A stretch of 64,000 nucleotides of DNA from Raineyella sp. LH-20. Lineage in GTDB: Bacteria; Actinomycetota; Actinomycetes; Propionibacteriales; Propionibacteriaceae. The notes beneath the pieces were generated by a model, which made no database searches, was not told the DNA's origin, and worked only from the letters and a program-made list of their open reading frames with translations. Where the stretch lies: positions 3,534,001 to 3,598,000 of the forward strand of contig NZ_CP137003.1 of assembly GCF_033110965.1 (NCBI RefSeq), in the 5' to 3' direction. Shown one piece after another: positions 1-64,000 of this stretch. Numbering within the stretch: position 1 is the first letter of the stretch; each line of letters opens with the position of its first letter. The position numbers were made by a program, and so were the translations under genes.

Positions 1-2
1 TG

Positions 3-3000
3 ACCCCCGGCGCCAAGGGCGAGGCTGTCGCGCAGATCGTTGCCGAGGAGACTGCCCGCAGCACACGGCGTGCTGTGGCGGGCTTCGACTTCACCTTCTC
101 CATCCCGAAGTCCACGAGCGTGCTGTGGGCAGTCGCGGACGCCGGGGTCCAAGCGCTCATCGGGGAGGCGCATCATCGAGCGGTTGCGGAGGTGGTTGCG
201 TTCATGGAGCGCGAGGTTGCAGCCACCCGCACGGGCGCAACCGTCGGAGATGGCGCGGTTGCACAGGTCGAGGTCACGGGGCTGATCGCGACCGCGTTCG
301 ATCACTTCGACTCCCGCGCCGGCGACCCCCACCTCCACACGCACGTGGTCATCAGCAACAAGGTCAAGACCGTCCTCGATGGGAAGTGGCGTTCGCTCGA
401 CGGCAGACCGATGCACGCCGCCGTGGTGGCGCTCTCCGAGCTACATGAAGCCGTGTTCGCCGACCATATGACGCGCACCTTCGGCGTCTCGTGGGAGGCC
501 CGAGAGATGGGCCTCGACCACAACCCGGCATGGGCGATCGCGGGAGTGCCCGAGGAACTGGTCGCCGAGTTCTCTACCCGCGCTCGTCACATCGACGCCG
601 AGACCGATCGCCTCATCGCTGAGTACGTCGCAGCGCACGGACGACGACCGGCACCAGCAGCGATCATGAAACTCCGAGCCCGAGCCACACTCGCGACCCG
701 CCCCGAGAAGCAGGTCCGATCCTTGGCTGACCTCACCGCCGAATGGCGGGAGCGCGCCACGAAAGCGTTGGGGCGGGATGCGACGACGTGGGCGCGCGAG
801 GTGACCGACAACGACAAGCCGCTCCTGCTGCATGCCGACGACGTGCCGCTCGATGTCATCGGTGAGCTGGGGCGTTCGGTCGTCGAGGTGGTCGGTGAGA
901 AGCGTTCGACCTGGCGGCGGTGGAATCTCATGGCCGAGGCATCCCGGCAGACGATGGGCTGGCGGTTCGCCACCATGCACGATCGGGAAGCGATCGTCGC
1001 GATGGTTGCCGATGCCGCCGAGCTCGTTTCCTTTCGGCTGACGCCCCCCGAACTCGCCTCCTCGCCTGTCGTGTTCCGTCGGCCCGACGGCAGTTCCGTG
1101 TTCCGACCGAAGAGCTCGACGGTGTTCACCTCCGAGGCCCAGCTCGCGGCCGAGGACAGACTCCTCGAACGAGCAGCGAACCTGGCCGGGCCGACGGTGC
1201 AGCTCGCGACGGTCGAAAAGACCACGCGCAGACCCGCCGCGGATGGTCGAATGCTCGGCGACGACCAAGCCGATGCCTTGACCCGGATCGCGGTGTCGGG
1301 GCGGATGCTTGACGTGCTGGTCGGTCCTGCTGGGGCGGGCAAGACCACCGCCATGAGCGCGCTCCGACGAGCGTGGGAAGCCGAGCACGGCTCCGGTTCG
1401 GTCGTCGGGTTGGCACCGTCGGCGGTTGCCGCCCAGGTGCTGGCGGACGATCTCGGGATCGCGACGGAGAACACGGCGAAGTGGTGGCAGAACCACCTCA
1501 TCCACGGCACCACGTTCGAGGCGAGTCAGCTCGTCATCATCGACGAAGCATCCCTGGCCGGCGCCCTGTCGCTGGACCGCATCACCCACCTCGCCCATGA
1601 AGCGGGCGCGAAGGTGCTGCTGGTCGGCGACTACGCGCAACTGCAATCCGTGGACGCCGGCGGAGCATTCGCGATGATCGCCAGAGACCGAGCCGACACC
1701 CCCGAACTGGTCGACGTTCACCGCTTCACCCACGTCTGGGAGAAGACCGCCTCACTTGAGCTACGCCACGGCCGCACGGCGGCTATCGACACCTACCTCG
1801 CCCATCAGCGCATTACCGACGGCGACGGCGAGGCCATGACCGATGCCGCCTACAACGCCTGGCGCGCCGATCGCGACGCGGGACTCGTCTCGGTGCTGAT
1901 CGCCGAGACCCATGAGGACGTGACCGCGCTGAACGGTCGCGCCCGTGCCGATCTGATCCTCAACAAGACGCTGAACCCCGACCGCGAGGTCGAGCTGCGC
2001 GACGGTACCGCCGCCGGCGTTGGCGACACCATCATCACGCGACTCAACAACCGGAACCTGCGCACCCTGGCCGGGCGGGACTGGGTACGCAACGGCGACA
2101 TCTGGACCGTCACCGCCGTCGGCGACGACAGCACCATCACCATCGCACGCGACTATGGAACCGGCACCACCGTCGGCGACGACGGAACCATCAAGGCTCG
2201 CAGGCGTGGGCGCAGGTTCGGCGGCAGCATCGTCCTCCCGGCCTCGTATGTGGCCGAGCATGTCGATCTCGGTTACGCAGTCACCGCCTACCGCGCCCAA
2301 GGCATCACGACCGACACTGCGCACGTGCTGGTCGAACCGACCTCGACGAGGGAGACCTTCTACGTCGCGATGACCCGAGGGCGGCACTCGAACCACGCCT
2401 ACGTGACTCTCGACCGCGCCGACGACCATGCCCAGCCGCACCCTGGCGACGACCCGCATGCCACCGCGCGAAGCGTGCTGTACGGCGTTCTTCAGCACAG
2501 CGGGGCCGAACTCTCGGCGCACGAGACCATCGTCGCCGAGCAGGAACAGTGGGGCTCGATCGCCCAGCTCGCCGCCGAGTACGAGACCATCGCCGCCGCA
2601 GCCCAACGCGACCGCTGGGCCACTCTCGTTCGGGGCTCCGGGCTCACCGAGGAACAGGCCGAGAGTGCCATCGAGTCCGAGGCGTTCGGCCCGCTCGCGG
2701 CTGAACTACGACGCGCTGAATCGAACCATCACAATGTCGATGCCCTCCTGCCGCGCCTCGTGGCCGTGCGCGGGTTCGGTGACGCGGACGACATCGCCGC
2801 CGTCCTCCACTACCGAGTCGAGCGGGCGACCGCCCGGCCCGCAGGATCAGGCCGAACCCGCAAGCCAGCACGACTCATCGCCGGCCTGCTCCCACGGGCG
2901 CATGGAGTCATCGACGCCGAGATGCGAGCAGCTCTCGACGAGCGAGAGGAACTGATCGAGGCACGCGCCGACGCCACACTCGAAGCCGCGCTCACCGAGA

Positions 3001-3287
3001 ACGCAGCGTGGACGAAGGCACTCGGAACACCGCTCGCCGATCGACGACGAGCCGCGGCCTGGCGCAAGTCCGCACGTGTGGTCGCGGCCTACCGAGACCG
3101 GTACCGCATCACCGACGACGCGCCCATCGGTGCCCCGCCCGAGTCGGCCGCGCAGAAGATCGACGCCGCCCGAGCGCGCTCCGCGCTCGACAAGGTACGT
3201 CAGCTGGTCGCTGATGAGAGCCGTCAGACAGAGGTCGATCTCCAGGCCGTCAGGCGCGACCAGCCCGGGCCCGGGCGCAGCATCTGA
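3..3287 (+). CDS. MobF-type conjugative relaxase-helicase (TraA/TrwC-like), 5' truncated
   Basis: The frame is open from base 3, so the true start lies before the window. Numbering from an internal GTG at 75, the relaxase histidine triad H86-L-H88-T-H90 sits in a TrwC-like domain (about residues 1-290). A RecD-like helicase follows, with Walker A GPAGAGKTT at 417-425 and Walker B IIDEAS near 490. The late helicase motif VTAYRAQGIT and the segment FYVAMTRGR come before a charged helical tail. Proteins of this family nick oriT, bind the transferred strand covalently and unwind the plasmid or ICE for conjugation. The nicking tyrosine should be in the missing N-terminus. With the genes that follow, this marks the first 8 kb as part of an integrative conjugative or mobilizable element. 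Confidence 0.9.
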   Translation, partial: TPGAKGEAVAQIVAEETARSTRRAVAGFDFTFSIPKSTSVLWAVADAGVQALIGEAHHRAVAEVVAFMEREVAATRTGATVGDGAVAQVEVTGLIATAFDHFDSRAGDPHLHTHVVISNKVKTVLDGKWRSLDGRPMHAAVVALSELHEAVFADHMTRTFGVSWEAREMGLDHNPAWAIAGVPEELVAEFSTRARHIDAETDRLIAEYVAAHGRRPAPAAIMKLRARATLATRPEKQVRSLADLTAEWRERATKALGRDATTWAREVTDNDKPLLLHADDVPLDVIGELGRSVVEVVGEKRSTWRRWNLMAEASRQTMGWRFATMHDREAIVAMVADAAELVSFRLTPPELASSPVVFRRPDGSSVFRPKSSTVFTSEAQLAAEDRLLERAANLAGPTVQLATVEKTTRRPAADGRMLGDDQADALTRIAVSGRMLDVLVGPAGAGKTTAMSALRRAWEAEHGSGSVVGLAPSAVAAQVLADDLGIATENTAKWWQNHLIHGTTFEASQLVIIDEASLAGALSLDRITHLAHEAGAKVLLVGDYAQLQSVDAGGAFAMIARDRADTPELVDVHRFTHVWEKTASLELRHGRTAAIDTYLAHQRITDGDGEAMTDAAYNAWRADRDAGLVSVLIAETHEDVTALNGRARADLILNKTLNPDREVELRDGTAAGVGDTIITRLNNRNLRTLAGRDWVRNGDIWTVTAVGDDSTITIARDYGTGTTVGDDGTIKARRRGRRFGGSIVLPASYVAEHVDLGYAVTAYRAQGITTDTAHVLVEPTSTRETFYVAMTRGRHSNHAYVTLDRADDHAQPHPGDDPHATARSVLYGVLQHSGAELSAHETIVAEQEQWGSIAQLAAEYETIAAAAQRDRWATLVRGSGLTEEQAESAIESEAFGPLAAELRRAESNHHNVDALLPRLVAVRGFGDADDIAAVLHYRVERATARPAGSGRTRKPARLIAGLLPRAHGVIDAEMRAALDEREELIEARADATLEAALTENAAWTKALGTPLADRRRAAAWRKSARVVAAYRDRYRITDDAPIGAPPESAAQKIDAARARSALDKVRQLVADESRQTEVDLQAVRRDQPGPGRSI

Positions 3288-3426
3288 CCCTTCCCAATGT
3301 CATGACTGGGGCGTAGCCTTGAGGTGAGGCGGATTTCTCCTTATCTTTGGGCCGCTCGCGGCAGACCTTCGGGTCACTCTCCACGCACCGTCTCGACAAC
3401 GACTCGCGTGTTGAGAGGAGCCCATC

Positions 3427-3801
3427 ATGATCCGCCTACTGTGGACAGCCAGCGCCGAGGTTCGCTACTTCCTGCGTTGCTACATGCCGAGCAACATCCT
3501 GCTCGATCTGATCCGCACGAGGAAGGGACTGAAGTGGGGCGTCCCCGCGATGCTCCTGGCCGGTCCCTACCTGGTCATCGCCTTCTGGTGCACCACACTC
3601 ATTGAGAACGGCGGCCCTGGATGGCTCCACCTCGTCGTGCTGGTCTGCCTCTGGAACGCTCTCAAGATGATGGCCATCGGCCCAGTGAGCGTCGTTCTCC
3701 TCGTAAGGGCTCGCGCCCGTGAATACCGCGAGCAGCGGCAGCAGCGGCAGGAGCTCTCCGAGGATGTGCCACTGGGTGAGCTCACTCGAAGCTCTCGCTG
3801 A
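3427..3801 (+). CDS. Small membrane protein of the conjugative element
   Basis: This 124-residue protein has two hydrophobic segments (about residues 38-58 and 66-96) and a basic, Gln/Arg-rich cytoplasmic tail. The start has a good ribosome site (GAGAGGAG, 6 nt before ATG). Similar proteins next to actinobacterial relaxase genes are often labelled sulfate permease in databases, but at this length and without transporter motifs that label is doubtful. It lies 139 nt behind the relaxase on the same strand. A role in conjugation or entry exclusion is only a guess from context. Confidence 0.65.
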   Translation: MIRLLWTASAEVRYFLRCYMPSNILLDLIRTRKGLKWGVPAMLLAGPYLVIAFWCTTLIENGGPGWLHLVVLVCLWNALKMMAIGPVSVVLLVRARAREYREQRQQRQELSEDVPLGELTRSSR

Positions 3802-3835
3802 GTTCAGGCTCCGGCGTCCACTGCTGACCGGCGCG

Positions 3836-4819
3836 CTACAGCGTGCGCGTCGGAGCAGGAGAAGGTGGGCCGACCTGCTCCATGTCGAGTCGCTCTCGTG
3901 ACACCTGGCCCCGCTCCACGAGCTTGGCGAGGTCCGAAGTGTCCGCCACCAAGGTCGCGATGCCGTCGCGCAACAAGCGGTGCGGTCCTATGCTGGCGGC
4001 GCTCGTGACTGGTCCGGGAACGGCACCGACACGTCGGCCGAGCTCGTCGGCTCGCTGGGCAACCAGCAGTGAGCCAGATCGAGCACCCGCTTCGACGATC
4101 ACCGACGCGTAGGACAGCGCAGCCATCAGCCGGGCTCGGGCGATGACCCGGTGTCGGGTCGGAACGGCACCCGGCGGAACCTCACTGACGAGAAGGCCGA
4201 CATCAGCGACGCGATCAAGCAGGTCGCGATGGCCGACAGGGTACGGGCGATCGACTCCGTTGGCGAGAATGGCGATCGTGTCGCCACCTGCAGCGAGGGC
4301 GGCCTGGTGCGACGCGCCTTCGATCCCGTAGGCACCTCCCGCGACGACAACTCGTTCCTCTGCGGCAACGGAACTGGCGAGTTCCCGAGCCACGTATTCA
4401 CCGTAGGAGGTGCATGCCCGAGCCCCGGTGATCGTGACGAGATCGCTCATCGGACGCGAGAGGAAGGACGACGTGCCGCGAGTCCACAGCACGTAGGGCG
4501 CAACTTCACCAAGATCGTCGAAGGCGGTAGGCCAGTCGTTATCGCCTGGGATGAGTGCTCGAACCCCCGATTGGTGCACCTGGTCGATTCGCCCGGCGAG
4601 CTCCCTTGCATCTGGCACCCTGAGGCGTTCGCGCCAGACCTGCGCGTCCACTGGGCTCAGACCGACTACTTCGCGGTCGTGCTCAGCGAGCCAAAGCGTC
4701 TCGACTGCTCTGAGCCTGGACAAGATGCGTCCTGTCACCGAGTCATTGGGCTCGACGAGCATGGACAGCACCATCCTCGCGGTGCGCTCGTCGCTCGCGA
4801 CATCACTCAAACTGGCCAT
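3836..4819 (-). CDS. dprA: DprA/Smf-like DNA-processing protein
   Basis: 327 residues. The ATG at 4819 was chosen because GAGAGGAA lies just upstream; the open frame continues to 5218 but that extension looks non-coding. The Rossmann-like DprA fold is recognisable: GARACTSYG at 132-140 (family G-S/A-R...YG), GGAYGIEGASH at 161-171 (family SGxAxGID), and SEVPPG followed by RARLMAALS...VVEA-type sequence (IVEAGARSGS) at 212-250. DprA binds single-stranded DNA and loads RecA during natural transformation. Here it sits inside a conjugative element, so it may protect or process incoming single strands. It lacks the C-terminal winged-helix domain of long DprA proteins. Transcription is opposite to its neighbours. 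Confidence 0.85.
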   Translation of the reverse strand: MASLSDVASDERTARMVLSMLVEPNDSVTGRILSRLRAVETLWLAEHDREVVGLSPVDAQVWRERLRVPDARELAGRIDQVHQSGVRALIPGDNDWPTAFDDLGEVAPYVLWTRGTSSFLSRPMSDLVTITGARACTSYGEYVARELASSVAAEERVVVAGGAYGIEGASHQAALAAGGDTIAILANGVDRPYPVGHRDLLDRVADVGLLVSEVPPGAVPTRHRVIARARLMAALSYASVIVEAGARSGSLLVAQRADELGRRVGAVPGPVTSAASIGPHRLLRDGIATLVADTSDLAKLVERGQVSRERLDMEQVGPPSPAPTRTL

Positions 4820-5011
4820 CTTCGGTTCCTCTCGGCGTTCGTTACCGACGAGGTGCGCGGACCGAGCCTCGCGGACACCCACCCTGCTCAGGGGTCCTCT
4901 CCCGAGTGAGGCGAAACGGGCGCAGCTACGGAGATTCACCCGGCGGACTCCGAAGAACGGCCTATTCGCGGGAGCGTCCGCGTGGCGAACCACGATGTGA
5001 TCTGTAACGAG

Positions 5012-5017
5012 TACTAT
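5012..5017 (+). promoter_or_regulatory. Possible -10 box (TACTAT), leaderless transcript
   Basis: TACTAT lies 8 nt before the ATG at 5025, and no ribosome-binding sequence precedes that ATG. Spacing would place the transcription start at or next to the start codon, the leaderless arrangement common in actinobacteria. No convincing -35 hexamer is visible. Short GTAAC repeats flank the box (TGTAAC and CGTAAC). Confidence 0.35.
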
Positions 5018-5024
5018 CCGTAAC

Positions 5025-5225
5025 ATGAAGCGTCTAGGCAGCCTGAGTGACGTGGGGCTCACCGAGCTTGATCGCGCGTTACGCCATGAACGCCTACGCC
5101 GCCGAGAGGCATGGCGAGATTGCGAGCACTGCGACCAAGCCTTCCTCGGACGAGGTGACGCTCGCTTCTGCTCAGCCCGCTGCCGTGTTGCCGCACACCG
5201 GGCAAGGAAGGACTCCAATGACTGA
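5025..5225 (+). CDS. Small Cys-rich (zinc-ribbon-like) protein
   Basis: 66 residues, highly charged, with CEHC at 34-37 and CSARC near 50-54. This CxxC...CxxxC arrangement can bind one zinc. The C-terminal RCRVAAHRAR is typical of small actinobacterial zinc-finger-like proteins of unknown function. Its stop overlaps the start of the adenine methyltransferase (ATGACTGA), so the two are translationally coupled. It may be a regulator or cofactor of the methyltransferase. The function is inferred only from context. Confidence 0.6.
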   Translation: MKRLGSLSDVGLTELDRALRHERLRRREAWRDCEHCDQAFLGRGDARFCSARCRVAAHRARKDSND

Positions 5226-6126
5226 CAGCCTGCGTGTCATCGGGTCACGCCGATACGGCACACTCTCACCATTGCGATACCCCGGCGGAAAAGCTGCGCT
5301 CGCTGGCTTCTTCGCTGACATCATCGACATTCTTGGCATCAAGGACGCCCGCTACATCGAACCCTACGCCGGAGGTGTGGGCGCGGGGATCGCGCTTCTG
5401 CGCGAGGGCATCGTCCAACACTTGGTAGTCAACGACATCGACCCAGCCGTCCACGCCTTCTGGAAGTCCGTCGTTGGCAACAACGCAGAGTTCGTAGAAA
5501 TGGTGGCGTCAACACCACTCACGATCGACGAGTGGCAGCGCCAGCGCGACGTATATCGCTCACGGGACGAGCGCGATGCACTGCGCCTGGGCTTCGCGTT
5601 CTTTTTCTTGAATCGAACCAATCGCTCCGGGATTCTGAACGCCGGCGTTATCGGCGGCCAGCGCCAGGAGGGAAAATACAAGATTGATGCGCGATTCAAC
5701 CGGCTCACACTCGTCGAGCGGTTGACTGCGATCGGTGCTCTAGCGGATCGAATCACGGTCTCTGATCTGGATGGCCGGACTGTGATCCAGCAGTACTCTC
5801 ACGATGACCGGTCATTCATGTACATCGACCCGCCCTACGTGCAAGCAGGCTCGCAACTCTATCTCAATGCCTTCGACGGACGAGACCACAAGGCACTCTC
5901 GACGATCGTCAACTCCGTTGAAAGTGCACACTGGTTGATGACCTATGACACAGCCCCGCTGATCGAGAAACTGTATCGAGATCAGTTCCAGTGCCGACTG
6001 GAACTCACCTACTCCGCCAGGTATCCGGGCCAGGCGGAAGAGCTGCTCGTGGCATCCCCGTCTGTCGCGCGGGCGATCAAGTCGTTGCAGACGACGTCTG
6101 CGATGGCGGGCGCAACAAGCGCCTAA
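5218..6126 (+). CDS. D12-class (Dam-like) DNA adenine-N6 methyltransferase
   Basis: 302 residues. The ATG at 5218 follows GGAAGG by 5 nt. Family landmarks are the N-terminal RYPGGK (PGGK at 22-25), which with EPYAGGVGAG forms the AdoMet pocket, and catalytic DPPY at 204-207. The length fits Dam/DpnM enzymes, which methylate adenine in a short duplex site. It overlaps the preceding zinc-ribbon gene, and its 3' end overlaps the convergent ParB-like gene by 50 nt. No restriction endonuclease is recognisable next to it, so it is either an orphan element-borne methylase or part of an unrecognised module. Confidence 0.88.
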   Translation: MTDSLRVIGSRRYGTLSPLRYPGGKAALAGFFADIIDILGIKDARYIEPYAGGVGAGIALLREGIVQHLVVNDIDPAVHAFWKSVVGNNAEFVEMVASTPLTIDEWQRQRDVYRSRDERDALRLGFAFFFLNRTNRSGILNAGVIGGQRQEGKYKIDARFNRLTLVERLTAIGALADRITVSDLDGRTVIQQYSHDDRSFMYIDPPYVQAGSQLYLNAFDGRDHKALSTIVNSVESAHWLMTYDTAPLIEKLYRDQFQCRLELTYSARYPGQAEELLVASPSVARAIKSLQTTSAMAGATSA

Positions 6127-7594
6127 GCAGCGGGTTCACGACCTTCCATGCCTGCCGGACGTCATCCGCACTCACGGAAGCATCGGCACTGTGCGCGATG
6201 AGGTTGAACCACTGGATCGATCCGTGCTTGTGCGCGTTACCCGACTGGATAGCACTAATGCCTGACTTGAGCGACTTCTCTTGTCCATAGGCCTGCACCA
6301 CGCGCTTGAATACATCGCTCAACTGTCCAGTGGCGGGGGTTGGAGAGCCCTCGAAATGGACCTTGATGGTGGCCTCCAATACTGAGCGCATGAGGATCGC
6401 GGCCGCGATAGGGAGATTCGAGAGGCTGATCTTGCGCAACTCGAAGTATCGCAGCTTGAGATTCAGCGGCGCGTTCTCGTAGTCCAGCCCCGACAGATCA
6501 AGCGTGTCCTTCGTGTCTGGATGGTTGGGTCCACGGCTGCCCGTGCCGCCAGGAGGGCCGGGTGGGTTCGGAGCAGCACCACTCCCGCCAGTGTTGGGGC
6601 CACCGGGCGCGCCGGACGCGCCACCTTGGGACGGCCCGGATGGCGTCGGTTGCACGGGAGGAGTGGGCGGCGCTGGTTGGGGCGGAGCCGCAGTCGATAC
6701 GCCGTTGAGGCGATCCACCAGGGACTGATACTCCTGGTTGCGCTTCTTGAACTCTGGTGAGCGAGTGTTGAGACGCCCTGCACGGAACTCGCTGACAAGG
6801 TACTCCAAAGCATTGAGCTTCTTCTTCGTCAACTTCACAGCGATCTTCTCAGGCGTCGAGGCCCGCGGCAGAAGCATGCCATCCTTGTCGAACTCGACAC
6901 CGATCGCGGAGGCAATCTCCTTGCTTCGGTAGGCATACTCGAAGGCCGACATCGCCAGGTCGTCACTTGCGGCGTACTGCCGGAGGGTGTGATCGGAGAA
7001 TGGCGCTGCGCTGAGGAAGCGCCGCATCACGGCCATCCGCATGAACCTGGCAACCTCGACATCCGGGTACTGTGCCTTCACATCGTCGACCGTGGTCTGC
7101 TCGTCGACGAGCGAATAGTAGAAGGTTGCCTGCTGATCGCGACTCCAGCGCCTCTTCGAGATGCCGGTGTGCAACCTCGCGACGTGAGGTGCAGCCGTCG
7201 CCCGGTCGGGAGCGACGATGACACGGATTCGTTCGGGGAGATTCTCCGCCTCCACTGCGTACCGCTTCAGCAGCGCGCGAATCTCTGCCTCATGGCCGGG
7301 CACGATCGTCGGGTCCTGAAGCGCCTTGAGCGCGCTAACTCGACGGTTGCCTTCCAGCACGGTGTATGGGGAGCTACCGCCGGACGCTGATGCCGACGTC
7401 ACGATCGGGACTTCGTTGTCGAAGTAGCCGTCACGGAGGATCAGGCGCGCCGCTCCGAGGACGTCCTCGGATGCAAACAGGTACTTCAGCGCACCTGCTT
7501 CGTCGTCGCGGCGTGTCGGTATGCGGTAGTTCTCCAGGTCGAGAAGGAGCTGTTCGAGGTCGACCTCGACTATCGGTAGCTGCTCGTAAGCCAT
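6077..7594 (-). CDS. ParB/Srx-like N-terminal domain protein with long Pro/Gly linker and possible HEPN-like C-terminus
   Basis: 505 residues. The N-terminal 120 residues look like a ParB/sulfiredoxin domain: YTVLEGNRRVSALKAL (EGNRR at 81-85) is the nucleotide-binding box II. A mixed helical region continues to about 300. A Pro/Gly linker (about 304-362) leads to a C-terminal helical domain containing AAAILMRSVLEATIKVHF and GNAHKHG, which resembles DUF4145/HEPN-type domains of antiviral or toxin proteins. The chromosome-partition helix-turn-helix of true ParB is not obvious. The gene is convergent with, and overlaps, the methyltransferase. DNA or RNA nuclease activity is plausible, but the function is unknown. 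Confidence 0.7.
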   Translation of the reverse strand: MAYEQLPIVEVDLEQLLLDLENYRIPTRRDDEAGALKYLFASEDVLGAARLILRDGYFDNEVPIVTSASASGGSSPYTVLEGNRRVSALKALQDPTIVPGHEAEIRALLKRYAVEAENLPERIRVIVAPDRATAAPHVARLHTGISKRRWSRDQQATFYYSLVDEQTTVDDVKAQYPDVEVARFMRMAVMRRFLSAAPFSDHTLRQYAASDDLAMSAFEYAYRSKEIASAIGVEFDKDGMLLPRASTPEKIAVKLTKKKLNALEYLVSEFRAGRLNTRSPEFKKRNQEYQSLVDRLNGVSTAAPPQPAPPTPPVQPTPSGPSQGGASGAPGGPNTGGSGAAPNPPGPPGGTGSRGPNHPDTKDTLDLSGLDYENAPLNLKLRYFELRKISLSNLPIAAAILMRSVLEATIKVHFEGSPTPATGQLSDVFKRVVQAYGQEKSLKSGISAIQSGNAHKHGSIQWFNLIAHSADASVSADDVRQAWKVVNPLLRRLLRPPSQTSSATT

Positions 7595-7766
7595 ATCCAG
7601 CCCTGCTCTCGTGCTCCGTCCGGCGATCCACGCCCTCGGTGCCGAACTGGCGAGAGCAGTCGTTCGTCTCCAACGGTAGCTGCACGCCTCGCTCTCCGGG
7701 CTGAGACACGTCGGGAGCGACGATGTCCGCCGAAACCCTCTGCGCCATCAGCGGCCCAGAGCGGCG

Positions 7767-8246
7767 CTACGAACTGCTGGCGGACTCATCCGCAATGAGT
7801 CCAGCCTCGACCAGTGCTGCGCGCACGGCCTTGCGGTCCACGCCCATCCGGCGGCCGATCGCGCGCATCGAGACGCCCGCGCGTGCGAGGCGCACGGCCT
7901 CGGCCTTCTCGTCGATCCCGAGCCCTGGTCGGCGGCTCGGCACGTTGCGGCGACGTAGGTGAGCGAACACGGTGGCGCGGTGGATACCGTACCTCTCGGC
8001 GAGGGCCTTGACGCTCATCCCGGCCAGGTAGTCGCCGACGAGCGCATCCACCTCGGAGGCGGTGAGAAAAGTTTGAGCCGTCTCGACAGTCCTCACGACG
8101 GGGCCACGATCGTCCTTCGGAGCGGTATCCTGGGGACGTCGGGAGACCTCGTAGACCCCACGGTCTAGGCGGCTGACCAGGATTTTTGTCTTGGGGGCGG
8201 AGTTGCCGAACGTGCTACTCAGGCACCCCGTATCGGCGAGGCTCAC
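7767..8246 (-). CDS. Double helix-turn-helix protein, recombinase-tail-like
   Basis: The C-terminal 110 residues carry two helix-turn-helix units: YLAGMSVKALAERYGIHRAT and LARAGVSMRAIGRRMGVDRK. Such pairs occur at the C-termini of serine recombinases and in small element-borne DNA-binding proteins. The start is uncertain. The frame is open to 8456 but that part overlaps inverted repeats; GTG at 8246 is given here, and GTG at 8096 is also possible, neither with a good ribosome site. No catalytic recombinase domain is present, so it may be a remnant of an integrase/resolvase or a small regulator of the element. Confidence 0.5.
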   Translation of the reverse strand: MSLADTGCLSSTFGNSAPKTKILVSRLDRGVYEVSRRPQDTAPKDDRGPVVRTVETAQTFLTASEVDALVGDYLAGMSVKALAERYGIHRATVFAHLRRRNVPSRRPGLGIDEKAEAVRLARAGVSMRAIGRRMGVDRKAVRAALVEAGLIADESASSS

Positions 8247-8287
8247 ACCTTCGGCCAGTGGAGACTCTGGCCTGGTGTGAGCCTCGC
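8236..8287. repeat. Large hairpin: 14-bp arms with inner 6-bp stem
   Basis: GCGAGGCTCACACC (8236-8249) is perfectly complementary to 8274-8287. Inside it GGCCAG (8253-8258) pairs with CTGGCC (8267-8272), leaving an 8-nt loop. A third, degenerate copy of the right arm with its flank (GGCCTGATGTGAGCCTC) follows at 8296-8312. The structure lies where element-like DNA gives way to core-like DNA. It could be a transcription terminator, an operator for the adjacent HTH protein, or a recombination site. It has no U-tract on either strand. Confidence 0.7.
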
Positions 8288-8408
8288 TCGCTTCTGGCCT
8301 GATGTGAGCCTCCTCCCCTCGGGTTCCCGGCCTCCGACCGCCCCGCCTCCACGCAGCGGCGCCACCCGTGAGCAGGTCAGTCACCGGGCGCGGGTCACTC
8401 CCGCGATT

Positions 8409-8435
8409 CGTGGCGCGACGACCGAGCGCGCCACG
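8409..8435. repeat. Inverted repeat, 9-bp arms
   Basis: CGTGGCGCG (8409-8417) pairs with CGCGCCACG (8427-8435) across a 9-nt spacer. ATTCGTGG is then repeated at about 8441. It lies 130 nt upstream of the acyl-CoA dehydrogenase start and could be an operator of that gene or part of the element boundary. The rest of the 8247-8569 gap shows no gene. Confidence 0.5.
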
Positions 8436-8569
8436 ACTGACCATTCGTGGTGCCACCGCTCACCGTCTGGCGAACGCATCGGTCCCGATTCCGCTCCGGA
8501 AGTCGATGTCCACCCACCGACCTGACAGGTACCGTGGATGGATCAGGGTGCCCCGACGCGGAGGCGGTC

Positions 8570-10528
8570 ATGACCACACAGCAGCAGGCCCGTCCGGCCG
8601 ATGCCGGCCCAGGGCCCAGTGAACGCGAGGCACGGACGGTCGCCGAGGCGGCCCGCGAGCAGGAGTGGACGAAGCCCAGCTTCGGGCGCGAACTCTTCCT
8701 CGGCCGGCTACGCCTCGATCTGATCGAACCGTGGCCCACCCCCGACGCCGCGGACCGGGCCGCCGGCGAAGCCTTCCTCGCCCGGCTCACCGACTACATG
8801 CGCACCGTCGACGGCGCCGCGATCGAGCGCGACGACCGCATCCCCGACGAGGTGTTCGCCGGCCTGGCGGAGCTCGGCGCCTTCGGGATGAACATTTCCG
8901 CAGCGTACGGCGGGCTGGGCCTGAGCCACCTCTACTACGTACGGGCCCTCGCGGTCGTCGGCTCGGTGAGCCCGTCGCTCGCAGCCCTGCTGAGCGCTCA
9001 CCAGTCCATCGGTGTCCCGCAGCCGGTGGCGATGTTCGGCTCGGATGAGCAGAAGCGTACGTATCTCCCCCGCGTCGCCGCCGGCGAGGTGTCGGCCTTC
9101 ATGCTCACCGAACCCGACGTGGGCTCCGACCCCGCACGGCTGGCCACCTCGGCCACCCCGACCGAGGACGGCAGCGGCTACCTCCTCAACGGGGTCAAGC
9201 TGTGGGCGACCAACGGACCGGTCGCCTCGCTCCTGGTGGTGATGGCCCGGGTGCCGGCGGTCGACGGGCACCGCGCCGGCATCACCGCCTTCGTCGTCGA
9301 GGCCGACTCGCCCGGGATCACCGTGGAGGCCCGCAACAGCTTCGTCGGTCTGCGCGGCCTGGAGAACTCCGTCACCCGCTTCCACGACGTCTTCGTGCCG
9401 GCCGCCAACGTCATCGGCACCGAGGGCCGCGGCCTGAAGATCGCCCTCACCACGCTCAACACCGGGCGGCTCTCGTTGCCGGCACTGTGTGTCGGCAACG
9501 CCAAGTGGGCGGTGGCGACCGCCCGGGGCTGGGGCACCCATCGGGTGCAGTGGGGGCGGCCGGTCGGCGACCACGAGGCCGTGGCCACCCGGATCGGGTT
9601 CATGGCCGGGACCGCGTACGGCATGGAGTCGATGCTCGACCTGTGCGCGATGCTCGCCGACGAGGAGACCAACGACATCCGGATCGAAGCTGCGCTGCTC
9701 AAGCTCTATGCCTCGGAGATGGCCTGGCGGGTCACCGACGACGTGGTGCAGATCCGCGGCGGCCGCGGCTACGAGACGGCCGCCTCGCAGGCGGCACGCG
9801 GCGAGCGGGTGGTCAGGGCCGAGCAGATGCTGCGCGACATCCGGATCAACCGGACCTTCGAGGGGTCCAGCGAGATCATGCACCTGCTGATCGCCCGCGA
9901 GGCGGTCGACGCCCACCTGGCGGTGGCCGGCGCCATCATCGACCCCGAGACGAGTCGGCAGGAGAAGCTGCGGGCGGTCGGGCGAGCCACCGGGTTCTAC
10001 GCCGGCTGGCTGCCGACGCTGGTCACCGGGCCAGGCATGATCGCCACCTCGTACGCCCGCTACGGCGAACTCGCCGGTCACCTGCGCTACGTCGAGCGCT
10101 CCACCCGACGGCTGGCCCGATCGGTCTTCTACGGGATGGCCCGCTGGCAGGGCCGGTTGGAACACCGACAGGCACTGCTGGGCCGGATCGTCGACATCGG
10201 CGCCGAACTGTTCGCGATGAGTGCCTCCTGCGTCCGGGCGACCGCCGAGCGGGACGTACGCCCGGAGGGCCCGGAGCTGGCCGACGTGTTCTGCCGGCAG
10301 GCGCGGGTGCGGGTCGACGCCCTCTTCACCGCCCTGTGGTCGAACTCCGACGCCAGCGACCGGGCGGCGGCGAAGAAGGTGCTCGCCGGCGACTACCTCT
10401 TCCTGGAGGAGGGCATCCTCCCCGACGAGGACGACCGGCCGTGGGTCGCCACCTGGGAGCCCGGCCCGTCGACGAAACCGGATCGGCGCCGGCGGATCCC
10501 ACGGCCCGGCGGCGGTGGCACGGTCTGA
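8570..10528 (+). CDS. Acyl-CoA dehydrogenase (FadE family, long form)
   Basis: 652 residues. The ATG at 8570 is used; upstream codons in the frame look non-coding. The core has AFMLTEPDVGSDPARL (FAD/substrate motif), QIRGGRGYETA, and RINRTFEGSSEIMHLLIARE, whose Glu in FEGS is at the usual catalytic-base position. The protein is about 250 residues longer than medium-chain enzymes, with a helical C-terminal extension as in very-long-chain acyl-CoA dehydrogenases. It should form trans-2-enoyl-CoA and pass electrons to ETF. It appears monocistronic. Its last codons and stop are duplicated just downstream. Confidence 0.88.
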   Translation: MTTQQQARPADAGPGPSEREARTVAEAAREQEWTKPSFGRELFLGRLRLDLIEPWPTPDAADRAAGEAFLARLTDYMRTVDGAAIERDDRIPDEVFAGLAELGAFGMNISAAYGGLGLSHLYYVRALAVVGSVSPSLAALLSAHQSIGVPQPVAMFGSDEQKRTYLPRVAAGEVSAFMLTEPDVGSDPARLATSATPTEDGSGYLLNGVKLWATNGPVASLLVVMARVPAVDGHRAGITAFVVEADSPGITVEARNSFVGLRGLENSVTRFHDVFVPAANVIGTEGRGLKIALTTLNTGRLSLPALCVGNAKWAVATARGWGTHRVQWGRPVGDHEAVATRIGFMAGTAYGMESMLDLCAMLADEETNDIRIEAALLKLYASEMAWRVTDDVVQIRGGRGYETAASQAARGERVVRAEQMLRDIRINRTFEGSSEIMHLLIAREAVDAHLAVAGAIIDPETSRQEKLRAVGRATGFYAGWLPTLVTGPGMIATSYARYGELAGHLRYVERSTRRLARSVFYGMARWQGRLEHRQALLGRIVDIGAELFAMSASCVRATAERDVRPEGPELADVFCRQARVRVDALFTALWSNSDASDRAAAKKVLAGDYLFLEEGILPDEDDRPWVATWEPGPSTKPDRRRRIPRPGGGGTV

Positions 10529-10570
10529 CCCGCGGCCCGGCGGCAAGTGGCACGGTCTGACCCGCGGCCC
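10505..10570. repeat. Tandem duplication of about 32 bp spanning a stop codon
   Basis: The segment CCCGGCGGC...GTGGCACGGTCTGACCCGCGG occurs twice in succession. Each copy ends in GGCACGGTCTGA, so the final residues and stop of the acyl-CoA dehydrogenase gene are present twice. Confidence 0.75.
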
Positions 10571-10593
10571 GGGCGCATGCCGGCCCGGGCCGC

Positions 10594-11229
10594 TCAGTCG
10601 ATCTCCTCGCCGGCGAGTGCCTTGGCGGCCAGACGCTCCTCCTCGCTGACCTCCCAGACCTCCCAGGCGGCGCGGACCGCGAGCAGGATGATGCCGCAGC
10701 CCAGGATCAGGTCCGGCCAGCCCGAACGGGTCCCCACCGTCAGCAGACCCATGGCGATCACCGCGACATTGACCAGCACGTCGTTGCGTGCCGAGAGGAA
10801 CGCCGCCCTCGAGAGCGATCCCCCGGTGTGGCGCACCCGGACCAGCAGCAGCGCACTGACCCCGTTGATCACGATGGCGCCGAGCGACGCCAACACCAGC
10901 GGAAGGACCTTGGGCGCCGTCGGCTCGGCGAACCGCTGCACCGCCTCGACCGCGGCATAGATCGCCGGCCCGAGGATGATCACCGCCATCAGCTTGCCCA
11001 TCAGAGCCCGGTGGACCAGCGGCCAGCCGAGGGCGACGAAGATGAGCAGGTTGACCGAGGTGTCCTCGAGGAAGTCGACGCTGTCGGCCAGCAGTGACAC
11101 CGATCCGGCTCCGACGGCGACGAAGAACTCGACGAAGAAGTAGGCGAAATTGAGGGCGGCGACGGTCAGGACGACCCGGCGGAGTCGGGGGGCGACATCG
11201 TTCACGTCGATCACGTGCGGAGTGCTCAC
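10594..11229 (-). CDS. Cation diffusion facilitator family transporter (short)
   Basis: 211 residues starting at GTG 11229. Several membrane segments are visible, with SLLADSVDFLEDTSVN in the second and SRAAFLSARNDVLVNVAVI in the fifth. These match the metal-site helices of cation diffusion facilitators (consensus HxxxD; here the first has Asp in place of His, and the second has N-D). The C-terminal cytoplasmic domain is nearly absent, so the protein is shorter than the usual 300. It probably exports a divalent metal or is a diverged member. It is convergent with the acyl-CoA dehydrogenase. Confidence 0.8.
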   Translation of the reverse strand: MSTPHVIDVNDVAPRLRRVVLTVAALNFAYFFVEFFVAVGAGSVSLLADSVDFLEDTSVNLLIFVALGWPLVHRALMGKLMAVIILGPAIYAAVEAVQRFAEPTAPKVLPLVLASLGAIVINGVSALLLVRVRHTGGSLSRAAFLSARNDVLVNVAVIAMGLLTVGTRSGWPDLILGCGIILLAVRAAWEVWEVSEEERLAAKALAGEEID

Positions 11230-11258
11230 CCGGCCCAGTCTGCCTCGGTGGGTCCGGC

Positions 11259-12170
11259 CTAGTCGAAGTCGAAGGTCGGATAGGAACGTACGGCCCCCCG
11301 GCGTGCCACGGTCCGGGTCGCCTGGCGGACGGCCGCGGCGGTCGCCTCCTGCACGCCCAGGCCGACCGCCAGGCCGGCCGCGAGCACGCCGACGAAGGCG
11401 TCCCCCGCCCCGGCCGGGTCGACGACCTCGGTGGGCTCGGCCAGCATCACCTCGACCGGCCGGCGGGACGGCACCACGACGGCCCCGTACGCCCCCATGC
11501 TCACCACGACCGACCGGCCGCGCGCGGCCAACCTGACCGCCATGTCCTCGATCTCGGCGACGTCACCGGAGACCGGCGCACCGCACAGCGCCGCCGCCTC
11601 GCTCTCGTTGACCACGAGCACCGCCACACCTGCGTAGAGGTCGGGATCGATCTCCGTCGCCGGAGCCGCGTGGTAGACCAGCCGCCCGGGCCATTCCGCG
11701 GACAACCGGATCGTCTCCCTCACCACGCCCGCCCCGACCTGGCCCTGGAGCAGCACCACCGAGGAGGTCGCGAGCCGGTCGGCGACATCCTGGACCGCCG
11801 CGACGTCGGTCAGCTCGTTCGCCCCCGGGATGAGGACCGTACGATGCTCGCCGGGGGCCACCAGCCGGACGCTGCGCCCGGTGCGGGCGCCGTCGTGCAC
11901 CGAGACGAGCTCGGTGGAGACGCCGAAGCCGGCGAGTTCGCCGAGCAGCTCGCGGCCCTCCGGATCGTCGCCGATCGCCGCGACCAGACGGGCCTCGACC
12001 CCGGTCCGCGCCACGGCCACGGCCTGGTTGGCACCCCGGCCGCCGAGGCCGGGATGGGTCGGTATGGCGACCACCGCCTCCCCCGGTGCCGGGAGCCGAT
12101 CGACGCTCAGGACGGTCTCGACCGAGACGCTGCCCACCACATCGACGCGTGTTGCGCTCTCGATGCTCAC
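11259..12170 (-). CDS. PfkB/ribokinase family carbohydrate kinase
   Basis: 303 residues starting at GTG 12170. The N-terminal substrate motif GLGGRGANQAVAVARTG and the C-terminal anion hole/catalytic motif VVDPAGAGDAFVGVLAAG (Asp of GAGD as base) define the family. The ribokinase-type GGKGANQA is altered to GGRGANQA. It should phosphorylate a sugar or nucleoside with ATP; the substrate is not known. It lies 29 nt upstream of the cation transporter on the same strand, so the two may be cotranscribed. A second, ribokinase-like member lies at 40168. Confidence 0.85.
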   Translation of the reverse strand: MSIESATRVDVVGSVSVETVLSVDRLPAPGEAVVAIPTHPGLGGRGANQAVAVARTGVEARLVAAIGDDPEGRELLGELAGFGVSTELVSVHDGARTGRSVRLVAPGEHRTVLIPGANELTDVAAVQDVADRLATSSVVLLQGQVGAGVVRETIRLSAEWPGRLVYHAAPATEIDPDLYAGVAVLVVNESEAAALCGAPVSGDVAEIEDMAVRLAARGRSVVVSMGAYGAVVVPSRRPVEVMLAEPTEVVDPAGAGDAFVGVLAAGLAVGLGVQEATAAAVRQATRTVARRGAVRSYPTFDFD

Positions 12171-12295
12171 GGTCGGCCCCCTTCATTGCGGTGAGCCGGA
12201 GTTTAGCCCTGCCTCCGCGGCACCCGGAGAGCGGTCCCGGGGACAGGAAAGAACGCCGGACGGAGCCCCGGCGGGCGTGGTGGAGAATAGGCCCC

Positions 12296-13609
12296 ATGGC
12301 ATCGACTCTCGAACGTCCGGGGGCGCCGTCCGGCCTCGGCCCCGCCTCCCGGCTGCGTCTGGCGACAGCGGTGGGCGCCGGCCGACTGGCGGCCACCCTG
12401 TCCCGGCTGGCCGGCAAGGGCTCCGGCGCCTCGATCCGCGGTCAGGTGATGACCCGGATCGACCCCGAGGCGCTCGCCAAGCTGCTGCAGGGCCGCCGGA
12501 TCGCGGCGGTCTCCGGCACGAACGGGAAGACGACGACCACCCATCTGCTGGCGGCGGCGATCCGCTCAGGGCTCGGGGCGCACGACGCCGACCGGGTGGT
12601 CACCAACGCCGACGGGGCGAACCTCCACTACGGCATCGCCTCGGCGCTCTCCCAGGCGCCGCGGGCCGACCTGGCCATCCTGGAGACCGACGAGCGGGTG
12701 GTCGCCGACATCATCCGGCTCGGCCGGCCCGAGGTGCTGGTGTTGCTCAACTTCTCCCGCGACCAACTGGACCGCAACCACGAGATCAAGAAGCTGGCCC
12801 GGTCCTGGCGCGATGCGCTGGCCGCCGCCGGCGAGGACGGGCCGGTGGTCGTCGCCAATGCCGAGGAGCCGCTGGTGGTGTGGGCGGCCCGGGCCGCGAA
12901 GCGCGTGGTGTGGGTCGACACCGCCTCCACCTGGCAGGAGGACGCCACCATGTGTCCGGACTGCGGCGCGATCCTGCTGCGCCGCAACCCGCATCCGGAG
13001 ACCGGCGACCCGGGCGACTGGGACTGTCCGGCCTGTTCGATGACCGAGCCCAGCGCTGCGATCCGGGTGGAGAACGGGCAGATCATCGACCGCCACGGGG
13101 TGGCCCACGACCCACAGCTCCAGGTGCCCGGCGGGTTCAACGTCGGCAACGCCGCCTGCGCCCTCGCCGCCGCCGAGCAGCTCGGGGTCGGCGTGCAGGA
13201 CGCCCTGGCCGGCATGCGGACGGTCACCTCCCCGGCCGGCCGGTTCGCCACGACGCAGTACGGCACCACCTCGGCCCGGCTGCTGCTGGCGAAGAACCCG
13301 GCCGGCTGGCACGAGGCGCTGCCCCTGCTGCAGTCCGACACCGTCGTGCTGGCGATCGACGCGGTCGCCGCGGACGGCCGCGACCTGTCGTGGATGTGGG
13401 ACGTGGACTACGAGCAGCTGGCCGGCAAGAAGGTCATCGCGACCGGCCCGCGGGCACAGGACCTGGCCGTACGGCTCGCGTACGCCGAGGTGGAGTGCAC
13501 GGTGATCACCGATCTCGCCGCCGCGCTCACCGACCTGGGACGTCACGTCGACGTACTCTCGACCTACACCCCGTTCCAGAAGCTGCGCAAGCTCGGAGGC
13601 CTGGCATGA
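12296..13609 (+). CDS. murT: Lipid II isoglutaminyl synthase, Mur-ligase subunit MurT
   Basis: 437 residues. Walker-type SGTNGKTTTT (from residue 73) is the Mur-ligase ATP site. A zinc-ribbon insertion has CPDC at 220-223 and CPAC at 244-247, a hallmark of MurT. Asp/Glu-rich ETDE and the C-terminal DUF1727 region (SWMWDVDYE) are present. MurT activates the alpha-carboxyl of D-Glu in lipid II, and GatD supplies ammonia, giving D-isoglutamine in the peptidoglycan stem. Its stop overlaps the gatD start (ATGA), so the pair is coupled. Confidence 0.95.
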   Translation: MASTLERPGAPSGLGPASRLRLATAVGAGRLAATLSRLAGKGSGASIRGQVMTRIDPEALAKLLQGRRIAAVSGTNGKTTTTHLLAAAIRSGLGAHDADRVVTNADGANLHYGIASALSQAPRADLAILETDERVVADIIRLGRPEVLVLLNFSRDQLDRNHEIKKLARSWRDALAAAGEDGPVVVANAEEPLVVWAARAAKRVVWVDTASTWQEDATMCPDCGAILLRRNPHPETGDPGDWDCPACSMTEPSAAIRVENGQIIDRHGVAHDPQLQVPGGFNVGNAACALAAAEQLGVGVQDALAGMRTVTSPAGRFATTQYGTTSARLLLAKNPAGWHEALPLLQSDTVVLAIDAVAADGRDLSWMWDVDYEQLAGKKVIATGPRAQDLAVRLAYAEVECTVITDLAAALTDLGRHVDVLSTYTPFQKLRKLGGLA

Positions 13610-14358
13610 CGCGGTCCGTCCACATCGTCCTCGTCTACCAGTCGTTGCTGGGCATCTACGGGGACCGCGGCAACGCCACCGTGCTGATGCGACGCCTGCA
13701 GTGGCGTGGCTTCGAGCCGAGGCTCACCGTCGCCGAGCCGGGCCGCCCGTTGCCCGACGACGCCGACGTCTACCTGTTGGGCGGCGGCGAGGACGGGGCA
13801 CAGACCACCGCCGTACGCCTCCTGCAGCAGGAGGGCACCCTGCACCGGGCCGCCGACCGCGGCGCGGTCGTTTTCGCGGTGTGCGCCGGCTACCAGATCC
13901 TCGGCACCACGTTCACCATCGGCGAACGCGACGAGGTGATGCCGGGTCTGGGCCTGCTCGACATCTCCACCCGGCGCGGGGAGCAACGCGCCGTCGGGGA
14001 GATCCTCACCCGCCTGCGCCCGTTGCCGGGCGACGTCACCCCGCTGACCGGCGACGACGCCCTGGTCACCGGCTTCGAGAACCACGGCGGGATGACCACG
14101 CTGGGACCGGACGCCGCGCCGTTGGCCGACGTGGAGATCGGTGTCGGCAACGGTGACGAGGCACGCACCGAGGGCGCCGTCCAAGGATCGGTCGTCGGCA
14201 CCTACCCGCACGGCCCGGTGCTGGCCCGCAACCCCGGACTGGCCGACTTCCTGCTCGAGACGGCCCTGGGGACCCGCCTCGACCCGCTCCCGGTGGCTCC
14301 CCTCCCGGCGCTGCGACGAGAACGGGTGGCAGCGATCCGCGCCACCTCCCGGGCCTGA
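13606..14358 (+). CDS. gatD: Lipid II isoglutaminyl synthase, glutaminase subunit GatD
   Basis: 250 residues. A class I glutamine amidotransferase fold with nucleophile C93 in VFAVCAGYQILG and catalytic His at 202 in GTYPHGPVLARNP. The opening HIVLVYQSLLGIYGDRGN is typical of the CobB/CobQ-like GatD family. It releases ammonia from glutamine for MurT. The ATG at 13606 overlaps the murT stop, and stoichiometric translation is likely. The complex works at the cytoplasmic face of the membrane on lipid-linked substrate. Confidence 0.95.
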   Translation: MTRSVHIVLVYQSLLGIYGDRGNATVLMRRLQWRGFEPRLTVAEPGRPLPDDADVYLLGGGEDGAQTTAVRLLQQEGTLHRAADRGAVVFAVCAGYQILGTTFTIGERDEVMPGLGLLDISTRRGEQRAVGEILTRLRPLPGDVTPLTGDDALVTGFENHGGMTTLGPDAAPLADVEIGVGNGDEARTEGAVQGSVVGTYPHGPVLARNPGLADFLLETALGTRLDPLPVAPLPALRRERVAAIRATSRA

Positions 14359-14397
14359 CAGCCGGCGTCCGGACCCTCACCCGACGGAGAGACCGCA

Positions 14398-14925
14398 GTG
14401 GACGAGCCTGACGAGGCGCTGCCGCCAGTCCCAGAATCCGAGCTGATCGCCCTGGTGGCGGTGGTGCTGACCCGCGCCCGGCACCGCGAGGCGGCCGCCG
14501 TGATCAGCGACGGCGACGAGCGCTACGAGGTGGCGGTCGCACCGGGCGACCGCTGGGTGGTGCACTCCTCGACCATCGAATGGATCGGCACCGGGTCGTC
14601 GGTCCGGGCGTACGACACCCATGACGCGGTCGGCGCACGGCAACGGGCTGAGGAGTATCCGCCCGGCTGGTACCACCCGGCGCTCTACCTGCTGTGGCCG
14701 CACCTGCTGCCGCTGTGGGGCCGCGCCGGCGACGAGTACCGTCCGGTGCGGACCATCGACGGCCTGCACGGCCCGTCGGGCATCGTCTTCGAGCGGGTCG
14801 ACGCGCCGCGGGTCGGCGGCGAGTCGCTCGGCCCGTGGGCCCACGTGCTGCTGAACGACGACCGCCAGGTCACCCTGCTGGAGTGGGAGGGGCGGACCTG
14901 GACCCTGCTGGACATCAACGAATGA
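14398..14925 (+). CDS. Conserved hypothetical protein after murT-gatD
   Basis: 175 residues starting at GTG 14398, with CGGAGAG as a ribosome site. It is acidic with several Trp/Tyr-rich stretches (EEYPPGWYHPALYLLWP, EWEGRTWTLLDINE), no signal peptide and no membrane segment. I do not recognise the family. It lies 39 nt after gatD and is probably in the same operon, so it may be linked to wall metabolism, but nothing in the sequence shows that. Confidence 0.65.
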   Translation: MDEPDEALPPVPESELIALVAVVLTRARHREAAAVISDGDERYEVAVAPGDRWVVHSSTIEWIGTGSSVRAYDTHDAVGARQRAEEYPPGWYHPALYLLWPHLLPLWGRAGDEYRPVRTIDGLHGPSGIVFERVDAPRVGGESLGPWAHVLLNDDRQVTLLEWEGRTWTLLDINE

Positions 14926-14959
14926 GCCGTGATCCTCGCCGAACGGCCGGCGAGGAGGC

Positions 14960-15727
14960 TCAGGAACGTACGGAGCGCAGGTCGGCGCGTTCCAGCCCCA
15001 GTTCGGCGATCTGGGCGAGGTAGAGCTCGGCGGCGGCCAGCGCGTCGTGCAGCGCATCGTGGGCGCGGAGCACCGGCAGACCGAACCGGGCCCGGGCGTT
15101 CCACAGCCGCAGGTCCTCACCGCGCGGTTCGTCGTCGAACCCAGGGGCGACCACCCGCCGGTGCAGTCGCATGGTGTCGACGACGGTGAGGTCGAGGCGT
15201 ACGTCCCACAGCCGCCGGCAGGCGGCCTGCAGGAAGCCGGCCTCGATGGCGGCGTGGTGGGCCAGCACCACCCGCCCGGCGAGCGCCTCGAGCAGCATGC
15301 CGACCGCGGTCTCCAGCGACACGCCGTCGCGGAGCCGGTCGTCGGTGAGTCCGTGCACGGTGGCGCTCTGGCCGACCCCGCCCTCGCCCAGGTCCTCACC
15401 GGAGACGACGGCCTGCCCGGCGCCGCCGAGTCGGATGACCGTGCCGTCGACCGGGACCCAGCCGATGCTGATGATTCGATCCCGCCGTGGATCCAGGCCG
15501 GTGGTCTCCAGGTCGACGGCCAGCAGCGGCAGCGCGGCCAGCGGAGTGCGCGAAGCGGGCTGCGGGGCAAGGACGTAGGTCTGCAGCGGCCCCGCGGGCA
15601 GTGTCCCCGCGGACCGTCGCCCCCGACCGCCGCCCCGAGCCCGGCCGCTACTCCTGCCCCTGTCCCGGCCGCGGTCGCGGGCCTTGTCCCGGCCGCGGCC
15701 CGGGTCGCCGAACGGTCGGGCCATCAT
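14960..15727 (-). CDS. DnaQ-like 3'-5' exonuclease (DEDD family)
   Basis: 255 residues. The ATG at 15727 overlaps the stop of the upstream CBS-domain gene. After an Arg/Gly-rich N-terminus (about residues 10-45) the exonuclease core starts with Exo I AVDLETTGLD (DxE) and ends with Exo III RAHDALHDALAAAELYL (HxxxxD, DEDDh type). DNA polymerase III epsilon proofreading subunits and free-standing RNases share this fold. The neighbouring CBS/cNMP protein and this exonuclease form a pair often seen in bacteria; no replication gene is adjacent. Confidence 0.85.
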   Translation of the reverse strand: MMARPFGDPGRGRDKARDRGRDRGRSSGRARGGGRGRRSAGTLPAGPLQTYVLAPQPASRTPLAALPLLAVDLETTGLDPRRDRIISIGWVPVDGTVIRLGGAGQAVVSGEDLGEGGVGQSATVHGLTDDRLRDGVSLETAVGMLLEALAGRVVLAHHAAIEAGFLQAACRRLWDVRLDLTVVDTMRLHRRVVAPGFDDEPRGEDLRLWNARARFGLPVLRAHDALHDALAAAELYLAQIAELGLERADLRSVRS

Positions 15728-17634
15728 GACACCGCGTGCAGGCGGTAGGTGAAGGCCAGCTCCTGCTCGGCCTCCTTGATGATCCGGAACGCGTCGCGCA
15801 GGCTGTGCTGGTCGATCGTCGCCAGCGTCGCCGGGTCGATCACGTTGTCGGCCGCCTCGCCACGCTCGGTCTGCTCGCTGTGGTGGCGGTGACGCAGGTG
15901 GCCGATCAGTTCGTACGCCCCCCGCAGGTCGTCGGCCCGGCGCCGGGAGATGGTGCCGGTCGCTGCCGCGGCGGACAGCCGCGCGGCGGTGTTGACCTCC
16001 GGCAGGCCGGCCGCCAGCGCGTGCACCCGGGCGATCTGGACGATGGGCGCGATCCCGCCGGCCTTCAGGTCGAGCCCCCGCGAGCCCTGGCCGGCCCGGT
16101 CGAGGACGAAGCCACGGAAGAAGCCGATCGGCGGCACCCAGGAGACGGCCTCCCGGGCCAGCCGGGCGAGGAACAGCTGGTTGCCGGCGGTGGCCCGGTG
16201 CACCGCGGCGAGCATCGGGTCGACCAGGTCGCCGCCGGTGATCGCCCGCATGTCGAAGAAGGTGTCGGCATGCAGGACCGCCGCGGAGTCCGGTTCGTCG
16301 ATCCACCGGGCGAACACCTGGCGCCACTGCGACCGGGTGAGACGCCAGGCCGGGTTGGACGCCATCATGTCGCCCGGGCACAGCGGATGGCCGCAGGCGG
16401 CCAGCCCGGCGGTCACCCGGTCGGCCAGCTCGGCGAACCAGGCATCGGCCGCCGGATCGAGCCCGGCCTCGGGGTCGGGACCGTCGGCGAGGACGAGCGC
16501 ATTGTCCTGGTCGGACGACAGGCCCAGTTCGAGTCGGCCCTGCGAACCGAGCGCCACCCAGGCGTACGGCACCGGCGCCGGCCCCAGCTCGGCCTCCGCC
16601 AGCCGCAGCAACGTACGGGTGACGGCGTCGCCGACCGCGGTGACGATCCGGCCGATCTCGGCGGCGGTGGCGTCCTGGCGGACGAGTTCGCGCACCACCC
16701 CGGGCAGTCGGCTGCGGGCGGCGATCAGGCCGTCGAGGTCCTGGCAGGCGACGATGGCACCGACGATCGCCACCGGATTGGCCTGTTGCAGGCGCATGAT
16801 GTCGCCGCTGGTGACCATCCCGATCGGCCGGCCGTGCTCGACGACGGGCAGGTGGTGGAAGCCGCGCTGCATCATCGTCAGCATCGCCTCGACCGCGGGG
16901 GCGTCCGGGTCGATGGTGATCGGGTGCGGCGTCATGATCGAGGACACCGGGCTCTCGACGGGCATCCCCTCGCCGACAACCAGTCGGCGCATGTCGCGGT
17001 CGGTGACGATGCCGGACAACACACCGGAGGTCTCCTCGGCCGCCCGAGCGTCACCGCCGGGCTGGGTGACCAGCAGCGCGGAGACCCGCCGTTCGGTCAT
17101 CAGCCGCGCCGCGGTGCGGATCGCGGTGTCCTCGTCGACGCTGACCGGTGCCCGGGTGACGATCCCCCGCAACGGCGTCCGCAGCACCTCATGGCCGGTG
17201 CCCGGCACCCGCAGCGCCTCGACGGCGGCCCGGAGCCGCTCGGCGGACTGCTCGTCGAAGAACCGGGCGAAGGTCGGATGGGCACTCAGCAGACCACGGA
17301 AGTCCTCGGGGGTCATCAGCAACGCCAGACTGTCCTCGAGCGCGGTCATGGTGAACCGGGACGGCCCGTCGTCGCGGGCCGACGAGATCCCGAACGCGCC
17401 GCCCTCGCCGCAGCGATCGGCCAGCACCCCGTTGGCGTCGGTGATGTCGACCGCACCGCTGCGCAGGATGTACACCGCCTCGGTGGGCCGTCCGGCCGAC
17501 AGGATGACGGTGCCCCGCCGGAAGTAGCGGCTGGTCAGCCGCCCCGGCAGTGCGTCGAGCACCGCCGACGGCAGCAGATCGAAAGGGTGATGGGCGGCCA
17601 GGAAATCCCGGATGCCGGTGAGCTCGACGTTCAT
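15724..17634 (-). CDS. cNMP-binding / CBS-pair / DUF294 putative nucleotidyltransferase
   Basis: 636 residues from ATG 17634. Domain order: cyclic-nucleotide-binding-like domain (about 10-130), two CBS repeats (RGIVTRAPVSVDEDTAIRTA and VSSIMTPHPITIDPDAPAVE, about 155-300), then DUF294 with the nucleotidyltransferase signature GSQGRLELGLSSDQDNALVL near 385, and a helical DUF294-C domain. Proteins of this architecture are thought to sense adenylates and transfer nucleotides to an unknown partner. The ATGA overlap with the exonuclease gene suggests a functional pair. Confidence 0.88.
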   Translation of the reverse strand: MNVELTGIRDFLAAHHPFDLLPSAVLDALPGRLTSRYFRRGTVILSAGRPTEAVYILRSGAVDITDANGVLADRCGEGGAFGISSARDDGPSRFTMTALEDSLALLMTPEDFRGLLSAHPTFARFFDEQSAERLRAAVEALRVPGTGHEVLRTPLRGIVTRAPVSVDEDTAIRTAARLMTERRVSALLVTQPGGDARAAEETSGVLSGIVTDRDMRRLVVGEGMPVESPVSSIMTPHPITIDPDAPAVEAMLTMMQRGFHHLPVVEHGRPIGMVTSGDIMRLQQANPVAIVGAIVACQDLDGLIAARSRLPGVVRELVRQDATAAEIGRIVTAVGDAVTRTLLRLAEAELGPAPVPYAWVALGSQGRLELGLSSDQDNALVLADGPDPEAGLDPAADAWFAELADRVTAGLAACGHPLCPGDMMASNPAWRLTRSQWRQVFARWIDEPDSAAVLHADTFFDMRAITGGDLVDPMLAAVHRATAGNQLFLARLAREAVSWVPPIGFFRGFVLDRAGQGSRGLDLKAGGIAPIVQIARVHALAAGLPEVNTAARLSAAAATGTISRRRADDLRGAYELIGHLRHRHHSEQTERGEAADNVIDPATLATIDQHSLRDAFRIIKEAEQELAFTYRLHAVS

Positions 17635-17863
17635 CGTCCTCCCGTCGCCGATGCCTTCGCGACGGGGACCCGGCGCGGGCCCCACGTCCGCGTCCTGGTC
17701 AGGATGGCATGCCCGGCGGCCGGCTGCCACCGGTTCGGCCGATCGGGGATCGTACGCGCGTTCTCCGCATCACAGGCGCCTTCTCCGCACCGGCGCCTCC
17801 TCCGGATCGCAAGCGTCCCCGCTCGACCATCCGCCGCGTTGCCCGGCAGACGCAGCGGGCCGG

Positions 17864-18220
17864 TCAGTGCTCCAGGGCGGGCGCTCCGTCGGCGGGCACG
17901 CCGGGGAAGACGACGATCCGGCCGTCACGGACCTCGACCCGGTGGGTCGGTGTGGGCCAGGTCGCGGGGAAGCAGGTCGGCATCCCGTCGGCCAGCCGGA
18001 AGCGGGCCAGGTGCAGTGGGCAGACGACCTCGCCCTCCTCCACCCAACCGCGCGACAACAAGGCCTCCTGGTGGGTACACATGTCGTCGAGGGCATAGTA
18101 GGCGTCGCCGCTGCGGAAGACCGCGATGTCCTCGTCGGTGCCGGTGGTGGCCTGGGGAACGACGAGCACTCCCCCCTCGGCGATCTGGTCCTGGTCCGCG
18201 ACGACGATGCCCTCGTCCAT
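17864..18220 (-). CDS. Rieske [2Fe-2S] ferredoxin-like protein
   Basis: 118 residues, with AGGAGAAG just before ATG 18220. The cluster ligands C48-T-H50 and C67-P-L-H70 are spaced as in Rieske ferredoxins of NirD and dioxygenase types. There is no membrane anchor or oxygenase domain, so it is a soluble electron carrier or a small reductase subunit. Its partner is not evident in the window; the genes on either side are unrelated. The 295 nt upstream (18221-18515) contain no recognisable gene. Confidence 0.88.
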   Translation of the reverse strand: MDEGIVVADQDQIAEGGVLVVPQATTGTDEDIAVFRSGDAYYALDDMCTHQEALLSRGWVEEGEVVCPLHLARFRLADGMPTCFPATWPTPTHRVEVRDGRIVVFPGVPADGAPALEH

Positions 18221-18515
18221 GCCTTCTCCTGTCCGGTCTGCGCGACCTGCGGTCCGCGCCGCCGGTCCCCTCGGACGGCGGCCGCCTCACCGCGCCATGC
18301 CTGTTCGGTGGCGCGCGTCCCGCCGCGTGGTCTCCTGCGCGGATCGTACGCGCCGCCCGCAACGACGCCGGTCATCCCCGCCACGCTGGACCACCCGGCG
18401 CATCCGCGGGACGCCCGCTCCGACGCTCGCTACCGTGGAATCGATCAGCTGTGATGCACGGCACCACGCCGGTGGCCCTGCCGCCGGGCGTACGGCCAGG
18501 GAGAAGGGGGCGAGG

Positions 18516-19334
18516 ATGACGCACGGACTCCTCGAGCTGACCCTGCTCGGCTGGTCCCTCCGGGCGGTGCTGTCGGTGTTCTACCTGTCGGGCCTGCTCG
18601 GCACCGTCGTCGAGATGGTGTACTGCGCGGTCAAGTGGGGCGTGATGGAGTGCCGCAACGGTGTGGTGCACATGCCGTTCGGCCCGATCTACGGTCTGGC
18701 CGGCACCGCGATGACGCTGGTGCTGACCCCGCTGATCGGTCACCTGCTGGTGGCGTTCCCGGTCGCCATCGTGGTCGGCACCGCCGTCGAGTACGTGGCG
18801 GGCCTGGTGCTCCAGCGCCTGGACCTGCGGTTCTGGGACTACTCCGACGAACCGTTCAATCTGCAGGGCCTGATCTGCCCGCGGTACGCCGTCGCGTGGG
18901 GCGGCCTCGGCGTGCTGCTCGTCCTGACGATGCAGGACGCCCTCGGGTGGCTCGACGCGACCGTGCCGGCCGGCGTGGCCGACCCGTTCCTCGCCGTCCT
19001 GACGGTCGGCTACCTCGTCTGTGCAGTGCTCACCGTGCCGGCCCTGATCCGTCTCGACCGACGGGTGGCCAACCTGCAGGCCGAACGCGACGGCGGCGCG
19101 CTGCCGTACGACCTGGGGCTGCCCGGGTGGCGACTGGTCGACGCACTGGTGACCGAACGGACGCTGGTCTACACCTATCCGCACCTGGATCGAGTGATCG
19201 ACTATTGCGCACTCACCGGCTGCCGGGAGTACCGGATCGCCCTCACCTCCACGGCGCGGGCCCGGGCCGCCGAGTGGCGCGGACCGCGGCCGTCGAGTTC
19301 GCTGCCCGCGCTCCCCACCGAACGAATGGCCTGA
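18516..19334 (+). CDS. Multi-pass membrane protein, ABC_trans_CmpB (PF06541) family
   Basis: 272 residues. The ATG at 18516 has GGGGGCGAGG upstream. About five to six membrane helices are visible. The loop NGVVHMPFGPIYGLAG and the N-terminal FYLSGLLGTVVEMVYC are landmarks of the family annotated as putative ABC transporter type IV. The C-terminal 80 residues are cytoplasmic and end in a Pro-rich stretch. No ATPase is adjacent, so the transporter label is a family name only. The gene is divergent from the Rieske gene. Confidence 0.75.
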   Translation: MTHGLLELTLLGWSLRAVLSVFYLSGLLGTVVEMVYCAVKWGVMECRNGVVHMPFGPIYGLAGTAMTLVLTPLIGHLLVAFPVAIVVGTAVEYVAGLVLQRLDLRFWDYSDEPFNLQGLICPRYAVAWGGLGVLLVLTMQDALGWLDATVPAGVADPFLAVLTVGYLVCAVLTVPALIRLDRRVANLQAERDGGALPYDLGLPGWRLVDALVTERTLVYTYPHLDRVIDYCALTGCREYRIALTSTARARAAEWRGPRPSSSLPALPTERMA

Positions 19335-19460
19335 CCGGGGCGACGCCGGTCAGAGCTACGCCTGTCCGGGTCGGGCCGGTCCGGGTCGGGTCGGCCACCG
19401 GGACTACGCCGGTCCGGTCCGGTCCGGGCGGGTCCGGGTCGCGCCGACCGGGGCTGTTCC
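19335..19460. repeat. Degenerate GC-rich repeats after a stop codon
   Basis: Imperfect copies of CCGGTCCGGGTCGG and ACGCCGGTCCGG follow the stop of the preceding gene in the convergent gap before the thioesterase gene. No gene or hairpin terminator is evident. Confidence 0.45.
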
Positions 19461-19497
19461 GGTCGCCGACGCGAGTCCCGCGGACGTGGCCGCGGCG

Positions 19498-19950
19498 TCA
19501 GGACACGAAGCCCCGAGCGCCGGCCGGGAGGTCGAGCACCGCCATCGTGCACCGGCTCACGCAGACGAGTTTGCCGGCCTCATTGGTGATCCGGATGTCC
19601 CAGATCTGCGTCGTCCGCCCCAGGTTCACCGGCGTCGCCTCCCCGCGGAGCAGTCCCGGCAGGCCGGGGCGGACGTGGTTGGCGTTGATCTCCATCCCGA
19701 CCGCGTACTGCTTCGACTGGTCCAGGGTGTACATCGCCGCCCAGCTGGCCAGGGTCTCGGCGAACAGGACGCTCGCCCCGCCGTGCAGGACGCCGGCGGG
19801 CTGCACCGTACGTTCGTCGACCCTCATCGTGCCCTGCAGCGAGTCGTCGGTGGCGGCGGTGATCACGATGCCGAGGTGCTCGACCGCGGAGCCGCGACTG
19901 CGCTCGTTGATCACGTCGACATCGATCGCATCGTCGTACCAGATCGTCAT
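19498..19950 (-). CDS. PaaI-type hotdog-fold thioesterase
   Basis: 150 residues from ATG 19950. The signature VQPAGVLHGGASVLFAETLAS holds the HGG loop and the catalytic acid of the PaaI/YdiI class. VGMEINANHVRP is the strand following the active-site helix. Enzymes of this class hydrolyse aromatic or DHNA-CoA thioesters; 1,4-dihydroxy-2-naphthoyl-CoA hydrolysis in menaquinone synthesis is one possibility. No menaquinone gene is nearby, so the substrate is open. Confidence 0.85.
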   Translation of the reverse strand: MTIWYDDAIDVDVINERSRGSAVEHLGIVITAATDDSLQGTMRVDERTVQPAGVLHGGASVLFAETLASWAAMYTLDQSKQYAVGMEINANHVRPGLPGLLRGEATPVNLGRTTQIWDIRITNEAGKLVCVSRCTMAVLDLPAGARGFVS

Positions 19951-20116
19951 GGCCACAGCCTGCCAGCACGAGGCAGCAGTCCGCGACGTGCCCGGCTGTG
20001 GTCGGGACGGTCCGGACTGCCGGGCGATCGACGCGAGCAGGTCGCCGGACCGCCATCCCCGGCCGCACGACCACCGAGGCGCCGAGTTCCGGTGAACGGA
20101 ACTTGGTCGCCGTGAC

Positions 20117-21580
20117 ATGCACCACGTTGTCTACCGTCGCAGAGTGACCGTCCCTCGTCCCGCCACCGTCCCGAACGACGCCGACTCCACCGCAGCCGTG
20201 CCCGCCCCGTCGGGACGGCCACGGCCGGGCCGCGCCCCGTGGCTGCCGGCGGCGCTGGCCACCACCACGGCCGCCTGGGGCGGCAACCAGTTCACCCCGC
20301 TGCTCGGCCCGTACGAAACCCTGCGGGACTTCGACCAGCTGACGGTCAACATGCTGCTGGGCGCCTACGTCTGCGGGATCGTCCCGGCGTTGTTCCTGGC
20401 GGCCCGGCTGCAACGGGCGGTGCGGCTGCGGACCCTGGTCGCCGTCGCGGTGCTGCTCAGCCTGACCGGCAGCATCCTGCTGGCCGCGGCCGGGGACCGG
20501 GTCACCCTGCTGGTGATCGGCCGGGTGCTGAGCGGCCTCGCGCTCGGGATGGCGATGGTCAACGGCGGCGCCTGGATCCGCCGGCTCACCCTCGCCGGCG
20601 CGCCACTCAGTTCTCGGCTGCTCGCCGCGGCCGCCCGGGTGTCGGCGCTCAGCCTGACCACCGGCTTCGGGCTGGGAGCTACCGCCGCCGGCCTGCTCGC
20701 CTTCGCCGCTCCGGCTCCCCTGGTCAGCGCGTACGTCCCGCACCTGCTGCTCTCCGGCTGCTCGCTGCTGGTGATCGGTCTGGCCCGCGACGACGACCCG
20801 GGGACGGCGGCCAGCGAGGCCACGGGGGCTGCGGCGACGACAGCCCGGCCGCTCGGCGACTCCGCACGGACCGGTACCGGCCGCCTGCTGCTGGCCGTCC
20901 TGCCGGTCGCGCCGTGGATCTTCGGTTCCCTCGGTCTGGCGTACGCGATCCTGCCGCAGCGCCTGGCAGCGGTCCGCGGCCCGGTGTCGGTGCTCTACCT
21001 GACGCTGCTGTGCGCCACCGCGCTCACCGCGGGGTTCGGCGTCCAGCAGGCGATCCGCCGGGTCCGGTCACCGCTGCGCACTCCGGCGCCGACGATCGGC
21101 ATGGCGCTCTTCCTGGCCGTCGTCCTCCTCGCGGCCTGGCGGCTGCCGCACCTCGACCCGTGGACGGTCTGGGCCATGTCCGGTGTGCTCGGCGTGGCGT
21201 ACGGCCTGGTGATCAGCGGGTCGCTGGTCCGCATCCAACTGGTCGCGCCCGCCCACGCCGAGGCGACACTGTCCGCCCTGCTCTACGCCTTCGCGTACAC
21301 CGGCTTCGGGCTGCCCGTCCTGCTGGCCTGGGCCAGCACCCACACCGGCTATCCGACCCTGCTCCACGCTGTGGCCGCCGTCACCGTCCCGCTGACCGTG
21401 CTGTCCCACCTGGCCGGACGGAGCCTGCACCCGCACCGCCCCGACCAGGGCACCGACCGGATCGACCACGCCGACACCACCGACCGGGCTACTCCCGCCT
21501 CGACCCCGACCGTCACCACCGTCACCGCCGACACGGCCGACATCCACCCTGCGGACGTGCTGGCCGCCGAGGCGCGATGA
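20117..21580 (+). CDS. Major facilitator superfamily transporter
   Basis: 487 residues with about 12 hydrophobic segments and a Pro-rich, Thr/Asp-rich tail on each side. ATG 20117 is given; GTG 20144 is an alternative and would remove nine residues. MFS-like loops such as LAARLQRAVRLR between helices 2 and 3 are visible. It overlaps the following IclR regulator by ATGA, so the regulator probably controls this exporter or importer. The tail (residues about 440-485) is a repetitive DRTD/TTVT-rich stretch. The substrate is unknown. Confidence 0.8.
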   Translation: MHHVVYRRRVTVPRPATVPNDADSTAAVPAPSGRPRPGRAPWLPAALATTTAAWGGNQFTPLLGPYETLRDFDQLTVNMLLGAYVCGIVPALFLAARLQRAVRLRTLVAVAVLLSLTGSILLAAAGDRVTLLVIGRVLSGLALGMAMVNGGAWIRRLTLAGAPLSSRLLAAAARVSALSLTTGFGLGATAAGLLAFAAPAPLVSAYVPHLLLSGCSLLVIGLARDDDPGTAASEATGAAATTARPLGDSARTGTGRLLLAVLPVAPWIFGSLGLAYAILPQRLAAVRGPVSVLYLTLLCATALTAGFGVQQAIRRVRSPLRTPAPTIGMALFLAVVLLAAWRLPHLDPWTVWAMSGVLGVAYGLVISGSLVRIQLVAPAHAEATLSALLYAFAYTGFGLPVLLAWASTHTGYPTLLHAVAAVTVPLTVLSHLAGRSLHPHRPDQGTDRIDHADTTDRATPASTPTVTTVTADTADIHPADVLAAEAR

Positions 21581-22407
21581 CCGTCCCCGTCCCGGCCACC
21601 GCGGTGCCACCCGAGCCCGGTCGTGCCGGCTCGGCCCCGTCGATCCTGTCCAAGGCATTCCTGCTGCTGGAGTGCTTCTCGGCCGAGGAGCGGGTGCTCA
21701 CCTTCACCGACCTGGTGGAGCGCAGCGGCCTGCCGAAGTCCACCGTGCACCGCGTCCTCGCCCGGTTGATGTCGCTGGGGATCATCGAGGAGCACGACAA
21801 GGCCTACCGGATCGGGATGCGCCTGTTCGCCATCACCACCTCGATGCCCGCCTCCCACCTGCGCGACCTCTGCCTGCCCTTCCTGGCCCGGCTGCACACC
21901 TGGTCGCGCCGCCCGGTCCACCTGGCGGTGCTGCGAGGCGTACGGGTCGCCTTCCTGGAACGGCTGGCCGCACCGGACGACGACCTGCCGACTCCGCGGC
22001 CCGGCGAGATCCTCCCGGCCCACGCCACCGCCGTAGGCAAGGCGTTGCTCGCCTGGCTGACCGTCGAGGAACGCGACGGCATCCTCCCTGATCCGCTGCC
22101 CCGCTTCACACCGACGACGGTCACGGACCGTACGGTGCTGGAACGGCAACTGCACGCGATCCGGCACAACGGCCTCGCCCACGACCTGGCCGAATGGGAT
22201 CCCGGCGTCTTCACCGCCGCCAGTCCGCTGGTGGTGCATCGGCGGCAGGTCGCGGCGATCGCCGTGTCCGCGCCGACGGCGGACGGACTGACCGACGACC
22301 TCACCGCCGCCCTCCGCCAGACGGCGTCCGCCCTCAGTGCCCGACTCCAGGAGCGCATCGACGCCGGCGAGGCGGGCTGGCACCCGGTCGAGGACGTACG
22401 ACCCTGA
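21577..22407 (+). CDS. IclR-family transcriptional regulator
   Basis: 276 residues. The winged helix-turn-helix (LTFTDLVERSGLPKSTVHRVLARL, about residues 43-66) is followed by the effector-binding domain with LPAHATAVGKALLAWL, typical of IclR. The ATG overlaps the MFS stop codon, so both are made from one transcript. IclR proteins usually sense a small aromatic or organic acid; the effector is not known here. Confidence 0.92.
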   Translation: MTVPVPATAVPPEPGRAGSAPSILSKAFLLLECFSAEERVLTFTDLVERSGLPKSTVHRVLARLMSLGIIEEHDKAYRIGMRLFAITTSMPASHLRDLCLPFLARLHTWSRRPVHLAVLRGVRVAFLERLAAPDDDLPTPRPGEILPAHATAVGKALLAWLTVEERDGILPDPLPRFTPTTVTDRTVLERQLHAIRHNGLAHDLAEWDPGVFTAASPLVVHRRQVAAIAVSAPTADGLTDDLTAALRQTASALSARLQERIDAGEAGWHPVEDVRP

Positions 22408-22539
22408 CCGGTCCGGCCGCCGGAACCTGAGAGGCCGATGAAGACGGCCCGACTTCCCAATCCCACCCCACAGGATTCACAGACCGGGCAAAGGGTCCCG
22501 CCGTTGTCTTGACGGTGCCGCCACCCGGAAGGATCCACC

Positions 22540-23070
22540 ATGAAGATCGTCAAGCCCGCTGCCATCGCCGGAGCCACCGCCGCCGCCGTCGCGGGTGTCC
22601 TGGCGCTCAACCCCACCTCCCACTCGCTGACCGCCCAGGCGGGGCCCGCCGACTCCGCCGGGGAGTCCTCCCCGACGACCGCCTCCGGCACGGGCGGTTC
22701 GAGCGCCTCGACCTCCAGCTCCCCGTCGGCGTCGTCGTCCTCCCGATCCACCTCGAGGTCGTCGAGCTCCGCCTCGCCGTCCGCCGGGTCCGGCACCACC
22801 GCCACCGGCTCTGCCGTGTCCACGCCGTACGGCAGCATGCAGGTCAAGGCGACCGTCAGCAACGGCACGATCACCGCCATCCAATGGGTCCAGCTGCCGG
22901 GCGACGGCCATTCCCAGCGGATCAACAGTTACGCCGCACCGGCCCTGGTCCAGCAGGCCCTGCAGGCGCAGTCCGCCCAGGTCGACGGCGTCTCCGGGGC
23001 GACCTACACCTCGGGCGCCTTCCAGCAGTCGTTGCAGTCGGCACTGACCAAGGCGGGCTTCAAGGGCTGA
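22540..23070 (+). CDS. Secreted FMN-binding domain protein
   Basis: 176 residues, with GGAAGGA before ATG 22540. An N-terminal signal/anchor segment is followed by a Ser/Thr/Pro-rich linker (about 40-90) and a small FMN_bind domain. VDGVSGATYTS near 148-158 is the ApbE flavinylation motif (D-G-x-S-G-A-T), whose Thr receives FMN covalently. It is probably an extracytosolic electron carrier. The nitrite-reductase locus is next door, so a role in electron delivery to respiration is reasonable but unproven. No apbE gene is in the window. Confidence 0.85.
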   Translation: MKIVKPAAIAGATAAAVAGVLALNPTSHSLTAQAGPADSAGESSPTTASGTGGSSASTSSSPSASSSSRSTSRSSSSASPSAGSGTTATGSAVSTPYGSMQVKATVSNGTITAIQWVQLPGDGHSQRINSYAAPALVQQALQAQSAQVDGVSGATYTSGAFQQSLQSALTKAGFKG

Positions 23071-23097
23071 CGCGCGGCCGGGCCTCCCGCGTCGGTG

Positions 23098-23919
23098 TCA
23101 CCGCCCGGAGGCGAGGTCGAGCAGCCGATCCGGATCGGACAGCTCGATCCCGCGGGCCCCGCGCAGCGTGACCAGACCGTCCCGGGCCATCCTGGCCAGG
23201 GCCCGGCTGAGCGTCTCGGGGGTCGTTCCCAGCAGTGACGCGATGTCCTTCTTCGCCATCGGCAGGCTGAGCTGCGCCACACCACCGGTCCGCCGGGCAG
23301 GCAGGTCCAGCAGGTAGTCCGCGAGTCGTACGTCAACCTCGGCCGAGCTGCCCGCAGCCCATCGGCGCTCGGTCTCCGACAGCCGACGACTCAGTGCGCT
23401 CAGCATGCCCAGGCCGATGCTCGGGTGCTCGGCCACCAGGCCGGCGAGATCCTCGTGACGGAACACGCACAGCTGGGCGTCGGACAGCGCCGTCGCCCAG
23501 TGGTCCGGTCGTTCGCCGGTCAGGAATGCTCCCTCGCCGATGAAGTCCCCCGGCCCGAGCACCCGCACCAGCCGCTCATGGCCGCCCGGGGTCATCCGTA
23601 CGATCCGGATCCGGCCGCGGTGCACGACCAGCAGCTGGGCCACCGGCTCACCCGCACGGTAGAGGACGTCACTCTTCCGCACCGAGGTCGCCGTCGCTTT
23701 CCGGGCGACCGCGGCCCGGTCCTCGCCGGTCAGCCCGCGGAAGATCGGGACGTGCCCGACACAGCCGCCCGCCGCATCGGCCGCATCGGCCGCAGGACCG
23801 ACATCGCCGACATCGCCGACATCGCCGACATCGCCGACATCGCCGACATCGCCGACATCGCCGACATCGCCGACGCAGGATCTGACGCGCTCAGCAGGAA
23901 GGCGGTCCGCCGTCGTCAT
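23098..23919 (-). CDS. Crp/Fnr-family transcriptional regulator
   Basis: 273 residues. ATG 23919 is preferred since GGAGG lies 7 nt upstream; ATG 23952 is possible. A cyclic-nucleotide-binding-like domain (about 60-180) and a C-terminal Crp HTH (AKKDIASLLGTTPETLSRALARM) are clear. Only a few scattered Cys residues are present, without the N-terminal Fe-S cluster pattern of FNR. The N-terminus carries eight GDV repeats encoded by a perfect 9-bp array. It is divergent from the nitrite-reductase genes, and a palindrome lies between them, so it probably senses NO or oxygen status and regulates that operon. Confidence 0.9.
   Translation of the reverse strand: MTTADRLPAERVRSCVGDVGDVGDVGDVGDVGDVGDVGDVGPAADAADAAGGCVGHVPIFRGLTGEDRAAVARKATATSVRKSDVLYRAGEPVAQLLVVHRGRIRIVRMTPGGHERLVRVLGPGDFIGEGAFLTGERPDHWATALSDAQLCVFRHEDLAGLVAEHPSIGLGMLSALSRRLSETERRWAAGSSAEVDVRLADYLLDLPARRTGGVAQLSLPMAKKDIASLLGTTPETLSRALARMARDGLVTLRGARGIELSDPDRLLDLASGR
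23798..23869 (-). repeat. 9-bp microsatellite (8 copies) inside the Crp/Fnr gene
   Basis: Eight exact tandem copies of CCGACATCG. The unit is a multiple of three, so copy-number change would lengthen or shorten a Gly-Asp-Val linker without frameshift. Confidence 0.95.
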
Positions 23920-23966
23920 GTCCCGGCCTCCGATCGTCGAGTGGTGAGCCATCGCCTTTATTTATA

Positions 23967-23992
23967 CACTCCTTCCGTGATTAAAAGGAGTG
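23967..23992. promoter_or_regulatory. Perfect palindrome in the crp/fnr-nirK divergent promoter
   Basis: CACTCCTT (23967-23974) and AAGGAGTG (23985-23992) are perfectly complementary around a 10-nt AT-containing spacer. An AT-rich stretch (TTTATTTATACACT) just before it may hold a -10 element. The site overlaps the proposed start of the membrane protein gene at 23977. It does not match the FNR consensus TTGAT-N4-ATCAA, so it may be a different operator or an RNA structure occluding the AAGGAG ribosome site. Confidence 0.6.
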
Positions 23993-25128
23993 GGTCCGCG
24001 CGCAATGCCCGCCAGACGACCCTGCGGCGGGTCCGGATCGCGCTGCTGGTGCCCAGCGGGATCGCCCTGCTGCTCGGTCTGGACGCCGGCCTGCTGCTGC
24101 TCGGCGTCCCCGCCCCGCTGACCACCACCCGGCTGCCGGCCGTCCACGGGATGGTGATGACGATCGGCTTCGTCGGCGCCCTGATCGCGCTGGAGCGGGC
24201 CGTCGCCGCCGGCGGCCGTTGGGCGTACGTCGCCCCGCTCGGCATGTCACTGGGCGCGCTGGCCGCTCTCGGTCCGGCACCGCTGTGGGTCGGCCAGTCG
24301 CTGATGCTGCTCGGCTCCGGCGCGCTGCTGCTGGTCTATCTGCCGCTGTGGCGCCGATCGTACGATCCGGCGGTGGCGATCCAGTTCTCCGGGGCCTTCC
24401 TCGCGGTCGGCGCGACCGGGCTGTGGCTGGGTGGGGTCGACATCCCTCGGCTGGTGCCGTGGTTGACCGGCTTCCTGCTGCTGACCATCGCCGGCGAGCG
24501 GGTCGAACTCGCCCGTCTCGGCCGGCTCGCCCTCGACACCTCCCGGCGCGAGCGGCACGACGGACAGGCGCTGGCCCTCGCCCTGCTGGTCGTGCTGGTG
24601 GTCGCCGTCGCGGCCCTGTGGCCCGACGTCGGACTGCCCACGTTCGGCGTCGTGCTGGTCCTGCTGGCGATCGTCTACGGCAGCCGGGACATCGCGCTGC
24701 GCACCGTACGCTCCACCGGACTGCCCCGTTTCAGCGCCGCGTGCCTGCTCGCGGGGTACGGCTGGCTGGTCGTCGCCGGCCTGCTGTGGCTGCGCCCGAC
24801 GCTGTCCGGGCTGCGCTACGACGCGGTGCTGCACGCGACCTTCCTCGGTTCCGTGATGTCGATGATCCTGGCGCACGCTCCGGTGATCCTGCCGGCCGTG
24901 CTGCGCCGCCCGCTGCCGTACACCCCGGCCTTCTGGGTCGTCGCCGCGCTGCTGCACGGTTCCCTGCTGGTGCGGGTGATCGCCGACCTGGCGGGCAGCG
25001 AGCCGGTGCGTGCGGTCGCCGGCACCCTGAACGTGCTGGCGCTGCTCGCCCTCGTCGCCACCGCGGTGGCGAGCAGTGCCGGCGCAACCTCCACCCGCTC
25101 CCCCCGAGCCGACAGGCAGGAGGCCTGA
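23977..25128 (+). CDS. Multi-pass membrane protein of the nitrite-respiration locus
   Basis: 383 residues if started at GTG 23977; the start is uncertain since AAAAGGAG lies after that codon. About 10-11 helices, with conserved-looking HGMVMTIGFVGALIALERAVA and TGFLLLTIAGERVELARLGR, and a His-containing loop LHATFLGSVMSMILAHAPVI that could bind heme or metal. It resembles NnrS-like proteins that accompany nitrite and NO reductases. It lies 1 nt before the GTG of the nirK fusion, whose N-terminal half is similarly membrane-embedded, so the two may form one complex. Confidence 0.75.
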   Translation: MIKRSGSARNARQTTLRRVRIALLVPSGIALLLGLDAGLLLLGVPAPLTTTRLPAVHGMVMTIGFVGALIALERAVAAGGRWAYVAPLGMSLGALAALGPAPLWVGQSLMLLGSGALLLVYLPLWRRSYDPAVAIQFSGAFLAVGATGLWLGGVDIPRLVPWLTGFLLLTIAGERVELARLGRLALDTSRRERHDGQALALALLVVLVVAVAALWPDVGLPTFGVVLVLLAIVYGSRDIALRTVRSTGLPRFSAACLLAGYGWLVVAGLLWLRPTLSGLRYDAVLHATFLGSVMSMILAHAPVILPAVLRRPLPYTPAFWVVAALLHGSLLVRVIADLAGSEPVRAVAGTLNVLALLALVATAVASSAGATSTRSPRADRQEA

Positions 25129-25129
25129 C

Positions 25130-27943
25130 GTGCAGCTCTCCCACTCCGCCGCCGGGACCGCCGGAGCCGGCAACGCCACCGATCGTCGCCCCACCGATCG
25201 TCGCCCCACCGGCCGGCGCCGACGGATGCTGCGGCGCTCGACGCCGATGTTCGGCTGGCTGCTGGCCGAGGTCGTGATGGTGATGGCGCACCGGTTCGTG
25301 CCGGAACCGCGCTGGCTGATGGTCCACCTGCTGTTGCTCGGCGCGGTGTCGAACGCGATCGTGGTGTGGTCGGGCTACGTCACCGACGCGATCCTGCGGG
25401 GCTCCGGTGAGCACGGCCGACAGGACGCGGCGGTCCTCGGGCTGCTCAATCTCGGCGCGGTCGGCGTGGTCGTCGGCCTGGTGGCCGACCACCGGCCGGC
25501 GCTGTGGACGGGGGCCACCCTGGTCGGTCTCGCGGCGGTGCTCCATGCCGTCGGTCTGGCCGTCCGGGTGCGCACCTCCTTGCCCGCTCGGTTCACCATC
25601 ACGGTGCGCTACTACCTGGCCGCCGGCCTGATGCTGCCGGTCGGCGCCTGGCTCGGCACCCGGCTCGCCGCGCTGCCCGACGCGGACCCGGTCCACGCGC
25701 GTTACCTGCTGGCGCACCTGGCGCTCAACCTGCTCGGCTGGGTCGGGCTCACCGTCGCCGGCACGGTGATCACCCTGTGGCCGACCATGCTGCGCACCCG
25801 CGCCGACGAGGCCACCGTCGCGGTCGGCCGTCGCGCGTGGTGGCTGCTCGTCCCCTCGACGGTGCTGCTGGCCGCGGCGTCACTCGCCGATCTGCGCTGG
25901 GTGGCTGTGCTGGCCGCGCTCGGCTACCTGTCCGGGCTGGCGGTGATCGCCGCACCGTTGGCCCGGGAGACCCTCGCGAAGCGACCGTACGATTTCGGCA
26001 CCTGGTCGATGCTCGCCGGACTGCTGTGGTGGGCCGGCTGCCTGGTGGCGCTGGCCGTGGGCCTGACGACCGCCAAGGACCTGACGACGGCCGTCGAGGG
26101 ACTGCACGCGCTCACCGGTCCGTTCGCGGCGGGTTTCGTCGCACAGGTGCTCTTCGGTGCCCTCAGCTACCTGCTGCCGGTCGTGGTCGGGGGCGGGCCG
26201 TCGATCGTCCGGCGCACCACCGCCGTCGTCGACCAGGCCGCGGTGGCCCGGGTGGTGCTGGCGAACACGGCCGGGCTGGCGTTCCTGCTCCCGGTCCCCA
26301 GCCTGGTCAGGGTCACCACCTCGCTGACCGTGTACGTGGTGATGGCCTGGACGATCGGCGTGCTGATCGCCACGGTCGTCACCGGACTGCGCAGCCTCCG
26401 CCGGCGTGCCGCCACCCCGCCGGAACCGCCACGCGAGGAGGACCCGCTCATCCGGCGTCGGCGCGGTCAGGGCCAGCTCGCGGCAGCGGTCGGCGTGCTC
26501 GCCCTGCTGGTGGTGGCGGCCGGGGTGGTCGACCCGGTGGCCGTCGTACGCTCCCCCACCTCTCCCGCCACCCGGGCCGCGGCCGACGCCGGCGCGCCGG
26601 CCGGGGTGACACCGACCGGTCACACCACGACGGTCGCGGTCACCGCGGCCGACATGAGGTTCACCCCCGCGACGATCGAGGTGCCGCGCGGCGACCGACT
26701 CGTCCTCGAGGTCACCAACGCCGATCCGAAGGGCCAGAGCCACGACCTGACCCTGGCGAACGGGGCCACCAGCGGACGACTCGCCCCGGGGCAGACCGCC
26801 ACCGTCGACGCCGGCGTCATCGGCGCCTCCCTCCAGGGCTGGTGCTCGGTGGCCGGGCACAAGCAGATGGGCATGACGCTGGCGATCACCGCGACCGGCG
26901 CCGGCGACGCGACAGCCTCGCCCGGCTCGACCGGCGCCATGGGGACGATGGACTCGATGGGAGCGATGGGCTCGACGGGCTCACGGGCGGGGGCCGAGCG
27001 GGCAGCCGGCGCGGATGCGGTGTGGGATCGCAACGCCTCCCCCGCGGCGGGGTGGACGGCGTACGATCCGACGCTGCCGCCGGTCGGCGAGGGGACCGTC
27101 CACCAGTTCACCTTCACCGTCCGGGAGGGCGTCCGCGAGGTGGCTCCCGGGGTCACCCAGGACGCCTGGACATTCAACGGGACAGTGCCCGGCACCACCC
27201 TGCACGGCCGGGTCGGCGACACCTTCGAGATCACCCTGGTCAACGACGGCTCGATGGGCCACGGCATCGACTTCCACGCCGGGTCCCTGGCGCCGGACCG
27301 GCCGATGCGGACGATCCAGCCCGGGGAGCGCCTGACCTACCGGTTCACGGCGACCCGGGCCGGGGTGTGGATGTATCACTGTTCGACCATGCCGATGTCA
27401 CTGCACATCGCCAACGGCATGTACGGCGCGGTGGTGATCGACCCGCCCGACCTGCCTCGGGTCGACCGGGAGTATCTGCTGATCCAGGGCGAGCAGTACT
27501 ACGGCCCGCAGGGCGGTGTCGCGGACGCTGACAAGATCGCCGCCCGTACGCCCGATGCGGTGGTCTTCAACGGTTATCCGAACCAGTACGACCGGGCACC
27601 GCTGACCGCCCGGATCGGTGAGCGGATCCGGCTCTGGGTGCTCGACGCCGGACCGAACGAGTCGCTGGCCTTCCACGTGGTCGGCGGACAGTTCGACTCG
27701 GTGTGGAAGGAGGGCAGCTGGCTGTTGCGCAACGGCCGCGCCCCCAGCACGCCGGGCAGCGACACGGGATCGGGCAGCGACACCGGATCGGGCAGCGGCG
27801 GCAGCCAGACCCTGGATCTGCTGGCGAGTCAGGGAGGCTTCGTCGAGCTCTCCCTGCCGGAGGCCGGTCACTACAGCGTGGTCAACCACCAGATGACGCT
27901 GGCCGAGCGCGGTGCGCACGGGACGCTGGCGGTCACCGACTGA
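25130..27943 (+). CDS. nirK: Copper nitrite reductase fused to membrane and cupredoxin domains
   Basis: 937 residues, GTG 25130 after AGGAGG. Order: Arg-rich N-terminus, a membrane domain of about 11-12 helices (about 36-440), a cupredoxin domain (about 500-595) with WCSVAGHKQMGM (C572, H577, M580 as type 1 Cu ligands), a Met/Ser linker, then a two-domain NirK (about 625-937). In NirK, HGIDFH gives H711, catalytic D714 and H716; H750-C751, H759 and M764 complete the type 1/type 2 sites; H849 (FHVVGG) matches the catalytic His255 of Alcaligenes NirK; H920 (VNH) is the trans-subunit type 2 ligand. All key residues are present, so nitrite to NO reduction is expected. The fused cupredoxin would pass electrons from the membrane domain. 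Confidence 0.93.
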   Translation: MQLSHSAAGTAGAGNATDRRPTDRRPTGRRRRMLRRSTPMFGWLLAEVVMVMAHRFVPEPRWLMVHLLLLGAVSNAIVVWSGYVTDAILRGSGEHGRQDAAVLGLLNLGAVGVVVGLVADHRPALWTGATLVGLAAVLHAVGLAVRVRTSLPARFTITVRYYLAAGLMLPVGAWLGTRLAALPDADPVHARYLLAHLALNLLGWVGLTVAGTVITLWPTMLRTRADEATVAVGRRAWWLLVPSTVLLAAASLADLRWVAVLAALGYLSGLAVIAAPLARETLAKRPYDFGTWSMLAGLLWWAGCLVALAVGLTTAKDLTTAVEGLHALTGPFAAGFVAQVLFGALSYLLPVVVGGGPSIVRRTTAVVDQAAVARVVLANTAGLAFLLPVPSLVRVTTSLTVYVVMAWTIGVLIATVVTGLRSLRRRAATPPEPPREEDPLIRRRRGQGQLAAAVGVLALLVVAAGVVDPVAVVRSPTSPATRAAADAGAPAGVTPTGHTTTVAVTAADMRFTPATIEVPRGDRLVLEVTNADPKGQSHDLTLANGATSGRLAPGQTATVDAGVIGASLQGWCSVAGHKQMGMTLAITATGAGDATASPGSTGAMGTMDSMGAMGSTGSRAGAERAAGADAVWDRNASPAAGWTAYDPTLPPVGEGTVHQFTFTVREGVREVAPGVTQDAWTFNGTVPGTTLHGRVGDTFEITLVNDGSMGHGIDFHAGSLAPDRPMRTIQPGERLTYRFTATRAGVWMYHCSTMPMSLHIANGMYGAVVIDPPDLPRVDREYLLIQGEQYYGPQGGVADADKIAARTPDAVVFNGYPNQYDRAPLTARIGERIRLWVLDAGPNESLAFHVVGGQFDSVWKEGSWLLRNGRAPSTPGSDTGSGSDTGSGSGGSQTLDLLASQGGFVELSLPEAGHYSVVNHQMTLAERGAHGTLAVTD

Positions 27944-27991
27944 CCGCCCGTCAACCGACTGACCGCTCGTCAACCGACTGACCGCCCGTCA
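27935..27991. repeat. Three 19-bp tandem copies covering the stops of two convergent genes
   Basis: ACCGACTGACCGCCCGTCA is repeated three times (second copy has T for one C). The first copy holds the nirK stop; the last TCA is the sppA stop on the other strand. Every copy therefore carries one TGA on each strand. Confidence 0.93.
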
Positions 27992-29374
27992 ACCGCAGAA
28001 GCCGCCGACGTCGCCCTGATAGGCGAGCACCTGCGGGGCGCCGGAGCACATCCGGGCGCTGACGCGGGCCGCCTGACCACCCTCGGCCGTCACCGCGGGC
28101 GCGACGCCGGGGACCCGGGCCTCGACGCCGAGCAGGGTGGCGAGCAGCCCGGGCGTCGCCTGCTGCTCGACCCGGGTGTCGGCCGGATCGATCCCGGCCA
28201 GCCCGGCGAACTCCCGGAACGCCTCGTCCCGGCCACCGACCGCGTCGACGTACTTGGTGGTGACCGCGGTCTGACTGTCGAACATGTGGGCGCCGTACGA
28301 GTTCTTGATGGTGTCGGCCGGGATGTCGCGGTGCTGGGAGACCCAGCTGACGAACGCGTCGTATTCGACGGCGAGCCCGGTCATCCAGACCTGGCGCTCC
28401 TCGGGCGTCATGTCCCGGTACGGGCTGCCGAAGTCCTTGTCGCGGCCCATCGAGAGATATTCGTACGTCACGCCGCCGGTGGTGGTGACGCCTGACTCGA
28501 GCAGCGTGCCGGTGGTGCCGGTGACGTCCTTGTAGCGGGCGAAGGGACCCGAGATCACACCGATGCTGCCGACCAGCGAGCCGTGGTCGGCAACGATCCG
28601 ATCGGCGTTCGCCATCGTGTACATCCCACCCGACGCCGACATCCCCTCGACGTGGGCGAACACCTTCTTGCCGGTACGGGCCCGGTAACGGTCCACGGCG
28701 TCGGCGATCGCCCGGGATCCGGTGATCGAGCCACCCGGGGTGTTCATCAGCAGCACGATCCCGTCGGCGTCGTCGGCGGTGAGGTCGTCGATCGTCCGGG
28801 CCACCTCGTAGCCGTACGTGCCGACGGTCAGGCCCGCACCGTCGGAGGTGTCGGCCAGGATCGTGCCGGTGATCGGGAAGGCGCGCAGCGTGTACTTCGC
28901 GGTCGGCGATCCCCAGATCGTCTGCAGCGACGTCGTGGCGGCCCCGGTGCGCAACGGCACGATGACCAGGGTGAGGGCCGACAGCAGGGCGCCGACGATG
29001 CCGATGGCCAGCACGGCGACGGCCAGGCCGAGACCGGCACCGGCACCCAGGCCGAAGCCGTGTCGAAACGGTCCGGCCGGGCGCGGCGGCGCGACCACCG
29101 GTCCGCCCGGCATCGGGGCGGGCGGCGCCATGGCCGGGACCGGGCCGGTGGGCACCCCGGACGCCCCGTGCACCGCGGACGGCTGGGGCGGCGGCCAGCT
29201 CGCCACGTTCGCGGGCTGCGTCCCCGCCGTCCCTGGTTGCACGGTCTTCTCCGGGCCTGTCGGCGGCTCGGGCGTCGCCGCCGGCTCGGTCCCCACCGCC
29301 TCCGCGGAGTCCACCGGGCGGGCGTCGCCCGGTTCCTCGGACGGGGAGGGCTGCTCGGCCTGCGGATCGGACAT
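27989..29374 (-). CDS. sppA: Membrane-anchored S49 family peptidase (SppA-like)
   Basis: 461 residues from ATG 29374 with AAAGG upstream. A Pro-rich cytoplasmic N-terminus (about 1-125) precedes one membrane segment (about 135-165). The S49 domain shows NTPGGSITGSRAIADAV, KKVFAHVEGMSASGGMYTMANAD (Ser of SASGG as nucleophile) and GSLVGSIGVI. Such proteases cut remnant signal peptides in the membrane. The C-terminal 60 residues extend past the catalytic domain and contain two Cys. It is convergent with nirK and divergent from the ABC exporter operon. Confidence 0.9.
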   Translation of the reverse strand: MSDPQAEQPSPSEEPGDARPVDSAEAVGTEPAATPEPPTGPEKTVQPGTAGTQPANVASWPPPQPSAVHGASGVPTGPVPAMAPPAPMPGGPVVAPPRPAGPFRHGFGLGAGAGLGLAVAVLAIGIVGALLSALTLVIVPLRTGAATTSLQTIWGSPTAKYTLRAFPITGTILADTSDGAGLTVGTYGYEVARTIDDLTADDADGIVLLMNTPGGSITGSRAIADAVDRYRARTGKKVFAHVEGMSASGGMYTMANADRIVADHGSLVGSIGVISGPFARYKDVTGTTGTLLESGVTTTGGVTYEYLSMGRDKDFGSPYRDMTPEERQVWMTGLAVEYDAFVSWVSQHRDIPADTIKNSYGAHMFDSQTAVTTKYVDAVGGRDEAFREFAGLAGIDPADTRVEQQATPGLLATLLGVEARVPGVAPAVTAEGGQAARVSARMCSGAPQVLAYQGDVGGFCG

Positions 29375-29481
29375 CGGGAGACCTTTCGACGGTGACGGGC
29401 ACAGCCAGCGTATCCAGCCCGACGGCCATCCGGGGTCGCAGGGCAACGCCCGTGAACAGTCGTCGGGCCAAGATCAGGGGG

Positions 29482-29497
29482 TGTGACTTCAGTCACA
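29482..29497. promoter_or_regulatory. CRP/GlxR-type operator
   Basis: TGTGACTTCAGTCACA is a perfect TGTGA-N6-TCACA palindrome, the CRP and actinobacterial GlxR consensus. It lies between sppA and the ABC exporter ATPase, 20 nt before the proposed GTG start of the latter. Related sites are at 54662 and 62798. Confidence 0.75.
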
Positions 29498-29516
29498 GAT
29501 GAGGCACTCTGGAACG

Positions 29517-30503
29517 GTGATCACTGCGCGAGGCCTCACCCGCACTTTCCACCGCGGGAGGGATGTCATCGAGGCCGTGAAGGCCATCGACGTCGACGTA
29601 CGGGAAGGTGAGATGGTCGCCTTCCTGGGGCCCAACGGTGCCGGGAAGTCCACCACCCTGCGGATGTTCACCACGCTGCTGCGCCCCACCGCGGGCACCG
29701 CCGAGGTGGCGGGCTACGACGTGGTGTCCGATCCGGCGAGCGTACGTGCCCGGATCGGCTACATCGGCCAGGGCACCGGCGGCGGCTACTCCTACCGGGT
29801 GCTCGACGAGCTCTACAACCAGGGGCGGTTCTACCACCTGCCGGCCGCCGAGTACCGGGCCCGGGCCGCCGACCTGATCGAGGCGCTCGAGCTCACCGGC
29901 CTGGCCAAACGCCGGGTGCAGTCGCTGTCCGGCGGCCAACGGCGCCGCCTCGACGTCGCCCTCGGCCTGATGAACCGGCCGCCGCTGCTCTTCCTCGACG
30001 AACCGACCACCGGCCTGGATCCGCAGTCACGGGCCAACCTGTGGCACCACATCACCGCGATGCGCGAGCGCTACGGCATGACGCTGGTGCTGACCACCCA
30101 CTACCTCGACGAGGCCGACAGCGTGGCCGAACGCGTCGTCATCATCGACCACGGCCGGATCGTCGCCGACGCCCCGCCGGACGTGCTCAAACGCGACCAC
30201 GCCGACGACGTGATCACGCTGCGGGTGGCCGGCGACCACACCGACCCCGCCGCGGTCCGCGCCGCGCTGCCCGACACGCTCGGCCGGGTCACCGTCGAGC
30301 GGTCGGACTCCCCCGCCCACCACGACGGAGCCGTGCGGGCCACCATCTCGACCACCCACGGCGACCGGATGCTGCCGGCCGCCATCGACCGGCTCCGGGC
30401 CGGGGGTCTCACGGTGACGGCCGCCGAGCTGGCGCAGGCCAGCCTCGACGACGTCTTCCTCAATCTGACCGGCCGCAGCCTGCGGGAGGAGACCACCTCA
30501 TGA
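29517..30503 (+). CDS. ABC exporter ATP-binding protein (DrrA-like)
   Basis: 328 residues from GTG 29517; ATG 29499 is an alternative but sits against the operator. Walker A GPNGAGKST, signature LSGGQRRR, Walker B LLFLDEPTTGLDP and switch His in TTHYLDEAD are all intact. The C-terminal 80 residues form the DrrA-type tail ending ASLDDVFLNLTGRSLREE. It overlaps the permease gene by ATGA and drives export of a drug-like or lipid substrate. Expression is probably under the CRP/GlxR-like site upstream. Confidence 0.92.
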   Translation: MITARGLTRTFHRGRDVIEAVKAIDVDVREGEMVAFLGPNGAGKSTTLRMFTTLLRPTAGTAEVAGYDVVSDPASVRARIGYIGQGTGGGYSYRVLDELYNQGRFYHLPAAEYRARAADLIEALELTGLAKRRVQSLSGGQRRRLDVALGLMNRPPLLFLDEPTTGLDPQSRANLWHHITAMRERYGMTLVLTTHYLDEADSVAERVVIIDHGRIVADAPPDVLKRDHADDVITLRVAGDHTDPAAVRAALPDTLGRVTVERSDSPAHHDGAVRATISTTHGDRMLPAAIDRLRAGGLTVTAAELAQASLDDVFLNLTGRSLREETTS

Positions 30504-31342
30504 CCACCACGTCCTCGGTGACCGCGTCCTCGATCGGCGCACCGGCGAGCGATCTGCGGAAGTTCCTCGGCGACACCGTCGCGGTGTTCGTCCGGGAGAT
30601 CCTGCTGTTCCTGCGGGACCCGTTCTCGCTGGTCTTCTCGTTGATCCAGCCGCTGGTCTTCCTGGCGTTGTTCGGGCCGCTGCTCGGCGGTGCCTTCGGT
30701 GGGACGGGCGGTCCCACGGCCCCCGGACCGGCCGGCGGGGCCGACAGCACCCTGCAGTGGTTCGTTCCCGGGGTGATCGTGATGATCAGCCTGTTCGGGA
30801 CGTCGATGACCGGCTCGAACCTGCTCTACGAACTGATGACCGGATCGTACGAGCGGGTGCTCGCCACCCCGCTGGACCGCTCGGCGATCCTGGTCGGCCG
30901 ATCCCTGAAGGAGTTCGCGCCGCTGTTCGTCCAGGGCCTGGTCATCGCGATCGCCTGCGTGCCGTTCGGCTTCCGGCTGCACCCACTGCACCTGCTGGCC
31001 GGCCTGGTGCTGCTCGGCGTCTTCGGGATCGGTGTCGGCGCCCTGTCGTACGCCCTCGGCCTGGCCAGCAAGGGCCGCGAATGGGTGTTCTGGGGCGTCC
31101 AGCAGACCTTGCTGTTCCCGCTGCTGATCCTGTCCGGGATGATGCTGCCGCTGGAGGCCGGCCCCGCCTGGATGCAGGTGGCGTCCCGGTTCAGCCCGCT
31201 GACCTACATCGTCGACGCCGAACGGGTGCTGGCCGACGGGGTCTTCGCCGATCCTGCGGTGCTCTGGGGCGTGGTGGCGGCGGCGCTGACCGCCATCGTC
31301 GGCATCGTCGTCGGGATCCGGAAGACCCGGACGACGATCTGA
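30500..31342 (+). CDS. ABC-2 type transporter permease (DrrB-like)
   Basis: 280 residues with six membrane helices. The first is preceded by the amphipathic REILLFLRDPFSLVFSLIQP, and the ABC-2 signature FPLLILSGMMLPLEAGPAWMQVASRFSPLTYIVDAER lies near the end. It should form an exporter as a homodimer with the preceding ATPase. A separate, truncated ABC-2 permease fragment at 32307 belongs to another system. Confidence 0.9.
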   Translation: MTTTSSVTASSIGAPASDLRKFLGDTVAVFVREILLFLRDPFSLVFSLIQPLVFLALFGPLLGGAFGGTGGPTAPGPAGGADSTLQWFVPGVIVMISLFGTSMTGSNLLYELMTGSYERVLATPLDRSAILVGRSLKEFAPLFVQGLVIAIACVPFGFRLHPLHLLAGLVLLGVFGIGVGALSYALGLASKGREWVFWGVQQTLLFPLLILSGMMLPLEAGPAWMQVASRFSPLTYIVDAERVLADGVFADPAVLWGVVAAALTAIVGIVVGIRKTRTTI

Positions 31343-31412
31343 CGGGCGAGCCGGTGGACCCCGGACGACCCCAGGGGATCACGGACCGAGCAAGCCCAGC
31401 CGCATTCCGCGC

Positions 31413-31481
31413 CGTCCTACTGAACAGTTCCGCACCGTTCTACTATGCAGTTTCGCAGCGCTCTACTGAACAGTTCCGCAG
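31413..31481. repeat. Three 23-bp tandem repeats with internal palindrome
   Basis: Three head-to-tail units (31413, 31436, 31459). Units 1 and 3 are nearly identical and include GAACAGTTC, a 9-bp palindrome; unit 2 is diverged. They lie 70 nt past the ABC permease stop and 58 nt before the DUF72 start, so they may be an operator array or another 3'-end repeat. Confidence 0.8.
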
Positions 31482-31538
31482 CCCCACAACCCGCAGCATC
31501 CTGGTCACGAACACCCACGAGGGCAGGGGGTGGACCCG

Positions 31539-32306
31539 ATGGAGGACATCGCACTGGCGCCCGGCGAGGTGCGGATCGGCACCTCCGGCTGGAGCTATGA
31601 CGACTGGCGTGGCGTGCTCTATCCGCCCGGCACACCGTCCGCCCGCCGCCTCGAGGCGTACGCCGCGGTCTTCGACACGGTGGAGCTGAACGCGAGTTTC
31701 TACCACTGGCCGCGGGCCGAGATGTTCCACGCCTGGCGCGACCGGCTGCCGCCCGGGTTCCTGATGACGGTGAAGGCGCCCCGGGGCCTGACCCACGCCC
31801 GCCGGCTCGCGGCCCCGGAGCAGTGGACCGCTCGCCTGGCGGAGGGATTGTCCGCGCTCGGCGACCGTGGTGGCCTGCTGCTGCTCCAGCTTCCGCCGGA
31901 TCTGGTCCGCGACGACGACCGGCTGGACCGTACGTTGCAGGCAATGCCTGCCGGCGTACGAGTGGCGGTCGAGCTGCGGCACCCGTCCTGGGTCCACGAG
32001 GACGTCTTCGCCGTGCTGGAGGAGCATCGGGCCAGCTACTGCGTGATGAGTGGCGCGCAGCTGCCGTGCGTGCTGCGCGCCACCGCCGAGACGGTGTACG
32101 TACGCTTCCACGGGCCTGATCCCGATCGGCTCTACGTCGGCAGCTACGGCGACGACGCGTTGGCAGGGTGGGCACAGCGCATGGCCGAGTGGCGCGCGGA
32201 CGGCCACTCGGTGGTCTGTTACTTCAACAACGACGGTGCCGGCAATGCCGTACGCGATGCCCGACGGCTACGGGCGCAGGTATCGTGGATCGGACGGGGC
32301 GGGTGA
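31539..32306 (+). CDS. DUF72 family protein
   Basis: 255 residues from ATG 31539 (AGGGGG 8 nt upstream). It opens with IGTSGWSYDDWRGVLYP and has ELNASFYHWPR, FLMTVKAPRGLTH and VAVELRHPSW, all landmarks of the DUF72 (YecE) TIM-barrel family. YVRFHGPD and YFNNDGAGNAVRDA near the end are also conserved. The biochemical role of YecE proteins is not settled; a nuclease or metal-dependent function has been suggested. It appears monocistronic. The next DNA is a truncated permease. Confidence 0.88.
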   Translation: MEDIALAPGEVRIGTSGWSYDDWRGVLYPPGTPSARRLEAYAAVFDTVELNASFYHWPRAEMFHAWRDRLPPGFLMTVKAPRGLTHARRLAAPEQWTARLAEGLSALGDRGGLLLLQLPPDLVRDDDRLDRTLQAMPAGVRVAVELRHPSWVHEDVFAVLEEHRASYCVMSGAQLPCVLRATAETVYVRFHGPDPDRLYVGSYGDDALAGWAQRMAEWRADGHSVVCYFNNDGAGNAVRDARRLRAQVSWIGRGG

Positions 32307-32519
32307 TCGTTCGACCTGGTCCTTCTCCTGTCTGTCGATGATCATCGCCGGGATCGTCCGGGTGCGTGACCGGTTGATGGGCATCGGTCAGGCGATCACC
32401 ATGCCGTTGTTCTTCGCCTCGAACGCGCTCTATCCGCTCGACATCATGCCGGCCTGGCTGCGGGTGATCAGCCGGATCAACCCGCTGAGCTACCAGGTGG
32501 ACGCACTGCGCGGGCAGTG
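32307..32519 (+). pseudogene. ABC-2 permease C-terminal fragment, truncated at both ends
   Basis: The frame containing position 32338 reads MIIAGIVRVRDRLMGIGQ, then LFFASNALYPLDIMPAWL and INPLSYQVDALRG, the C-terminal third of a NodJ/DrrB-type ABC-2 permease. No start or N-terminal part precedes it, and it is cut directly at the stop codon of the M28 peptidase gene at 32520. It marks the left edge of a probable insertion. Confidence 0.8.
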
Positions 32520-33689
32520 TCAGAGGATGCCGGGGCGACCGACACGCCGCGGCGAGCTGAGAGCGACCAGTCGCTCGACGAGTCCCTGGGCCCAGACGAT
32601 GTTGGCTGCGATGCCCGCATTCGGGAGGTCGTCAGGCTGGTGTAAACGATGCAGATCGTTGAAGGTCATGAACACGGACGGCACCCCTGCACGGTAGAAC
32701 GAGGCGTCATCGGTGCCAGTAGTCGGTGGGAAGCGGTTGACGGTCTCAAGAGCTCTCCCGGTGTCACTTGCGTACTGTCCAACGGCGCAATGCAGCGCAT
32801 GCCCGAACTCCTCCGGTGACGCGAAGGTCTCAAGGAAGGAGCCGCGACCGAGACCGTCAACGTTGAGGACGTAGTCGAGTTCGGCGAGCTCGCTATCGGT
32901 GGATGAGTCGACATAGTGCCGCGAGCCGCCAAGGTGCCACTCCTCGGCCGTGAACCACACCATCCTGACCGATCGACTCGGCGGCTTCGCCGCCCACTGC
33001 TCGGCGAGCCGGAGCAGCGCGACGGTGCCGCTGCCGTTGTCGTAGGCACCGACTGTGTTGTAGAAGGTGTCGTAGTGAGCGCAGACCAGGACCGTTCCTT
33101 CTCCGGTCCCCGGGATGTCGACAATGAGGTTGTCGGCGATCGCTGGGTCGCCGACGGGGCCGGAGTCGCCCTGCAGCATGACGGTCACGTCCTTGCCACT
33201 CGTCACCCATTCCCTCAGTTGCATGCCGTCGAGGCGGCCGACCACAAGGTGCGGCAGCGTGAGGTCCGATCCGTGGGGCAGTGGCTGCGGGGCGGCTGGG
33301 CCGATATCACGGGCGTGCACGTAGGCGAGGGATGCGCCATTCTCGTCCTCGACGATGAAGCGCTGCCAGGTGATCGAGTCACCCCAGATCCCCTGCGGAC
33401 CGAGCGGCCGGAGGTGACCGGTGACGACACCGTCGGAGGAGCCGCTCCACAGCATCGGCCAGACGGGCATCTCACGATCGATCGGCGCAGTGACGCGGAG
33501 GGTGTTCGCGGAGCCCGGTTCCCACGCCGGTAGCGTCACCGCTTGTCGGCGAACATGGAGGCCTGCCGTCGACAGACGCGACTCGATCCAATCGGCGGCG
33601 TCGTGAATGCCGCGATCACCGTGAAACCGAGGCCCGAAGCGCGTGAGATCGACAAGGTCCTGGAGAGCCGCGCTGGTGCTGCCGTTCAT
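32520..33689 (-). CDS. M28 family zinc aminopeptidase-like hydrolase
   Basis: 389 residues, GGAAGGAA before ATG 33689. The dinuclear zinc site is complete: VCAHYDT (His), GAYDNGSG (Asp), FTAEEWHLGGS (Glu-Glu, base and ligand), LNVDGLG (Asp) and LHRLHQPDD (His). A PA-like insertion (about 110-190) lies before it. There is no signal peptide, so it is cytoplasmic; it may cleave an amide or peptide of the imported substrate. It is the last gene of the island's minus-strand operon and overlaps the TenA-like gene (ATGA). The genomic island has lower GC than its flanks. Confidence 0.87.
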   Translation of the reverse strand: MNGSTSAALQDLVDLTRFGPRFHGDRGIHDAADWIESRLSTAGLHVRRQAVTLPAWEPGSANTLRVTAPIDREMPVWPMLWSGSSDGVVTGHLRPLGPQGIWGDSITWQRFIVEDENGASLAYVHARDIGPAAPQPLPHGSDLTLPHLVVGRLDGMQLREWVTSGKDVTVMLQGDSGPVGDPAIADNLIVDIPGTGEGTVLVCAHYDTFYNTVGAYDNGSGTVALLRLAEQWAAKPPSRSVRMVWFTAEEWHLGGSRHYVDSSTDSELAELDYVLNVDGLGRGSFLETFASPEEFGHALHCAVGQYASDTGRALETVNRFPPTTGTDDASFYRAGVPSVFMTFNDLHRLHQPDDLPNAGIAANIVWAQGLVERLVALSSPRRVGRPGIL

Positions 33690-34339
33690 GATGGGGTTCC
33701 TTCCGACGTCGTTGAATCGTGGAATCGGTCCTCGGCTGCCAGCATTCGGTTGAACCAGAAGTCCAGCTGTGTATCGTCGAGGACACCGGGATCGGTGGAG
33801 TCGAGGAGCGTGTGCAGAGCGCCGACGCTCCGCATGAACTCGGGCGTCGTGTGGAGATGGATCCACTCCGATGCAAGTCCGGGGACGTGCCCTCCGGCTT
33901 CCTGGACGGCGGCTCGGCACCAGTCGAGATAGAGCGTCTCTGCCGCCGCGAGACAGGTGATCACGGCCGGATAGCCGGTGCTGACGGCCTCGTGGACGAC
34001 CACGTCGAGCGCATCGTGTCCGACCGGCAGTGCGACGGTCGGACCAACAACCCTCGCTATGAAGTAGTCGCTCTGCTCGCCCACGAGACCCTGGAGGGCC
34101 TGCGCATGCTCGACGACCACATCCCAGGTGGGCGCCTGCCACACGCAGTAGCCGAGGATCCGCGCCGCGGTCCGTACGAAGCGCTGCTCGACGGCGAGGT
34201 AGGTGTTGAACTGCGTCGCCGTGATGGTGCCGTTCGCCATGCGGCGCAGCAGCGGGCGGCGTCCTGCGCGATCCAGAGCTTCGCGATTCCGTCTGATCAG
34301 AGCAGCTGCACGCCCCGATCCAGGTGCACCAGCCGTCAT
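33686..34339 (-). CDS. TenA/PqqC-like heme-oxygenase-fold protein
   Basis: 217 residues from ATG 34339. An all-helical TenA-type protein with FNTYLAVEQRFVRTAARILGYCVWQAP in the first half and CLAAAETLYLDWCRAA, which carries the Cys at the usual TenA position. True TenA proteins are aminopyrimidine hydrolases of thiamine salvage, but no thi gene or TPP riboswitch is seen here. It overlaps both neighbours by ATGA, so it probably takes part in the same catabolic route. Confidence 0.72.
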   Translation of the reverse strand: MTAGAPGSGRAAALIRRNREALDRAGRRPLLRRMANGTITATQFNTYLAVEQRFVRTAARILGYCVWQAPTWDVVVEHAQALQGLVGEQSDYFIARVVGPTVALPVGHDALDVVVHEAVSTGYPAVITCLAAAETLYLDWCRAAVQEAGGHVPGLASEWIHLHTTPEFMRSVGALHTLLDSTDPGVLDDTQLDFWFNRMLAAEDRFHDSTTSEGTPS

Positions 34340-35085
34340 CGTACGGTGAGCCAGTCGACCAAGCCGGTGAAGAGGCAGGCGTAGCCGGGCCACGCCTCAC
34401 AGAAGGAAAGAGGCGCCCAGTGCGGCGAGCAGTCGCTGGTGAACACCGCGGTGCGCCCCCGCCCGGCCTCGCCCACGACGACCAGGGGGTCGGCATCGAG
34501 GGTGGCGAGGATACGTGTTCCGTCCTTTGCACGGACGCGGTTGTAGCCGAGGAGTGCCGGCCACTCGGTGCCAGCTCCGCCCAGTGCGGGGTGGCCCGGG
34601 TCGAGGACGTCGGCCACGACCCCTGCCGGTCGCTCGACCCGATCGTCGGTGGGAAGAAGTTCGACGGGCAGGACACGCGGCAGCACGGTCTCGGCATAAG
34701 CGCCACGTGCCTGGAATCCGGAGAAGGACAGATAGCCGCCGATCATGAGGAGGGCACCGCCGCTCTCCACCCAGGAGGCGAGGTTCTCGATGCGGTCTCC
34801 GCCCGGCTGTGCGCCTTCGAACACCGACGGGGCGAGCTGGAGCGAGTTCGCGCCGATGTCGGAGAGTATGACGAGGTCGTAGTGGGCGAGCGCCGCCTGT
34901 GTCTCCGGGAAATCAGTGGGCACGCGGTGCGCCGGCATATGGATAACGTCGTGGCCACCGGACTCGAGGGCTGCCTTGAGTTGTCCGACTCCTTCCGCAT
35001 AGGAGTGGACGGTGAACTCGTCGACACCCTTGGCATGGGTGGTCGTGGTGATCCAGCTCTCGCCGGCGATAAGGATTCGCGACAT
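34336..35085 (-). CDS. Class I glutamine amidotransferase-like protein (PF07090)
   Basis: 249 residues from ATG 35085. It matches the family by its opening SRILIAGESWITTTTHAKGVDEFT, LVILSDIGANSLQL, GGALLMIGGYLSFSGFQARGAY and the ending VFTSDCSPHWAPLSFCEAWPGY. The fold is flavodoxin-like, related to glutamine amidotransferases, but the nucleophilic Cys elbow is not present in standard form. PF07090 genes often sit in sugar ABC transporter loci; the activity is unknown. It overlaps the TenA-like gene and lies 10 nt after the phosphotriesterase-like gene. Confidence 0.82.
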   Translation of the reverse strand: MSRILIAGESWITTTTHAKGVDEFTVHSYAEGVGQLKAALESGGHDVIHMPAHRVPTDFPETQAALAHYDLVILSDIGANSLQLAPSVFEGAQPGGDRIENLASWVESGGALLMIGGYLSFSGFQARGAYAETVLPRVLPVELLPTDDRVERPAGVVADVLDPGHPALGGAGTEWPALLGYNRVRAKDGTRILATLDADPLVVVGEAGRGRTAVFTSDCSPHWAPLSFCEAWPGYACLFTGLVDWLTVR

Positions 35086-35095
35086 GTCGTTGCTT

Positions 35096-36148
35096 TCAGA
35101 CGGTGGTGAGGGCCGCGTGCTCGAAAAGTGCACGGACGTTGGCGGTGTTGAAGTTGCGGACGACGGTCTCGTCGAACCCGTCATCCATGAGTCGTTCGAG
35201 GAACGCACCTGGGACGTAGGACAGTCCGTTCCCACCGTTCTTGCGGAGCATCCCCTTCAGGAACAGGTCGTGGCTGACGAGGATCCGATCGCCATGGCCC
35301 GCCCGCACGAGCGCCCGAATTGCCTCCACGGTCTGCGCGACAGACGGTGAGTCTCCTTCGCCGGGCAAGGTGAAGCGGTACGGCATGCCGACCATGTCGA
35401 ATTCGACCACGACGCCACGGTCCGCAAGGCTTCGCTGGTAGTCCGGGTCCTGGCCGGATGGGTCCATGTGGCAGAGCACGACCGCTTCCGCCCTGACTGC
35501 TTCCTCGTTGAGCACGATGTCCAGGACGCGCGTGCCGTGCCGAACGAAGCCGGGCAGGTGCACGTACAAGGGCAAGCCCGTCTCTCTCTGCAGCCGGCAC
35601 GCGGCACGCAGCGAGCGCTCCTCGCGATCGGTGAACGCAGGGGAGATGCCGATCTCGCCGATGACGCCGGATGACGGCTCGGTCCGGTCGGGCCCCTGCG
35701 AGTAGTCCGCCAGAAGGTATTCGGTGAGCGCGTCGATCGAATCGCTCGATGTCATCGACGGGTGAAAGCGCTCGAGGTACCAGCCACCTCCGGCGATGAT
35801 CTGGACCCCGGATGCTGCACTCAGGGCCGAGAGGCCTCGCCGGTCGCGCCCCTGGCCCTCGGAAGTCACTTCGATCACGGTGACGCCGCCGAGCGATGCG
35901 TACGCGGTCAGTTCCGCGAGGGCGTCCTCCGGATCGTCGAGAACGCAGTTGTCGCGTGACGCGAAGGGACGGTCGCGCAGGATCCAGGCGATGTCGGCTG
36001 TGACAGGCCGGTCGAATAGTTCTGGATGTCGAGGGTCCGGCTCGATTCCGCCGGCCTCGATGCTGTTGAGTAGGTGCTCGTGCGGCAGCGTGAACCCGAG
36101 TGCATCGCTCGAGATCTCGCCGGCCACCGTACGGACCATGACCGTCAT
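35096..36148 (-). CDS. Phosphotriesterase-family metal hydrolase (lactonase-like)
   Basis: 350 residues. ATG 36148 overlaps the stop of the permease. The amidohydrolase metal sites are visible: LPHEHLL (HxH), VIGEIGIS (Glu in place of the carboxylated Lys), YVHLPG (His), LCHMD (His) and SHDLF (Asp). The Glu replacement is seen in PTE-related proteins that act as lactonases or esterases. It probably opens a sugar lactone or cleaves an ester in the pathway for the imported compound. Confidence 0.86.
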   Translation of the reverse strand: MTVMVRTVAGEISSDALGFTLPHEHLLNSIEAGGIEPDPRHPELFDRPVTADIAWILRDRPFASRDNCVLDDPEDALAELTAYASLGGVTVIEVTSEGQGRDRRGLSALSAASGVQIIAGGGWYLERFHPSMTSSDSIDALTEYLLADYSQGPDRTEPSSGVIGEIGISPAFTDREERSLRAACRLQRETGLPLYVHLPGFVRHGTRVLDIVLNEEAVRAEAVVLCHMDPSGQDPDYQRSLADRGVVVEFDMVGMPYRFTLPGEGDSPSVAQTVEAIRALVRAGHGDRILVSHDLFLKGMLRKNGGNGLSYVPGAFLERLMDDGFDETVVRNFNTANVRALFEHAALTTV

Positions 36149-37155
36149 GATGCGATCCTCCTGCGCAGGAAGTCCGTCAGCGATCCGCCGCGGAGGTTGA
36201 TCCAGATCACGATGACGAGCAGACTCCCCGTGACGATCGGCACGATGAAGGGGCTGAGCCCGAGCAGGGTAAGACCGTTGGTGATGACTCCGGTCAGGAT
36301 CGCGCCGACCGCCGTCCCGAAGATGCTTCCCTTCCCGCCGAGGAGGTTCGTGCCTCCGATGACGACTGCGGTCACCACGGACAGCGCGAGGTCGGTGGCG
36401 GTGTTCGCATCCCCGGATCCGAGCCGGCCAGCGGTGATGATGCCCGCCAAGCCCGCGGCAAGCCCTGACAGTGTCAGAGTGCCCATCTTGATGAAGTTGG
36501 TGTTCACGCCCGCCCGGCGCACCGACTCCTCGTTCGATCCCACGCCGGTGGTGTACTGCCCAAAACGGGTTCGCGTGAGTCCGAGCAGACCGAGCACCAC
36601 GACGGCCAGGGAGATCCACGCAGGGTAGCCAACGCCGAGGAGGTCACCCTGTCCGACTTGGGCAAAGATGAGGTTCGACGGAATTGCGATGCTGTAACCG
36701 AGAGTGATGAGCAGCGCGATGCCTCGCACGATCGACATCGTCGCCAGGGTGACGATGAAGGAGGGCATCTTCTGATAGCTGGAGAACCACCCATTGACAA
36801 GGCCGCAAAGAGCTCCAACGGCTAGACAGATCAGTATGACAAGCACCGACTGCATGCCTGTTCTCAGAAGTGTGGCTCCGGTCACGGCGACGAGTGCAAG
36901 GATCGAGCCGACCGAAAGATCGATCATCCCGGTGGTGATGACGAACGTCATCGCCACCCCGATGATCACTGTCGGTGAAACCTGAACGGCAACGTTCTCG
37001 AGATTGTGTACGGTGAGGAAGGTCGGCGCGCTGACCGAGAAAGCGATGAACACCAGCAGCGTGACCACGAGCATGACGATGGTCGACTTGTTCAGTCGCT
37101 GGGCCAGTGGACGCTGTGCGGTGGTGGGTTTCGATGCGATGGCAGCGGCACTCAT
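36145..37155 (-). CDS. Ribose-type ABC transporter permease (RbsC family)
   Basis: 336 residues with about 8-10 hydrophobic helices. The segment MTFVITTGMIDLSVGSILALV is the RbsC/XylH EAA-like signature, and GGTNLLGGKGSIFGTAVGA lies near the C-terminus. It works with the ATPase and binding protein as a monosaccharide-type importer. It overlaps the ATPase gene by ATGA and the next gene likewise. Confidence 0.92.
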   Translation of the reverse strand: MSAAAIASKPTTAQRPLAQRLNKSTIVMLVVTLLVFIAFSVSAPTFLTVHNLENVAVQVSPTVIIGVAMTFVITTGMIDLSVGSILALVAVTGATLLRTGMQSVLVILICLAVGALCGLVNGWFSSYQKMPSFIVTLATMSIVRGIALLITLGYSIAIPSNLIFAQVGQGDLLGVGYPAWISLAVVVLGLLGLTRTRFGQYTTGVGSNEESVRRAGVNTNFIKMGTLTLSGLAAGLAGIITAGRLGSGDANTATDLALSVVTAVVIGGTNLLGGKGSIFGTAVGAILTGVITNGLTLLGLSPFIVPIVTGSLLVIVIWINLRGGSLTDFLRRRIAS

Positions 37156-37895
37156 GCTGCCTCCTTGTTGTCTCGAGTGATCATGGCAACGAGCGATTCG
37201 ATATTGAGGGTGTCGATCGGGGCGTCGTCGACGGTTCGCCCCTCGTACATGACGGTGACGCGGTCGCAGACTCTGAACAGGTCCTGCAGTCGGTGGGTGA
37301 TGAGGATGACGCCGACGCCGCGGGCCGCCACTTCCTTGATCAGACGAAGCACCGACTCGACCTCGGCCACGGCAAGGGCAGCGGTGGGCTCATCGAGGAT
37401 CAGCACCTCGGGATCGAAGGAGACGGCTCGAGCGATCGCCACCGATTGACGCTGACCGCCGGAAAGCTCGGAGATGAGCTGGTGTGTCGACGTGACCCGC
37501 ACGCCGAACTCGCGAAGGACGTTGGTCGCCTCTTCATGCATGTGGCCCAAGCGCATGAACGGGCCGGTGTGCGGTTCGCGCCCCAGAAAGAGGTTCGCCG
37601 CCACATTGAGGCTGTCGCACAGGGCGAGGTCTTGGTAGACGATCCCGATCTTCTCGGCTTGTGCATCGCTGGGGTTCGAGAACCGCACAGGCCTCCCTTT
37701 GATGCGGATTGTTCCTGCGTCGTGCTGCACGCTGCCGGCGAGGATCTTCATCATGGTGGACTTGCCGGCTCCGTTGTCGCCGACCAGCCCGAGGACTTCA
37801 CCCGGGTCGAGCGTCAGGTCGACGCCGCGGAGGACGTCGACAGCGCCGTACGACTTGGTGATGCCGCGAGCTTCGACAAGAGGCGTCTTACTCAT
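37152..37895 (-). CDS. Sugar ABC transporter ATP-binding protein, single-domain
   Basis: 247 residues with Walker A VGDNGAGKSTMMK, signature LSGGQRQSVAIARA and Walker B VLILDEPTAAL. RbsA-type ATPases usually carry two ABC cassettes (about 500 residues); this one has only one, as in FrcA-like importers, so it must dimerise. It is coupled to the permease. It lies 2 nt after the binding-protein stop. Confidence 0.9.
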   Translation of the reverse strand: MSKTPLVEARGITKSYGAVDVLRGVDLTLDPGEVLGLVGDNGAGKSTMMKILAGSVQHDAGTIRIKGRPVRFSNPSDAQAEKIGIVYQDLALCDSLNVAANLFLGREPHTGPFMRLGHMHEEATNVLREFGVRVTSTHQLISELSGGQRQSVAIARAVSFDPEVLILDEPTAALAVAEVESVLRLIKEVAARGVGVILITHRLQDLFRVCDRVTVMYEGRTVDDAPIDTLNIESLVAMITRDNKEAA

Positions 37896-37897
37896 GT

Positions 37898-38929
37898 CTA
37901 GCCCTTCAGGTAGTACTGGTAGTCGGACAGGTTCGACTTGTCCACGATGGTGACCGGAACACTGATAGTCGCGGGCACCTTCTCGCCACCGCACTTGAGA
38001 TTGATCGCCGCGCTCGCCGCCGCGTAGCCGAATCCGTAGGTGTTCTGTTGAAGGACTGCCTTCACGAAGCCCTCCTGGAGGCCGGCTGCGGAGGTCGAGT
38101 CGAGGTCCCAGCCGACGATCGACAAAGTGCCAGTGGCGCCCTGCGATCGGGCGGCCGCGATCGCACCGTGCAGCGCGGGCGAGCCGGTGGCGTACACGTA
38201 CTTCAGGCCAGGATTCCCGGTGAGAAGGTTTTCTGCGGCCGCCTGCGCCTTCTCGTTGATGTTCTGACCGTCGACGACTGTCCCGATGGTCATCCCCCCT
38301 TGCTTGACGGCATCCTGGAACCCGTTCTGACGCTGGATCTGGATGGCGCTGTTGAGCGCGGTGACGACAGCGACCGTCCCCTTCCCGTTCGTCTCCTTCA
38401 AGAGGGCCTGTGCCAGTTCCTTTCCACCCTCTTCGTTCGGGGTGCCGACCTGAGTGTCGATCGCTGAGGGATCGGCGACGGTGCCGTCGGCGGCGACCAC
38501 GGCGATCCCTGCCTTCTTCGCGGCCTTCAGTGCAGGGATGAGTGCCTGCGAGTCGTACGGGTCGACGATGATCGCATCCACACCCGAAGCTGTCAGATTC
38601 TCAACTGCGGACACTTGGGTTGCCGCGTCATCGTGTCCGCTGACGATCTGCACTTCGGCCCCGGCGTCTTTGGCGAGGGTTGTGATGCCGTCGTTCAACT
38701 GCGTGAAGAAGGCGGTCTGCTCGTCGATGTCGACGACGCCGATCTTGAACGCACCGCCGCTCTTCGACGGGCATGCCCGAGGCACATTGGTGGGGGCAGG
38801 CACCGTGGCAGCGGCACCCGCACTACTGGACGGGGAGGGCGAAGTGGTCCTGGCATCGCAGGCGCTGACGAGAGTTGCTGCAGCCAGCCCGAGAGCGGTT
38901 GCTGCGACGACCCGGCGTGTGTGCTTCAT
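37898..38929 (-). CDS. Sugar ABC transporter substrate-binding lipoprotein (RbsB type)
   Basis: 343 residues with GGAGGAA before ATG 38929. The signal peptide ends in the lipobox LVSAC (Cys24). After a Ser/Ala/Pro linker the periplasmic-binding type 1 fold begins KIGVVDIDEQTAFFTQ. Conserved sections include GVDAIIVDPYDSQALIPALKAAKKAGI, QVGTPNEEGG and WDLDSTSAAGLQEG. It captures a sugar-like ligand outside the cell. It is first in a long minus-strand operon that runs to the M28 gene, downstream of a LacI palindrome. Confidence 0.92.
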   Translation of the reverse strand: MKHTRRVVAATALGLAAATLVSACDARTTSPSPSSSAGAAATVPAPTNVPRACPSKSGGAFKIGVVDIDEQTAFFTQLNDGITTLAKDAGAEVQIVSGHDDAATQVSAVENLTASGVDAIIVDPYDSQALIPALKAAKKAGIAVVAADGTVADPSAIDTQVGTPNEEGGKELAQALLKETNGKGTVAVVTALNSAIQIQRQNGFQDAVKQGGMTIGTVVDGQNINEKAQAAAENLLTGNPGLKYVYATGSPALHGAIAAARSQGATGTLSIVGWDLDSTSAAGLQEGFVKAVLQQNTYGFGYAAASAAINLKCGGEKVPATISVPVTIVDKSNLSDYQYYLKG

Positions 38930-38960
38930 GGCGTTCCTCCGGTCTGAAGTGGGCGTTCTG

Positions 38961-38972
38961 GCAATCGATTGC
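38961..38972. promoter_or_regulatory. LacI-type operator 1
   Basis: GCAATCGATTGC, a perfect 12-bp palindrome with central CG, 32 nt upstream of the binding-protein start. It matches operator 2 except for one central base. Confidence 0.78.
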
Positions 38973-39048
38973 TGACCACTATCGCAGAACGCGCGCAGGT
39001 TCTGGAAGGGTCTGAATATGACGAACATGTAAGAGGTGCGTGTCGGTT

Positions 39049-39062
39049 GGCAATCGGTTGCC
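39049..39062. promoter_or_regulatory. LacI-type operator 2
   Basis: GGCAATCGGTTGCC at 66 nt before the lacI-like start. It shares GCAATCG-N-TTGC with operator 1. Two copies about 88 bp apart (eight helical turns) would permit looping by a LacI tetramer. Confidence 0.78.
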
Positions 39063-39127
39063 GATGAGTCCAGCGCTGCGTACGATGAACGCGTGGGACG
39101 AGACGCGTCGCCCACCGAGGAGGACGA

Positions 39128-40171
39128 GTGGCACTGGTAACACTTGCTGATGTGGCGTTGCGGGCTGGCGTCTCCGAGTCGACCGCGTCTCGCGTGATGT
39201 CGGCTTCACGACCAGTGGGACGCGAGACCGCGGCCCGGGTGCGGCGAGCCGCCAACGAACTTGGCTACACGGGCAACAGCATCGCTCGAGCGTTACGCAA
39301 GAGTCGCACCGACACTGTGGGCATGGTCGTTCCGAGCATCCTGAATCCGTTCTTCACCGGGCTCGTGGACAGCATGGAGCGCGCCCTGCACGCCGAGGGG
39401 AAGCAGTTGTTTCTCTGCGACTCGCGACAGGATCCCGAGATCGAGGCCGAACAGTTGCAGTCCCTGCTCCAGCGTCAGGTCGATGGCATCGTGATCAGCG
39501 CCTGTGATCAGACCAGAAGCCTTCCCGCACTGCGAGCCGCAGCCGACTTGACCCCACTCGTACAACTGGACAGGAGGGTCGATTTTCCGGGGGCTGACTG
39601 GATCGGCGTTGACGACGACGAAGCCATGCGCCTGGTCTTGGAGTTCCTGCATAGGTCAGGTGTCAGGTCGGCTGCTTTCGTCAGCAGCGCGATGACCAAT
39701 TCCTCGACGAGCGAGCGTCTTGCCGGGTTTCGGCGGCATACCGAGCGCCTGGGCATGGAAGTGCGAGAGGGCTGGATCGTCCTCAGGGACTACTCGATTG
39801 AGAGTGGAGAGCTCGCCGGACAGTCGCTGCTCGACGGCAGAGGCCCGCGTCCACAATCCGTCGTCTGCGCCGACGACCTCATCGCGATCGGCGTCCTGCG
39901 TGCATGTCGCCGGCTGGGCGTCCGCGTCCCCGACCAACTCCAGGTGACAGGCTTCGACGACATCACCTTCGCTGACTACGTCGTCCCGTCGCTGACAAGT
40001 GTGGCGCAACCGACGGACAGGATGGCGAGCGAGGCACTCCATCTGCTGCAGGTGGCGTCGTCGCGACAGCCCGAAGACGCCGGCACCCGCATCTCGCTCG
40101 CGCCGCGGCTCGTGCTGCGCGAGACCACCGCGGCTGCGGCGCGACGGGACCACGGAGAGGAGCGACGATGA
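39128..40171 (+). CDS. LacI-family transcriptional regulator
   Basis: 347 residues from GTG 39128, preceded by CGAGGAGG. The N-terminal HTH (VTLADVALRAGVSESTASRVMS) and hinge (SIARALRKSRT) are standard. The effector domain starts TVGMVVPSILNPFFTGLVDSME. It probably represses both the transport operon and itself through the two GCAATCG palindromes and is released by the imported sugar or a derivative. Its stop overlaps the kinase start. Confidence 0.93.
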   Translation: MALVTLADVALRAGVSESTASRVMSASRPVGRETAARVRRAANELGYTGNSIARALRKSRTDTVGMVVPSILNPFFTGLVDSMERALHAEGKQLFLCDSRQDPEIEAEQLQSLLQRQVDGIVISACDQTRSLPALRAAADLTPLVQLDRRVDFPGADWIGVDDDEAMRLVLEFLHRSGVRSAAFVSSAMTNSSTSERLAGFRRHTERLGMEVREGWIVLRDYSIESGELAGQSLLDGRGPRPQSVVCADDLIAIGVLRACRRLGVRVPDQLQVTGFDDITFADYVVPSLTSVAQPTDRMASEALHLLQVASSRQPEDAGTRISLAPRLVLRETTAAAARRDHGEERR

Positions 40172-41130
40172 GCAGTGCCGATCAGGAGGGCCGAACGGGA
40201 GTCGTCATCGTCGGATCACTCAACGCGGACATCACCGTGTCAACGAGCCGGTTGCCACGCCCGGGCGAGACTGTCCGCGGAAGCAATGCAGCAATCCTGC
40301 CCGGTGGAAAGGGGGCGAACCAAGCGGTGGCGGCGGCACGCCTGGGCGCCCGGGTCTCGCTGATCGGTGCGGTCGGTGACGACAGCAATGGGGCGATGCT
40401 CATCGCCGCGGCTCGCGACGCCGGGGTCGCGACGGATCGCATCCGGACGGTCGCAGGAGTCGCCACCGGGCTCGCCTTTGTCACCGTCGACGACCGCGGC
40501 GAGAACACGATCGTGATCTCGCCCGGCGCCAACGCAAAGATTGATCGGTCGGACGTGCAAGCCAACATCGGCGCGCTCCGAAGCGGCACCGTCCTCGGCC
40601 TCTCCTTGGAGGTTGACATCGATGTCGTGACAGAGGCTGCCCGAATCGCCCACACCGCAGGGACGACCGTGCTCACCAATCTCTCCCCGTTCGCGGATGA
40701 GGTCGGGTCACTACTGGAAGTCACCGATGTATTGCTCGTCAACGAACACGAGGCGGCGCAACTCGTCGGGAAGCCGGACATCACGGACCAGAGCGTCGCT
40801 GCGGCACTGCTGGCACGGGGGATCTCACGGGCGATCGTCACGCTTGGTAGCGACGGTTGCATGGTGATCGATGGAGCCACTCCCGTCGCGCACGTCCCGG
40901 CAGTGCCGGTCCGGGTCGTTGATACGACGGGCTGCGGGGATGCCTTCATGGGCGCGGTGTGTGCCCAGCTCAGTGACGGGGCCTCCCTGCTCGACGCAGC
41001 ACGCTTCGGCGCGAGCGTCGCGGGATATGCGGCCCAGGCACGCGGGGCGCAGCCTTCCTACCCGAATCGACGCGACCTCGAGAACGAGGCGCTCCGGCGT
41101 CGCGCTGAATGCGGGTCTGTCAAGGTGTAA
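40168..41130 (+). CDS. rbsK: Ribokinase-like PfkB sugar kinase
   Basis: 320 residues; the ATG overlaps the lacI stop. GSLNADITV at the start, ILPGGKGANQAVAAARLGA (ribokinase GGKGANQA) and VDTTGCGDAFMGAVCAQL (catalytic Asp of the GCGD loop) are canonical. It should phosphorylate a pentose such as ribose or a close analogue entering through the ABC importer. Its C-terminus ends beside IS debris, so the last residues may be altered. Confidence 0.88.
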   Translation: MSSADQEGRTGVVIVGSLNADITVSTSRLPRPGETVRGSNAAILPGGKGANQAVAAARLGARVSLIGAVGDDSNGAMLIAAARDAGVATDRIRTVAGVATGLAFVTVDDRGENTIVISPGANAKIDRSDVQANIGALRSGTVLGLSLEVDIDVVTEAARIAHTAGTTVLTNLSPFADEVGSLLEVTDVLLVNEHEAAQLVGKPDITDQSVAAALLARGISRAIVTLGSDGCMVIDGATPVAHVPAVPVRVVDTTGCGDAFMGAVCAQLSDGASLLDAARFGASVAGYAAQARGAQPSYPNRRDLENEALRRRAECGSVKV

Positions 41131-41154
41131 CTGGGCTGTTGTTTGGGGTCCGTC

Positions 41155-41260
41155 AGCGGCGGCCCCGTAGACACCGTAATTGTCAGCGTGCACCCGCCGG
41201 ATCTGGACCAGCAGGTACTCATCAGGGCTGCGCTCGGCATCTGGGCCGCGGCCTGGGCGC
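41155..41260 (-). mobile_element. IS3-family transposase orfB remnant
   Basis: On the minus strand the frame reads DEYLLVQIRRVHADNYGVYGA (41161-41221), the well-known block before the catalytic core of IS3 transposases (ERVHAENYGVYG-R-K). It breaks off directly at GVYGA and no integrase core follows. It marks the right edge of the catabolic island. Confidence 0.72.
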
Positions 41261-41457
41261 TGGAGCGTCTCGTACGGCAGGCCGTGGTTCTGCCCCGCCC
41301 CCCATCGGCGAGGCAGAACGCCGGACCCCCACCCGTACGTTGCGCCGAGGACAGCGCGGCCGCAGCGCAGGCCGCGCACACGTCCTCAGCGAGGAACCCG
41401 CATGTGTCACAGTGGTTCCGCTCACACGTTAAGGGCCCGGCCCGGCGATCGGGAAGG
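41261..41457. other. Degenerate DNA, no intact gene
   Basis: No recognisable gene or RNA. On the minus strand one frame carries Cys pairs (HCDTCGF and VCAAC) that could be the remnant of a zinc-binding protein, but there is no complete reading frame or start. Confidence 0.4.
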
Positions 41458-41474
41458 GACCTAGGTCGCCAATC
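41458..41474 (-). promoter_or_regulatory. Shared palindromic box, copy 3 (orphan)
   Basis: GACCTAGGTCGCCAATC, with perfect palindrome GACCTAGGTC. It closely matches boxes at 46191 and 50098. No intact gene lies downstream in the minus direction; the target may have been destroyed by the island and IS. Confidence 0.55.
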
Positions 41475-41583
41475 CCCTCCCTGCCGGAGCACCGCACAGG
41501 CGACCGGGAGGCCACGAGGCGCCAACGACGGCGTGCCGGGCACGCCCACTACGCGAACCACCGGCTCCGGCAGCGCCGCGGCT

Positions 41584-41655
41584 GCTCACGCAGTGCCGGT
41601 GGCTCACGCAGTGCCGGCGGCTCACGCAGTGCCGGCGGCTCACGCAGTGCCGCCT
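41584..41655 (-). repeat. Four 18-bp tandem copies over the stop codon of a serine hydrolase gene
   Basis: Unit GCTCACGCAGTGCCGGCG. Each copy has TCA (TGA on the minus strand) in the same register, and the copy at 41638 supplies the actual stop of the next gene. Confidence 0.93.
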
Positions 41656-43304
41656 GCGCCCCGGATGAACGTCCCCAGACCCGTCCGGTCATAGAAGTCC
41701 AGCCTGACGCTCGCCGCCGGCCCGTTCCCGTCCACGGCGAAGATCGCCCCCGCGAGCCCGTTGGCGTTCTCGCCGACCGAGCGGAACGAAAAGGTGTCCC
41801 CGGTGTAATGGGTCAGCCGAAGGGTGGTGGGTGCCCCGGCGGGCCCCAGCCGTGCCACGAGTGCTCCGCCGTCCTCGGCGACCGTCAGCGGGCCGTAGTA
41901 GGAGTTGGTGTAGCTGCCGACGTACGCACTGTTCGCCCGAGCCGGAGCGACCTGGGCCGGCGGCCGGGAGTAGTCGACTGCGGGCTTCTCGGACTCCGCC
42001 ATCCCGGCGTAGAGCCCGGCGAAGAATCCGAGCCAATCGACCGTGACGTTCCCGTTCTGGGCGATGTCGAAGAAGCCGCTGCTGATCGCATCGGGGATGC
42101 CCTCGGGGTGTCCGTTCGTCAGGACCACGATGCCCAGGTGTTCGCCGGGCAACAGGGCGACCGAGGTCGCTGCACCGAGGTAGAACGCCCCCGCGTGGCT
42201 GAGCTGGAGGTGGGCCTTGTCGTCGTAGGAGACGTTCCAGCCCATGCCGTAGAAGTGGGTCCGGCCGCCCGGCGCCGCCGGCTGGCCGGTGACGTTCTGC
42301 GGGACATGGGTCGCCTGGAGGGCCGCGGCGTCCACGATCGGCGTGCCGGCGTACGTACCGCCGCCGAGCTGTAGCCGGATCCACGCGGCCAGGTCACGTA
42401 CGGTCGAGCTGGCCCCGCCGGCCGGTGCCTCGGCATCGGCGTCGCGGGTGTAGCGGGCCACCCAGGTGCGGTCGTCGGCCCGGACGTGCAGGCGCGCTTT
42501 GTCGGCAGCGGCCTCGTAGGCGGAATGGCGGTAACTGGTCGACGTCATGCCCAACGGGGTGAACAGGACCCGGTCGGCCAGGTCCTCCCAGGACGTCCCC
42601 ATCGCCACGGCGCCGGCCACACCGGCCTCGGTGTAGCCGAAGTTGCTGTAGTTGTAGCTGGACCGGAAGGTGTCCAGCGGCTCCTGGTCCAGGTGGCCGA
42701 GGATGTAGTCGCGGTCGTAACCGAGATCCTCCAGGAGGTCGCCGGAGCCGGTGTGCAGTCCGCTGCGGTGCGACAACAGGTCGGCGAAGGTGGCGTGGGC
42801 GGTCACGAACGGGTCGTGGAGGGCGAACGCCGGGTTGTGCTCGACCACCGGGTCGGTCCAGGCGATCTTCCCCTGCCCCGCCACCGCGGCCAGCACGGTG
42901 GAGGCCAGCGGCTTGGAGACCGAGGCGAGCTGGAACACGGTGTCCGGGCCGACCTGCTCCGGCTTGCCCGCCTCCCGTACGCCGAAGCCCTTCAGATAGA
43001 CGACCTTGTCCTGGTGGACGACGGCCGCGGCGATCCCGGGCACGCCGGTGCGGGTCATGGCGTCCAGGATGAGCCCGTCCAACCGGGCGAGCGCGTGGCT
43101 GACGTGCGTGCTGTCCAGGAGCGGTGGGACCTGCTGCGCGGGGGCCGCCAGCAGGGACGGCGAGCCGCCGGGTGCCCCGTCGCCGCCGCAGGCGGACAGC
43201 GTCGGCAGGGCGGCCAGCCCGAGCGCACCGGTGCCCAGTGCCTTCAGCACCGAGCGCCGCCCCGGGGCGTTCCGACGTGGGGTGTTGTCGAGATCCTGGA
43301 CCAT
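41640..43304 (-). CDS. Exported class C beta-lactamase-like serine hydrolase
   Basis: 554 residues from ATG 43304 (AAGG upstream). RRSVLKALGTGALGLAALPTLSAC is a Tat-like signal with a lipobox (Cys39), so the protein is probably an exported lipoprotein. The penicillin-binding/beta-lactamase fold has SVSK at 128-131 (Ser nucleophile), YSN at 219-221 and an H-A-G near 405 in place of KTG. A C-terminal lipocalin-like domain (SAYVGSYTNSYYGPLTVAEDGGALVARL) is as in the PbpE/estB group. It may be a D-aminopeptidase, esterase or wall peptidase. It lies behind the secreted 898-residue protein. Confidence 0.87.
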   Translation of the reverse strand: MVQDLDNTPRRNAPGRRSVLKALGTGALGLAALPTLSACGGDGAPGGSPSLLAAPAQQVPPLLDSTHVSHALARLDGLILDAMTRTGVPGIAAAVVHQDKVVYLKGFGVREAGKPEQVGPDTVFQLASVSKPLASTVLAAVAGQGKIAWTDPVVEHNPAFALHDPFVTAHATFADLLSHRSGLHTGSGDLLEDLGYDRDYILGHLDQEPLDTFRSSYNYSNFGYTEAGVAGAVAMGTSWEDLADRVLFTPLGMTSTSYRHSAYEAAADKARLHVRADDRTWVARYTRDADAEAPAGGASSTVRDLAAWIRLQLGGGTYAGTPIVDAAALQATHVPQNVTGQPAAPGGRTHFYGMGWNVSYDDKAHLQLSHAGAFYLGAATSVALLPGEHLGIVVLTNGHPEGIPDAISSGFFDIAQNGNVTVDWLGFFAGLYAGMAESEKPAVDYSRPPAQVAPARANSAYVGSYTNSYYGPLTVAEDGGALVARLGPAGAPTTLRLTHYTGDTFSFRSVGENANGLAGAIFAVDGNGPAASVRLDFYDRTGLGTFIRGAGGTA

Positions 43305-43407
43305 CTGACACCTTCTCTGAGAACGGCGACCTGACCGAGGAGCTGCTCGATCGCCAGGGATGCTGGGAGCGGGCCGCACCCGGGGAGGAGCCCCGGGTGC
43401 GGTCCGG

Positions 43408-46104
43408 TCAGTTGTGGTAATAGCCGGTGTACCAATGGCAGCCGTGCAGCGGATTGTGCGGCAACGTCGGGAGGTACTTGTCGGCCCGGATGCCCAGACC
43501 GCCCGCCGAGGGGGTGAGATCGGACGTCGAAACGGGGTCGAACATCCGGTGGTAGATGCTCGCAGGCACCGGCTGGGGATAGTTCGTCTTCCCCCACGGG
43601 GAGCTGTATTTGATCTTCCCCATCACATAGATCTGGTATTCGGGTCGGGCCATCCACGGGTTGTATTCCGGCGCCAGCCCGCCGTCGTTCTGCTGGAGCC
43701 GTGCCACCGTCTCCTCGGGCCACGGGCCTCCGTTGACCGTGAAGATGCCGGCATTGGTGAAGTTCGGTCCGCAGTTGATGTCGCCACCGCCCGAGTAGCC
43801 GTAGTACGTGAGGTCGGTGATGGTGCTGATGTCGAGTTGGTAGACACCGAATTCGAGCGGGGCGAGCCCGGTCCAGGACACCCGTTCGGCGGAGCGGAGC
43901 GCCGCGGAGTAGGTCGGCGTACCGTACGACGGGTCGTCCGTCGCGTGGCACCAGGCCCAGGTCCCCTGGGGAGCGGCCGGGTCGTCGGCGGTCGTGCAGT
44001 TCCAGCTGGTCACGGCCTGGAACTTCGCATAGTCCGCGAGGATCATGTCGGCCTCGCGAGAATAGCCTGCCCGCGTCTCGTCCATCGCCGCCTGGATCTG
44101 CTCACCCAATTGGTTGGCCTTGATCGAGATCTGTTCGTACGTGGGGACGTTCGTGTCCTTGCCGTACTGCCCCATCGCGCTGGCTGCCGAGATCGCCCGC
44201 GATGCTCCGGCGACCGTTGCGGCGACCATCTTCGTGCTCGAATCCGCCAGCTTCGTCGCATTTCCGAAGCCCATCAGCGATCCGAGGACGCCGACGAACT
44301 GATCACCGAACTTCATCCAACTCCACTGGACGTTCGAGTTCTTGTCCACGGCAATCTGGCCGGCCACCCGGTTCGCCGTCGTCTGTGCCTCGGCGGCAGC
44401 CCGGGCGTACGGCTTCCCCAAGGCCGCGGCCCTGGCTCTGATCAGTGCGACCTTGGAGAACTCGTCGATCAGTTCCGTCTTGGTCCGGTCGAAGTCGTCC
44501 TTCGTGTACGCCGAGGTCGGCTGATAGTCGAACCTGGCCAGGGTGTTGGCGTCACTCGTCCAGTTCTCGTCGACGGATCGCCAGTACGCCTGCCGGATGT
44601 CCGGGTCACTCAGTTGGAGTCTCCGCGCGATGTCGGTCATCGCGACCGTGTTGACCTGCGGCCAGGGCTGGGAGGACTGGGGGCCGTACGCCACGTCGCG
44701 AAGTCCGTCGACGGGCAGCGGGATCGGCGAGCTGACCGAGGGGCGGAACAGCGACTCGGTGTCGAGCGACATCTCCGTCGACAGGCGAGAGTCGGTCCCG
44801 ATGTTCTCGGCTCCGGTTCCCTCGCGCGGAGCGGTCGAGGTGCCCGGTCCGACCCAGCCGACGAGGTTGTAGTCGGCACTCGGCGTGGCCGCTGCCCGGT
44901 TGAACTGGTCACGGGTGCCACCGATCGCCGCGATCTGCTGGGCGAGGGCGGACATCGTGTCGTAGTGCACGGCGGGCGCGACGGTGATGTTGTGGGCCGA
45001 GTCGCCGGGATTGCGGATGGACGACACGACCACGACGTCGCCCGGGTCGGTCGTGCTCAGGCCGGCGAGGTACGTCGTCATCGACACCACGTTGGCGGCC
45101 GCGTCGGGGCCGTTGGTGGCGAAGACGGTGTCGTTCTTCTTGCTCAGGGTGAGTTTGTCGTAGACCGCCACGAGGTAGCCGGCACCGCCGTTGAGGGACC
45201 GGACGACGTCGTTGGCTGGGTCACCGACCCGGATCCGGAGCGCGCAGTTGGTCGCTGGCTGGTCACAACCGAAGCTGGACCGCGTGTCGATGGTGACGAA
45301 CTGGTTGGACAGGTAGGTGTAGTTGCCCCACCGGTTCAGCACCATCGGGGCCTGGATCCTCCCACCCTCGTACGTGTCGCTCCACTTGGACTGGACGTTC
45401 TTCTGCACCGGCTGGTCACCCGACCCGGTGACGCTGACGATCATCGAGAAGTCGCCCTGGGCGAGGCTGCCGGTCGGGAACCGGGCGGCGTCCGGGTAGG
45501 TGTATCCCAGCGGCCCGAGGGTGCCCTGCAACCCCTCACCGGCCACCCAACCGGCGGCCGGATGGTTGGTGACGATCACCCGGTAGTTCAGGTCCGCGCT
45601 CCCGTCGACCAGCACCTGGAAATCCTTCGGGAGATCGGCCGCCGTCGCCGTGGAGTACGTACGGCTCAGCTTGACGGTGAGGTCCTGGGTGTTGAGGACC
45701 AGCAGCTGCCACTCGGCCTTGGCACCGTGTCCGTCGGTGTACGACGTGCCGGACAGGAAGGGCGCCGGATGAAACGCCGTGCCGACCCGGACGCCGGGAC
45801 GCCCCGCACCGTCCACCGCCATCGTGTCGAGGGCGACACTCGGGCCCGTCCGGCCCTGGGCCGCGGTGAGGGTCGTGCGCGGCGGCGTGACCGTCCCCAG
45901 CGGGACGGTCGGACCGTTGTTCCCACCGTTGTCATTGTTCCCGTGGTTGTTCTTGCCGTTGTTCACCGCGGCGTTGTTCTTGGCCGTGGCCGGCATCCCG
46001 TCCTTGGGCGCGGCTGCAGCGGACGTACCGATCATCGCCTGCCCGCCCAGCGCAAGAACGACCATGACGGCGGCCAACGACCGCCGCACTCCTCTGCTCC
46101 GCAT
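43408..46104 (-). CDS. Large secreted protein of unknown function
   Basis: 898 residues with GGAGGGG before ATG 46104. The Sec signal peptide (about 1-32) ends ASA-like at AAAAPKDG; an Asn/Gly-rich linker (about 42-65) follows. The next 300 residues are beta-rich with many Thr/Asp; a helical middle (about 500-640) includes SVDENWTSDANTLARFDY. The C-terminus has paired Cys (NCTTADDP...WCHATDD and NCGPNFTNAG). I recognise no catalytic family. It lies directly downstream of the two-component genes and carries the palindromic box 87 nt upstream, so it is probably the main target of that system. Confidence 0.75.
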   Translation of the reverse strand: MRSRGVRRSLAAVMVVLALGGQAMIGTSAAAAPKDGMPATAKNNAAVNNGKNNHGNNDNGGNNGPTVPLGTVTPPRTTLTAAQGRTGPSVALDTMAVDGAGRPGVRVGTAFHPAPFLSGTSYTDGHGAKAEWQLLVLNTQDLTVKLSRTYSTATAADLPKDFQVLVDGSADLNYRVIVTNHPAAGWVAGEGLQGTLGPLGYTYPDAARFPTGSLAQGDFSMIVSVTGSGDQPVQKNVQSKWSDTYEGGRIQAPMVLNRWGNYTYLSNQFVTIDTRSSFGCDQPATNCALRIRVGDPANDVVRSLNGGAGYLVAVYDKLTLSKKNDTVFATNGPDAAANVVSMTTYLAGLSTTDPGDVVVVSSIRNPGDSAHNITVAPAVHYDTMSALAQQIAAIGGTRDQFNRAAATPSADYNLVGWVGPGTSTAPREGTGAENIGTDSRLSTEMSLDTESLFRPSVSSPIPLPVDGLRDVAYGPQSSQPWPQVNTVAMTDIARRLQLSDPDIRQAYWRSVDENWTSDANTLARFDYQPTSAYTKDDFDRTKTELIDEFSKVALIRARAAALGKPYARAAAEAQTTANRVAGQIAVDKNSNVQWSWMKFGDQFVGVLGSLMGFGNATKLADSSTKMVAATVAGASRAISAASAMGQYGKDTNVPTYEQISIKANQLGEQIQAAMDETRAGYSREADMILADYAKFQAVTSWNCTTADDPAAPQGTWAWCHATDDPSYGTPTYSAALRSAERVSWTGLAPLEFGVYQLDISTITDLTYYGYSGGGDINCGPNFTNAGIFTVNGGPWPEETVARLQQNDGGLAPEYNPWMARPEYQIYVMGKIKYSSPWGKTNYPQPVPASIYHRMFDPVSTSDLTPSAGGLGIRADKYLPTLPHNPLHGCHWYTGYYHN

Positions 46105-46190
46105 GGAGACCCCTCCCGTTCGTGTCACGGGCCAGCCGGCGCATGGTGGCCCGCGCAGCACGCTACGGAGGCGACCGCGGACGGGGAATG

Positions 46191-46207
46191 GACCTGGGTC
46201 GCCAGTC
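46191..46207 (-). promoter_or_regulatory. Shared palindromic box, copy 1
   Basis: GACCTGGGTCGCCAGTC, 87 nt upstream of the secreted-protein start. GACC-N2-GGTC core and flanking GCCARTC match copies at 41458 and 50098; a likely site for the adjacent LuxR-type response regulator. Confidence 0.55.
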
Positions 46208-46242
46208 TCCTCATGGTGCGGGTCTTCGCTCGACGCGAGGCG

Positions 46243-46893
46243 TCAGCTCCCGCTGAGGTAGCGCATCACCGCAAGCACTCGTCGGTGCGAATCGGAGTCG
46301 ACCGGCAGATTCAGCGCGTCGTAGATCCGCGACGTGTGCTGGACAACGGCCTTCTCGGTGAGGAACAGCTCGGCGGCGATCCGGGCGTTGCTGCGCCCTT
46401 CCGCCATCAGCGCGAGCACCTGTTGCTGCCGCGGGGTCAGCGAGCGTACGGCCCGGTCAGAAAGCCTGGCGCGCGCGACCATCACGGCGACGACGTCCGG
46501 ATCGAGCGCCGTTCCGCCGGCCACCACCTGACGGAGATCACCGAGGAACGTGTCCACGTCCGCGATCCGCTGCTTGAGCAGATAGCCCACCTTGCCGTGG
46601 GGCGAAGCGAGCAACTCGTTCGCATAGCGGCGCTGGACGTGCTGGGACAGCACCACCACGGCGATCTCGGCGTGCTTCCTGCGGATCCGCAGCGCCGCCT
46701 GCAGCCCCTCGTCGGTGTGGGTCGGCGGCATCCGGATGTCGGTGATGACCAGGTCCGGACGGCACCGGTCGACAGCCTCCTCCAGCGTGGTGGCGTCGGG
46801 TGTCACAGCGACGACCTGCAGTCCGCCCTCTTCCAGCAGCAGGTGCAGTCCGCGGCGGAGCAGCGTCTCGTCCTCGGCAATGATCACCCGCAC
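46243..46893 (-). CDS. NarL/LuxR-type response regulator
   Basis: 216 residues from GTG 46893, overlapping the kinase gene by 10 nt. The receiver domain has acidic ED at 7-8, phosphoacceptor D52 (VITDIRMP), S/T near 82 (VVLS) and K107 (YLLKQR). The LuxR HTH follows (LTPRQQQVLALMAEGRSNARIAAELFLTEKAVVQHTSRIY). It is expected to bind DNA as a dimer after phosphorylation by the kinase. Candidate sites are the boxes with a GACCTAGGTC-like core. Confidence 0.94.
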   Translation of the reverse strand: MRVIIAEDETLLRRGLHLLLEEGGLQVVAVTPDATTLEEAVDRCRPDLVITDIRMPPTHTDEGLQAALRIRRKHAEIAVVVLSQHVQRRYANELLASPHGKVGYLLKQRIADVDTFLGDLRQVVAGGTALDPDVVAVMVARARLSDRAVRSLTPRQQQVLALMAEGRSNARIAAELFLTEKAVVQHTSRIYDALNLPVDSDSHRRVLAVMRYLSGS

Positions 46894-48632
46894 GGCAATG
46901 CCACCTCGATCCGTGTTCCCTGTCCCGGCTCGCTGGCGATGGTCAACCGTCCGCCGAGGACGTCGATCCGGTCCGTCATGCCTCGCAGACCGCGGCCTCG
47001 ACCGGGGTTCGCGCCGCCCACCCCGTCGTCCGACACCTCGATCCGCAGCCAGCCGTCGTCCGAGATCAGGCGGACCGAGGCGCGCGATGCCTGCGCGTGC
47101 TTCACGGTGTTCGTCAACGCCTCGGCGGTGACGAAGTAGGCGGTGCTCTCCAGCGCCGACGACGGCGAGATCTCCCCGATGCTCAGGACGAGCGTGGTCG
47201 GGATGGGCATCCGGTCGGCGAGGTCCTCGACAGCGGCGCCGAGGCCGTGCTCGACCAATGCCGCCGGCATCACGGCCGCCACCAGCTGACGCAGATCGGC
47301 CGCCGCTGCGTCGATCCGTTGGCGCAGCTGGGTCGCGCGTCCTCCGGACGCCGTGTCGGTCCCGGCGGCGTTCGCCAGTTGCTGAGCCTCCAGCGCCAGC
47401 AGCACCAGCTGCACCTGCAACCCGTCGTGGAGGTCCTGGGCGATCCGCCGTCGTTCGCGGTCACCGGCATCCACCAGCCGCTCCCGGGAGAACTGCAGGG
47501 CACGCTGGCTCTCCCGCAGCTCGGCCGTCAGCCGTTCCCTGTCCACGGCGATGGCGATCACCTGTCCCGCGGTCCGCACCAGCTCCGGGTCCGCGATGAG
47601 TTGGGAGTCATAGTGGACAGCACCGACGGTCCGGCCGTCCAGTTCGATCGGGACGAAGCCCCGCGCAGGCCCCGTGTCCGGAACGATCGGGACGCCACGA
47701 TCGTCGACGAAGATGCGTTGCCGCGCGACCCAGAACGACAGGGCCAGGGACGGATCGCCCAGGGCCCGTGACAGGGCGCGGGTCAGCGCCGGCCGGCTCC
47801 CGTCCGAGGCGCTCAGCCAGGCGCCGAGTTCCTCCAGTTCGCCGGTCCTGGCGAAGCCTCCGCGCAGCATGCCGAACACGAACACGAACGGAACGCCGCC
47901 GAGGACCAGCAGCTGCCACGCCGCCCGGCCTTCGGCACTCAGCCCGAACACCGGTGTCAGCACCAGCGAGCTCACGGGGATGAAGAGAGCCGCGCCGACC
48001 CCGTAGGTGAAGAGCGGGGCGAGAACGCGGCGACCGGCGGCATCCGTTCGCACCAGCCGTCCGATCAGGACAGCCGCGGTCGACACCATGACCCCGGCGC
48101 CGACGAGCTGCTGGAATCCCATGCCGAGCGCCCGGGCAGTGGGGTCGTCCGCCAGGAAGAGGACCTGCGCGCGGACGGTCGGATCGAAGACGTACTTGGG
48201 CGCCTGGAGGACGAGCGAGGTGACGTACGCCGCCGCCACCGTCGCCACCGGCACCGGGCCGATCAGTCGCCCGGACGGGAAGGCGAGCAGCAGGTGCACC
48301 AGGACGGCGAGGATGAGGGTCGCACCGACCGTGCCGACGGCGACCAGTCCCGGCACCCCGGTGGCCTGCAGGCTGCCGATCCAGACGGCCAGTCCACCGA
48401 ACAGGATCACCGCACCGAGTCGATTGCTCGGGCGCCGGTACCAGGCGCGGAGCCCGGCGCCGAGGTAGGCGAGGCACACCGCAGGGAACAACAGCAGGAC
48501 GCCGCCCCCGGCGTCGCGCCACGGCAGGAGGGCCGTCTGCACGCCAACCAGTCCCAGACCGGAGCACAGGATCACCAGCAGCGCCCGATCGAGCGAACGG
48601 GCAAGATTGGGCCGTACGACGACGGGGCGCAT
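46884..48632 (-). CDS. Sensor histidine kinase (HisKA_3/NarX-DesK type)
   Basis: 582 residues from ATG 48632. About 7-9 membrane helices (residues 15-290) form the sensor. A GAF-like region precedes the dimerisation domain RRRIAQDLHDGLQVQLVLLALE (phospho-His in LHDG), and the HATPase domain has N-box EALTNTVKHAQ and G-box DDGVGGANPGRGRGLRGM. No periplasmic domain of size is present, so it likely senses a membrane or lipid signal. It is coupled to the regulator. Confidence 0.93.
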   Translation of the reverse strand: MRPVVVRPNLARSLDRALLVILCSGLGLVGVQTALLPWRDAGGGVLLLFPAVCLAYLGAGLRAWYRRPSNRLGAVILFGGLAVWIGSLQATGVPGLVAVGTVGATLILAVLVHLLLAFPSGRLIGPVPVATVAAAYVTSLVLQAPKYVFDPTVRAQVLFLADDPTARALGMGFQQLVGAGVMVSTAAVLIGRLVRTDAAGRRVLAPLFTYGVGAALFIPVSSLVLTPVFGLSAEGRAAWQLLVLGGVPFVFVFGMLRGGFARTGELEELGAWLSASDGSRPALTRALSRALGDPSLALSFWVARQRIFVDDRGVPIVPDTGPARGFVPIELDGRTVGAVHYDSQLIADPELVRTAGQVIAIAVDRERLTAELRESQRALQFSRERLVDAGDRERRRIAQDLHDGLQVQLVLLALEAQQLANAAGTDTASGGRATQLRQRIDAAAADLRQLVAAVMPAALVEHGLGAAVEDLADRMPIPTTLVLSIGEISPSSALESTAYFVTAEALTNTVKHAQASRASVRLISDDGWLRIEVSDDGVGGANPGRGRGLRGMTDRIDVLGGRLTIASEPGQGTRIEVALPCG

Positions 48633-48714
48633 GAACGGCAATCTAGCCTCACCCCACGCGTGGAGCGCCACCGTCGGCCCGGTGAGCGCTCGGGTCGTCG
48701 CCGGGGCCGCCACG

Positions 48715-50016
48715 TCAGGACTTGGGATTGGGCGTGAAGGCGTGCCCGGTGGCGGCGGAGACCGCGGTGAAGATCCGCACCGCCGGATCCATGCAGGGCA
48801 GCCCCTTGGGAGTGTCCGGCAGGGTCTTCGACGCGGTGCATCCACCGGAGGGGATGTCGCTGTTGGCCAGCACGACCACCGTGGTGTCGTTGGTCGTGTC
48901 GTAGAACAGTGTCGTGTTGTAGCCCGGCAGCTCCCCGGTGTGGCCCACCCACCCGTCGATGCAGCCGACAGCCAGGCCGTAACCGGCCGTGCCCGGGAAG
49001 GAGGACAGCCGGTCCACCTGTGCCGTGGTGTCGAGGAGCCCCTGGCCGGTGCCGAGGGCCCGCCCGTACACCAACAGGTCGTCGACCGACGAGACCATCT
49101 GGCCGGCGGTCCAGGCCCAGGTCGGGTTCCAGTCGGTCGTGTTGATCGGGGTCGTCGACCCGTCGGGGGTGCCCTGCAGAGTGAATCCGCTGGCGTGCGG
49201 CGCGGGCAGCGAGTCCGAGGCGCTCGGCATCGACGTCGTCGACAGCCCCAGCGGAAGGAGCACCTGCTCCGTGAGGACGTCGGCGTACGGCTTGCCGGTG
49301 ACCTTCTCGATGACCTTGCCGAGCAGGATGGTGTTGGTGTTGGAGTAGTCGAACTTCGCCCCCGGGGCGAACTGCGGCGGCAGGGCGAGGCCGACGGCCA
49401 GCAGCTCGTCCGGCGTCCAGGTCCGCTGCGGGTCAGCGAACAGCTTGTCCGTGAAGGCCTGGTCCAGCGTGTAGCTGGCGATCCCGCTGGTCATGGTCAA
49501 CAGCATCCGCAGGGTGACGTCCTTGCCGTTCGGAACGCCCGGAACGTACGTGCTGATGGGGTCGTCCAGCGTCAGCTTGCCCTGCTGGGCGAGCTGGAGG
49601 ACGAGCGTGCCGGTGAAGGTCTTGGTGACCGATCCGATCCGCTGGTGGACATCGGTCGTCATCGGGGCCTTCGTGGTCGGATCAGCCACCCCGTACGCCT
49701 TCGTCCACGTCCCCTGCGGACTCCGGACCGCCACGACGGCACCCGACGTGGCGGCCGCCGTGAGGCCCTCGGCGGCCGCGGCATCCAGCGCCGCTGCGGT
49801 CTCCGCGGGCATCACCGCCGTGGCCCGGGCCGAGGGCGTACGCACCGCGACGGCTTGTGGATCGGCGACGCAGCCGGTAGGGGCGGACGTGGTCGCCGTT
49901 GACGGCCGGCCCGCAGCATTCTCCGACCGAGCGGACGGAACCGCAGCGCACGCCGCCAGGAGGATGACGAGCACACCAGCCGAGACTGCGCGGACGAGGA
50001 AGCTCCGGCGGATCAC
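48715..50016 (-). CDS. Exported serine hydrolase, D-Ala-D-Ala carboxypeptidase/class C type
   Basis: 433 residues. GTG 50016 is preferred, with GGAG 8 nt upstream. Lipoprotein signal LVILLAAC (Cys23). SVTK at 129-132, YSN at 224-226 and HTG (GWVGHTGELPG) form the penicillin-recognising active site. Such proteins act as carboxypeptidases, esterases or lactamases outside the membrane. The C-terminus contains three Cys. It is upstream of the two-component pair and has the palindromic box 82 nt before its start, which places it in the same regulon. Confidence 0.87.
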   Translation of the reverse strand: MIRRSFLVRAVSAGVLVILLAACAAVPSARSENAAGRPSTATTSAPTGCVADPQAVAVRTPSARATAVMPAETAAALDAAAAEGLTAAATSGAVVAVRSPQGTWTKAYGVADPTTKAPMTTDVHQRIGSVTKTFTGTLVLQLAQQGKLTLDDPISTYVPGVPNGKDVTLRMLLTMTSGIASYTLDQAFTDKLFADPQRTWTPDELLAVGLALPPQFAPGAKFDYSNTNTILLGKVIEKVTGKPYADVLTEQVLLPLGLSTTSMPSASDSLPAPHASGFTLQGTPDGSTTPINTTDWNPTWAWTAGQMVSSVDDLLVYGRALGTGQGLLDTTAQVDRLSSFPGTAGYGLAVGCIDGWVGHTGELPGYNTTLFYDTTNDTTVVVLANSDIPSGGCTASKTLPDTPKGLPCMDPAVRIFTAVSAATGHAFTPNPKS

Positions 50017-50097
50017 AGGGGGTCTCCGTTCGATCGGTCGAGGTGCCGCCACGGCACATCGACCCCATCGTGTCCGGTGGGCGGTCCGCCGTCGATA

Positions 50098-50114
50098 GAC
50101 CTGAGTCCCCAGTG
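50098..50114 (-). promoter_or_regulatory. Shared palindromic box, copy 2
   Basis: GACCTGAGTCCCCAGTG, 82 nt upstream of the serine hydrolase start; same spacing as copy 1. It matches copy 1 at 13 of 17 positions. Confidence 0.5.
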
Positions 50115-50144
50115 GCCACCGTGCGCACCGAAGACCCAGGCACC

Positions 50145-50190
50145 CGGAACGACGATCGGCCCCGATTCCTGAGGGAGTCGAGGCCGATCG
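50145..50190 (-). terminator. Imperfect terminator hairpin after tRNA-Lys 1
   Basis: GATCGGCC...GGCCGATC around a GAG loop forms a long stem with two mismatches, 20-60 nt past the 3' end of the tRNA. The counterpart beside tRNA 2 is perfect. Confidence 0.55.
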
Positions 50191-50214
50191 TTCCGCGTCG
50201 TTACGCGGATCTGG

Positions 50215-50287
<73 letters not shown>

Positions 50288-50493
50288 GCGCGAAAAGAAA
50301 CACTAGCAGCCACCTCGACCGTCACCCAAATCGAACGACAGCCGGCGGCTCCGTCCGGGAACGTATCCCGATCCACACCGGCATGAACAGCTGCCTCCTC
50401 CGCGACGATGCCAGCCGCTTGCGGAGACCACGACCTTTGTTGAAGACGAAACCTTCGGTAGCATCACACAGGCAGACGTAGGGACGGGAATCG

Positions 50494-50997
50494 ATGGGTC
50501 ATCGCGACAAGCACTCCGTGGCGCGTGCCACGTCGCCGATTCCGCTGGTGATGGCCATGACCGTGCTGGCGGGGCTGAGCGGGCCCGGGACGTGGGGTCC
50601 CGCGCCTTGTCGCTCCCTGCTGTCAGGACTCTGGTCCTTCGGGCGCGGAGTCCGGGTCAGCATCACGTATCCGGTCTGCGGGGTGAGTCTGCATGACCTC
50701 GGGTCGGCGGTCATCCGGTCGGGCCCTCTCGCATGGACCATCTGTCTGGGAACCCTGGTGGTCGGGTTCATCACCCTGCTCAACGTCACCGGTCTGGGTC
50801 TGGCTGTCCTGCGGTTGCGGCGCCGGGTCCGCGGCTGGTTCGCGAAGCGGCTGGGTCTGCGCCTGCCGGAACCGACGCTGCCGCTCGTATCCTCCCCGCC
50901 CCAGCCCTTCAGCTTCGTGGCGGCCGACTCGCGGTCGACCATCGCCGGGCGAACCCCGCATCGCCGGGGTCCTCCCGCACTCCTCGTGAACGCGTGA
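50494..50997 (+). CDS. Hypothetical small membrane protein
   Basis: 167 residues. ATG 50494 is preceded by a weak AGGGACGGG. Two hydrophobic segments (about 15-35 and 80-105) and a basic C-terminal half (RLRRRVRGWFAKRLGLRLPEP) are visible. No family recognised. It lies between two tRNA-Lys genes, before the DsbA-VKOR pair, and may belong to that insert. It could be a non-expressed frame. Confidence 0.45.
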   Translation: MGHRDKHSVARATSPIPLVMAMTVLAGLSGPGTWGPAPCRSLLSGLWSFGRGVRVSITYPVCGVSLHDLGSAVIRSGPLAWTICLGTLVVGFITLLNVTGLGLAVLRLRRRVRGWFAKRLGLRLPEPTLPLVSSPPQPFSFVAADSRSTIAGRTPHRRGPPALLVNA

Positions 50998-51150
50998 GCC
51001 CGCGCCACCTCGTCCCCCCGTTCGAGTGGCGCGGCTGATCATCATCCCCTGTCGTCGACGCCGCACCCTGGCGTCACCCCGGGAGGGCGCGGCCTTGCCT
51101 GCCACCGCCCTGATTCCCATCTCGCAGCCTTACGAAGGACCGCATCAACC

Positions 51151-51927
51151 ATGCCCACGAACACCCCATCGAACCGCGCCTCCTCGGCCCCTCCCACCGG
51201 GAACCGCCGCCAGCAACTGGCCGCACAGGCCGCGCAGGCCGAGCGTGACCGGACCATCCGCCGAAGGGTCGGACTCGCCCTCCTGGTCGCCGTCCTCGCG
51301 GCAGCGATCTTCGCGGGAGTCTGGCTCGGCGGCTCGGCCATCTCGTCGCGCTCGACCGCAGCGACAGCCTCCTCCGGGGCCCAGGACAACGGCGTCATCA
51401 CGGTCGGCTCCGCCACCGCACCGGTCCGTGTCGAGGTCTACCAGGACTTCATGTGCCCCTACTGCGGCCGCTTCGAACGAGCCAACGGCGATGACGTCGC
51501 CCACCTCGTCGCGGACGGCACCGTACGCCTGGAGCTCCACCCGCTGTCATTCCTCGATCCCTCGTCGCAGGGTTCGCAATACTCCACCAGATCGGCCAAC
51601 GCCTTCGTCACGGCGGCCAAGGCCGACCCCCAGCACATCCTCGCCTTCAACAGCGCCCTCTACGCCAACCAGCCGGCCGAAGGCACGCCGGGGCTGACCG
51701 ACCAACAGCTCGCCCAGCTCGCGGTCGGTGCCGGCATCGACCCGGCAGTGGCAGGGAGCTTCACCGCAATGACCTACCGCGGATGGGTCCAGGACGGCAC
51801 CACGAAGGCTTTCGCCGACGGGATCAACGCCACCCCGACGATCAGGATCAACGGCACCACATGGACCGGAGATCCGTACACCCCCGGCACGATCAAGGCG
51901 GCGATCCAGGCGGCCCCGCATGAGTGA
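51151..51927 (+). CDS. DsbA-like thiol-disulfide oxidoreductase, membrane-anchored
   Basis: 258 residues. A cytoplasmic start, one membrane segment (about 41-63), then an extracytoplasmic thioredoxin fold with CPYC at 102-105 (EVYQDFMCPYCGRFE) and cis-Pro TPTIRING near 230. It introduces disulfides into exported proteins, several of which (for example the 898-residue protein) have Cys pairs. Its stop overlaps the VKOR gene start, which would re-oxidise it. Confidence 0.92.
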   Translation: MPTNTPSNRASSAPPTGNRRQQLAAQAAQAERDRTIRRRVGLALLVAVLAAAIFAGVWLGGSAISSRSTAATASSGAQDNGVITVGSATAPVRVEVYQDFMCPYCGRFERANGDDVAHLVADGTVRLELHPLSFLDPSSQGSQYSTRSANAFVTAAKADPQHILAFNSALYANQPAEGTPGLTDQQLAQLAVGAGIDPAVAGSFTAMTYRGWVQDGTTKAFADGINATPTIRINGTTWTGDPYTPGTIKAAIQAAPHE

Positions 51928-52561
51928 GACGCGGACCGACGAGCCGATATCCCGTGCGGAGATCCGCCGGGCGGAGCCGGGCAGGCAGGTGCTGTTCGTC
52001 ACGATGCTGGTCTCGGCTGCACTGAGCCTTCTCGCATCGTTCGTGCTGTCGGCCGACGCAGTCAGGCTGGCCGCCGATCCGCACGTCGCATTGTCGTGCA
52101 ACATCAACGCGACCATCAGCTGCGGCACCGTCGGGACGTCGTGGCAAGCCAGCCTCTTCGGCTTCCCGAACGCGTTCCTGGGCCTGATCGCCGAGCCCGT
52201 GGTGATCACCCTCGCCGTGGCCGGCCTCGCCGGCGTACGGTTCCCGCGCGGCTTCATGCTCGCGGCCCAGGTCGTGTACCTGCTCGGCTTCCTCTTCGCC
52301 TACTGGCTGTTCTTCGAAGCGGTCTTCGACATCGGGGCACTGTGCCCATGGTGTCTGCTGGTCACCCTCTCGACGACGGGGGTGTTCGCCTCGATGACGA
52401 GACTCAACATTCTGGACAACAGCCTCTACCTGCCGACCCGCGTCCAGGCAAGGCTCCTCCGCGGGCTGCGCTGGGGTCTGGACCGGCTCATCGTCGGGCT
52501 GTGGCTCGTCGCCCTGGTGATCGTCATCGTCGTCCACTACGGGGCCGCACTCGTCGCGTAA
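51920..52561 (+). CDS. VKOR-family disulfide-forming membrane protein
   Basis: 213 residues, four to five helices. The loop Cys pair C60 and C68 (LSCNINATISCGT) and the quinone-proximal pair CPWC at 142-145 are conserved. VKOR takes electrons from DsbA and passes them to menaquinone. The overlap of 8 nt with the dsbA-like gene gives translational coupling. The start is ATG 51920, inside the upstream coding end. Confidence 0.92.
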   Translation: MSETRTDEPISRAEIRRAEPGRQVLFVTMLVSAALSLLASFVLSADAVRLAADPHVALSCNINATISCGTVGTSWQASLFGFPNAFLGLIAEPVVITLAVAGLAGVRFPRGFMLAAQVVYLLGFLFAYWLFFEAVFDIGALCPWCLLVTLSTTGVFASMTRLNILDNSLYLPTRVQARLLRGLRWGLDRLIVGLWLVALVIVIVVHYGAALVA

Positions 52562-52620
52562 TACCCGGACCAGCATCGTGGGCGGCGTCGGGAACGGCGC
52601 CGCCCACCCGCGAACCGGTC

Positions 52621-52746
52621 ATGCCGGACACCGAGACCGAGGTGCCGGGCACCGAGGCTGAGGTGCCGGGCACTGAGACCGAGGTGCCGGAGGCCGACGC
52701 TGCGGTGCCGGACACCGATGTTGCCGTGCCGGACACCGAACGGACA
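52621..52746. repeat. Six 21-bp tandem repeats between VKOR and tRNA-Lys 2
   Basis: Units begin GTGCCGGACACCGA or a close variant. The frame is open (Val-Pro-Gly-Thr-Glu-type heptads) from an ATG at 52621, but there is no ribosome site and the frame runs into the tRNA, so it is not called a gene. Confidence 0.85.
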
Positions 52747-52779
52747 TCGGCCTCGACTCCCGAGGGAGTCGAGGCCGAT
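52746..52779 (-). terminator. Perfect 16-bp hairpin terminator after tRNA-Lys 2
   Basis: ATCGGCCTCGACTCCC (52746-52761) and GGGAGTCGAGGCCGAT (52764-52779) are perfectly complementary. It lies 24 nt past the tRNA 3' end on the minus strand. No U-tract. Confidence 0.78.
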
Positions 52780-52805
52780 CGTTCCGCGTCGTTGCGCGGA
52801 TCTGG

Positions 52806-52878
<73 letters not shown>

Positions 52879-52947
52879 AGGCGACTGGAAACTCTAGCAG
52901 CCCACCCGGCCCACACCAAATCGCCGGTCAGAGGTCCACATCGCCGG

Positions 52948-53316
52948 TCAGAGGTACAGACCGGTGGCGGCCACATCGCCCTCCTCGGCGCTCACCGCGT
53001 GCAAGTCGCGCTCCCGGAGCAGGATGTAGTCGCGACCCTTGAGCTCGACCTCGGCACGGTCCTCGGGATCGTAGAGCACCCGGTCACCGACCTTGACGGA
53101 GCGTACGTTCGGGCCCGAGGCGACGACCGCCGCCCAGCTGAGCCGCTTGCCGATCGCGACGGTCGCCGGGATGACGATGCCACCGCCGGAGCGCCGCTCC
53201 CCCGCCTCACCCTCGGTGGACACCAGCACCCGGTCGTGCAGCATCCGGATCGGCAGGCCGCGCTCGACGGCTCCACCGACCGCCCCGGACATGGTCTCGG
53301 ACGTGTTGTCGGGCAA
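52948..53316 (-). CDS. GroES-like co-chaperonin paralogue
   Basis: 122 residues if read from TTG 53316 (AAGG 9 nt upstream); ATG 53292 is the alternative. The Cpn10 signature IRMLHDRVLVSTE and the closing GDRVLYDPEDRAEVELKGRDYILLRERDL are clear. It has a 15-25-residue N-terminal extension and GGIVIPATVAIGKRLSWA, diverged from standard GroES. No groEL follows. It is probably a secondary paralogue, translated after the DUF3618 gene with only 4 nt between. Confidence 0.8.
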   Translation of the reverse strand: MPDNTSETMSGAVGGAVERGLPIRMLHDRVLVSTEGEAGERRSGGGIVIPATVAIGKRLSWAAVVASGPNVRSVKVGDRVLYDPEDRAEVELKGRDYILLRERDLHAVSAEEGDVAATGLYL

Positions 53317-53320
53317 CGTG

Positions 53321-53713
53321 TCAGGCCTTCTTCACGGTGGTCGCGGCGGGTCCGGCGGTGAGCGCGGCAGCCTGCTTGCGGGCGACCCGCAGCGCCTTGC
53401 GCTTCTGGCCGCCGCGGACGATGCCGCGCAGCGTGGCGACGGTGACCAGGACACCCACCGCCGCACCGGCGATCATGGTCACCCGGTCGATGCGTACGCC
53501 GTTGTCGTCGACGAACTGACCCTTGACAGCCTTGACCTGGGCATCGGCGAAGGCCTTCGCCTGGTCGATCGTCTGGTTCTTGATGGTCGTCGGGTGCACT
53601 TCCTTGGCCAGCTGCTCGATGGAGGCCTCCAACCGGGCGCGGGCCTCGGCGATCTCCGCCTTGATCTGCGACTCGGTGCGGGGGTACAGGCGCTCGCGGG
53701 TCTCGGTGGCCAC
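53321..53713 (-). CDS. DUF3618 family protein
   Basis: 130 residues. GTG 53713 follows GAGGAG by 7 nt. RTESQIKAEIAEARARLEASIEQL is the DUF3618 amphipathic helix; a single membrane segment lies around 75-95 and the tail is basic. Such proteins occur with GroES-like or Psp-type membrane stress genes, but the function is unknown. It is the first gene of the unit with the GroES paralogue. Confidence 0.8.
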   Translation of the reverse strand: MATETRERLYPRTESQIKAEIAEARARLEASIEQLAKEVHPTTIKNQTIDQAKAFADAQVKAVKGQFVDDNGVRIDRVTMIAGAAVGVLVTVATLRGIVRGGQKRKALRVARKQAAALTAGPAATTVKKA

Positions 53714-53938
53714 TGTGACACTCCTCAGTCGGTGATGGGTGCGTACGCGCATCAGAAGCCCGCGAGGGCGCCCCGGCACCGCGTACGGCCGAACGGGGAC
53801 AGCCTATTGCAGCCCGGGTGCCACCACTACCACTGCAGACGATCCCGGGCACCACCGGGCGCGGGTCCGCCGTACGGCACCCCTGCCGACGCTCTCCCGC
53901 CGATCCGCGCCACACGGACCCCACGGCGCCGTCGACGA
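53714..53938. other. Non-coding gap
   Basis: No gene, RNA or repeat seen. The promoter of the DUF3618-GroES unit is expected here, but I find no clear -10/-35. Confidence 0.4.
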
Positions 53939-54580
53939 TCAGCCGCGGATCCGGGCGACCACCGCCTCCCCGAGCGCGGCCAGCGCGTCGGCCAGCCGAC
54001 TCATCTGGGAGGTGACCGACCGATCCGACTCGGCCTGGGAGGCGATGAACGCGCCGTCGAAGCCGGCGATGCCGAAGTAGTCCAGCTCATCAGCCACGGC
54101 CCGGGCGACGGTGGGCCCCTCCGCGGCGAAGGCGGAGCGGATCATCTCGTTCATGTACGCCCGGCCCTCGGCCCGGACGTCATGAATGATGTCGGCCACC
54201 TCAGCCTCGACCGCCTCACTGCTGAGGATCAGCAGCATGTGCAGCCGCAGGAAGTCCGGGTTGGCGGCGAAGACCTCTCCGGTGCGCTGCAGGTACCAGG
54301 CCAGCCGGTCCCGCGGCTCGCCCCCCTCGGGGGGCTCCGCGTGGGCCGTACGCATCCCGTCGAAGAAGCCCTGGGCGCCACGGGCCATCACTGCCGAGAG
54401 CAGGCCGCCCTTCGAGTGGAAGTGGTGGTAGATGGCGCTTTTCGGCACACCCGCCTCCGCGACCAGCGCGGAGATCGACGCACCGGCGTAGCCGCGTGCC
54501 GCCATCACCCGCGAGGCCGCGTCGAGGATCTCCTCCCGCGAGCGTTCACCGCGCCGATTCCCGGCGTGTCCGTTGTTCAC
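53939..54580 (-). CDS. TetR-family transcriptional regulator
   Basis: 213 residues from GTG 54580. The HTH (ASISALVAEAGVPKSAIYHHFHSKGGLLSAVM) and helical ligand domain are typical. It is divergent from the ring-cleavage operon, and a palindrome centred on AACGTT lies between them (54679-54700). It probably represses the operon until an aromatic ligand binds. Confidence 0.93.
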   Translation of the reverse strand: MNNGHAGNRRGERSREEILDAASRVMAARGYAGASISALVAEAGVPKSAIYHHFHSKGGLLSAVMARGAQGFFDGMRTAHAEPPEGGEPRDRLAWYLQRTGEVFAANPDFLRLHMLLILSSEAVEAEVADIIHDVRAEGRAYMNEMIRSAFAAEGPTVARAVADELDYFGIAGFDGAFIASQAESDRSVTSQMSRLADALAALGEAVVARIRG

Positions 54581-54661
54581 CGGGCGAGCATAGGCCTTCC
54601 CGGTGCCCCACGGGCGTGCGTCACACCGTCGAACACAGGGGTTGACGAGACGGTCGCCACA

Positions 54662-54677
54662 TGTGACCTTAGTCACT
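54662..54677. promoter_or_regulatory. CRP/GlxR-like site before the mhp-like operon
   Basis: TGTGACCTTAGTCACT matches TGTGA-N6-TCACA with one mismatch and is very close to the site at 29482. It abuts the TetR operator, so carbon status and substrate signals would be read side by side. Confidence 0.6.
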
Positions 54678-54678
54678 A

Positions 54679-54700
54679 TTGAACGGAACGTTCGGTCCAA
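54679..54700. promoter_or_regulatory. Probable TetR operator
   Basis: TTGAACGG-AACGTT-CGGTCCAA reads as a near-perfect 22-bp palindrome (two mismatched pairs) around AACGTT, midway between the divergent tetR and monooxygenase genes. Confidence 0.65.
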
Positions 54701-54733
54701 AACTGGTCCGGACATCACCTCGATGGGGAGCAC

Positions 54734-56287
54734 ATGACACAGCGGTACGACAACGACGTCGCCGTCATCGGCTACGGGCCGACCGGCCTCGTCGGCGCGC
54801 TCACGGCGGCCACCAAGGGCGCCGGCGTCGTCGCGTTCGAGCGCGACAAGGACATCTACAGCCGGGCCCGGGCCGTCACGGTCAACGACTGGACGATGCG
54901 GATCTTCCAGGATCTCGGCATCGACGAACGGATCGAGAAGGTCATCGAGCCGCAGCGCGCACTGCGCTGGGTGACGTACGACGGCCAGGAGGTCATGCGG
55001 GTGCAGCACCCGCCGTCGGCCCTCGGCACGCGGAACGCCAAGCCGCGGTTCTACAACATCTATCAGCCGACCATGGAGGCCGAGCTGCGCCGCTGCGGCG
55101 AGGCCCTCGACAACCTCGAGGTGCGCTACGGCACCGAGGTGATCGGCCTGGAGCAGGACGCCGACGGCGTCACCATCACCTCGCGCGACCGGGAGACCGG
55201 CGCCGCCAGCACCACCCGGGTGCGCTACGTCATCGCCGCCGACGGTGGCTCGTCGGCGGTGCGCAAGATGCTGGACATCCCGATGACGGGTGACACCGTC
55301 CCGACGCTGTGGATCGTCATCGACTGCAAGGCGCTGCGCTGGTGGCCCGACCGTGACTTCCTCACCTTCTGGACCGACAAGGATCGGCCGGTCGTCGACA
55401 TCGCCCTGTCCGCGGGCAACCACCGCTGGGAGATCCCGCTGCAGCCCGACGAGACCGAGGCCGACTTCCCGACCAGCGCCGAGGTGTGGCCGCTGCTGGA
55501 GGCGATGGGCAAGACCCACCAGGACGTCCAGATCCTCCAGCACGCGTTCTACCGCCACCACGTACGGGCCGCCGAGACCTGGCGCAAGGGCCGGGTCTTC
55601 CTCGCCGGCGACGCCGGCCACCTGATGCCGCCGTGGGCGGGCGCGGGCATGCAGTCCGGCATGCGTGACGGCCACAACCTGGGCTGGAAGCTGGCCCGCG
55701 TGCTGCGTGGCGAGCTGGGTGAGGAGTGGCTCGACACGTACGAGGCCGAACGTCGCCCGAACGTGGCGTTCTTCACCGACCTCGCCGTCGGTCTGGGCCG
55801 GGTGATCAAGCAGGAGGCCGGCGCCGAGGAGATCGCGGCGATGAACACGGTGCCGGAGGGCACCGTCACCCCGTTCGAGCCGCCGCTGATCGCTCCCCCG
55901 GTGCTGGCCGGCGGGTGGCTGCGCGGCCCGCTCGGTGACGCGAGCATCATTGGCCGGATGCTGCCGCAGCCGACCGTCGGTGACACCGTGGGCCGGATGG
56001 GCCGCGCCGACGAGCTGCTCGGCGACGACTTCGTCCTGCTCGGCGCCGATGTCGACCCGGCGACGCTGCTCACCCCGGCCGAGAAGGCGGAGTGGGATGC
56101 CCTGGGCGCCCGCTACCTCGCCGTCCGTCCACGGGACGCCTACACCGAGGGGCCGGACGAGCTGGTCGACCTGCAGGGTGTGCTGCTGGCCTGGTTCGAG
56201 CGCTACGGCGTGCGCGCCGTCGCCGTACGGCCCGACAAGTTCGTCGCCGCGGCCGACACCAGCGGCCTCGCCGTCCCGGCCCTCTGA
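54734..56287 (+). CDS. mhpA: FAD-dependent aromatic monooxygenase (MhpA-like)
   Basis: 517 residues. GYGPTGLVGALTAA is the FAD dinucleotide motif and VFLAGDAGHLMPPWAGAGMQSGMRDGHNLGW is the GD motif of class A flavoprotein hydroxylases. A thioredoxin-like C-terminal domain (about 400-517) matches MhpA-type enzymes of 500-560 residues. It should hydroxylate 3-(3-hydroxyphenyl)propionate or a similar phenol to the catechol, using NADH and O2. It is the first gene of the operon with the dioxygenase and hydrolase. Confidence 0.88.
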   Translation: MTQRYDNDVAVIGYGPTGLVGALTAATKGAGVVAFERDKDIYSRARAVTVNDWTMRIFQDLGIDERIEKVIEPQRALRWVTYDGQEVMRVQHPPSALGTRNAKPRFYNIYQPTMEAELRRCGEALDNLEVRYGTEVIGLEQDADGVTITSRDRETGAASTTRVRYVIAADGGSSAVRKMLDIPMTGDTVPTLWIVIDCKALRWWPDRDFLTFWTDKDRPVVDIALSAGNHRWEIPLQPDETEADFPTSAEVWPLLEAMGKTHQDVQILQHAFYRHHVRAAETWRKGRVFLAGDAGHLMPPWAGAGMQSGMRDGHNLGWKLARVLRGELGEEWLDTYEAERRPNVAFFTDLAVGLGRVIKQEAGAEEIAAMNTVPEGTVTPFEPPLIAPPVLAGGWLRGPLGDASIIGRMLPQPTVGDTVGRMGRADELLGDDFVLLGADVDPATLLTPAEKAEWDALGARYLAVRPRDAYTEGPDELVDLQGVLLAWFERYGVRAVAVRPDKFVAAADTSGLAVPAL

Positions 56288-56316
56288 TCGCCCGATCGGC
56301 TCGAAGGAGAGACATC

Positions 56317-57258
56317 ATGACCGGAGTCAAGGAACTCGCGTACGTCGTCTACGAGGCCGGCGATCTGGCTGACTGGGAGCACTTCGGTGCCGACTTGCTC
56401 GGCATGCAGGTGGCCGACCGGGACGCCGACGAGCTGCGGCTGCGCACCGATGAGAAGGCCTACCGCTGGCTGGTCCAGCAGGGTCCCGCCGATGATCTGA
56501 TCGCATCGGGCTATCAGGTCGAGAGCGACGCCGCCCTCGGCGACATCATCGACCGGGTGCGGGCCGCCGGGCTCGCCGTCACCGAAGGCGATGCCGCCCT
56601 GGCCGCTGCCCGCCAGGTCGAGCGGATCGCGATCACCGCCGATCCGATGGGCAACCGGGTCGAGCTGGTCACCGGCTTCGCCGATGCCGAGACGCCGTTC
56701 CGTTCCGACGTCCTGCTCGGCGGTTTCGTCACCGGCGCCGGCGGCGCGGGCCACCACGTGCTGTTGTCCAAGGGCGTCTCCCGCGCGGACTATCTGGCCT
56801 TCTACCAGGACCTGCTCGGCTTCACGATCAGCGACCGGATCGTTGAGGAGCTCGCTCCCGGCATCGTCGCCGACCTGATCTTCCTGCACTGCAACCCGCG
56901 CCACCACACCCTCGCGCTGGGTGACATGCCGCACCCGAAGAAGACCCACCACTTCATGCTGGAGGTCACCGACATCCGCGACGTCGGCCTCGCGTACGAC
57001 CGGTGCCTGGACGCCCACCAGCCGTTCGAGATGACGCTCGGCATGCACCCCAACGACAACATGTTCAGCTTCTACGTCCGTACGCCGTCCGGTTTCGCCG
57101 TCGAGTACGGCTGGGGCGGCCTGTTGATCGACGACGACACCTGGCAGGTGCAGACCCTCGACCGGCTGCACTCCTGGGGCCACCGCCCCCCGGAGGTCGT
57201 CCAGGATCTGCTCAGCCGCACCCTCTCCCCCACCGAGCCCCAGGAAGTGAGCCAGTGA
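56317..57258 (+). CDS. Extradiol ring-cleavage dioxygenase, two-domain type I
   Basis: 313 residues with GAAGGAGAG before ATG 56317. Two VOC repeats; the C-terminal one holds the iron ligands in GHHVLLS (His), KKTHHFMLEV (His) and FAVEYGWGG (Glu). LHCNPRHHTLALG is the typical conserved loop. It cleaves the catechol next to its hydroxyls. E. coli MhpB is of another (LigB) type, so this is a hybrid of MhpA/MhpC with a BphC/HsaC-like dioxygenase. Its stop overlaps the next start (TGATG). Confidence 0.9.
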   Translation: MTGVKELAYVVYEAGDLADWEHFGADLLGMQVADRDADELRLRTDEKAYRWLVQQGPADDLIASGYQVESDAALGDIIDRVRAAGLAVTEGDAALAAARQVERIAITADPMGNRVELVTGFADAETPFRSDVLLGGFVTGAGGAGHHVLLSKGVSRADYLAFYQDLLGFTISDRIVEELAPGIVADLIFLHCNPRHHTLALGDMPHPKKTHHFMLEVTDIRDVGLAYDRCLDAHQPFEMTLGMHPNDNMFSFYVRTPSGFAVEYGWGGLLIDDDTWQVQTLDRLHSWGHRPPEVVQDLLSRTLSPTEPQEVSQ

Positions 57259-58100
57259 TGACCCTGCTCGAATCCGACATCGCCAAGGACGTCCAGACCC
57301 CCCACTGGCGGATCCACTACAACGAGGCCGGCACCGGTCACCCTGTCGTGCTGCTGCACGGCGGCGGCCCCGGCGCCACCGGGTGGAGCAACTACTCGCC
57401 GAACATCGAGGCGCTGTCGCGGCACTTCCGGGTGATCGCCCCCGATCTGCCCGGCTGGGGTGACTCCGACGAGGTCGACTTCCTGGCGTACGACCCGATC
57501 GACGCGGTCTGTGAACTCCTCGATGCCCTCGGCATCGAGCAGGCCGCCTTCGTCGGCAACTCGATGGGCGGCCACACCTCACTACGGATGGCGATCGAAC
57601 GACCGGAACGGGTCTCGCACCTGATCACCATGGGCGCGCCGATCCAGATGGGGCCGTTCCTCTTCGGCGCCGGCGGCGGACCGTCGGAGGGTCTGACGAT
57701 CATGTACCAGGGCTACTCCGACGCCAGCCCCGAGGCGATGAAGCGGCTCGTCGAGATCATGGTGTACGACCGGGCGCGGTTCGCCACGCCGGAGCTGTGC
57801 GAACAGCGCTCGGCCGCCGCACTGGGCCATCCGCAGCACCTGGCCAACATCGCGCGGGTCGCGCCCAAGGCGCCGATCCCGATCTGGGCCGATCTCCGCA
57901 CGCTGGCCTCGATCACGGCGCCGGCGCTGCTGATCCACGGTCGCGATGATCGGGTGGTCTCCTTCGAGTCGACCCTGTTCCTCGCGGCGAACATCCCGGA
58001 CTCGCGGGCGCACATCATCAACCGTTGCGGTCACTGGGCCCAGCTGGAGCATGCCGCCGAGTTCAACCGCCAGGTGATCGAGTTCGTCACCCACCACTGA
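57258..58100 (+). CDS. mhpC: meta-cleavage product hydrolase (MhpC/BphD-like)
   Basis: 280 residues. Alpha/beta hydrolase with oxyanion HGGGPGATGWSNY, nucleophile GNSMGG, acid GRDDRVV and His CGHWAQLE. It hydrolyses the C-C bond of the ring-opened dienoate. Downstream pathway genes (hydratase, aldolase, aldehyde dehydrogenase) are not in the window. Confidence 0.92.
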   Translation: MTLLESDIAKDVQTPHWRIHYNEAGTGHPVVLLHGGGPGATGWSNYSPNIEALSRHFRVIAPDLPGWGDSDEVDFLAYDPIDAVCELLDALGIEQAAFVGNSMGGHTSLRMAIERPERVSHLITMGAPIQMGPFLFGAGGGPSEGLTIMYQGYSDASPEAMKRLVEIMVYDRARFATPELCEQRSAAALGHPQHLANIARVAPKAPIPIWADLRTLASITAPALLIHGRDDRVVSFESTLFLAANIPDSRAHIINRCGHWAQLEHAAEFNRQVIEFVTHH

Positions 58101-58133
58101 GCGGTCCTGGCCGGGTGCTTCCGTCGGCGCCCG

Positions 58134-58244
58134 GCCAGGGTCCGTCGGGCCTCGGCACGGTCGGGGTCCGGCCAGGGTCCGTCGGGCCTCGGCACGGTCG
58201 GGGTCCGGCCAGGGTCCGTCGGGCCTCGGCACGGTCGGGGTCCG
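58134..58244. repeat. Three 37-bp tandem repeats between convergent genes
   Basis: Units start at 58134, 58171 and 58208, each opening GCCAGGGTCCGTCGGGCC; the three are essentially identical. They fill the gap from the hydrolase stop (58100) to the MFS stop (58262). Confidence 0.93.
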
Positions 58245-58261
58245 GTCGGACGCCGGCCCGG

Positions 58262-59536
58262 TCAGGTTCCCTCGGGTTCCTGCTCGGCGCGTTCGATCCG
58301 GGCTGCCTCGCGGCGGCGATGTTCGCGCGCCATCGCCGCCGTCGCGTACGGCGAATAGCGGGGCACCCAGCGGGCCATCGCTCCGGCCGCGCCGAGTCCG
58401 ATCAGGCCGGTCGCCGAGATGCCGATCCCGAGGGTGGCGACCGCCACGCCGGCAGCGGGCAGCAGCGGTCCCACGGCGTTGCCGGTGTCGCTGATCAACC
58501 GCCAGATGGACAGGAAGGTCGTCCGGTTGTCCGGCGGCGCGACATCGGCGCCGAGCGTCATGATGATCCCCGACCCGATGCCGTTGCCGAGACTCATCAC
58601 CACTGCGGCGATGCCCAGGGTGACCACGTGGTGGGTCAGTGGGAGGACCATCATGCCCGCTCCGAGCAGGATCATCGACGGGATGCCCACCCACAGCCGA
58701 CCGAGTCGGTCCATCACGTGGCCCGACGGGTAGAAGAGCGACATGTCCACCGCGTTGGCCACCCCGAAGATCAGGCTCGTCGCCGTGGCCGACAGGCCGA
58801 TGTGATCGGCCCACAGCGGCAGCACGGTCTGTCGTGCGGCCCGCACCGCGCCGACGGCGAACGCCGCCAGGCCCAGCGTGAGGAACAGTCGGCGGTGCTG
58901 CCCGAACATCGCCAGGGTCGTCGATCCCCCACGATGGGCCGGCGGGCGGTCGTTGGCCTTGTCTTCGTCCGGCACCACCGCGAGCAGAATGCCGGTGACG
59001 AGGGTCGCCCCGATCGCGACTCCGAACGCGGCACGCAGCCCCCAGATCGCGATGGCCGCGGCCCCGATGAACGGGCCGATGAAGAGCCCCACGCGGTGGG
59101 ACCCGGCGAGGGTGGACAGGGCGCGGGCGCGCAGGTGGACGGCGACCACCTCGGAAACGTACGTCTGCCGGGCGAGGTAGAAGACCGCGCTGCCGAGACC
59201 GATGAGCAGCTGGCCGGCGGCGAGGGCCCACAGTGACGGCACCGACCAGGAGAGCACCAGCGCGACGGCCGTCGCGGCCGTGGCGATCAGCATCGCCCGT
59301 CGGTCGCCGACCCGGTTGGCCAGCCACGCCGCCGGCACGTCACCGACGATGCGGCCGATGCCGAGGGCCGACAGAATGACACCGGCCATGCTCGCGGACG
59401 CACCCTGGTCCAGGGCCACCAGCGCCAGGACCGGGGCGAGCGCGCCGTTGCCGATCTCGTACACCAGCGCTGGAATCAGGGCGGAGGGGGCGATTCGACG
59501 GAGCACCGCTCCACTGGTTTCAAGTGTGCCGCTCAT
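58262..59536 (-). CDS. MFS transporter (drug-type)
   Basis: 424 residues with 12 predicted helices. The loop-2 motif GRIVGDVPAAWLANRVGDRRAM matches the MFS GxLaDrxGrr signature, and SGHVMDRLGRLW is the repeated form in the second half. The C-terminal tail is charged and Arg-rich. The gene converges with the ring-cleavage operon. It may export an aromatic or toxic compound; the substrate is unknown. Confidence 0.88.
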   Translation of the reverse strand: MSGTLETSGAVLRRIAPSALIPALVYEIGNGALAPVLALVALDQGASASMAGVILSALGIGRIVGDVPAAWLANRVGDRRAMLIATAATAVALVLSWSVPSLWALAAGQLLIGLGSAVFYLARQTYVSEVVAVHLRARALSTLAGSHRVGLFIGPFIGAAAIAIWGLRAAFGVAIGATLVTGILLAVVPDEDKANDRPPAHRGGSTTLAMFGQHRRLFLTLGLAAFAVGAVRAARQTVLPLWADHIGLSATATSLIFGVANAVDMSLFYPSGHVMDRLGRLWVGIPSMILLGAGMMVLPLTHHVVTLGIAAVVMSLGNGIGSGIIMTLGADVAPPDNRTTFLSIWRLISDTGNAVGPLLPAAGVAVATLGIGISATGLIGLGAAGAMARWVPRYSPYATAAMAREHRRREAARIERAEQEPEGT

Positions 59537-59686
59537 CGCGGGTCATGTTACCGCCTGCCGCGCAGGACGATGTGATGCGCGTCTCATTTCGGGTGGTGTC
59601 GGGCACACCGCTCGCTACCTACCCGCATCGTGGTGTACCTGCACACGCCGTACCCGCATCCTGGTGACCCCATTAGGGTGGTCGTC

Positions 59687-60169
59687 ATGGACAACAAGCT
59701 GGAGACCGGCGCCACCGCCCCGGCGTTCACTCTGCTCGACGCTGACGGTGTCGAGGTGTCACTCAGTGACTTCGCCGGCCGGCGGGTCATCGTCTACTTC
59801 TACCCGGCCGCGATGACCCCGGGCTGTACGACCGAGGCCTGCGACTTCACCGCCCTCCGCCCCGATCTGGAGACCGCCGGCGTCGCCGCCGTGCTGGGCA
59901 TCTCGCCGGACAAGCCGGAGCGGCTGGCGAAGTTCCGCGACAAGGAGTCGCTCACGGTCACCCTGCTCTCCGACCCGGACCGCACAACCGCGGCGGCGTA
60001 CGCAGCGTACGGCGAGAAGATCAACTACGGCCGGGCGCTGATGGGCATCATCCGCTCCACCTTCACCGTCGATGTCGACGACGACGGGGTGGGCACCATT
60101 GCGGATGCCAAATACAACGTACGGGCCAAGGGGCATGTCGAGCGGCTGCTGAAGGACCTCACCGTCTGA
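59687..60169 (+). CDS. bcp: Bcp-type thioredoxin-dependent peroxiredoxin
   Basis: 160 residues from ATG 59687 (AGGGTGG upstream). Peroxidatic C47 in FYPAAMTPGCTTEACDF with a resolving C52 five residues later is the E. coli Bcp arrangement. The C-terminus and length fit the family. It reduces peroxides at the expense of thioredoxin. Its stop codon is followed at once by a repeat array. Confidence 0.93.
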   Translation: MDNKLETGATAPAFTLLDADGVEVSLSDFAGRRVIVYFYPAAMTPGCTTEACDFTALRPDLETAGVAAVLGISPDKPERLAKFRDKESLTVTLLSDPDRTTAAAYAAYGEKINYGRALMGIIRSTFTVDVDDDGVGTIADAKYNVRAKGHVERLLKDLTV

Positions 60170-60329
60170 TCGCAGCGGTCCCGACGGGCCGGACGATCCC
60201 AGCGGCCCCGACGGACCGGACGATCCCAGCGGCCCCGACGGACCGGACGATCCCAGCGGCCCCGACGGACCGGACGATCCCAGCGGCCCCGACGGACCGG
60301 ACGATCCCAGCGGCCCCGACGGACCGGAC
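60168..60329. repeat. Six 27-bp tandem repeats starting at the bcp stop
   Basis: Units at 60168, 60195, 60222, 60249, 60276 and 60303; each opens GATCCCAGCGGCCCCGACGG (the first is diverged). The array begins at the TGA of bcp. Confidence 0.93.
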
Positions 60330-60456
60330 GATCCCGACAAGCCGCGGATCCCGACAAGCCTCGCGGTGAACCGGCCGGACGGCGGATCCGGCCGGTTCAC
60401 CGCTGGCGCGCGGGCGAGGGCAGACGCCGAGCTCAGGCACAATGGTCAGTGCTCCG

Positions 60457-60538
60457 GCCGGAGTGGTGGAACTGGCAGACACGCAGGATTTAGGTTCCTG
60501 TGCCGCAAGGCGTGAGGGTTCGAGTCCCTTCTCCGGCA
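60457..60538 (+). tRNA. tRNA-Leu(TAG)
   Basis: 82 nt with a long variable arm. Acceptor GCCGGAG pairs CTCCGGC; anticodon loop TTTAGGT (anticodon TAG); T-arm GGTTCGAGTCC. No CCA encoded after the discriminator A. Confidence 0.96.
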
Positions 60539-60664
60539 CTCGCCGGCCGTCTACTCGGCGTGAAACACCGACCATTCTCAGGCTCCCCGACCACTCTCAG
60601 GCTCGCCGACGCTCCGCGGCAACACCGACCGAATACGGGGGAATACGGTCGGGGGAACCGACCA

Positions 60665-60781
60665 ACGTCGGGCTCCGCGAGAATCGTCGGCCTCCGCGAG
60701 AATCGTCGACCTCCGCGAGAATCGTCGACCTCCGAAGAGCCATCGACCTCCGGGGAACCATCAACCTCCGGTTAATCACCG
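60665..60781. repeat. Degenerate 18-19 bp repeats, first block
   Basis: Several imperfect copies of CCTCCGCGAGAATCGTCGA grading into CCTCCGGGGAACCATCAA, directly before the second block. Units drift from 19 to 18 bp. No gene in 60539-61097. Confidence 0.7.
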
Positions 60782-60907
60782 GCCCCCCAAGAACCATCGG
60801 CCCCGCAAGAACCATCGGCCCCACGAAAACCATCGGCCCCACGAAAACCATCAGCCCCACGAAAACCATCAGCCCCACGAAAACCATCAGCCCCACGAAA
60901 ACCATCG
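60782..60907. repeat. Seven 18-bp tandem repeats, second block
   Basis: Unit GCCCCACGAAAACCATCR; seven head-to-tail copies from 60782 to 60907, five of them perfect apart from the final base. Unlike a CRISPR, there are no spacers. Confidence 0.95.
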
Positions 60908-61097
60908 GGGACCTCGAACGGCGCCGAGGCGGCTCCGGGCGCCTGACCCGATGACCCGACCGACGCGGGCGTACGGCCTCCCGCCGACCATCGGCTCCCC
61001 CGCGAGGCCGCAGGTCGTCCGGGCCACCCGGCGGGGGCGCCCCTGCGCGCCGACCCTGGCCAACTTCGCGGTCCAGCCGGAGCTGGGCGCGGCCGGG

Positions 61098-61865
61098 TCA
61101 GCCCTGCGCGCCGACCCTGGCCTCCTCCTCGGCGGACGTCTCGCCCTTGTCACCCGTCAGGGCACCGTACGTGAGACCGGCGATCGCCGCGCCGACCAGC
61201 GGGGCGACGATGAACAGCCACACCTGGGACAGCGGGCCGGCACCCCCGAACCAGGCCACGCCCAGCGAGCGGGCGGGGTTGACCGACGTGTTGGTGACCG
61301 GGATCGAGATCAGGTGGATCAGCGTCAGCGTCAGGCCGATCGCCAGCGGGGCGAATCCTTTGGGAGCCTTCGCGGACGTGACGCCGAGGATCACCCACAA
61401 GAACACCGCGGTCAGCACGACCTCGGTGACAGCAGCCGCGGCCAAACCGTACCCGTTCGGCGACAGCGCACCGTAGCCGTTGGTGGCGAAGCCCGACTGG
61501 ACCGCGTCGAATCCGTCCCGGCCCGAGGCGATGACGAAGAGGACGCCGCCGGCCACGGTGGCACCCACCAGCTGGGCCAGCCAGTACGGCACGACCGCGG
61601 CCCACTCGACCCGCCGGGCGAGAGCGCAGCCGAGGGTGACGGCCGGGTTGAAGTGACCGCCGGAGATGTGCCCCAGGGCGTACGCCCCGGTGAGCACCGT
61701 GAGGCCGAACGCCAGGGCGACGCCGACGAAGCCGATGCCCATGTTGACGCCTTCCGGCGCGAGCACCTTGGCAGCGAGCACGGCCGACCCGCAGCCACCG
61801 AGGACCAGCCAGAACGTGCCCAGGAATTCCGCCCACAGGCGCTTGCTCATCGTTGGGTTGTGCAT
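61098..61865 (-). CDS. aqpZ: Aquaporin Z-type water channel
   Basis: 255 residues from ATG 61865 (GGGAGAAT upstream). Six helices and both NPA loops: [10 protein letters not shown] and SVNPARSLG (NPAR being aquaporin rather than glycerol facilitator type). The selectivity-filter His is suggested by [19 protein letters not shown]. It permits rapid water flow across the membrane during osmotic change. The gene is monocistronic. Confidence 0.95.
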
Positions 61866-61985
61866 GGTGATTCTCCCTTCTGCCGCGCCGGGAAGGCGGG
61901 CTTGGCCTCACCCTAGGGAGCGGAAGGTTCGCGATCCGGGCTCGTCAGCGCCACGGCCGACGAGAATCGGCGTTGTCACAGCGAA

Positions 61986-62768
61986 TCAGCAGCCGTCGAA
62001 GATGTCGCACAGCATCACGCCAGGGACGGGCGGCGGCCAGACCACGGTGGCCCATTCGTGGGCGACGATCGGTCGCAACTGACCGATGTCGGCGGGCGAT
62101 CCGGCCAACACGTGGAGCTGGCTGTGGTGTTGCTCGATCCCGGCCATCACCCGGTCGACCACCGTCCGACAGTCGACCGTCAGGCCGATCTCGTCGTCGG
62201 GCACGCCGCGCCAGTGGTAGAGACTCGTCGGGTCGAACGGCGGCAGGTCCAGGGCACGCCGGCGCTGCTGCCAGCGGTCGAACTCGCTCTGCGGCAGGAC
62301 ATGGTGCAGGAGACGTCGAAGACCCGGGCAGCCGTCGGCCCGGAGACGGGCGAAGGCGGCGTCGACAGCGGCCCCGACCGCGATGTGGTCCGGATGACCG
62401 GTGACGCCGTCCGGTCCGAAGGTCGCGACCACCTCGGGCGTCTCGGACGCGAGGACAGCGGCGACCCGGTCGACGAGGTCGGCGTGAGGGATCTCGGCCA
62501 GTCGGCCGTCCGGAAGGCCGAGCCATTCGAGACGATCCGGCGGACGACCGACGGCGCGCCACGCGGCGACGCACTCGTGCCGCCGGATCACGCCCAGTGA
62601 CTCCCGGGTCGCCGGGAAATCGTCCCGGATGTGGCCCGCTTCGCCGTCGGTGGCCTGGACGAGGACGAAACGGAAGCCGTCTTCTCGGGCGTGTTTCGCC
62701 ACGGTGCCCGCCCAGGTCAGGGCGTCATCATCGGGATGGGCCACCACGACCGCGAACGTGCCGGTCAT
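61986..62768 (-). CDS. LmbE/PIG-L family N-deacetylase
   Basis: 260 residues from ATG 62768. VAHPDDDALTWAG (AHPDDE-type metal site, here with third Asp) and GHPDHIAVG (His ligands) identify the fold. Relatives MshB and Mca act in mycothiol metabolism; this protein is of that size and may deacetylate or cleave a mycothiol-like conjugate, but the rest of the pathway is absent here. A GlxR-like site lies 30 nt upstream. Confidence 0.88.
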   Translation of the reverse strand: MTGTFAVVVAHPDDDALTWAGTVAKHAREDGFRFVLVQATDGEAGHIRDDFPATRESLGVIRRHECVAAWRAVGRPPDRLEWLGLPDGRLAEIPHADLVDRVAAVLASETPEVVATFGPDGVTGHPDHIAVGAAVDAAFARLRADGCPGLRRLLHHVLPQSEFDRWQQRRRALDLPPFDPTSLYHWRGVPDDEIGLTVDCRTVVDRVMAGIEQHHSQLHVLAGSPADIGQLRPIVAHEWATVVWPPPVPGVMLCDIFDGC

Positions 62769-62797
62769 GGCACCAGGATGCCACCGCCACCCCGAAA

Positions 62798-62813
62798 AGT
62801 GACCTACCTCACA
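62798..62813. promoter_or_regulatory. CRP/GlxR-like site before the LmbE gene
   Basis: AGTGACCTACCTCACA matches TGTGA-N6-TCACA with one mismatch, 30 nt upstream of the LmbE-like start and overlapping the stop of the EamA gene. Confidence 0.5.
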
Positions 62814-63979
62814 CCGGGATGGGTCTCGGCGGCTCCGGACGTCACCGCCTCGGGGCAGGCCGACTCGGCGCGAGTCGCCTCGGCACGGATCGACTCGGCA
62901 CGTGTCACCTCAGCAGGGATCGCCGCACCGCGAGTCGCAACAGCCCGTGTCGCCCCAGCGCGAGTCGCAACAGCGCGAGTCGCCCCAGCCTGTGTCGCCC
63001 GAGCACGTGTCGCCCCAGCAGGTGTCGCCCCAACACGTGTCGACGCAGCGCCTGGCGTCGGCGCAGGACGGTCTGTCGACCGAAGGCCCTTGGCCGGCAA
63101 CTGGGAGACGATGATCCCGGCGAGCATCAGCGCCGCCCCGAGGTAACCGGTCGGTGCCATCCGCTCGCCCAGGAAGAGCGCGCCGCCGAGCGCACCGAAC
63201 ACCGTCTCCAGGCTCATGATCAGCGCCGCGTGCGACGGCAGCGCGTCGCGTTGCCCGACCACCTGCAGGGTGTAGGCGACACCCACCGAGACCAGTCCTG
63301 CGTACGCGATCGGCCCGATCACCGTGGGCAGCCCGGCGAACGGGGCGTCCTCGACGAGCATCGCGGCCACGGCGGCGTACAGGCTGTTGGCGACGAACTG
63401 CGCGACCGACAGCCGCAACGGATCCAGCCGCCGGGAGAACCGACTCACCGCGAGGATGTGTCCGGTCCAGAAGACCGTGCTGATCAGGCACAGCAGGTCG
63501 CCGGTGTTGATGGCACCCGGTCCACCGATCATCGTCAGCAGGTAGAGACCGACCACCGCGAGGCCCGCGCCAGCCCAGATGCTGCCGCGGATCCGGTGTC
63601 CGAGCACCAGGCCGGCCAACGGCACGGTCACCACGTACAGCCCGGTGACGAACGCCGCGCTACCGGCCGTGGTGTACTGCAGCGCGATCTGCTGCAGGGA
63701 CGAGCCGACGAAGAGCAGCACCCCGATCAACAGACCCGGTCGTACGACGGCTCTCCAGCGACGTCGCCGCTCGGCCCGCGTGAGAGCGTGGTGATGATCG
63801 AGCCAGGCGATCACCGGCAACAACGACAGGGCGCCGAGCAGGAACCGTGAGGAGTTGAAGGTGAAAGCGCCGACCTGGGCACCCGCCACCTGCGCCACGA
63901 ACGCGAATCCCCAGATGGCCGCGGCCAGCAGCAGAAGAAGATTGGCTCGGGTACGACGGGAACCGGCGAGGACGCTCAC
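62804..63979 (-). CDS. EamA/DMT-family transporter with repetitive C-terminus
   Basis: 391 residues from GTG 63979 (AAAGGA upstream). Ten helices with two EamA repeats: LLAAAIWGFAFVAQVAG and the second-half SLETVFGALGGALFLGERM. The last 90 residues are a hydrophilic Ala-Thr-Arg-Gly array (ATRAGATRAVATR and variants, 15-bp DNA units), which has no counterpart in the family (usual length about 290-310). It probably exports a metabolite. Confidence 0.88.
   Translation of the reverse strand: MSVLAGSRRTRANLLLLLAAAIWGFAFVAQVAGAQVGAFTFNSSRFLLGALSLLPVIAWLDHHHALTRAERRRRWRAVVRPGLLIGVLLFVGSSLQQIALQYTTAGSAAFVTGLYVVTVPLAGLVLGHRIRGSIWAGAGLAVVGLYLLTMIGGPGAINTGDLLCLISTVFWTGHILAVSRFSRRLDPLRLSVAQFVANSLYAAVAAMLVEDAPFAGLPTVIGPIAYAGLVSVGVAYTLQVVGQRDALPSHAALIMSLETVFGALGGALFLGERMAPTGYLGAALMLAGIIVSQLPAKGLRSTDRPAPTPGAASTRVGATPAGATRARATQAGATRAVATRAGATRAVATRGAAIPAEVTRAESIRAEATRAESACPEAVTSGAAETHPGVR
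62868..63060 (-). repeat. 15-bp tandem repeats coding the C-terminus of the EamA protein
   Basis: Irregular units related to GTCGCCCCAGCGCGA, with GTGTCGCC and CGAGTCGC alternating. They stay in frame and end just before the gene's stop. Confidence 0.8.
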
Positions 63980-64000
63980 CGACCGATCCTTTCACGTCTC

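Follow-up and report, generated by a model that had tools for sequence, protein, structure and literature searches.

The locus analyzed here comprises five genes and three copies of a 17-nt box, all on the minus strand of the window (the whole 64,000-nt stretch of Raineyella sp. LH-20 DNA that was analyzed), together with −10-like hexamers and a gene relic:

41215–41284, plus strand: relic of an ABC-2-type permease C terminus, between the PfkB-family gene and box 3
41426–41431, minus strand: −10-like hexamer TAACGT, 26 nt after box 3
41458–41474, minus strand: box 3, orphan putative operator; in gene sense GATTGGCGACCTAGGTC
41640–43304, minus strand: BlaA, serine hydrolase (PF00144 and DUF3471), boxless in this genome
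43408–46104, minus strand: P899, 898 aa, signal-like start, no known family
46160–46165, minus strand: −10-like hexamer TAGCGT, 25 nt after box 1
46191–46207, minus strand: box 1, putative operator of P899; in gene sense GACTGGCGACCCAGGTC, then CATTCC
46243–46893, minus strand: NarL/LuxR-type response regulator (Response_reg and GerE), recognition helix TEKAVVQHTSRIY
46884–48620, minus strand: sensor histidine kinase (HisKA_3 and HATPase_c), start codon chosen by us
48715–50016, minus strand: BlaB, serine hydrolase (PF00144), lipoprotein-like start by reading
50067–50072, minus strand: −10-like hexamer CACGAT, 25 nt after box 2
50098–50114, minus strand: box 2, putative operator of BlaB; in gene sense CACTGGGGACTCAGGTC

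Based on their domains, the kinase (PF07730 and PF02518, with His398 within LHDGLQ) and the adjacent regulator (PF00072, 62.6 bits; PF00196, 46.5 bits; conserved DIRMPP stretch) are predicted to form a NarL/LuxR-type two-component system. The N terminus of the kinase is hydrophobic and matches no Pfam sensor domain. BlaB carries the SxxK, YxN, and HxG motifs as SVTK129, YSN224, and HTG359. BlaA, the second serine hydrolase gene of the locus, which the original prediction left out, carries them as SVSK128, YSN219, and HAG370. With 79.2 bits (BlaB) and 68.1 bits (BlaA), among the best 25 of 46 to 48 families, both proteins stay below the NCBIfam bla_class_C cut-off of 415. Searches of Pfam and NCBIfam (E ≤ 0.001) and of PDB sequences (E ≤ 1) gave no match for P899, nor did a first contig search with it as the query, and its AlphaFold model (mean pLDDT 29.4) is useless; among 391 genomes of the order, only G061 and G009 contain relatives of it. 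Here, "exported" refers to a hydrophobic start plus a lipobox pattern, assigned without a signal-peptide predictor.

As written on the plus strand, the three 17-mers lie at 41458, 46191, and 50098, as originally predicted; in gene sense, on the minus strand, the boxes are TGGSGACYYAGGTC, and their palindromy is confined to the core. The distances given for boxes 1 and 2, 87 nt to the start of P899 (ATG at 46104) and 82 nt to that of BlaB (GTG at 50016), are correct, and the regulator and kinase genes are indeed bracketed by boxes. With up to two mismatches, the window contains three matches to the pattern, compared with a mean of 0.37 and a maximum of 2 in 100 dinucleotide shuffles. The proposed box search of the 3.63-Mb genome returned three exact matches to the 17-mer, all of them the window boxes, and none with one mismatch, while up to two mismatches gave 18 places for the pattern and 20 for a reversed control pattern. 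Because the pattern was derived from the three copies, independent tests weigh more than the match count. The core GACCTNRGTC alone is not special in the window (54 places at one mismatch; 43.5 expected), and this near-chance frequency, together with a pattern picked after being seen, could speak for chance similarity among three GC-rich words. However, the shuffles, the genome scan, and the held-out boxes and −10 spacing described below all contradict chance, and the conservation of the box at orthologous promoters already refutes it; we give it next to no probability.

A sequence model was built from 14 sites (the first set) and run on 198 genomes of the family. Matches with E < 1e-6 occurred in only five genomes, each with a close kinase and regulator. 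In G061 and G009, the box precedes the orthologs of BlaB, P899, and BlaA; thus, boxes 1 and 2 are kept before their genes in both relatives, and BlaA has a box in both but not in the window. The box lies upstream of the kinase gene in G022 and beside it in G169. Genome-wide, three further sites lie outside the locus. Of the two in G022, one stands before the gene for a collagen-like/collar-domain protein and the other is an orphan; the one in G169 stands before a gene whose product shows weak Ig-like similarity. Both products look exported. The same-genus genome G044, which has no kinase match at 1e-60, gave a best model match with an E value of 0.57. Kinase matches are present and a strong box is absent in eight g19 genomes, and in G041 the kinase match surpasses that of G169, but the only box is diverged. 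Among five weak model matches inspected (in G156, G032, G059, G060, and G164), those in G156 and G032 resemble coding sequence, and that in G059 is a DevR-like GGGACCTAAGTCCC near a different kinase/regulator pair. We also considered a large genome-wide regulon and rejected it: in the genome of the window (G000), only the three boxes have E < 0.1, and the next match, in a scan with Infernal's stricter filters, has 0.138.

Additional loci were held out from the model and fetched by the kinase alone, and a box was called at a score of at least 15. Twelve of the 28 closest loci carry 18 held-out boxes, and 16 have no box at this score; by comparison, a box occurs in 2 of the 52 distant loci (L144–L195 served as controls only, and L145 and L188 are those among them that score at least 15). 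Ten of the 18 boxes precede PF00144-type genes (nine genes, one of them broken), three precede other exported proteins, one precedes an exported-looking fragment that is truncated by a locus end, three precede the kinase gene (in L121, L129, and L134), and one precedes nothing. In these counts, L134 supplies four of the 18 sites, with one gene accounting for two, and a single dyad in L126 is counted twice. In L128, a strong box is directed into the 3′ end of the regulator gene. If another transcription factor bound the box and the two-component system were a mere neighbor, neither the boxes before the kinase gene nor the difference between close and distant loci would be expected; moreover, the box tracks the recognition helix of the regulator (see below), and we consider such a factor highly improbable.

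The geometry of the sites points to promoters. Twelve of the 18 held-out sites have a −10-like NANNNT hexamer on the 3′ side of the box at a distance of exactly 25 nt (0.55 expected per offset), and in the first set it lies at 25 nt in 10 of the 14 sites and at 26 nt in the remaining 4; this region played no part in choosing the sites. The fixed distance places the center of the dyad near −42.5, which is the position of a class II activator. Alternatively, the box could itself be the promoter part read by an alternative sigma factor, in line with the hexamer at a fixed 25-nt distance and with the lack of a sigma-70-type promoter match in 40900–50300. However, the element has dyad symmetry, and a NANNNT −10 is ordinary for the housekeeping sigma factor. 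Also, a single dyad in L135 separates divergent hydrolase genes and is flanked by a −10 in each direction, L134 has neighboring boxes between such genes, and the presence of the box tracks the kinase/regulator and the recognition helix. This alternative is therefore very unlikely, and we favor an operator for the regulator.

The regulator itself supports this assignment. Loci whose regulator has the helix EKA[VI]VQH carry a box in 10 of 16 cases, compared with 4 of 64 others (raw counts in which kinship is ignored). The five box-bearing family genomes have regulators with EKAVVQHTS in common, and the g19 regulators differ. Of the six helix-bearing loci without a box scoring at least 15, L135 and L138 revealed variant dyads in a looser search, with a −10 at 25 nt and before PF00144-like genes; in L123, a 14.8-bit palindrome directly follows the regulator gene; in L133, a weak candidate is directed away from the kinase gene; L122 gave nothing convincing; and L142 is a locus of only 3.8 kb. 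The four loci that score at least 15 outside the helix group are L119, in which the regulator is cut off, L126, with the helix EKAVVHH and a PF00144 target, and the controls L145 and L188. In L034 and L035, the regulator helix is HAVARNI and a GGAG-N4-CTCC-like dyad lies upstream of BlaB. Tentatively, operator and regulator appear to diverge in concert between lineages, with GACCYRGGTC paired with EKAVVQH and the GGAG-N4-CTCC-like dyad with HAVARNI.

Box 3 was originally described as having lost its gene, and this description is supported: its −10 lies at the proper distance, no convincing gene was found between it and the convergent PfkB-family gene, and the ABC-2-type permease relic beyond it fits gene loss. 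In the relic, 16 of 21 amino acids are identical to a permease end in G044 (58 nt at 83%); the permease was named from its translation. The closest likeness to the flank of box 3 is the P899 promoter of G009. We looked after box 3 for remnants of BlaC, P899, and other locus genes and found none that were convincing; a match to BlaA in this stretch comes from the end of the BlaA gene. Rather than having been orphaned, box 3 might drive a small structured RNA, as its −10 is intact, the following 156 nt fold with a z score of −4.45, and the orphan box in G022 also precedes a strongly folding sequence (z −4.42). However, G022 contains no match to this stretch, convergent genes can have such hairpins as terminators, and the permease relic marks the region as rearranged debris, which makes an RNA improbable. 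Box 3 is probably an orphan promoter with a deleted gene.

Altogether, co-occurrence of the box with the kinase and regulator in family genomes, held-out boxes in other named genera, and the fixed −10 distance with the recognition-helix association bear out the idea of a two-component regulon, and the boxes very probably mark promoters switched on by the adjacent sensor-regulator pair. From the computed features (the box, its conservation, its co-occurrence, the −10 spacing, and the nature of the downstream genes), we infer signal, phosphorylation, binding, and direction of control as follows. An envelope signal would activate the membrane kinase. Once phosphorylated, the NarL-type regulator would bind as a dimer to the dyad, with the core GACCYRGGTC centered near −42.5; a composite of the fullest forms in relatives reads about GGAATRGACCYRGGTCYATTCC. 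The bound regulator would recruit RNA polymerase to a promoter that has a −10 but lacks a recognizable −35 (class II activation) and raise the levels of exported PF00144 serine hydrolases and other exported proteins. In several relatives, a box before the kinase gene would allow the system to raise itself. Here, the regulon would be small and local, comprising BlaB, P899, and the orphan promoter; perhaps box 2 also serves the kinase and regulator genes behind BlaB. Judged from sequence, we have high confidence in the boxes as operators of the neighboring two-component system. As for the suggested secreted wall-active or adhesive apparatus, the exported hydrolases and other exported proteins are compatible with a wall-active or adhesive role, but they form no single visible apparatus.

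The closest parallels are DevR/DosR of Mycobacterium and OsdR of Streptomyces coelicolor, in which, as here, a NarL-type regulator has a palindromic operator and boxes cluster around the system's own genes. The DevR consensus operator ends in GGGAC-N4-GTCCC; no window box has both ends, while the relatives L123 and L126 do. In the DevR/DosR/OsdR systems, the kinase is a GAF-domain redox/oxygen sensor, and the locus kinase has no Pfam match to a GAF domain at E ≤ 0.001. The start-proximal DevR site is described as overlapping the −35 element (PMC3029386), and the 16-nt OsdR palindrome is given as AGGGCCGATCGGCCCT (PMC5069765). In contrast to these systems, the core here is GACCYRGGTC, the regulon is small and local, and the targets are hydrolases and other proteins that are exported rather than dormancy and stress genes. 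CrbS/CrbR of Pseudomonas similarly combines a LuxR-family regulator with an imperfect inverted repeat, the ACTU motif, which is reported as often GAC-N4-GTC, between −52 and −36 of the acs start, with one predicted site containing GACCTAGGTCC (PMC5715377). However, that system acts on acetate genes in a different lineage, and CrbS is described as carrying an SLC5 transporter domain, for which the locus kinase has no Pfam match at E ≤ 0.001.

The beta-lactamase induction systems BlaR1/BlaI and AmpR control class C-like serine hydrolase genes. None of the five locus proteins scanned is of the BlaR1, BlaI, or AmpR type; instead, the locus has a HisKA_3 kinase and a NarL regulator. We tentatively raise the rather unlikely possibility that the kinase senses a ligand derived from the wall or of the beta-lactam type and that the exported PF00144 hydrolases it induces act on this ligand, in a widespread, undescribed actinobacterial system for sensing the envelope; equally speculatively, this would be a feedback loop distinct from BlaR1 and AmpR. 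Among the NCBIfam models, MadR, MctR/MctS, UhpB, and LiaS come nearest and have the same domain layouts as the locus proteins, but these matches are far below the curated cut-offs, and therefore none names the system. A literature search, with most subscription journals outside its reach, found no paper on the operator or the system. Apparently, this is a separate, undescribed system of the NarL kind with an operator layout resembling those of DevR and CrbR.

For an uncharacterized actinobacterial kinase/regulator family, this defines an operator, the geometry of the promoter, and a set of targets, so that one regulator can serve to test what many exported lipoproteins of the PF00144 type and other exported proteins do. 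Moreover, the link between recognition helix and operator provides a natural series for the evolution of NarL-type specificity.

The three boxes of the original prediction (GACTGGCGACCCAGGTC, CACTGGGGACTCAGGTC and GATTGGCGACCTAGGTC, in gene sense) were recovered by a pattern search of the window at 46191..46207, 50098..50114 and 41458..41474, all on the minus strand; the first precedes the P899 gene, the second precedes blaB, and the third is an orphan.

Genes of the window locus
BlaB, 50016-48715, minus strand: PF00144 serine hydrolase with SxxK, YSN and HxG motifs
Kinase, 48620-46884, minus strand: HisKA_3, with a hydrophobic N-terminus
Regulator, 46893-46243, minus strand: Response_reg and GerE; overlaps the end of the kinase gene
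P899, 46104-43408, minus strand: signal-like start; no known family
BlaA, 43304-41640, minus strand: PF00144 serine hydrolase with SxxK, YSN and HxG motifs

The window contains three matches at ≤2 mismatches, compared with 0.37 expected in shuffles. A genome search, as originally proposed, found that these three are the only exact matches in the source genome (3,632,335 bases, one contig); no place in the whole genome matches with one mismatch, and allowing up to two mismatches gives a total of 18 places, a background level (control pattern, 20). Because the GACCTNRGTC core by itself occurs near chance frequency, significance is carried by the longer box and its conservation.

The box recurs at orthologous promoters in relatives. 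Genome G061 retains the BlaB-kinase-regulator-P899-BlaA order, G009 has the same five genes split over two contigs, and in each the box lies upstream of BlaB, P899 and BlaA. In G022, BlaB is not at the locus and P899 is nowhere in the genome; upstream of the kinase gene, the box and a stretch resembling the BlaB start persist. The G169 box is located between the kinase gene and a divergent alpha/beta hydrolase gene (PF07859), the reading frame of which is apparently broken or shifted near its start. With a weight matrix, these 11 sites score 26-33 bits, and anything else in the window and thirteen loci scanned scores ≤19. The P899 gene of G061 (L027 8813-11502) has an apparent frameshift near residue 793, either real or a sequencing error.

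Three more sites came from a pattern search of six genomes. Two are in G022: the first precedes, by 97 nt, a collagen-like/collar-domain protein whose start is hydrophobic, and the second is an orphan box (L073 4968, plus strand) that points towards the end of an ammonium transporter gene (PF00909). The third, in G169, stands 83 nt ahead of an exported-looking protein, the Ig-like similarity of which is weak and sub-threshold. A 20-pair hairpin lies between the G022 orphan box and the transporter gene. A box model built on sequence only from all 14 sites gave E<1e-6 in only five of 198 family genomes, which are the five with close kinase/regulator pairs; weak matches (E≤1) are widespread (172 of 198, the five included), as a short motif would lead one to expect. 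The kinase is found at E≤1e-60 in 13 of the 198, i.e., the five box-bearing genomes and eight of genus g19, and none of these eight has a strong box.

As a held-out set, at least 80 named loci were fetched by kinase alignment, including Microbacterium, Subtercola, Herbiconiux, Glaciibacter and Pseudoclavibacter. Among the matches listed, 12 of the 28 closest loci (L116-L143) carry sites scoring ≥15, 18 sites in total with four in L134, compared with 2 of 52 more distant loci. Ten of the 18 sites precede nine PF00144-type genes, eight of them Pfam-confirmed; the ninth, in L139, is broken, has no Pfam match and was detected by tblastn only. This L139 gene (6243-6884, Glaciibacter), a BlaB homologue, lies under a good box; it is either broken or carries an internal deletion, and no Pfam match was obtained for its open part. 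Of the remaining eight sites, three lie upstream of exported-looking proteins of other kinds, three upstream of a kinase gene and one upstream of an exported-looking fragment at the edge of its locus; the last precedes nothing. The L116 contig, labelled Sporosarcina beigongshangi, has a GC content of 65-67% and a kinase 60% identical to that of the window, and is probably from a mislabelled or contaminated assembly.

NANNNT, a region that played no part in site selection, follows GGTC by exactly 25 nt at 10 of the 14 sites of the first set and by 26 nt at the remaining four; among the held-out sites, it is at 25 nt in 12 of 18 (expected, 0.55). Taking this hexamer as −12 to −7 places the dyad centre near −42.5. 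A sigma-70 scan of 40900-50300 found no promoter-like site; we suggest that activator binding may replace the −35 element, and the absence of a sigma-70-like site is what such replacement would predict. A fuller dyad is present in L120, L134, L135 and L138, and in L135 one dyad may serve two divergent genes.

The recognition helix EKAVVQHTS is common to all five box-bearing family genomes. Seven aligned g19 regulators have HAVARNIS (three), RAAEKYVS (two), KTVEAYVR (one) or LRAVVQHTS (one, G041). In two g19 genomes with HAVARNIS, BlaB is preceded by another dyad (CAATGTGGAGTTACCTCCATTG in L035 at 5965, plus strand; a 3-mismatch form in L034 at 10913, minus strand). In G041, an exported FG-GAP protein encoded directly after the regulator has a diverged box upstream, with the −10 at 25 nt. 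Among the 80 named loci listed, a box scoring ≥15 is present in 10 of the 16 with EKA[VI]VQH and in 4 of the other 64 (Fisher p 3.5e-6, kinship of loci ignored). These comparisons suggest that regulator and operator vary together. The large exported FG-GAP proteins of L031 (9841-13203) and L119 (3525-6827) share 39% identity; one lies under a diverged box, the other under a good one. A DevR-like GGGACCTAAGTCCC lies close to another kinase/regulator pair (L086 and L115; G059 C18, near 103489-103527).

The third box scores 30 bits with the weight matrix, has TAACGT at 26 nt, and its flank resembles the G009 P899 promoter (85% over 47 nt); no convincing gene was found after it. Past it, between the PfkB gene and the box, the other strand carries a C-terminal relic of an ABC-2-type permease (41215-41284, plus strand; 16 of 21 amino acids identical to the end of a G044 permease). 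BlaC, a further PF00144 serine hydrolase that overlaps the BlaA stop in G061 and G009, is missing from the window, with an 18-bp tandem repeat in its place (41579-41668, at the BlaA 3' end; four overlapping 36-nt copies). Because the box has a −10 and a promoter-like flank without a gene, a permease relic lies beyond and BlaC is missing, loss of a gene is likely. By reading, the repeats resemble the BlaA-stop/BlaC-start junction of relatives. The sequences after the third box and after the G022 orphan box fold strongly (z −4.45 and −4.42, respectively), which terminators can explain; no similarity between the two was found.

DevR, the proximal site of which overlaps the −35 (PMC3029386), OsdR (PMC5069765) and CrbR, with a repeat at −52 to −36 (PMC5715377), resemble the window system in operator layout and position; however, their defining kinase domains and targets are not matched by it. 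All NCBIfam models listed fell far below cut-off, and a literature search found no description of this operator or system. We propose that regulator and box form a candidate regulator/operator pair, in which the phosphorylated regulator would bind the box, presumably as an activator, in response to a putative signal.
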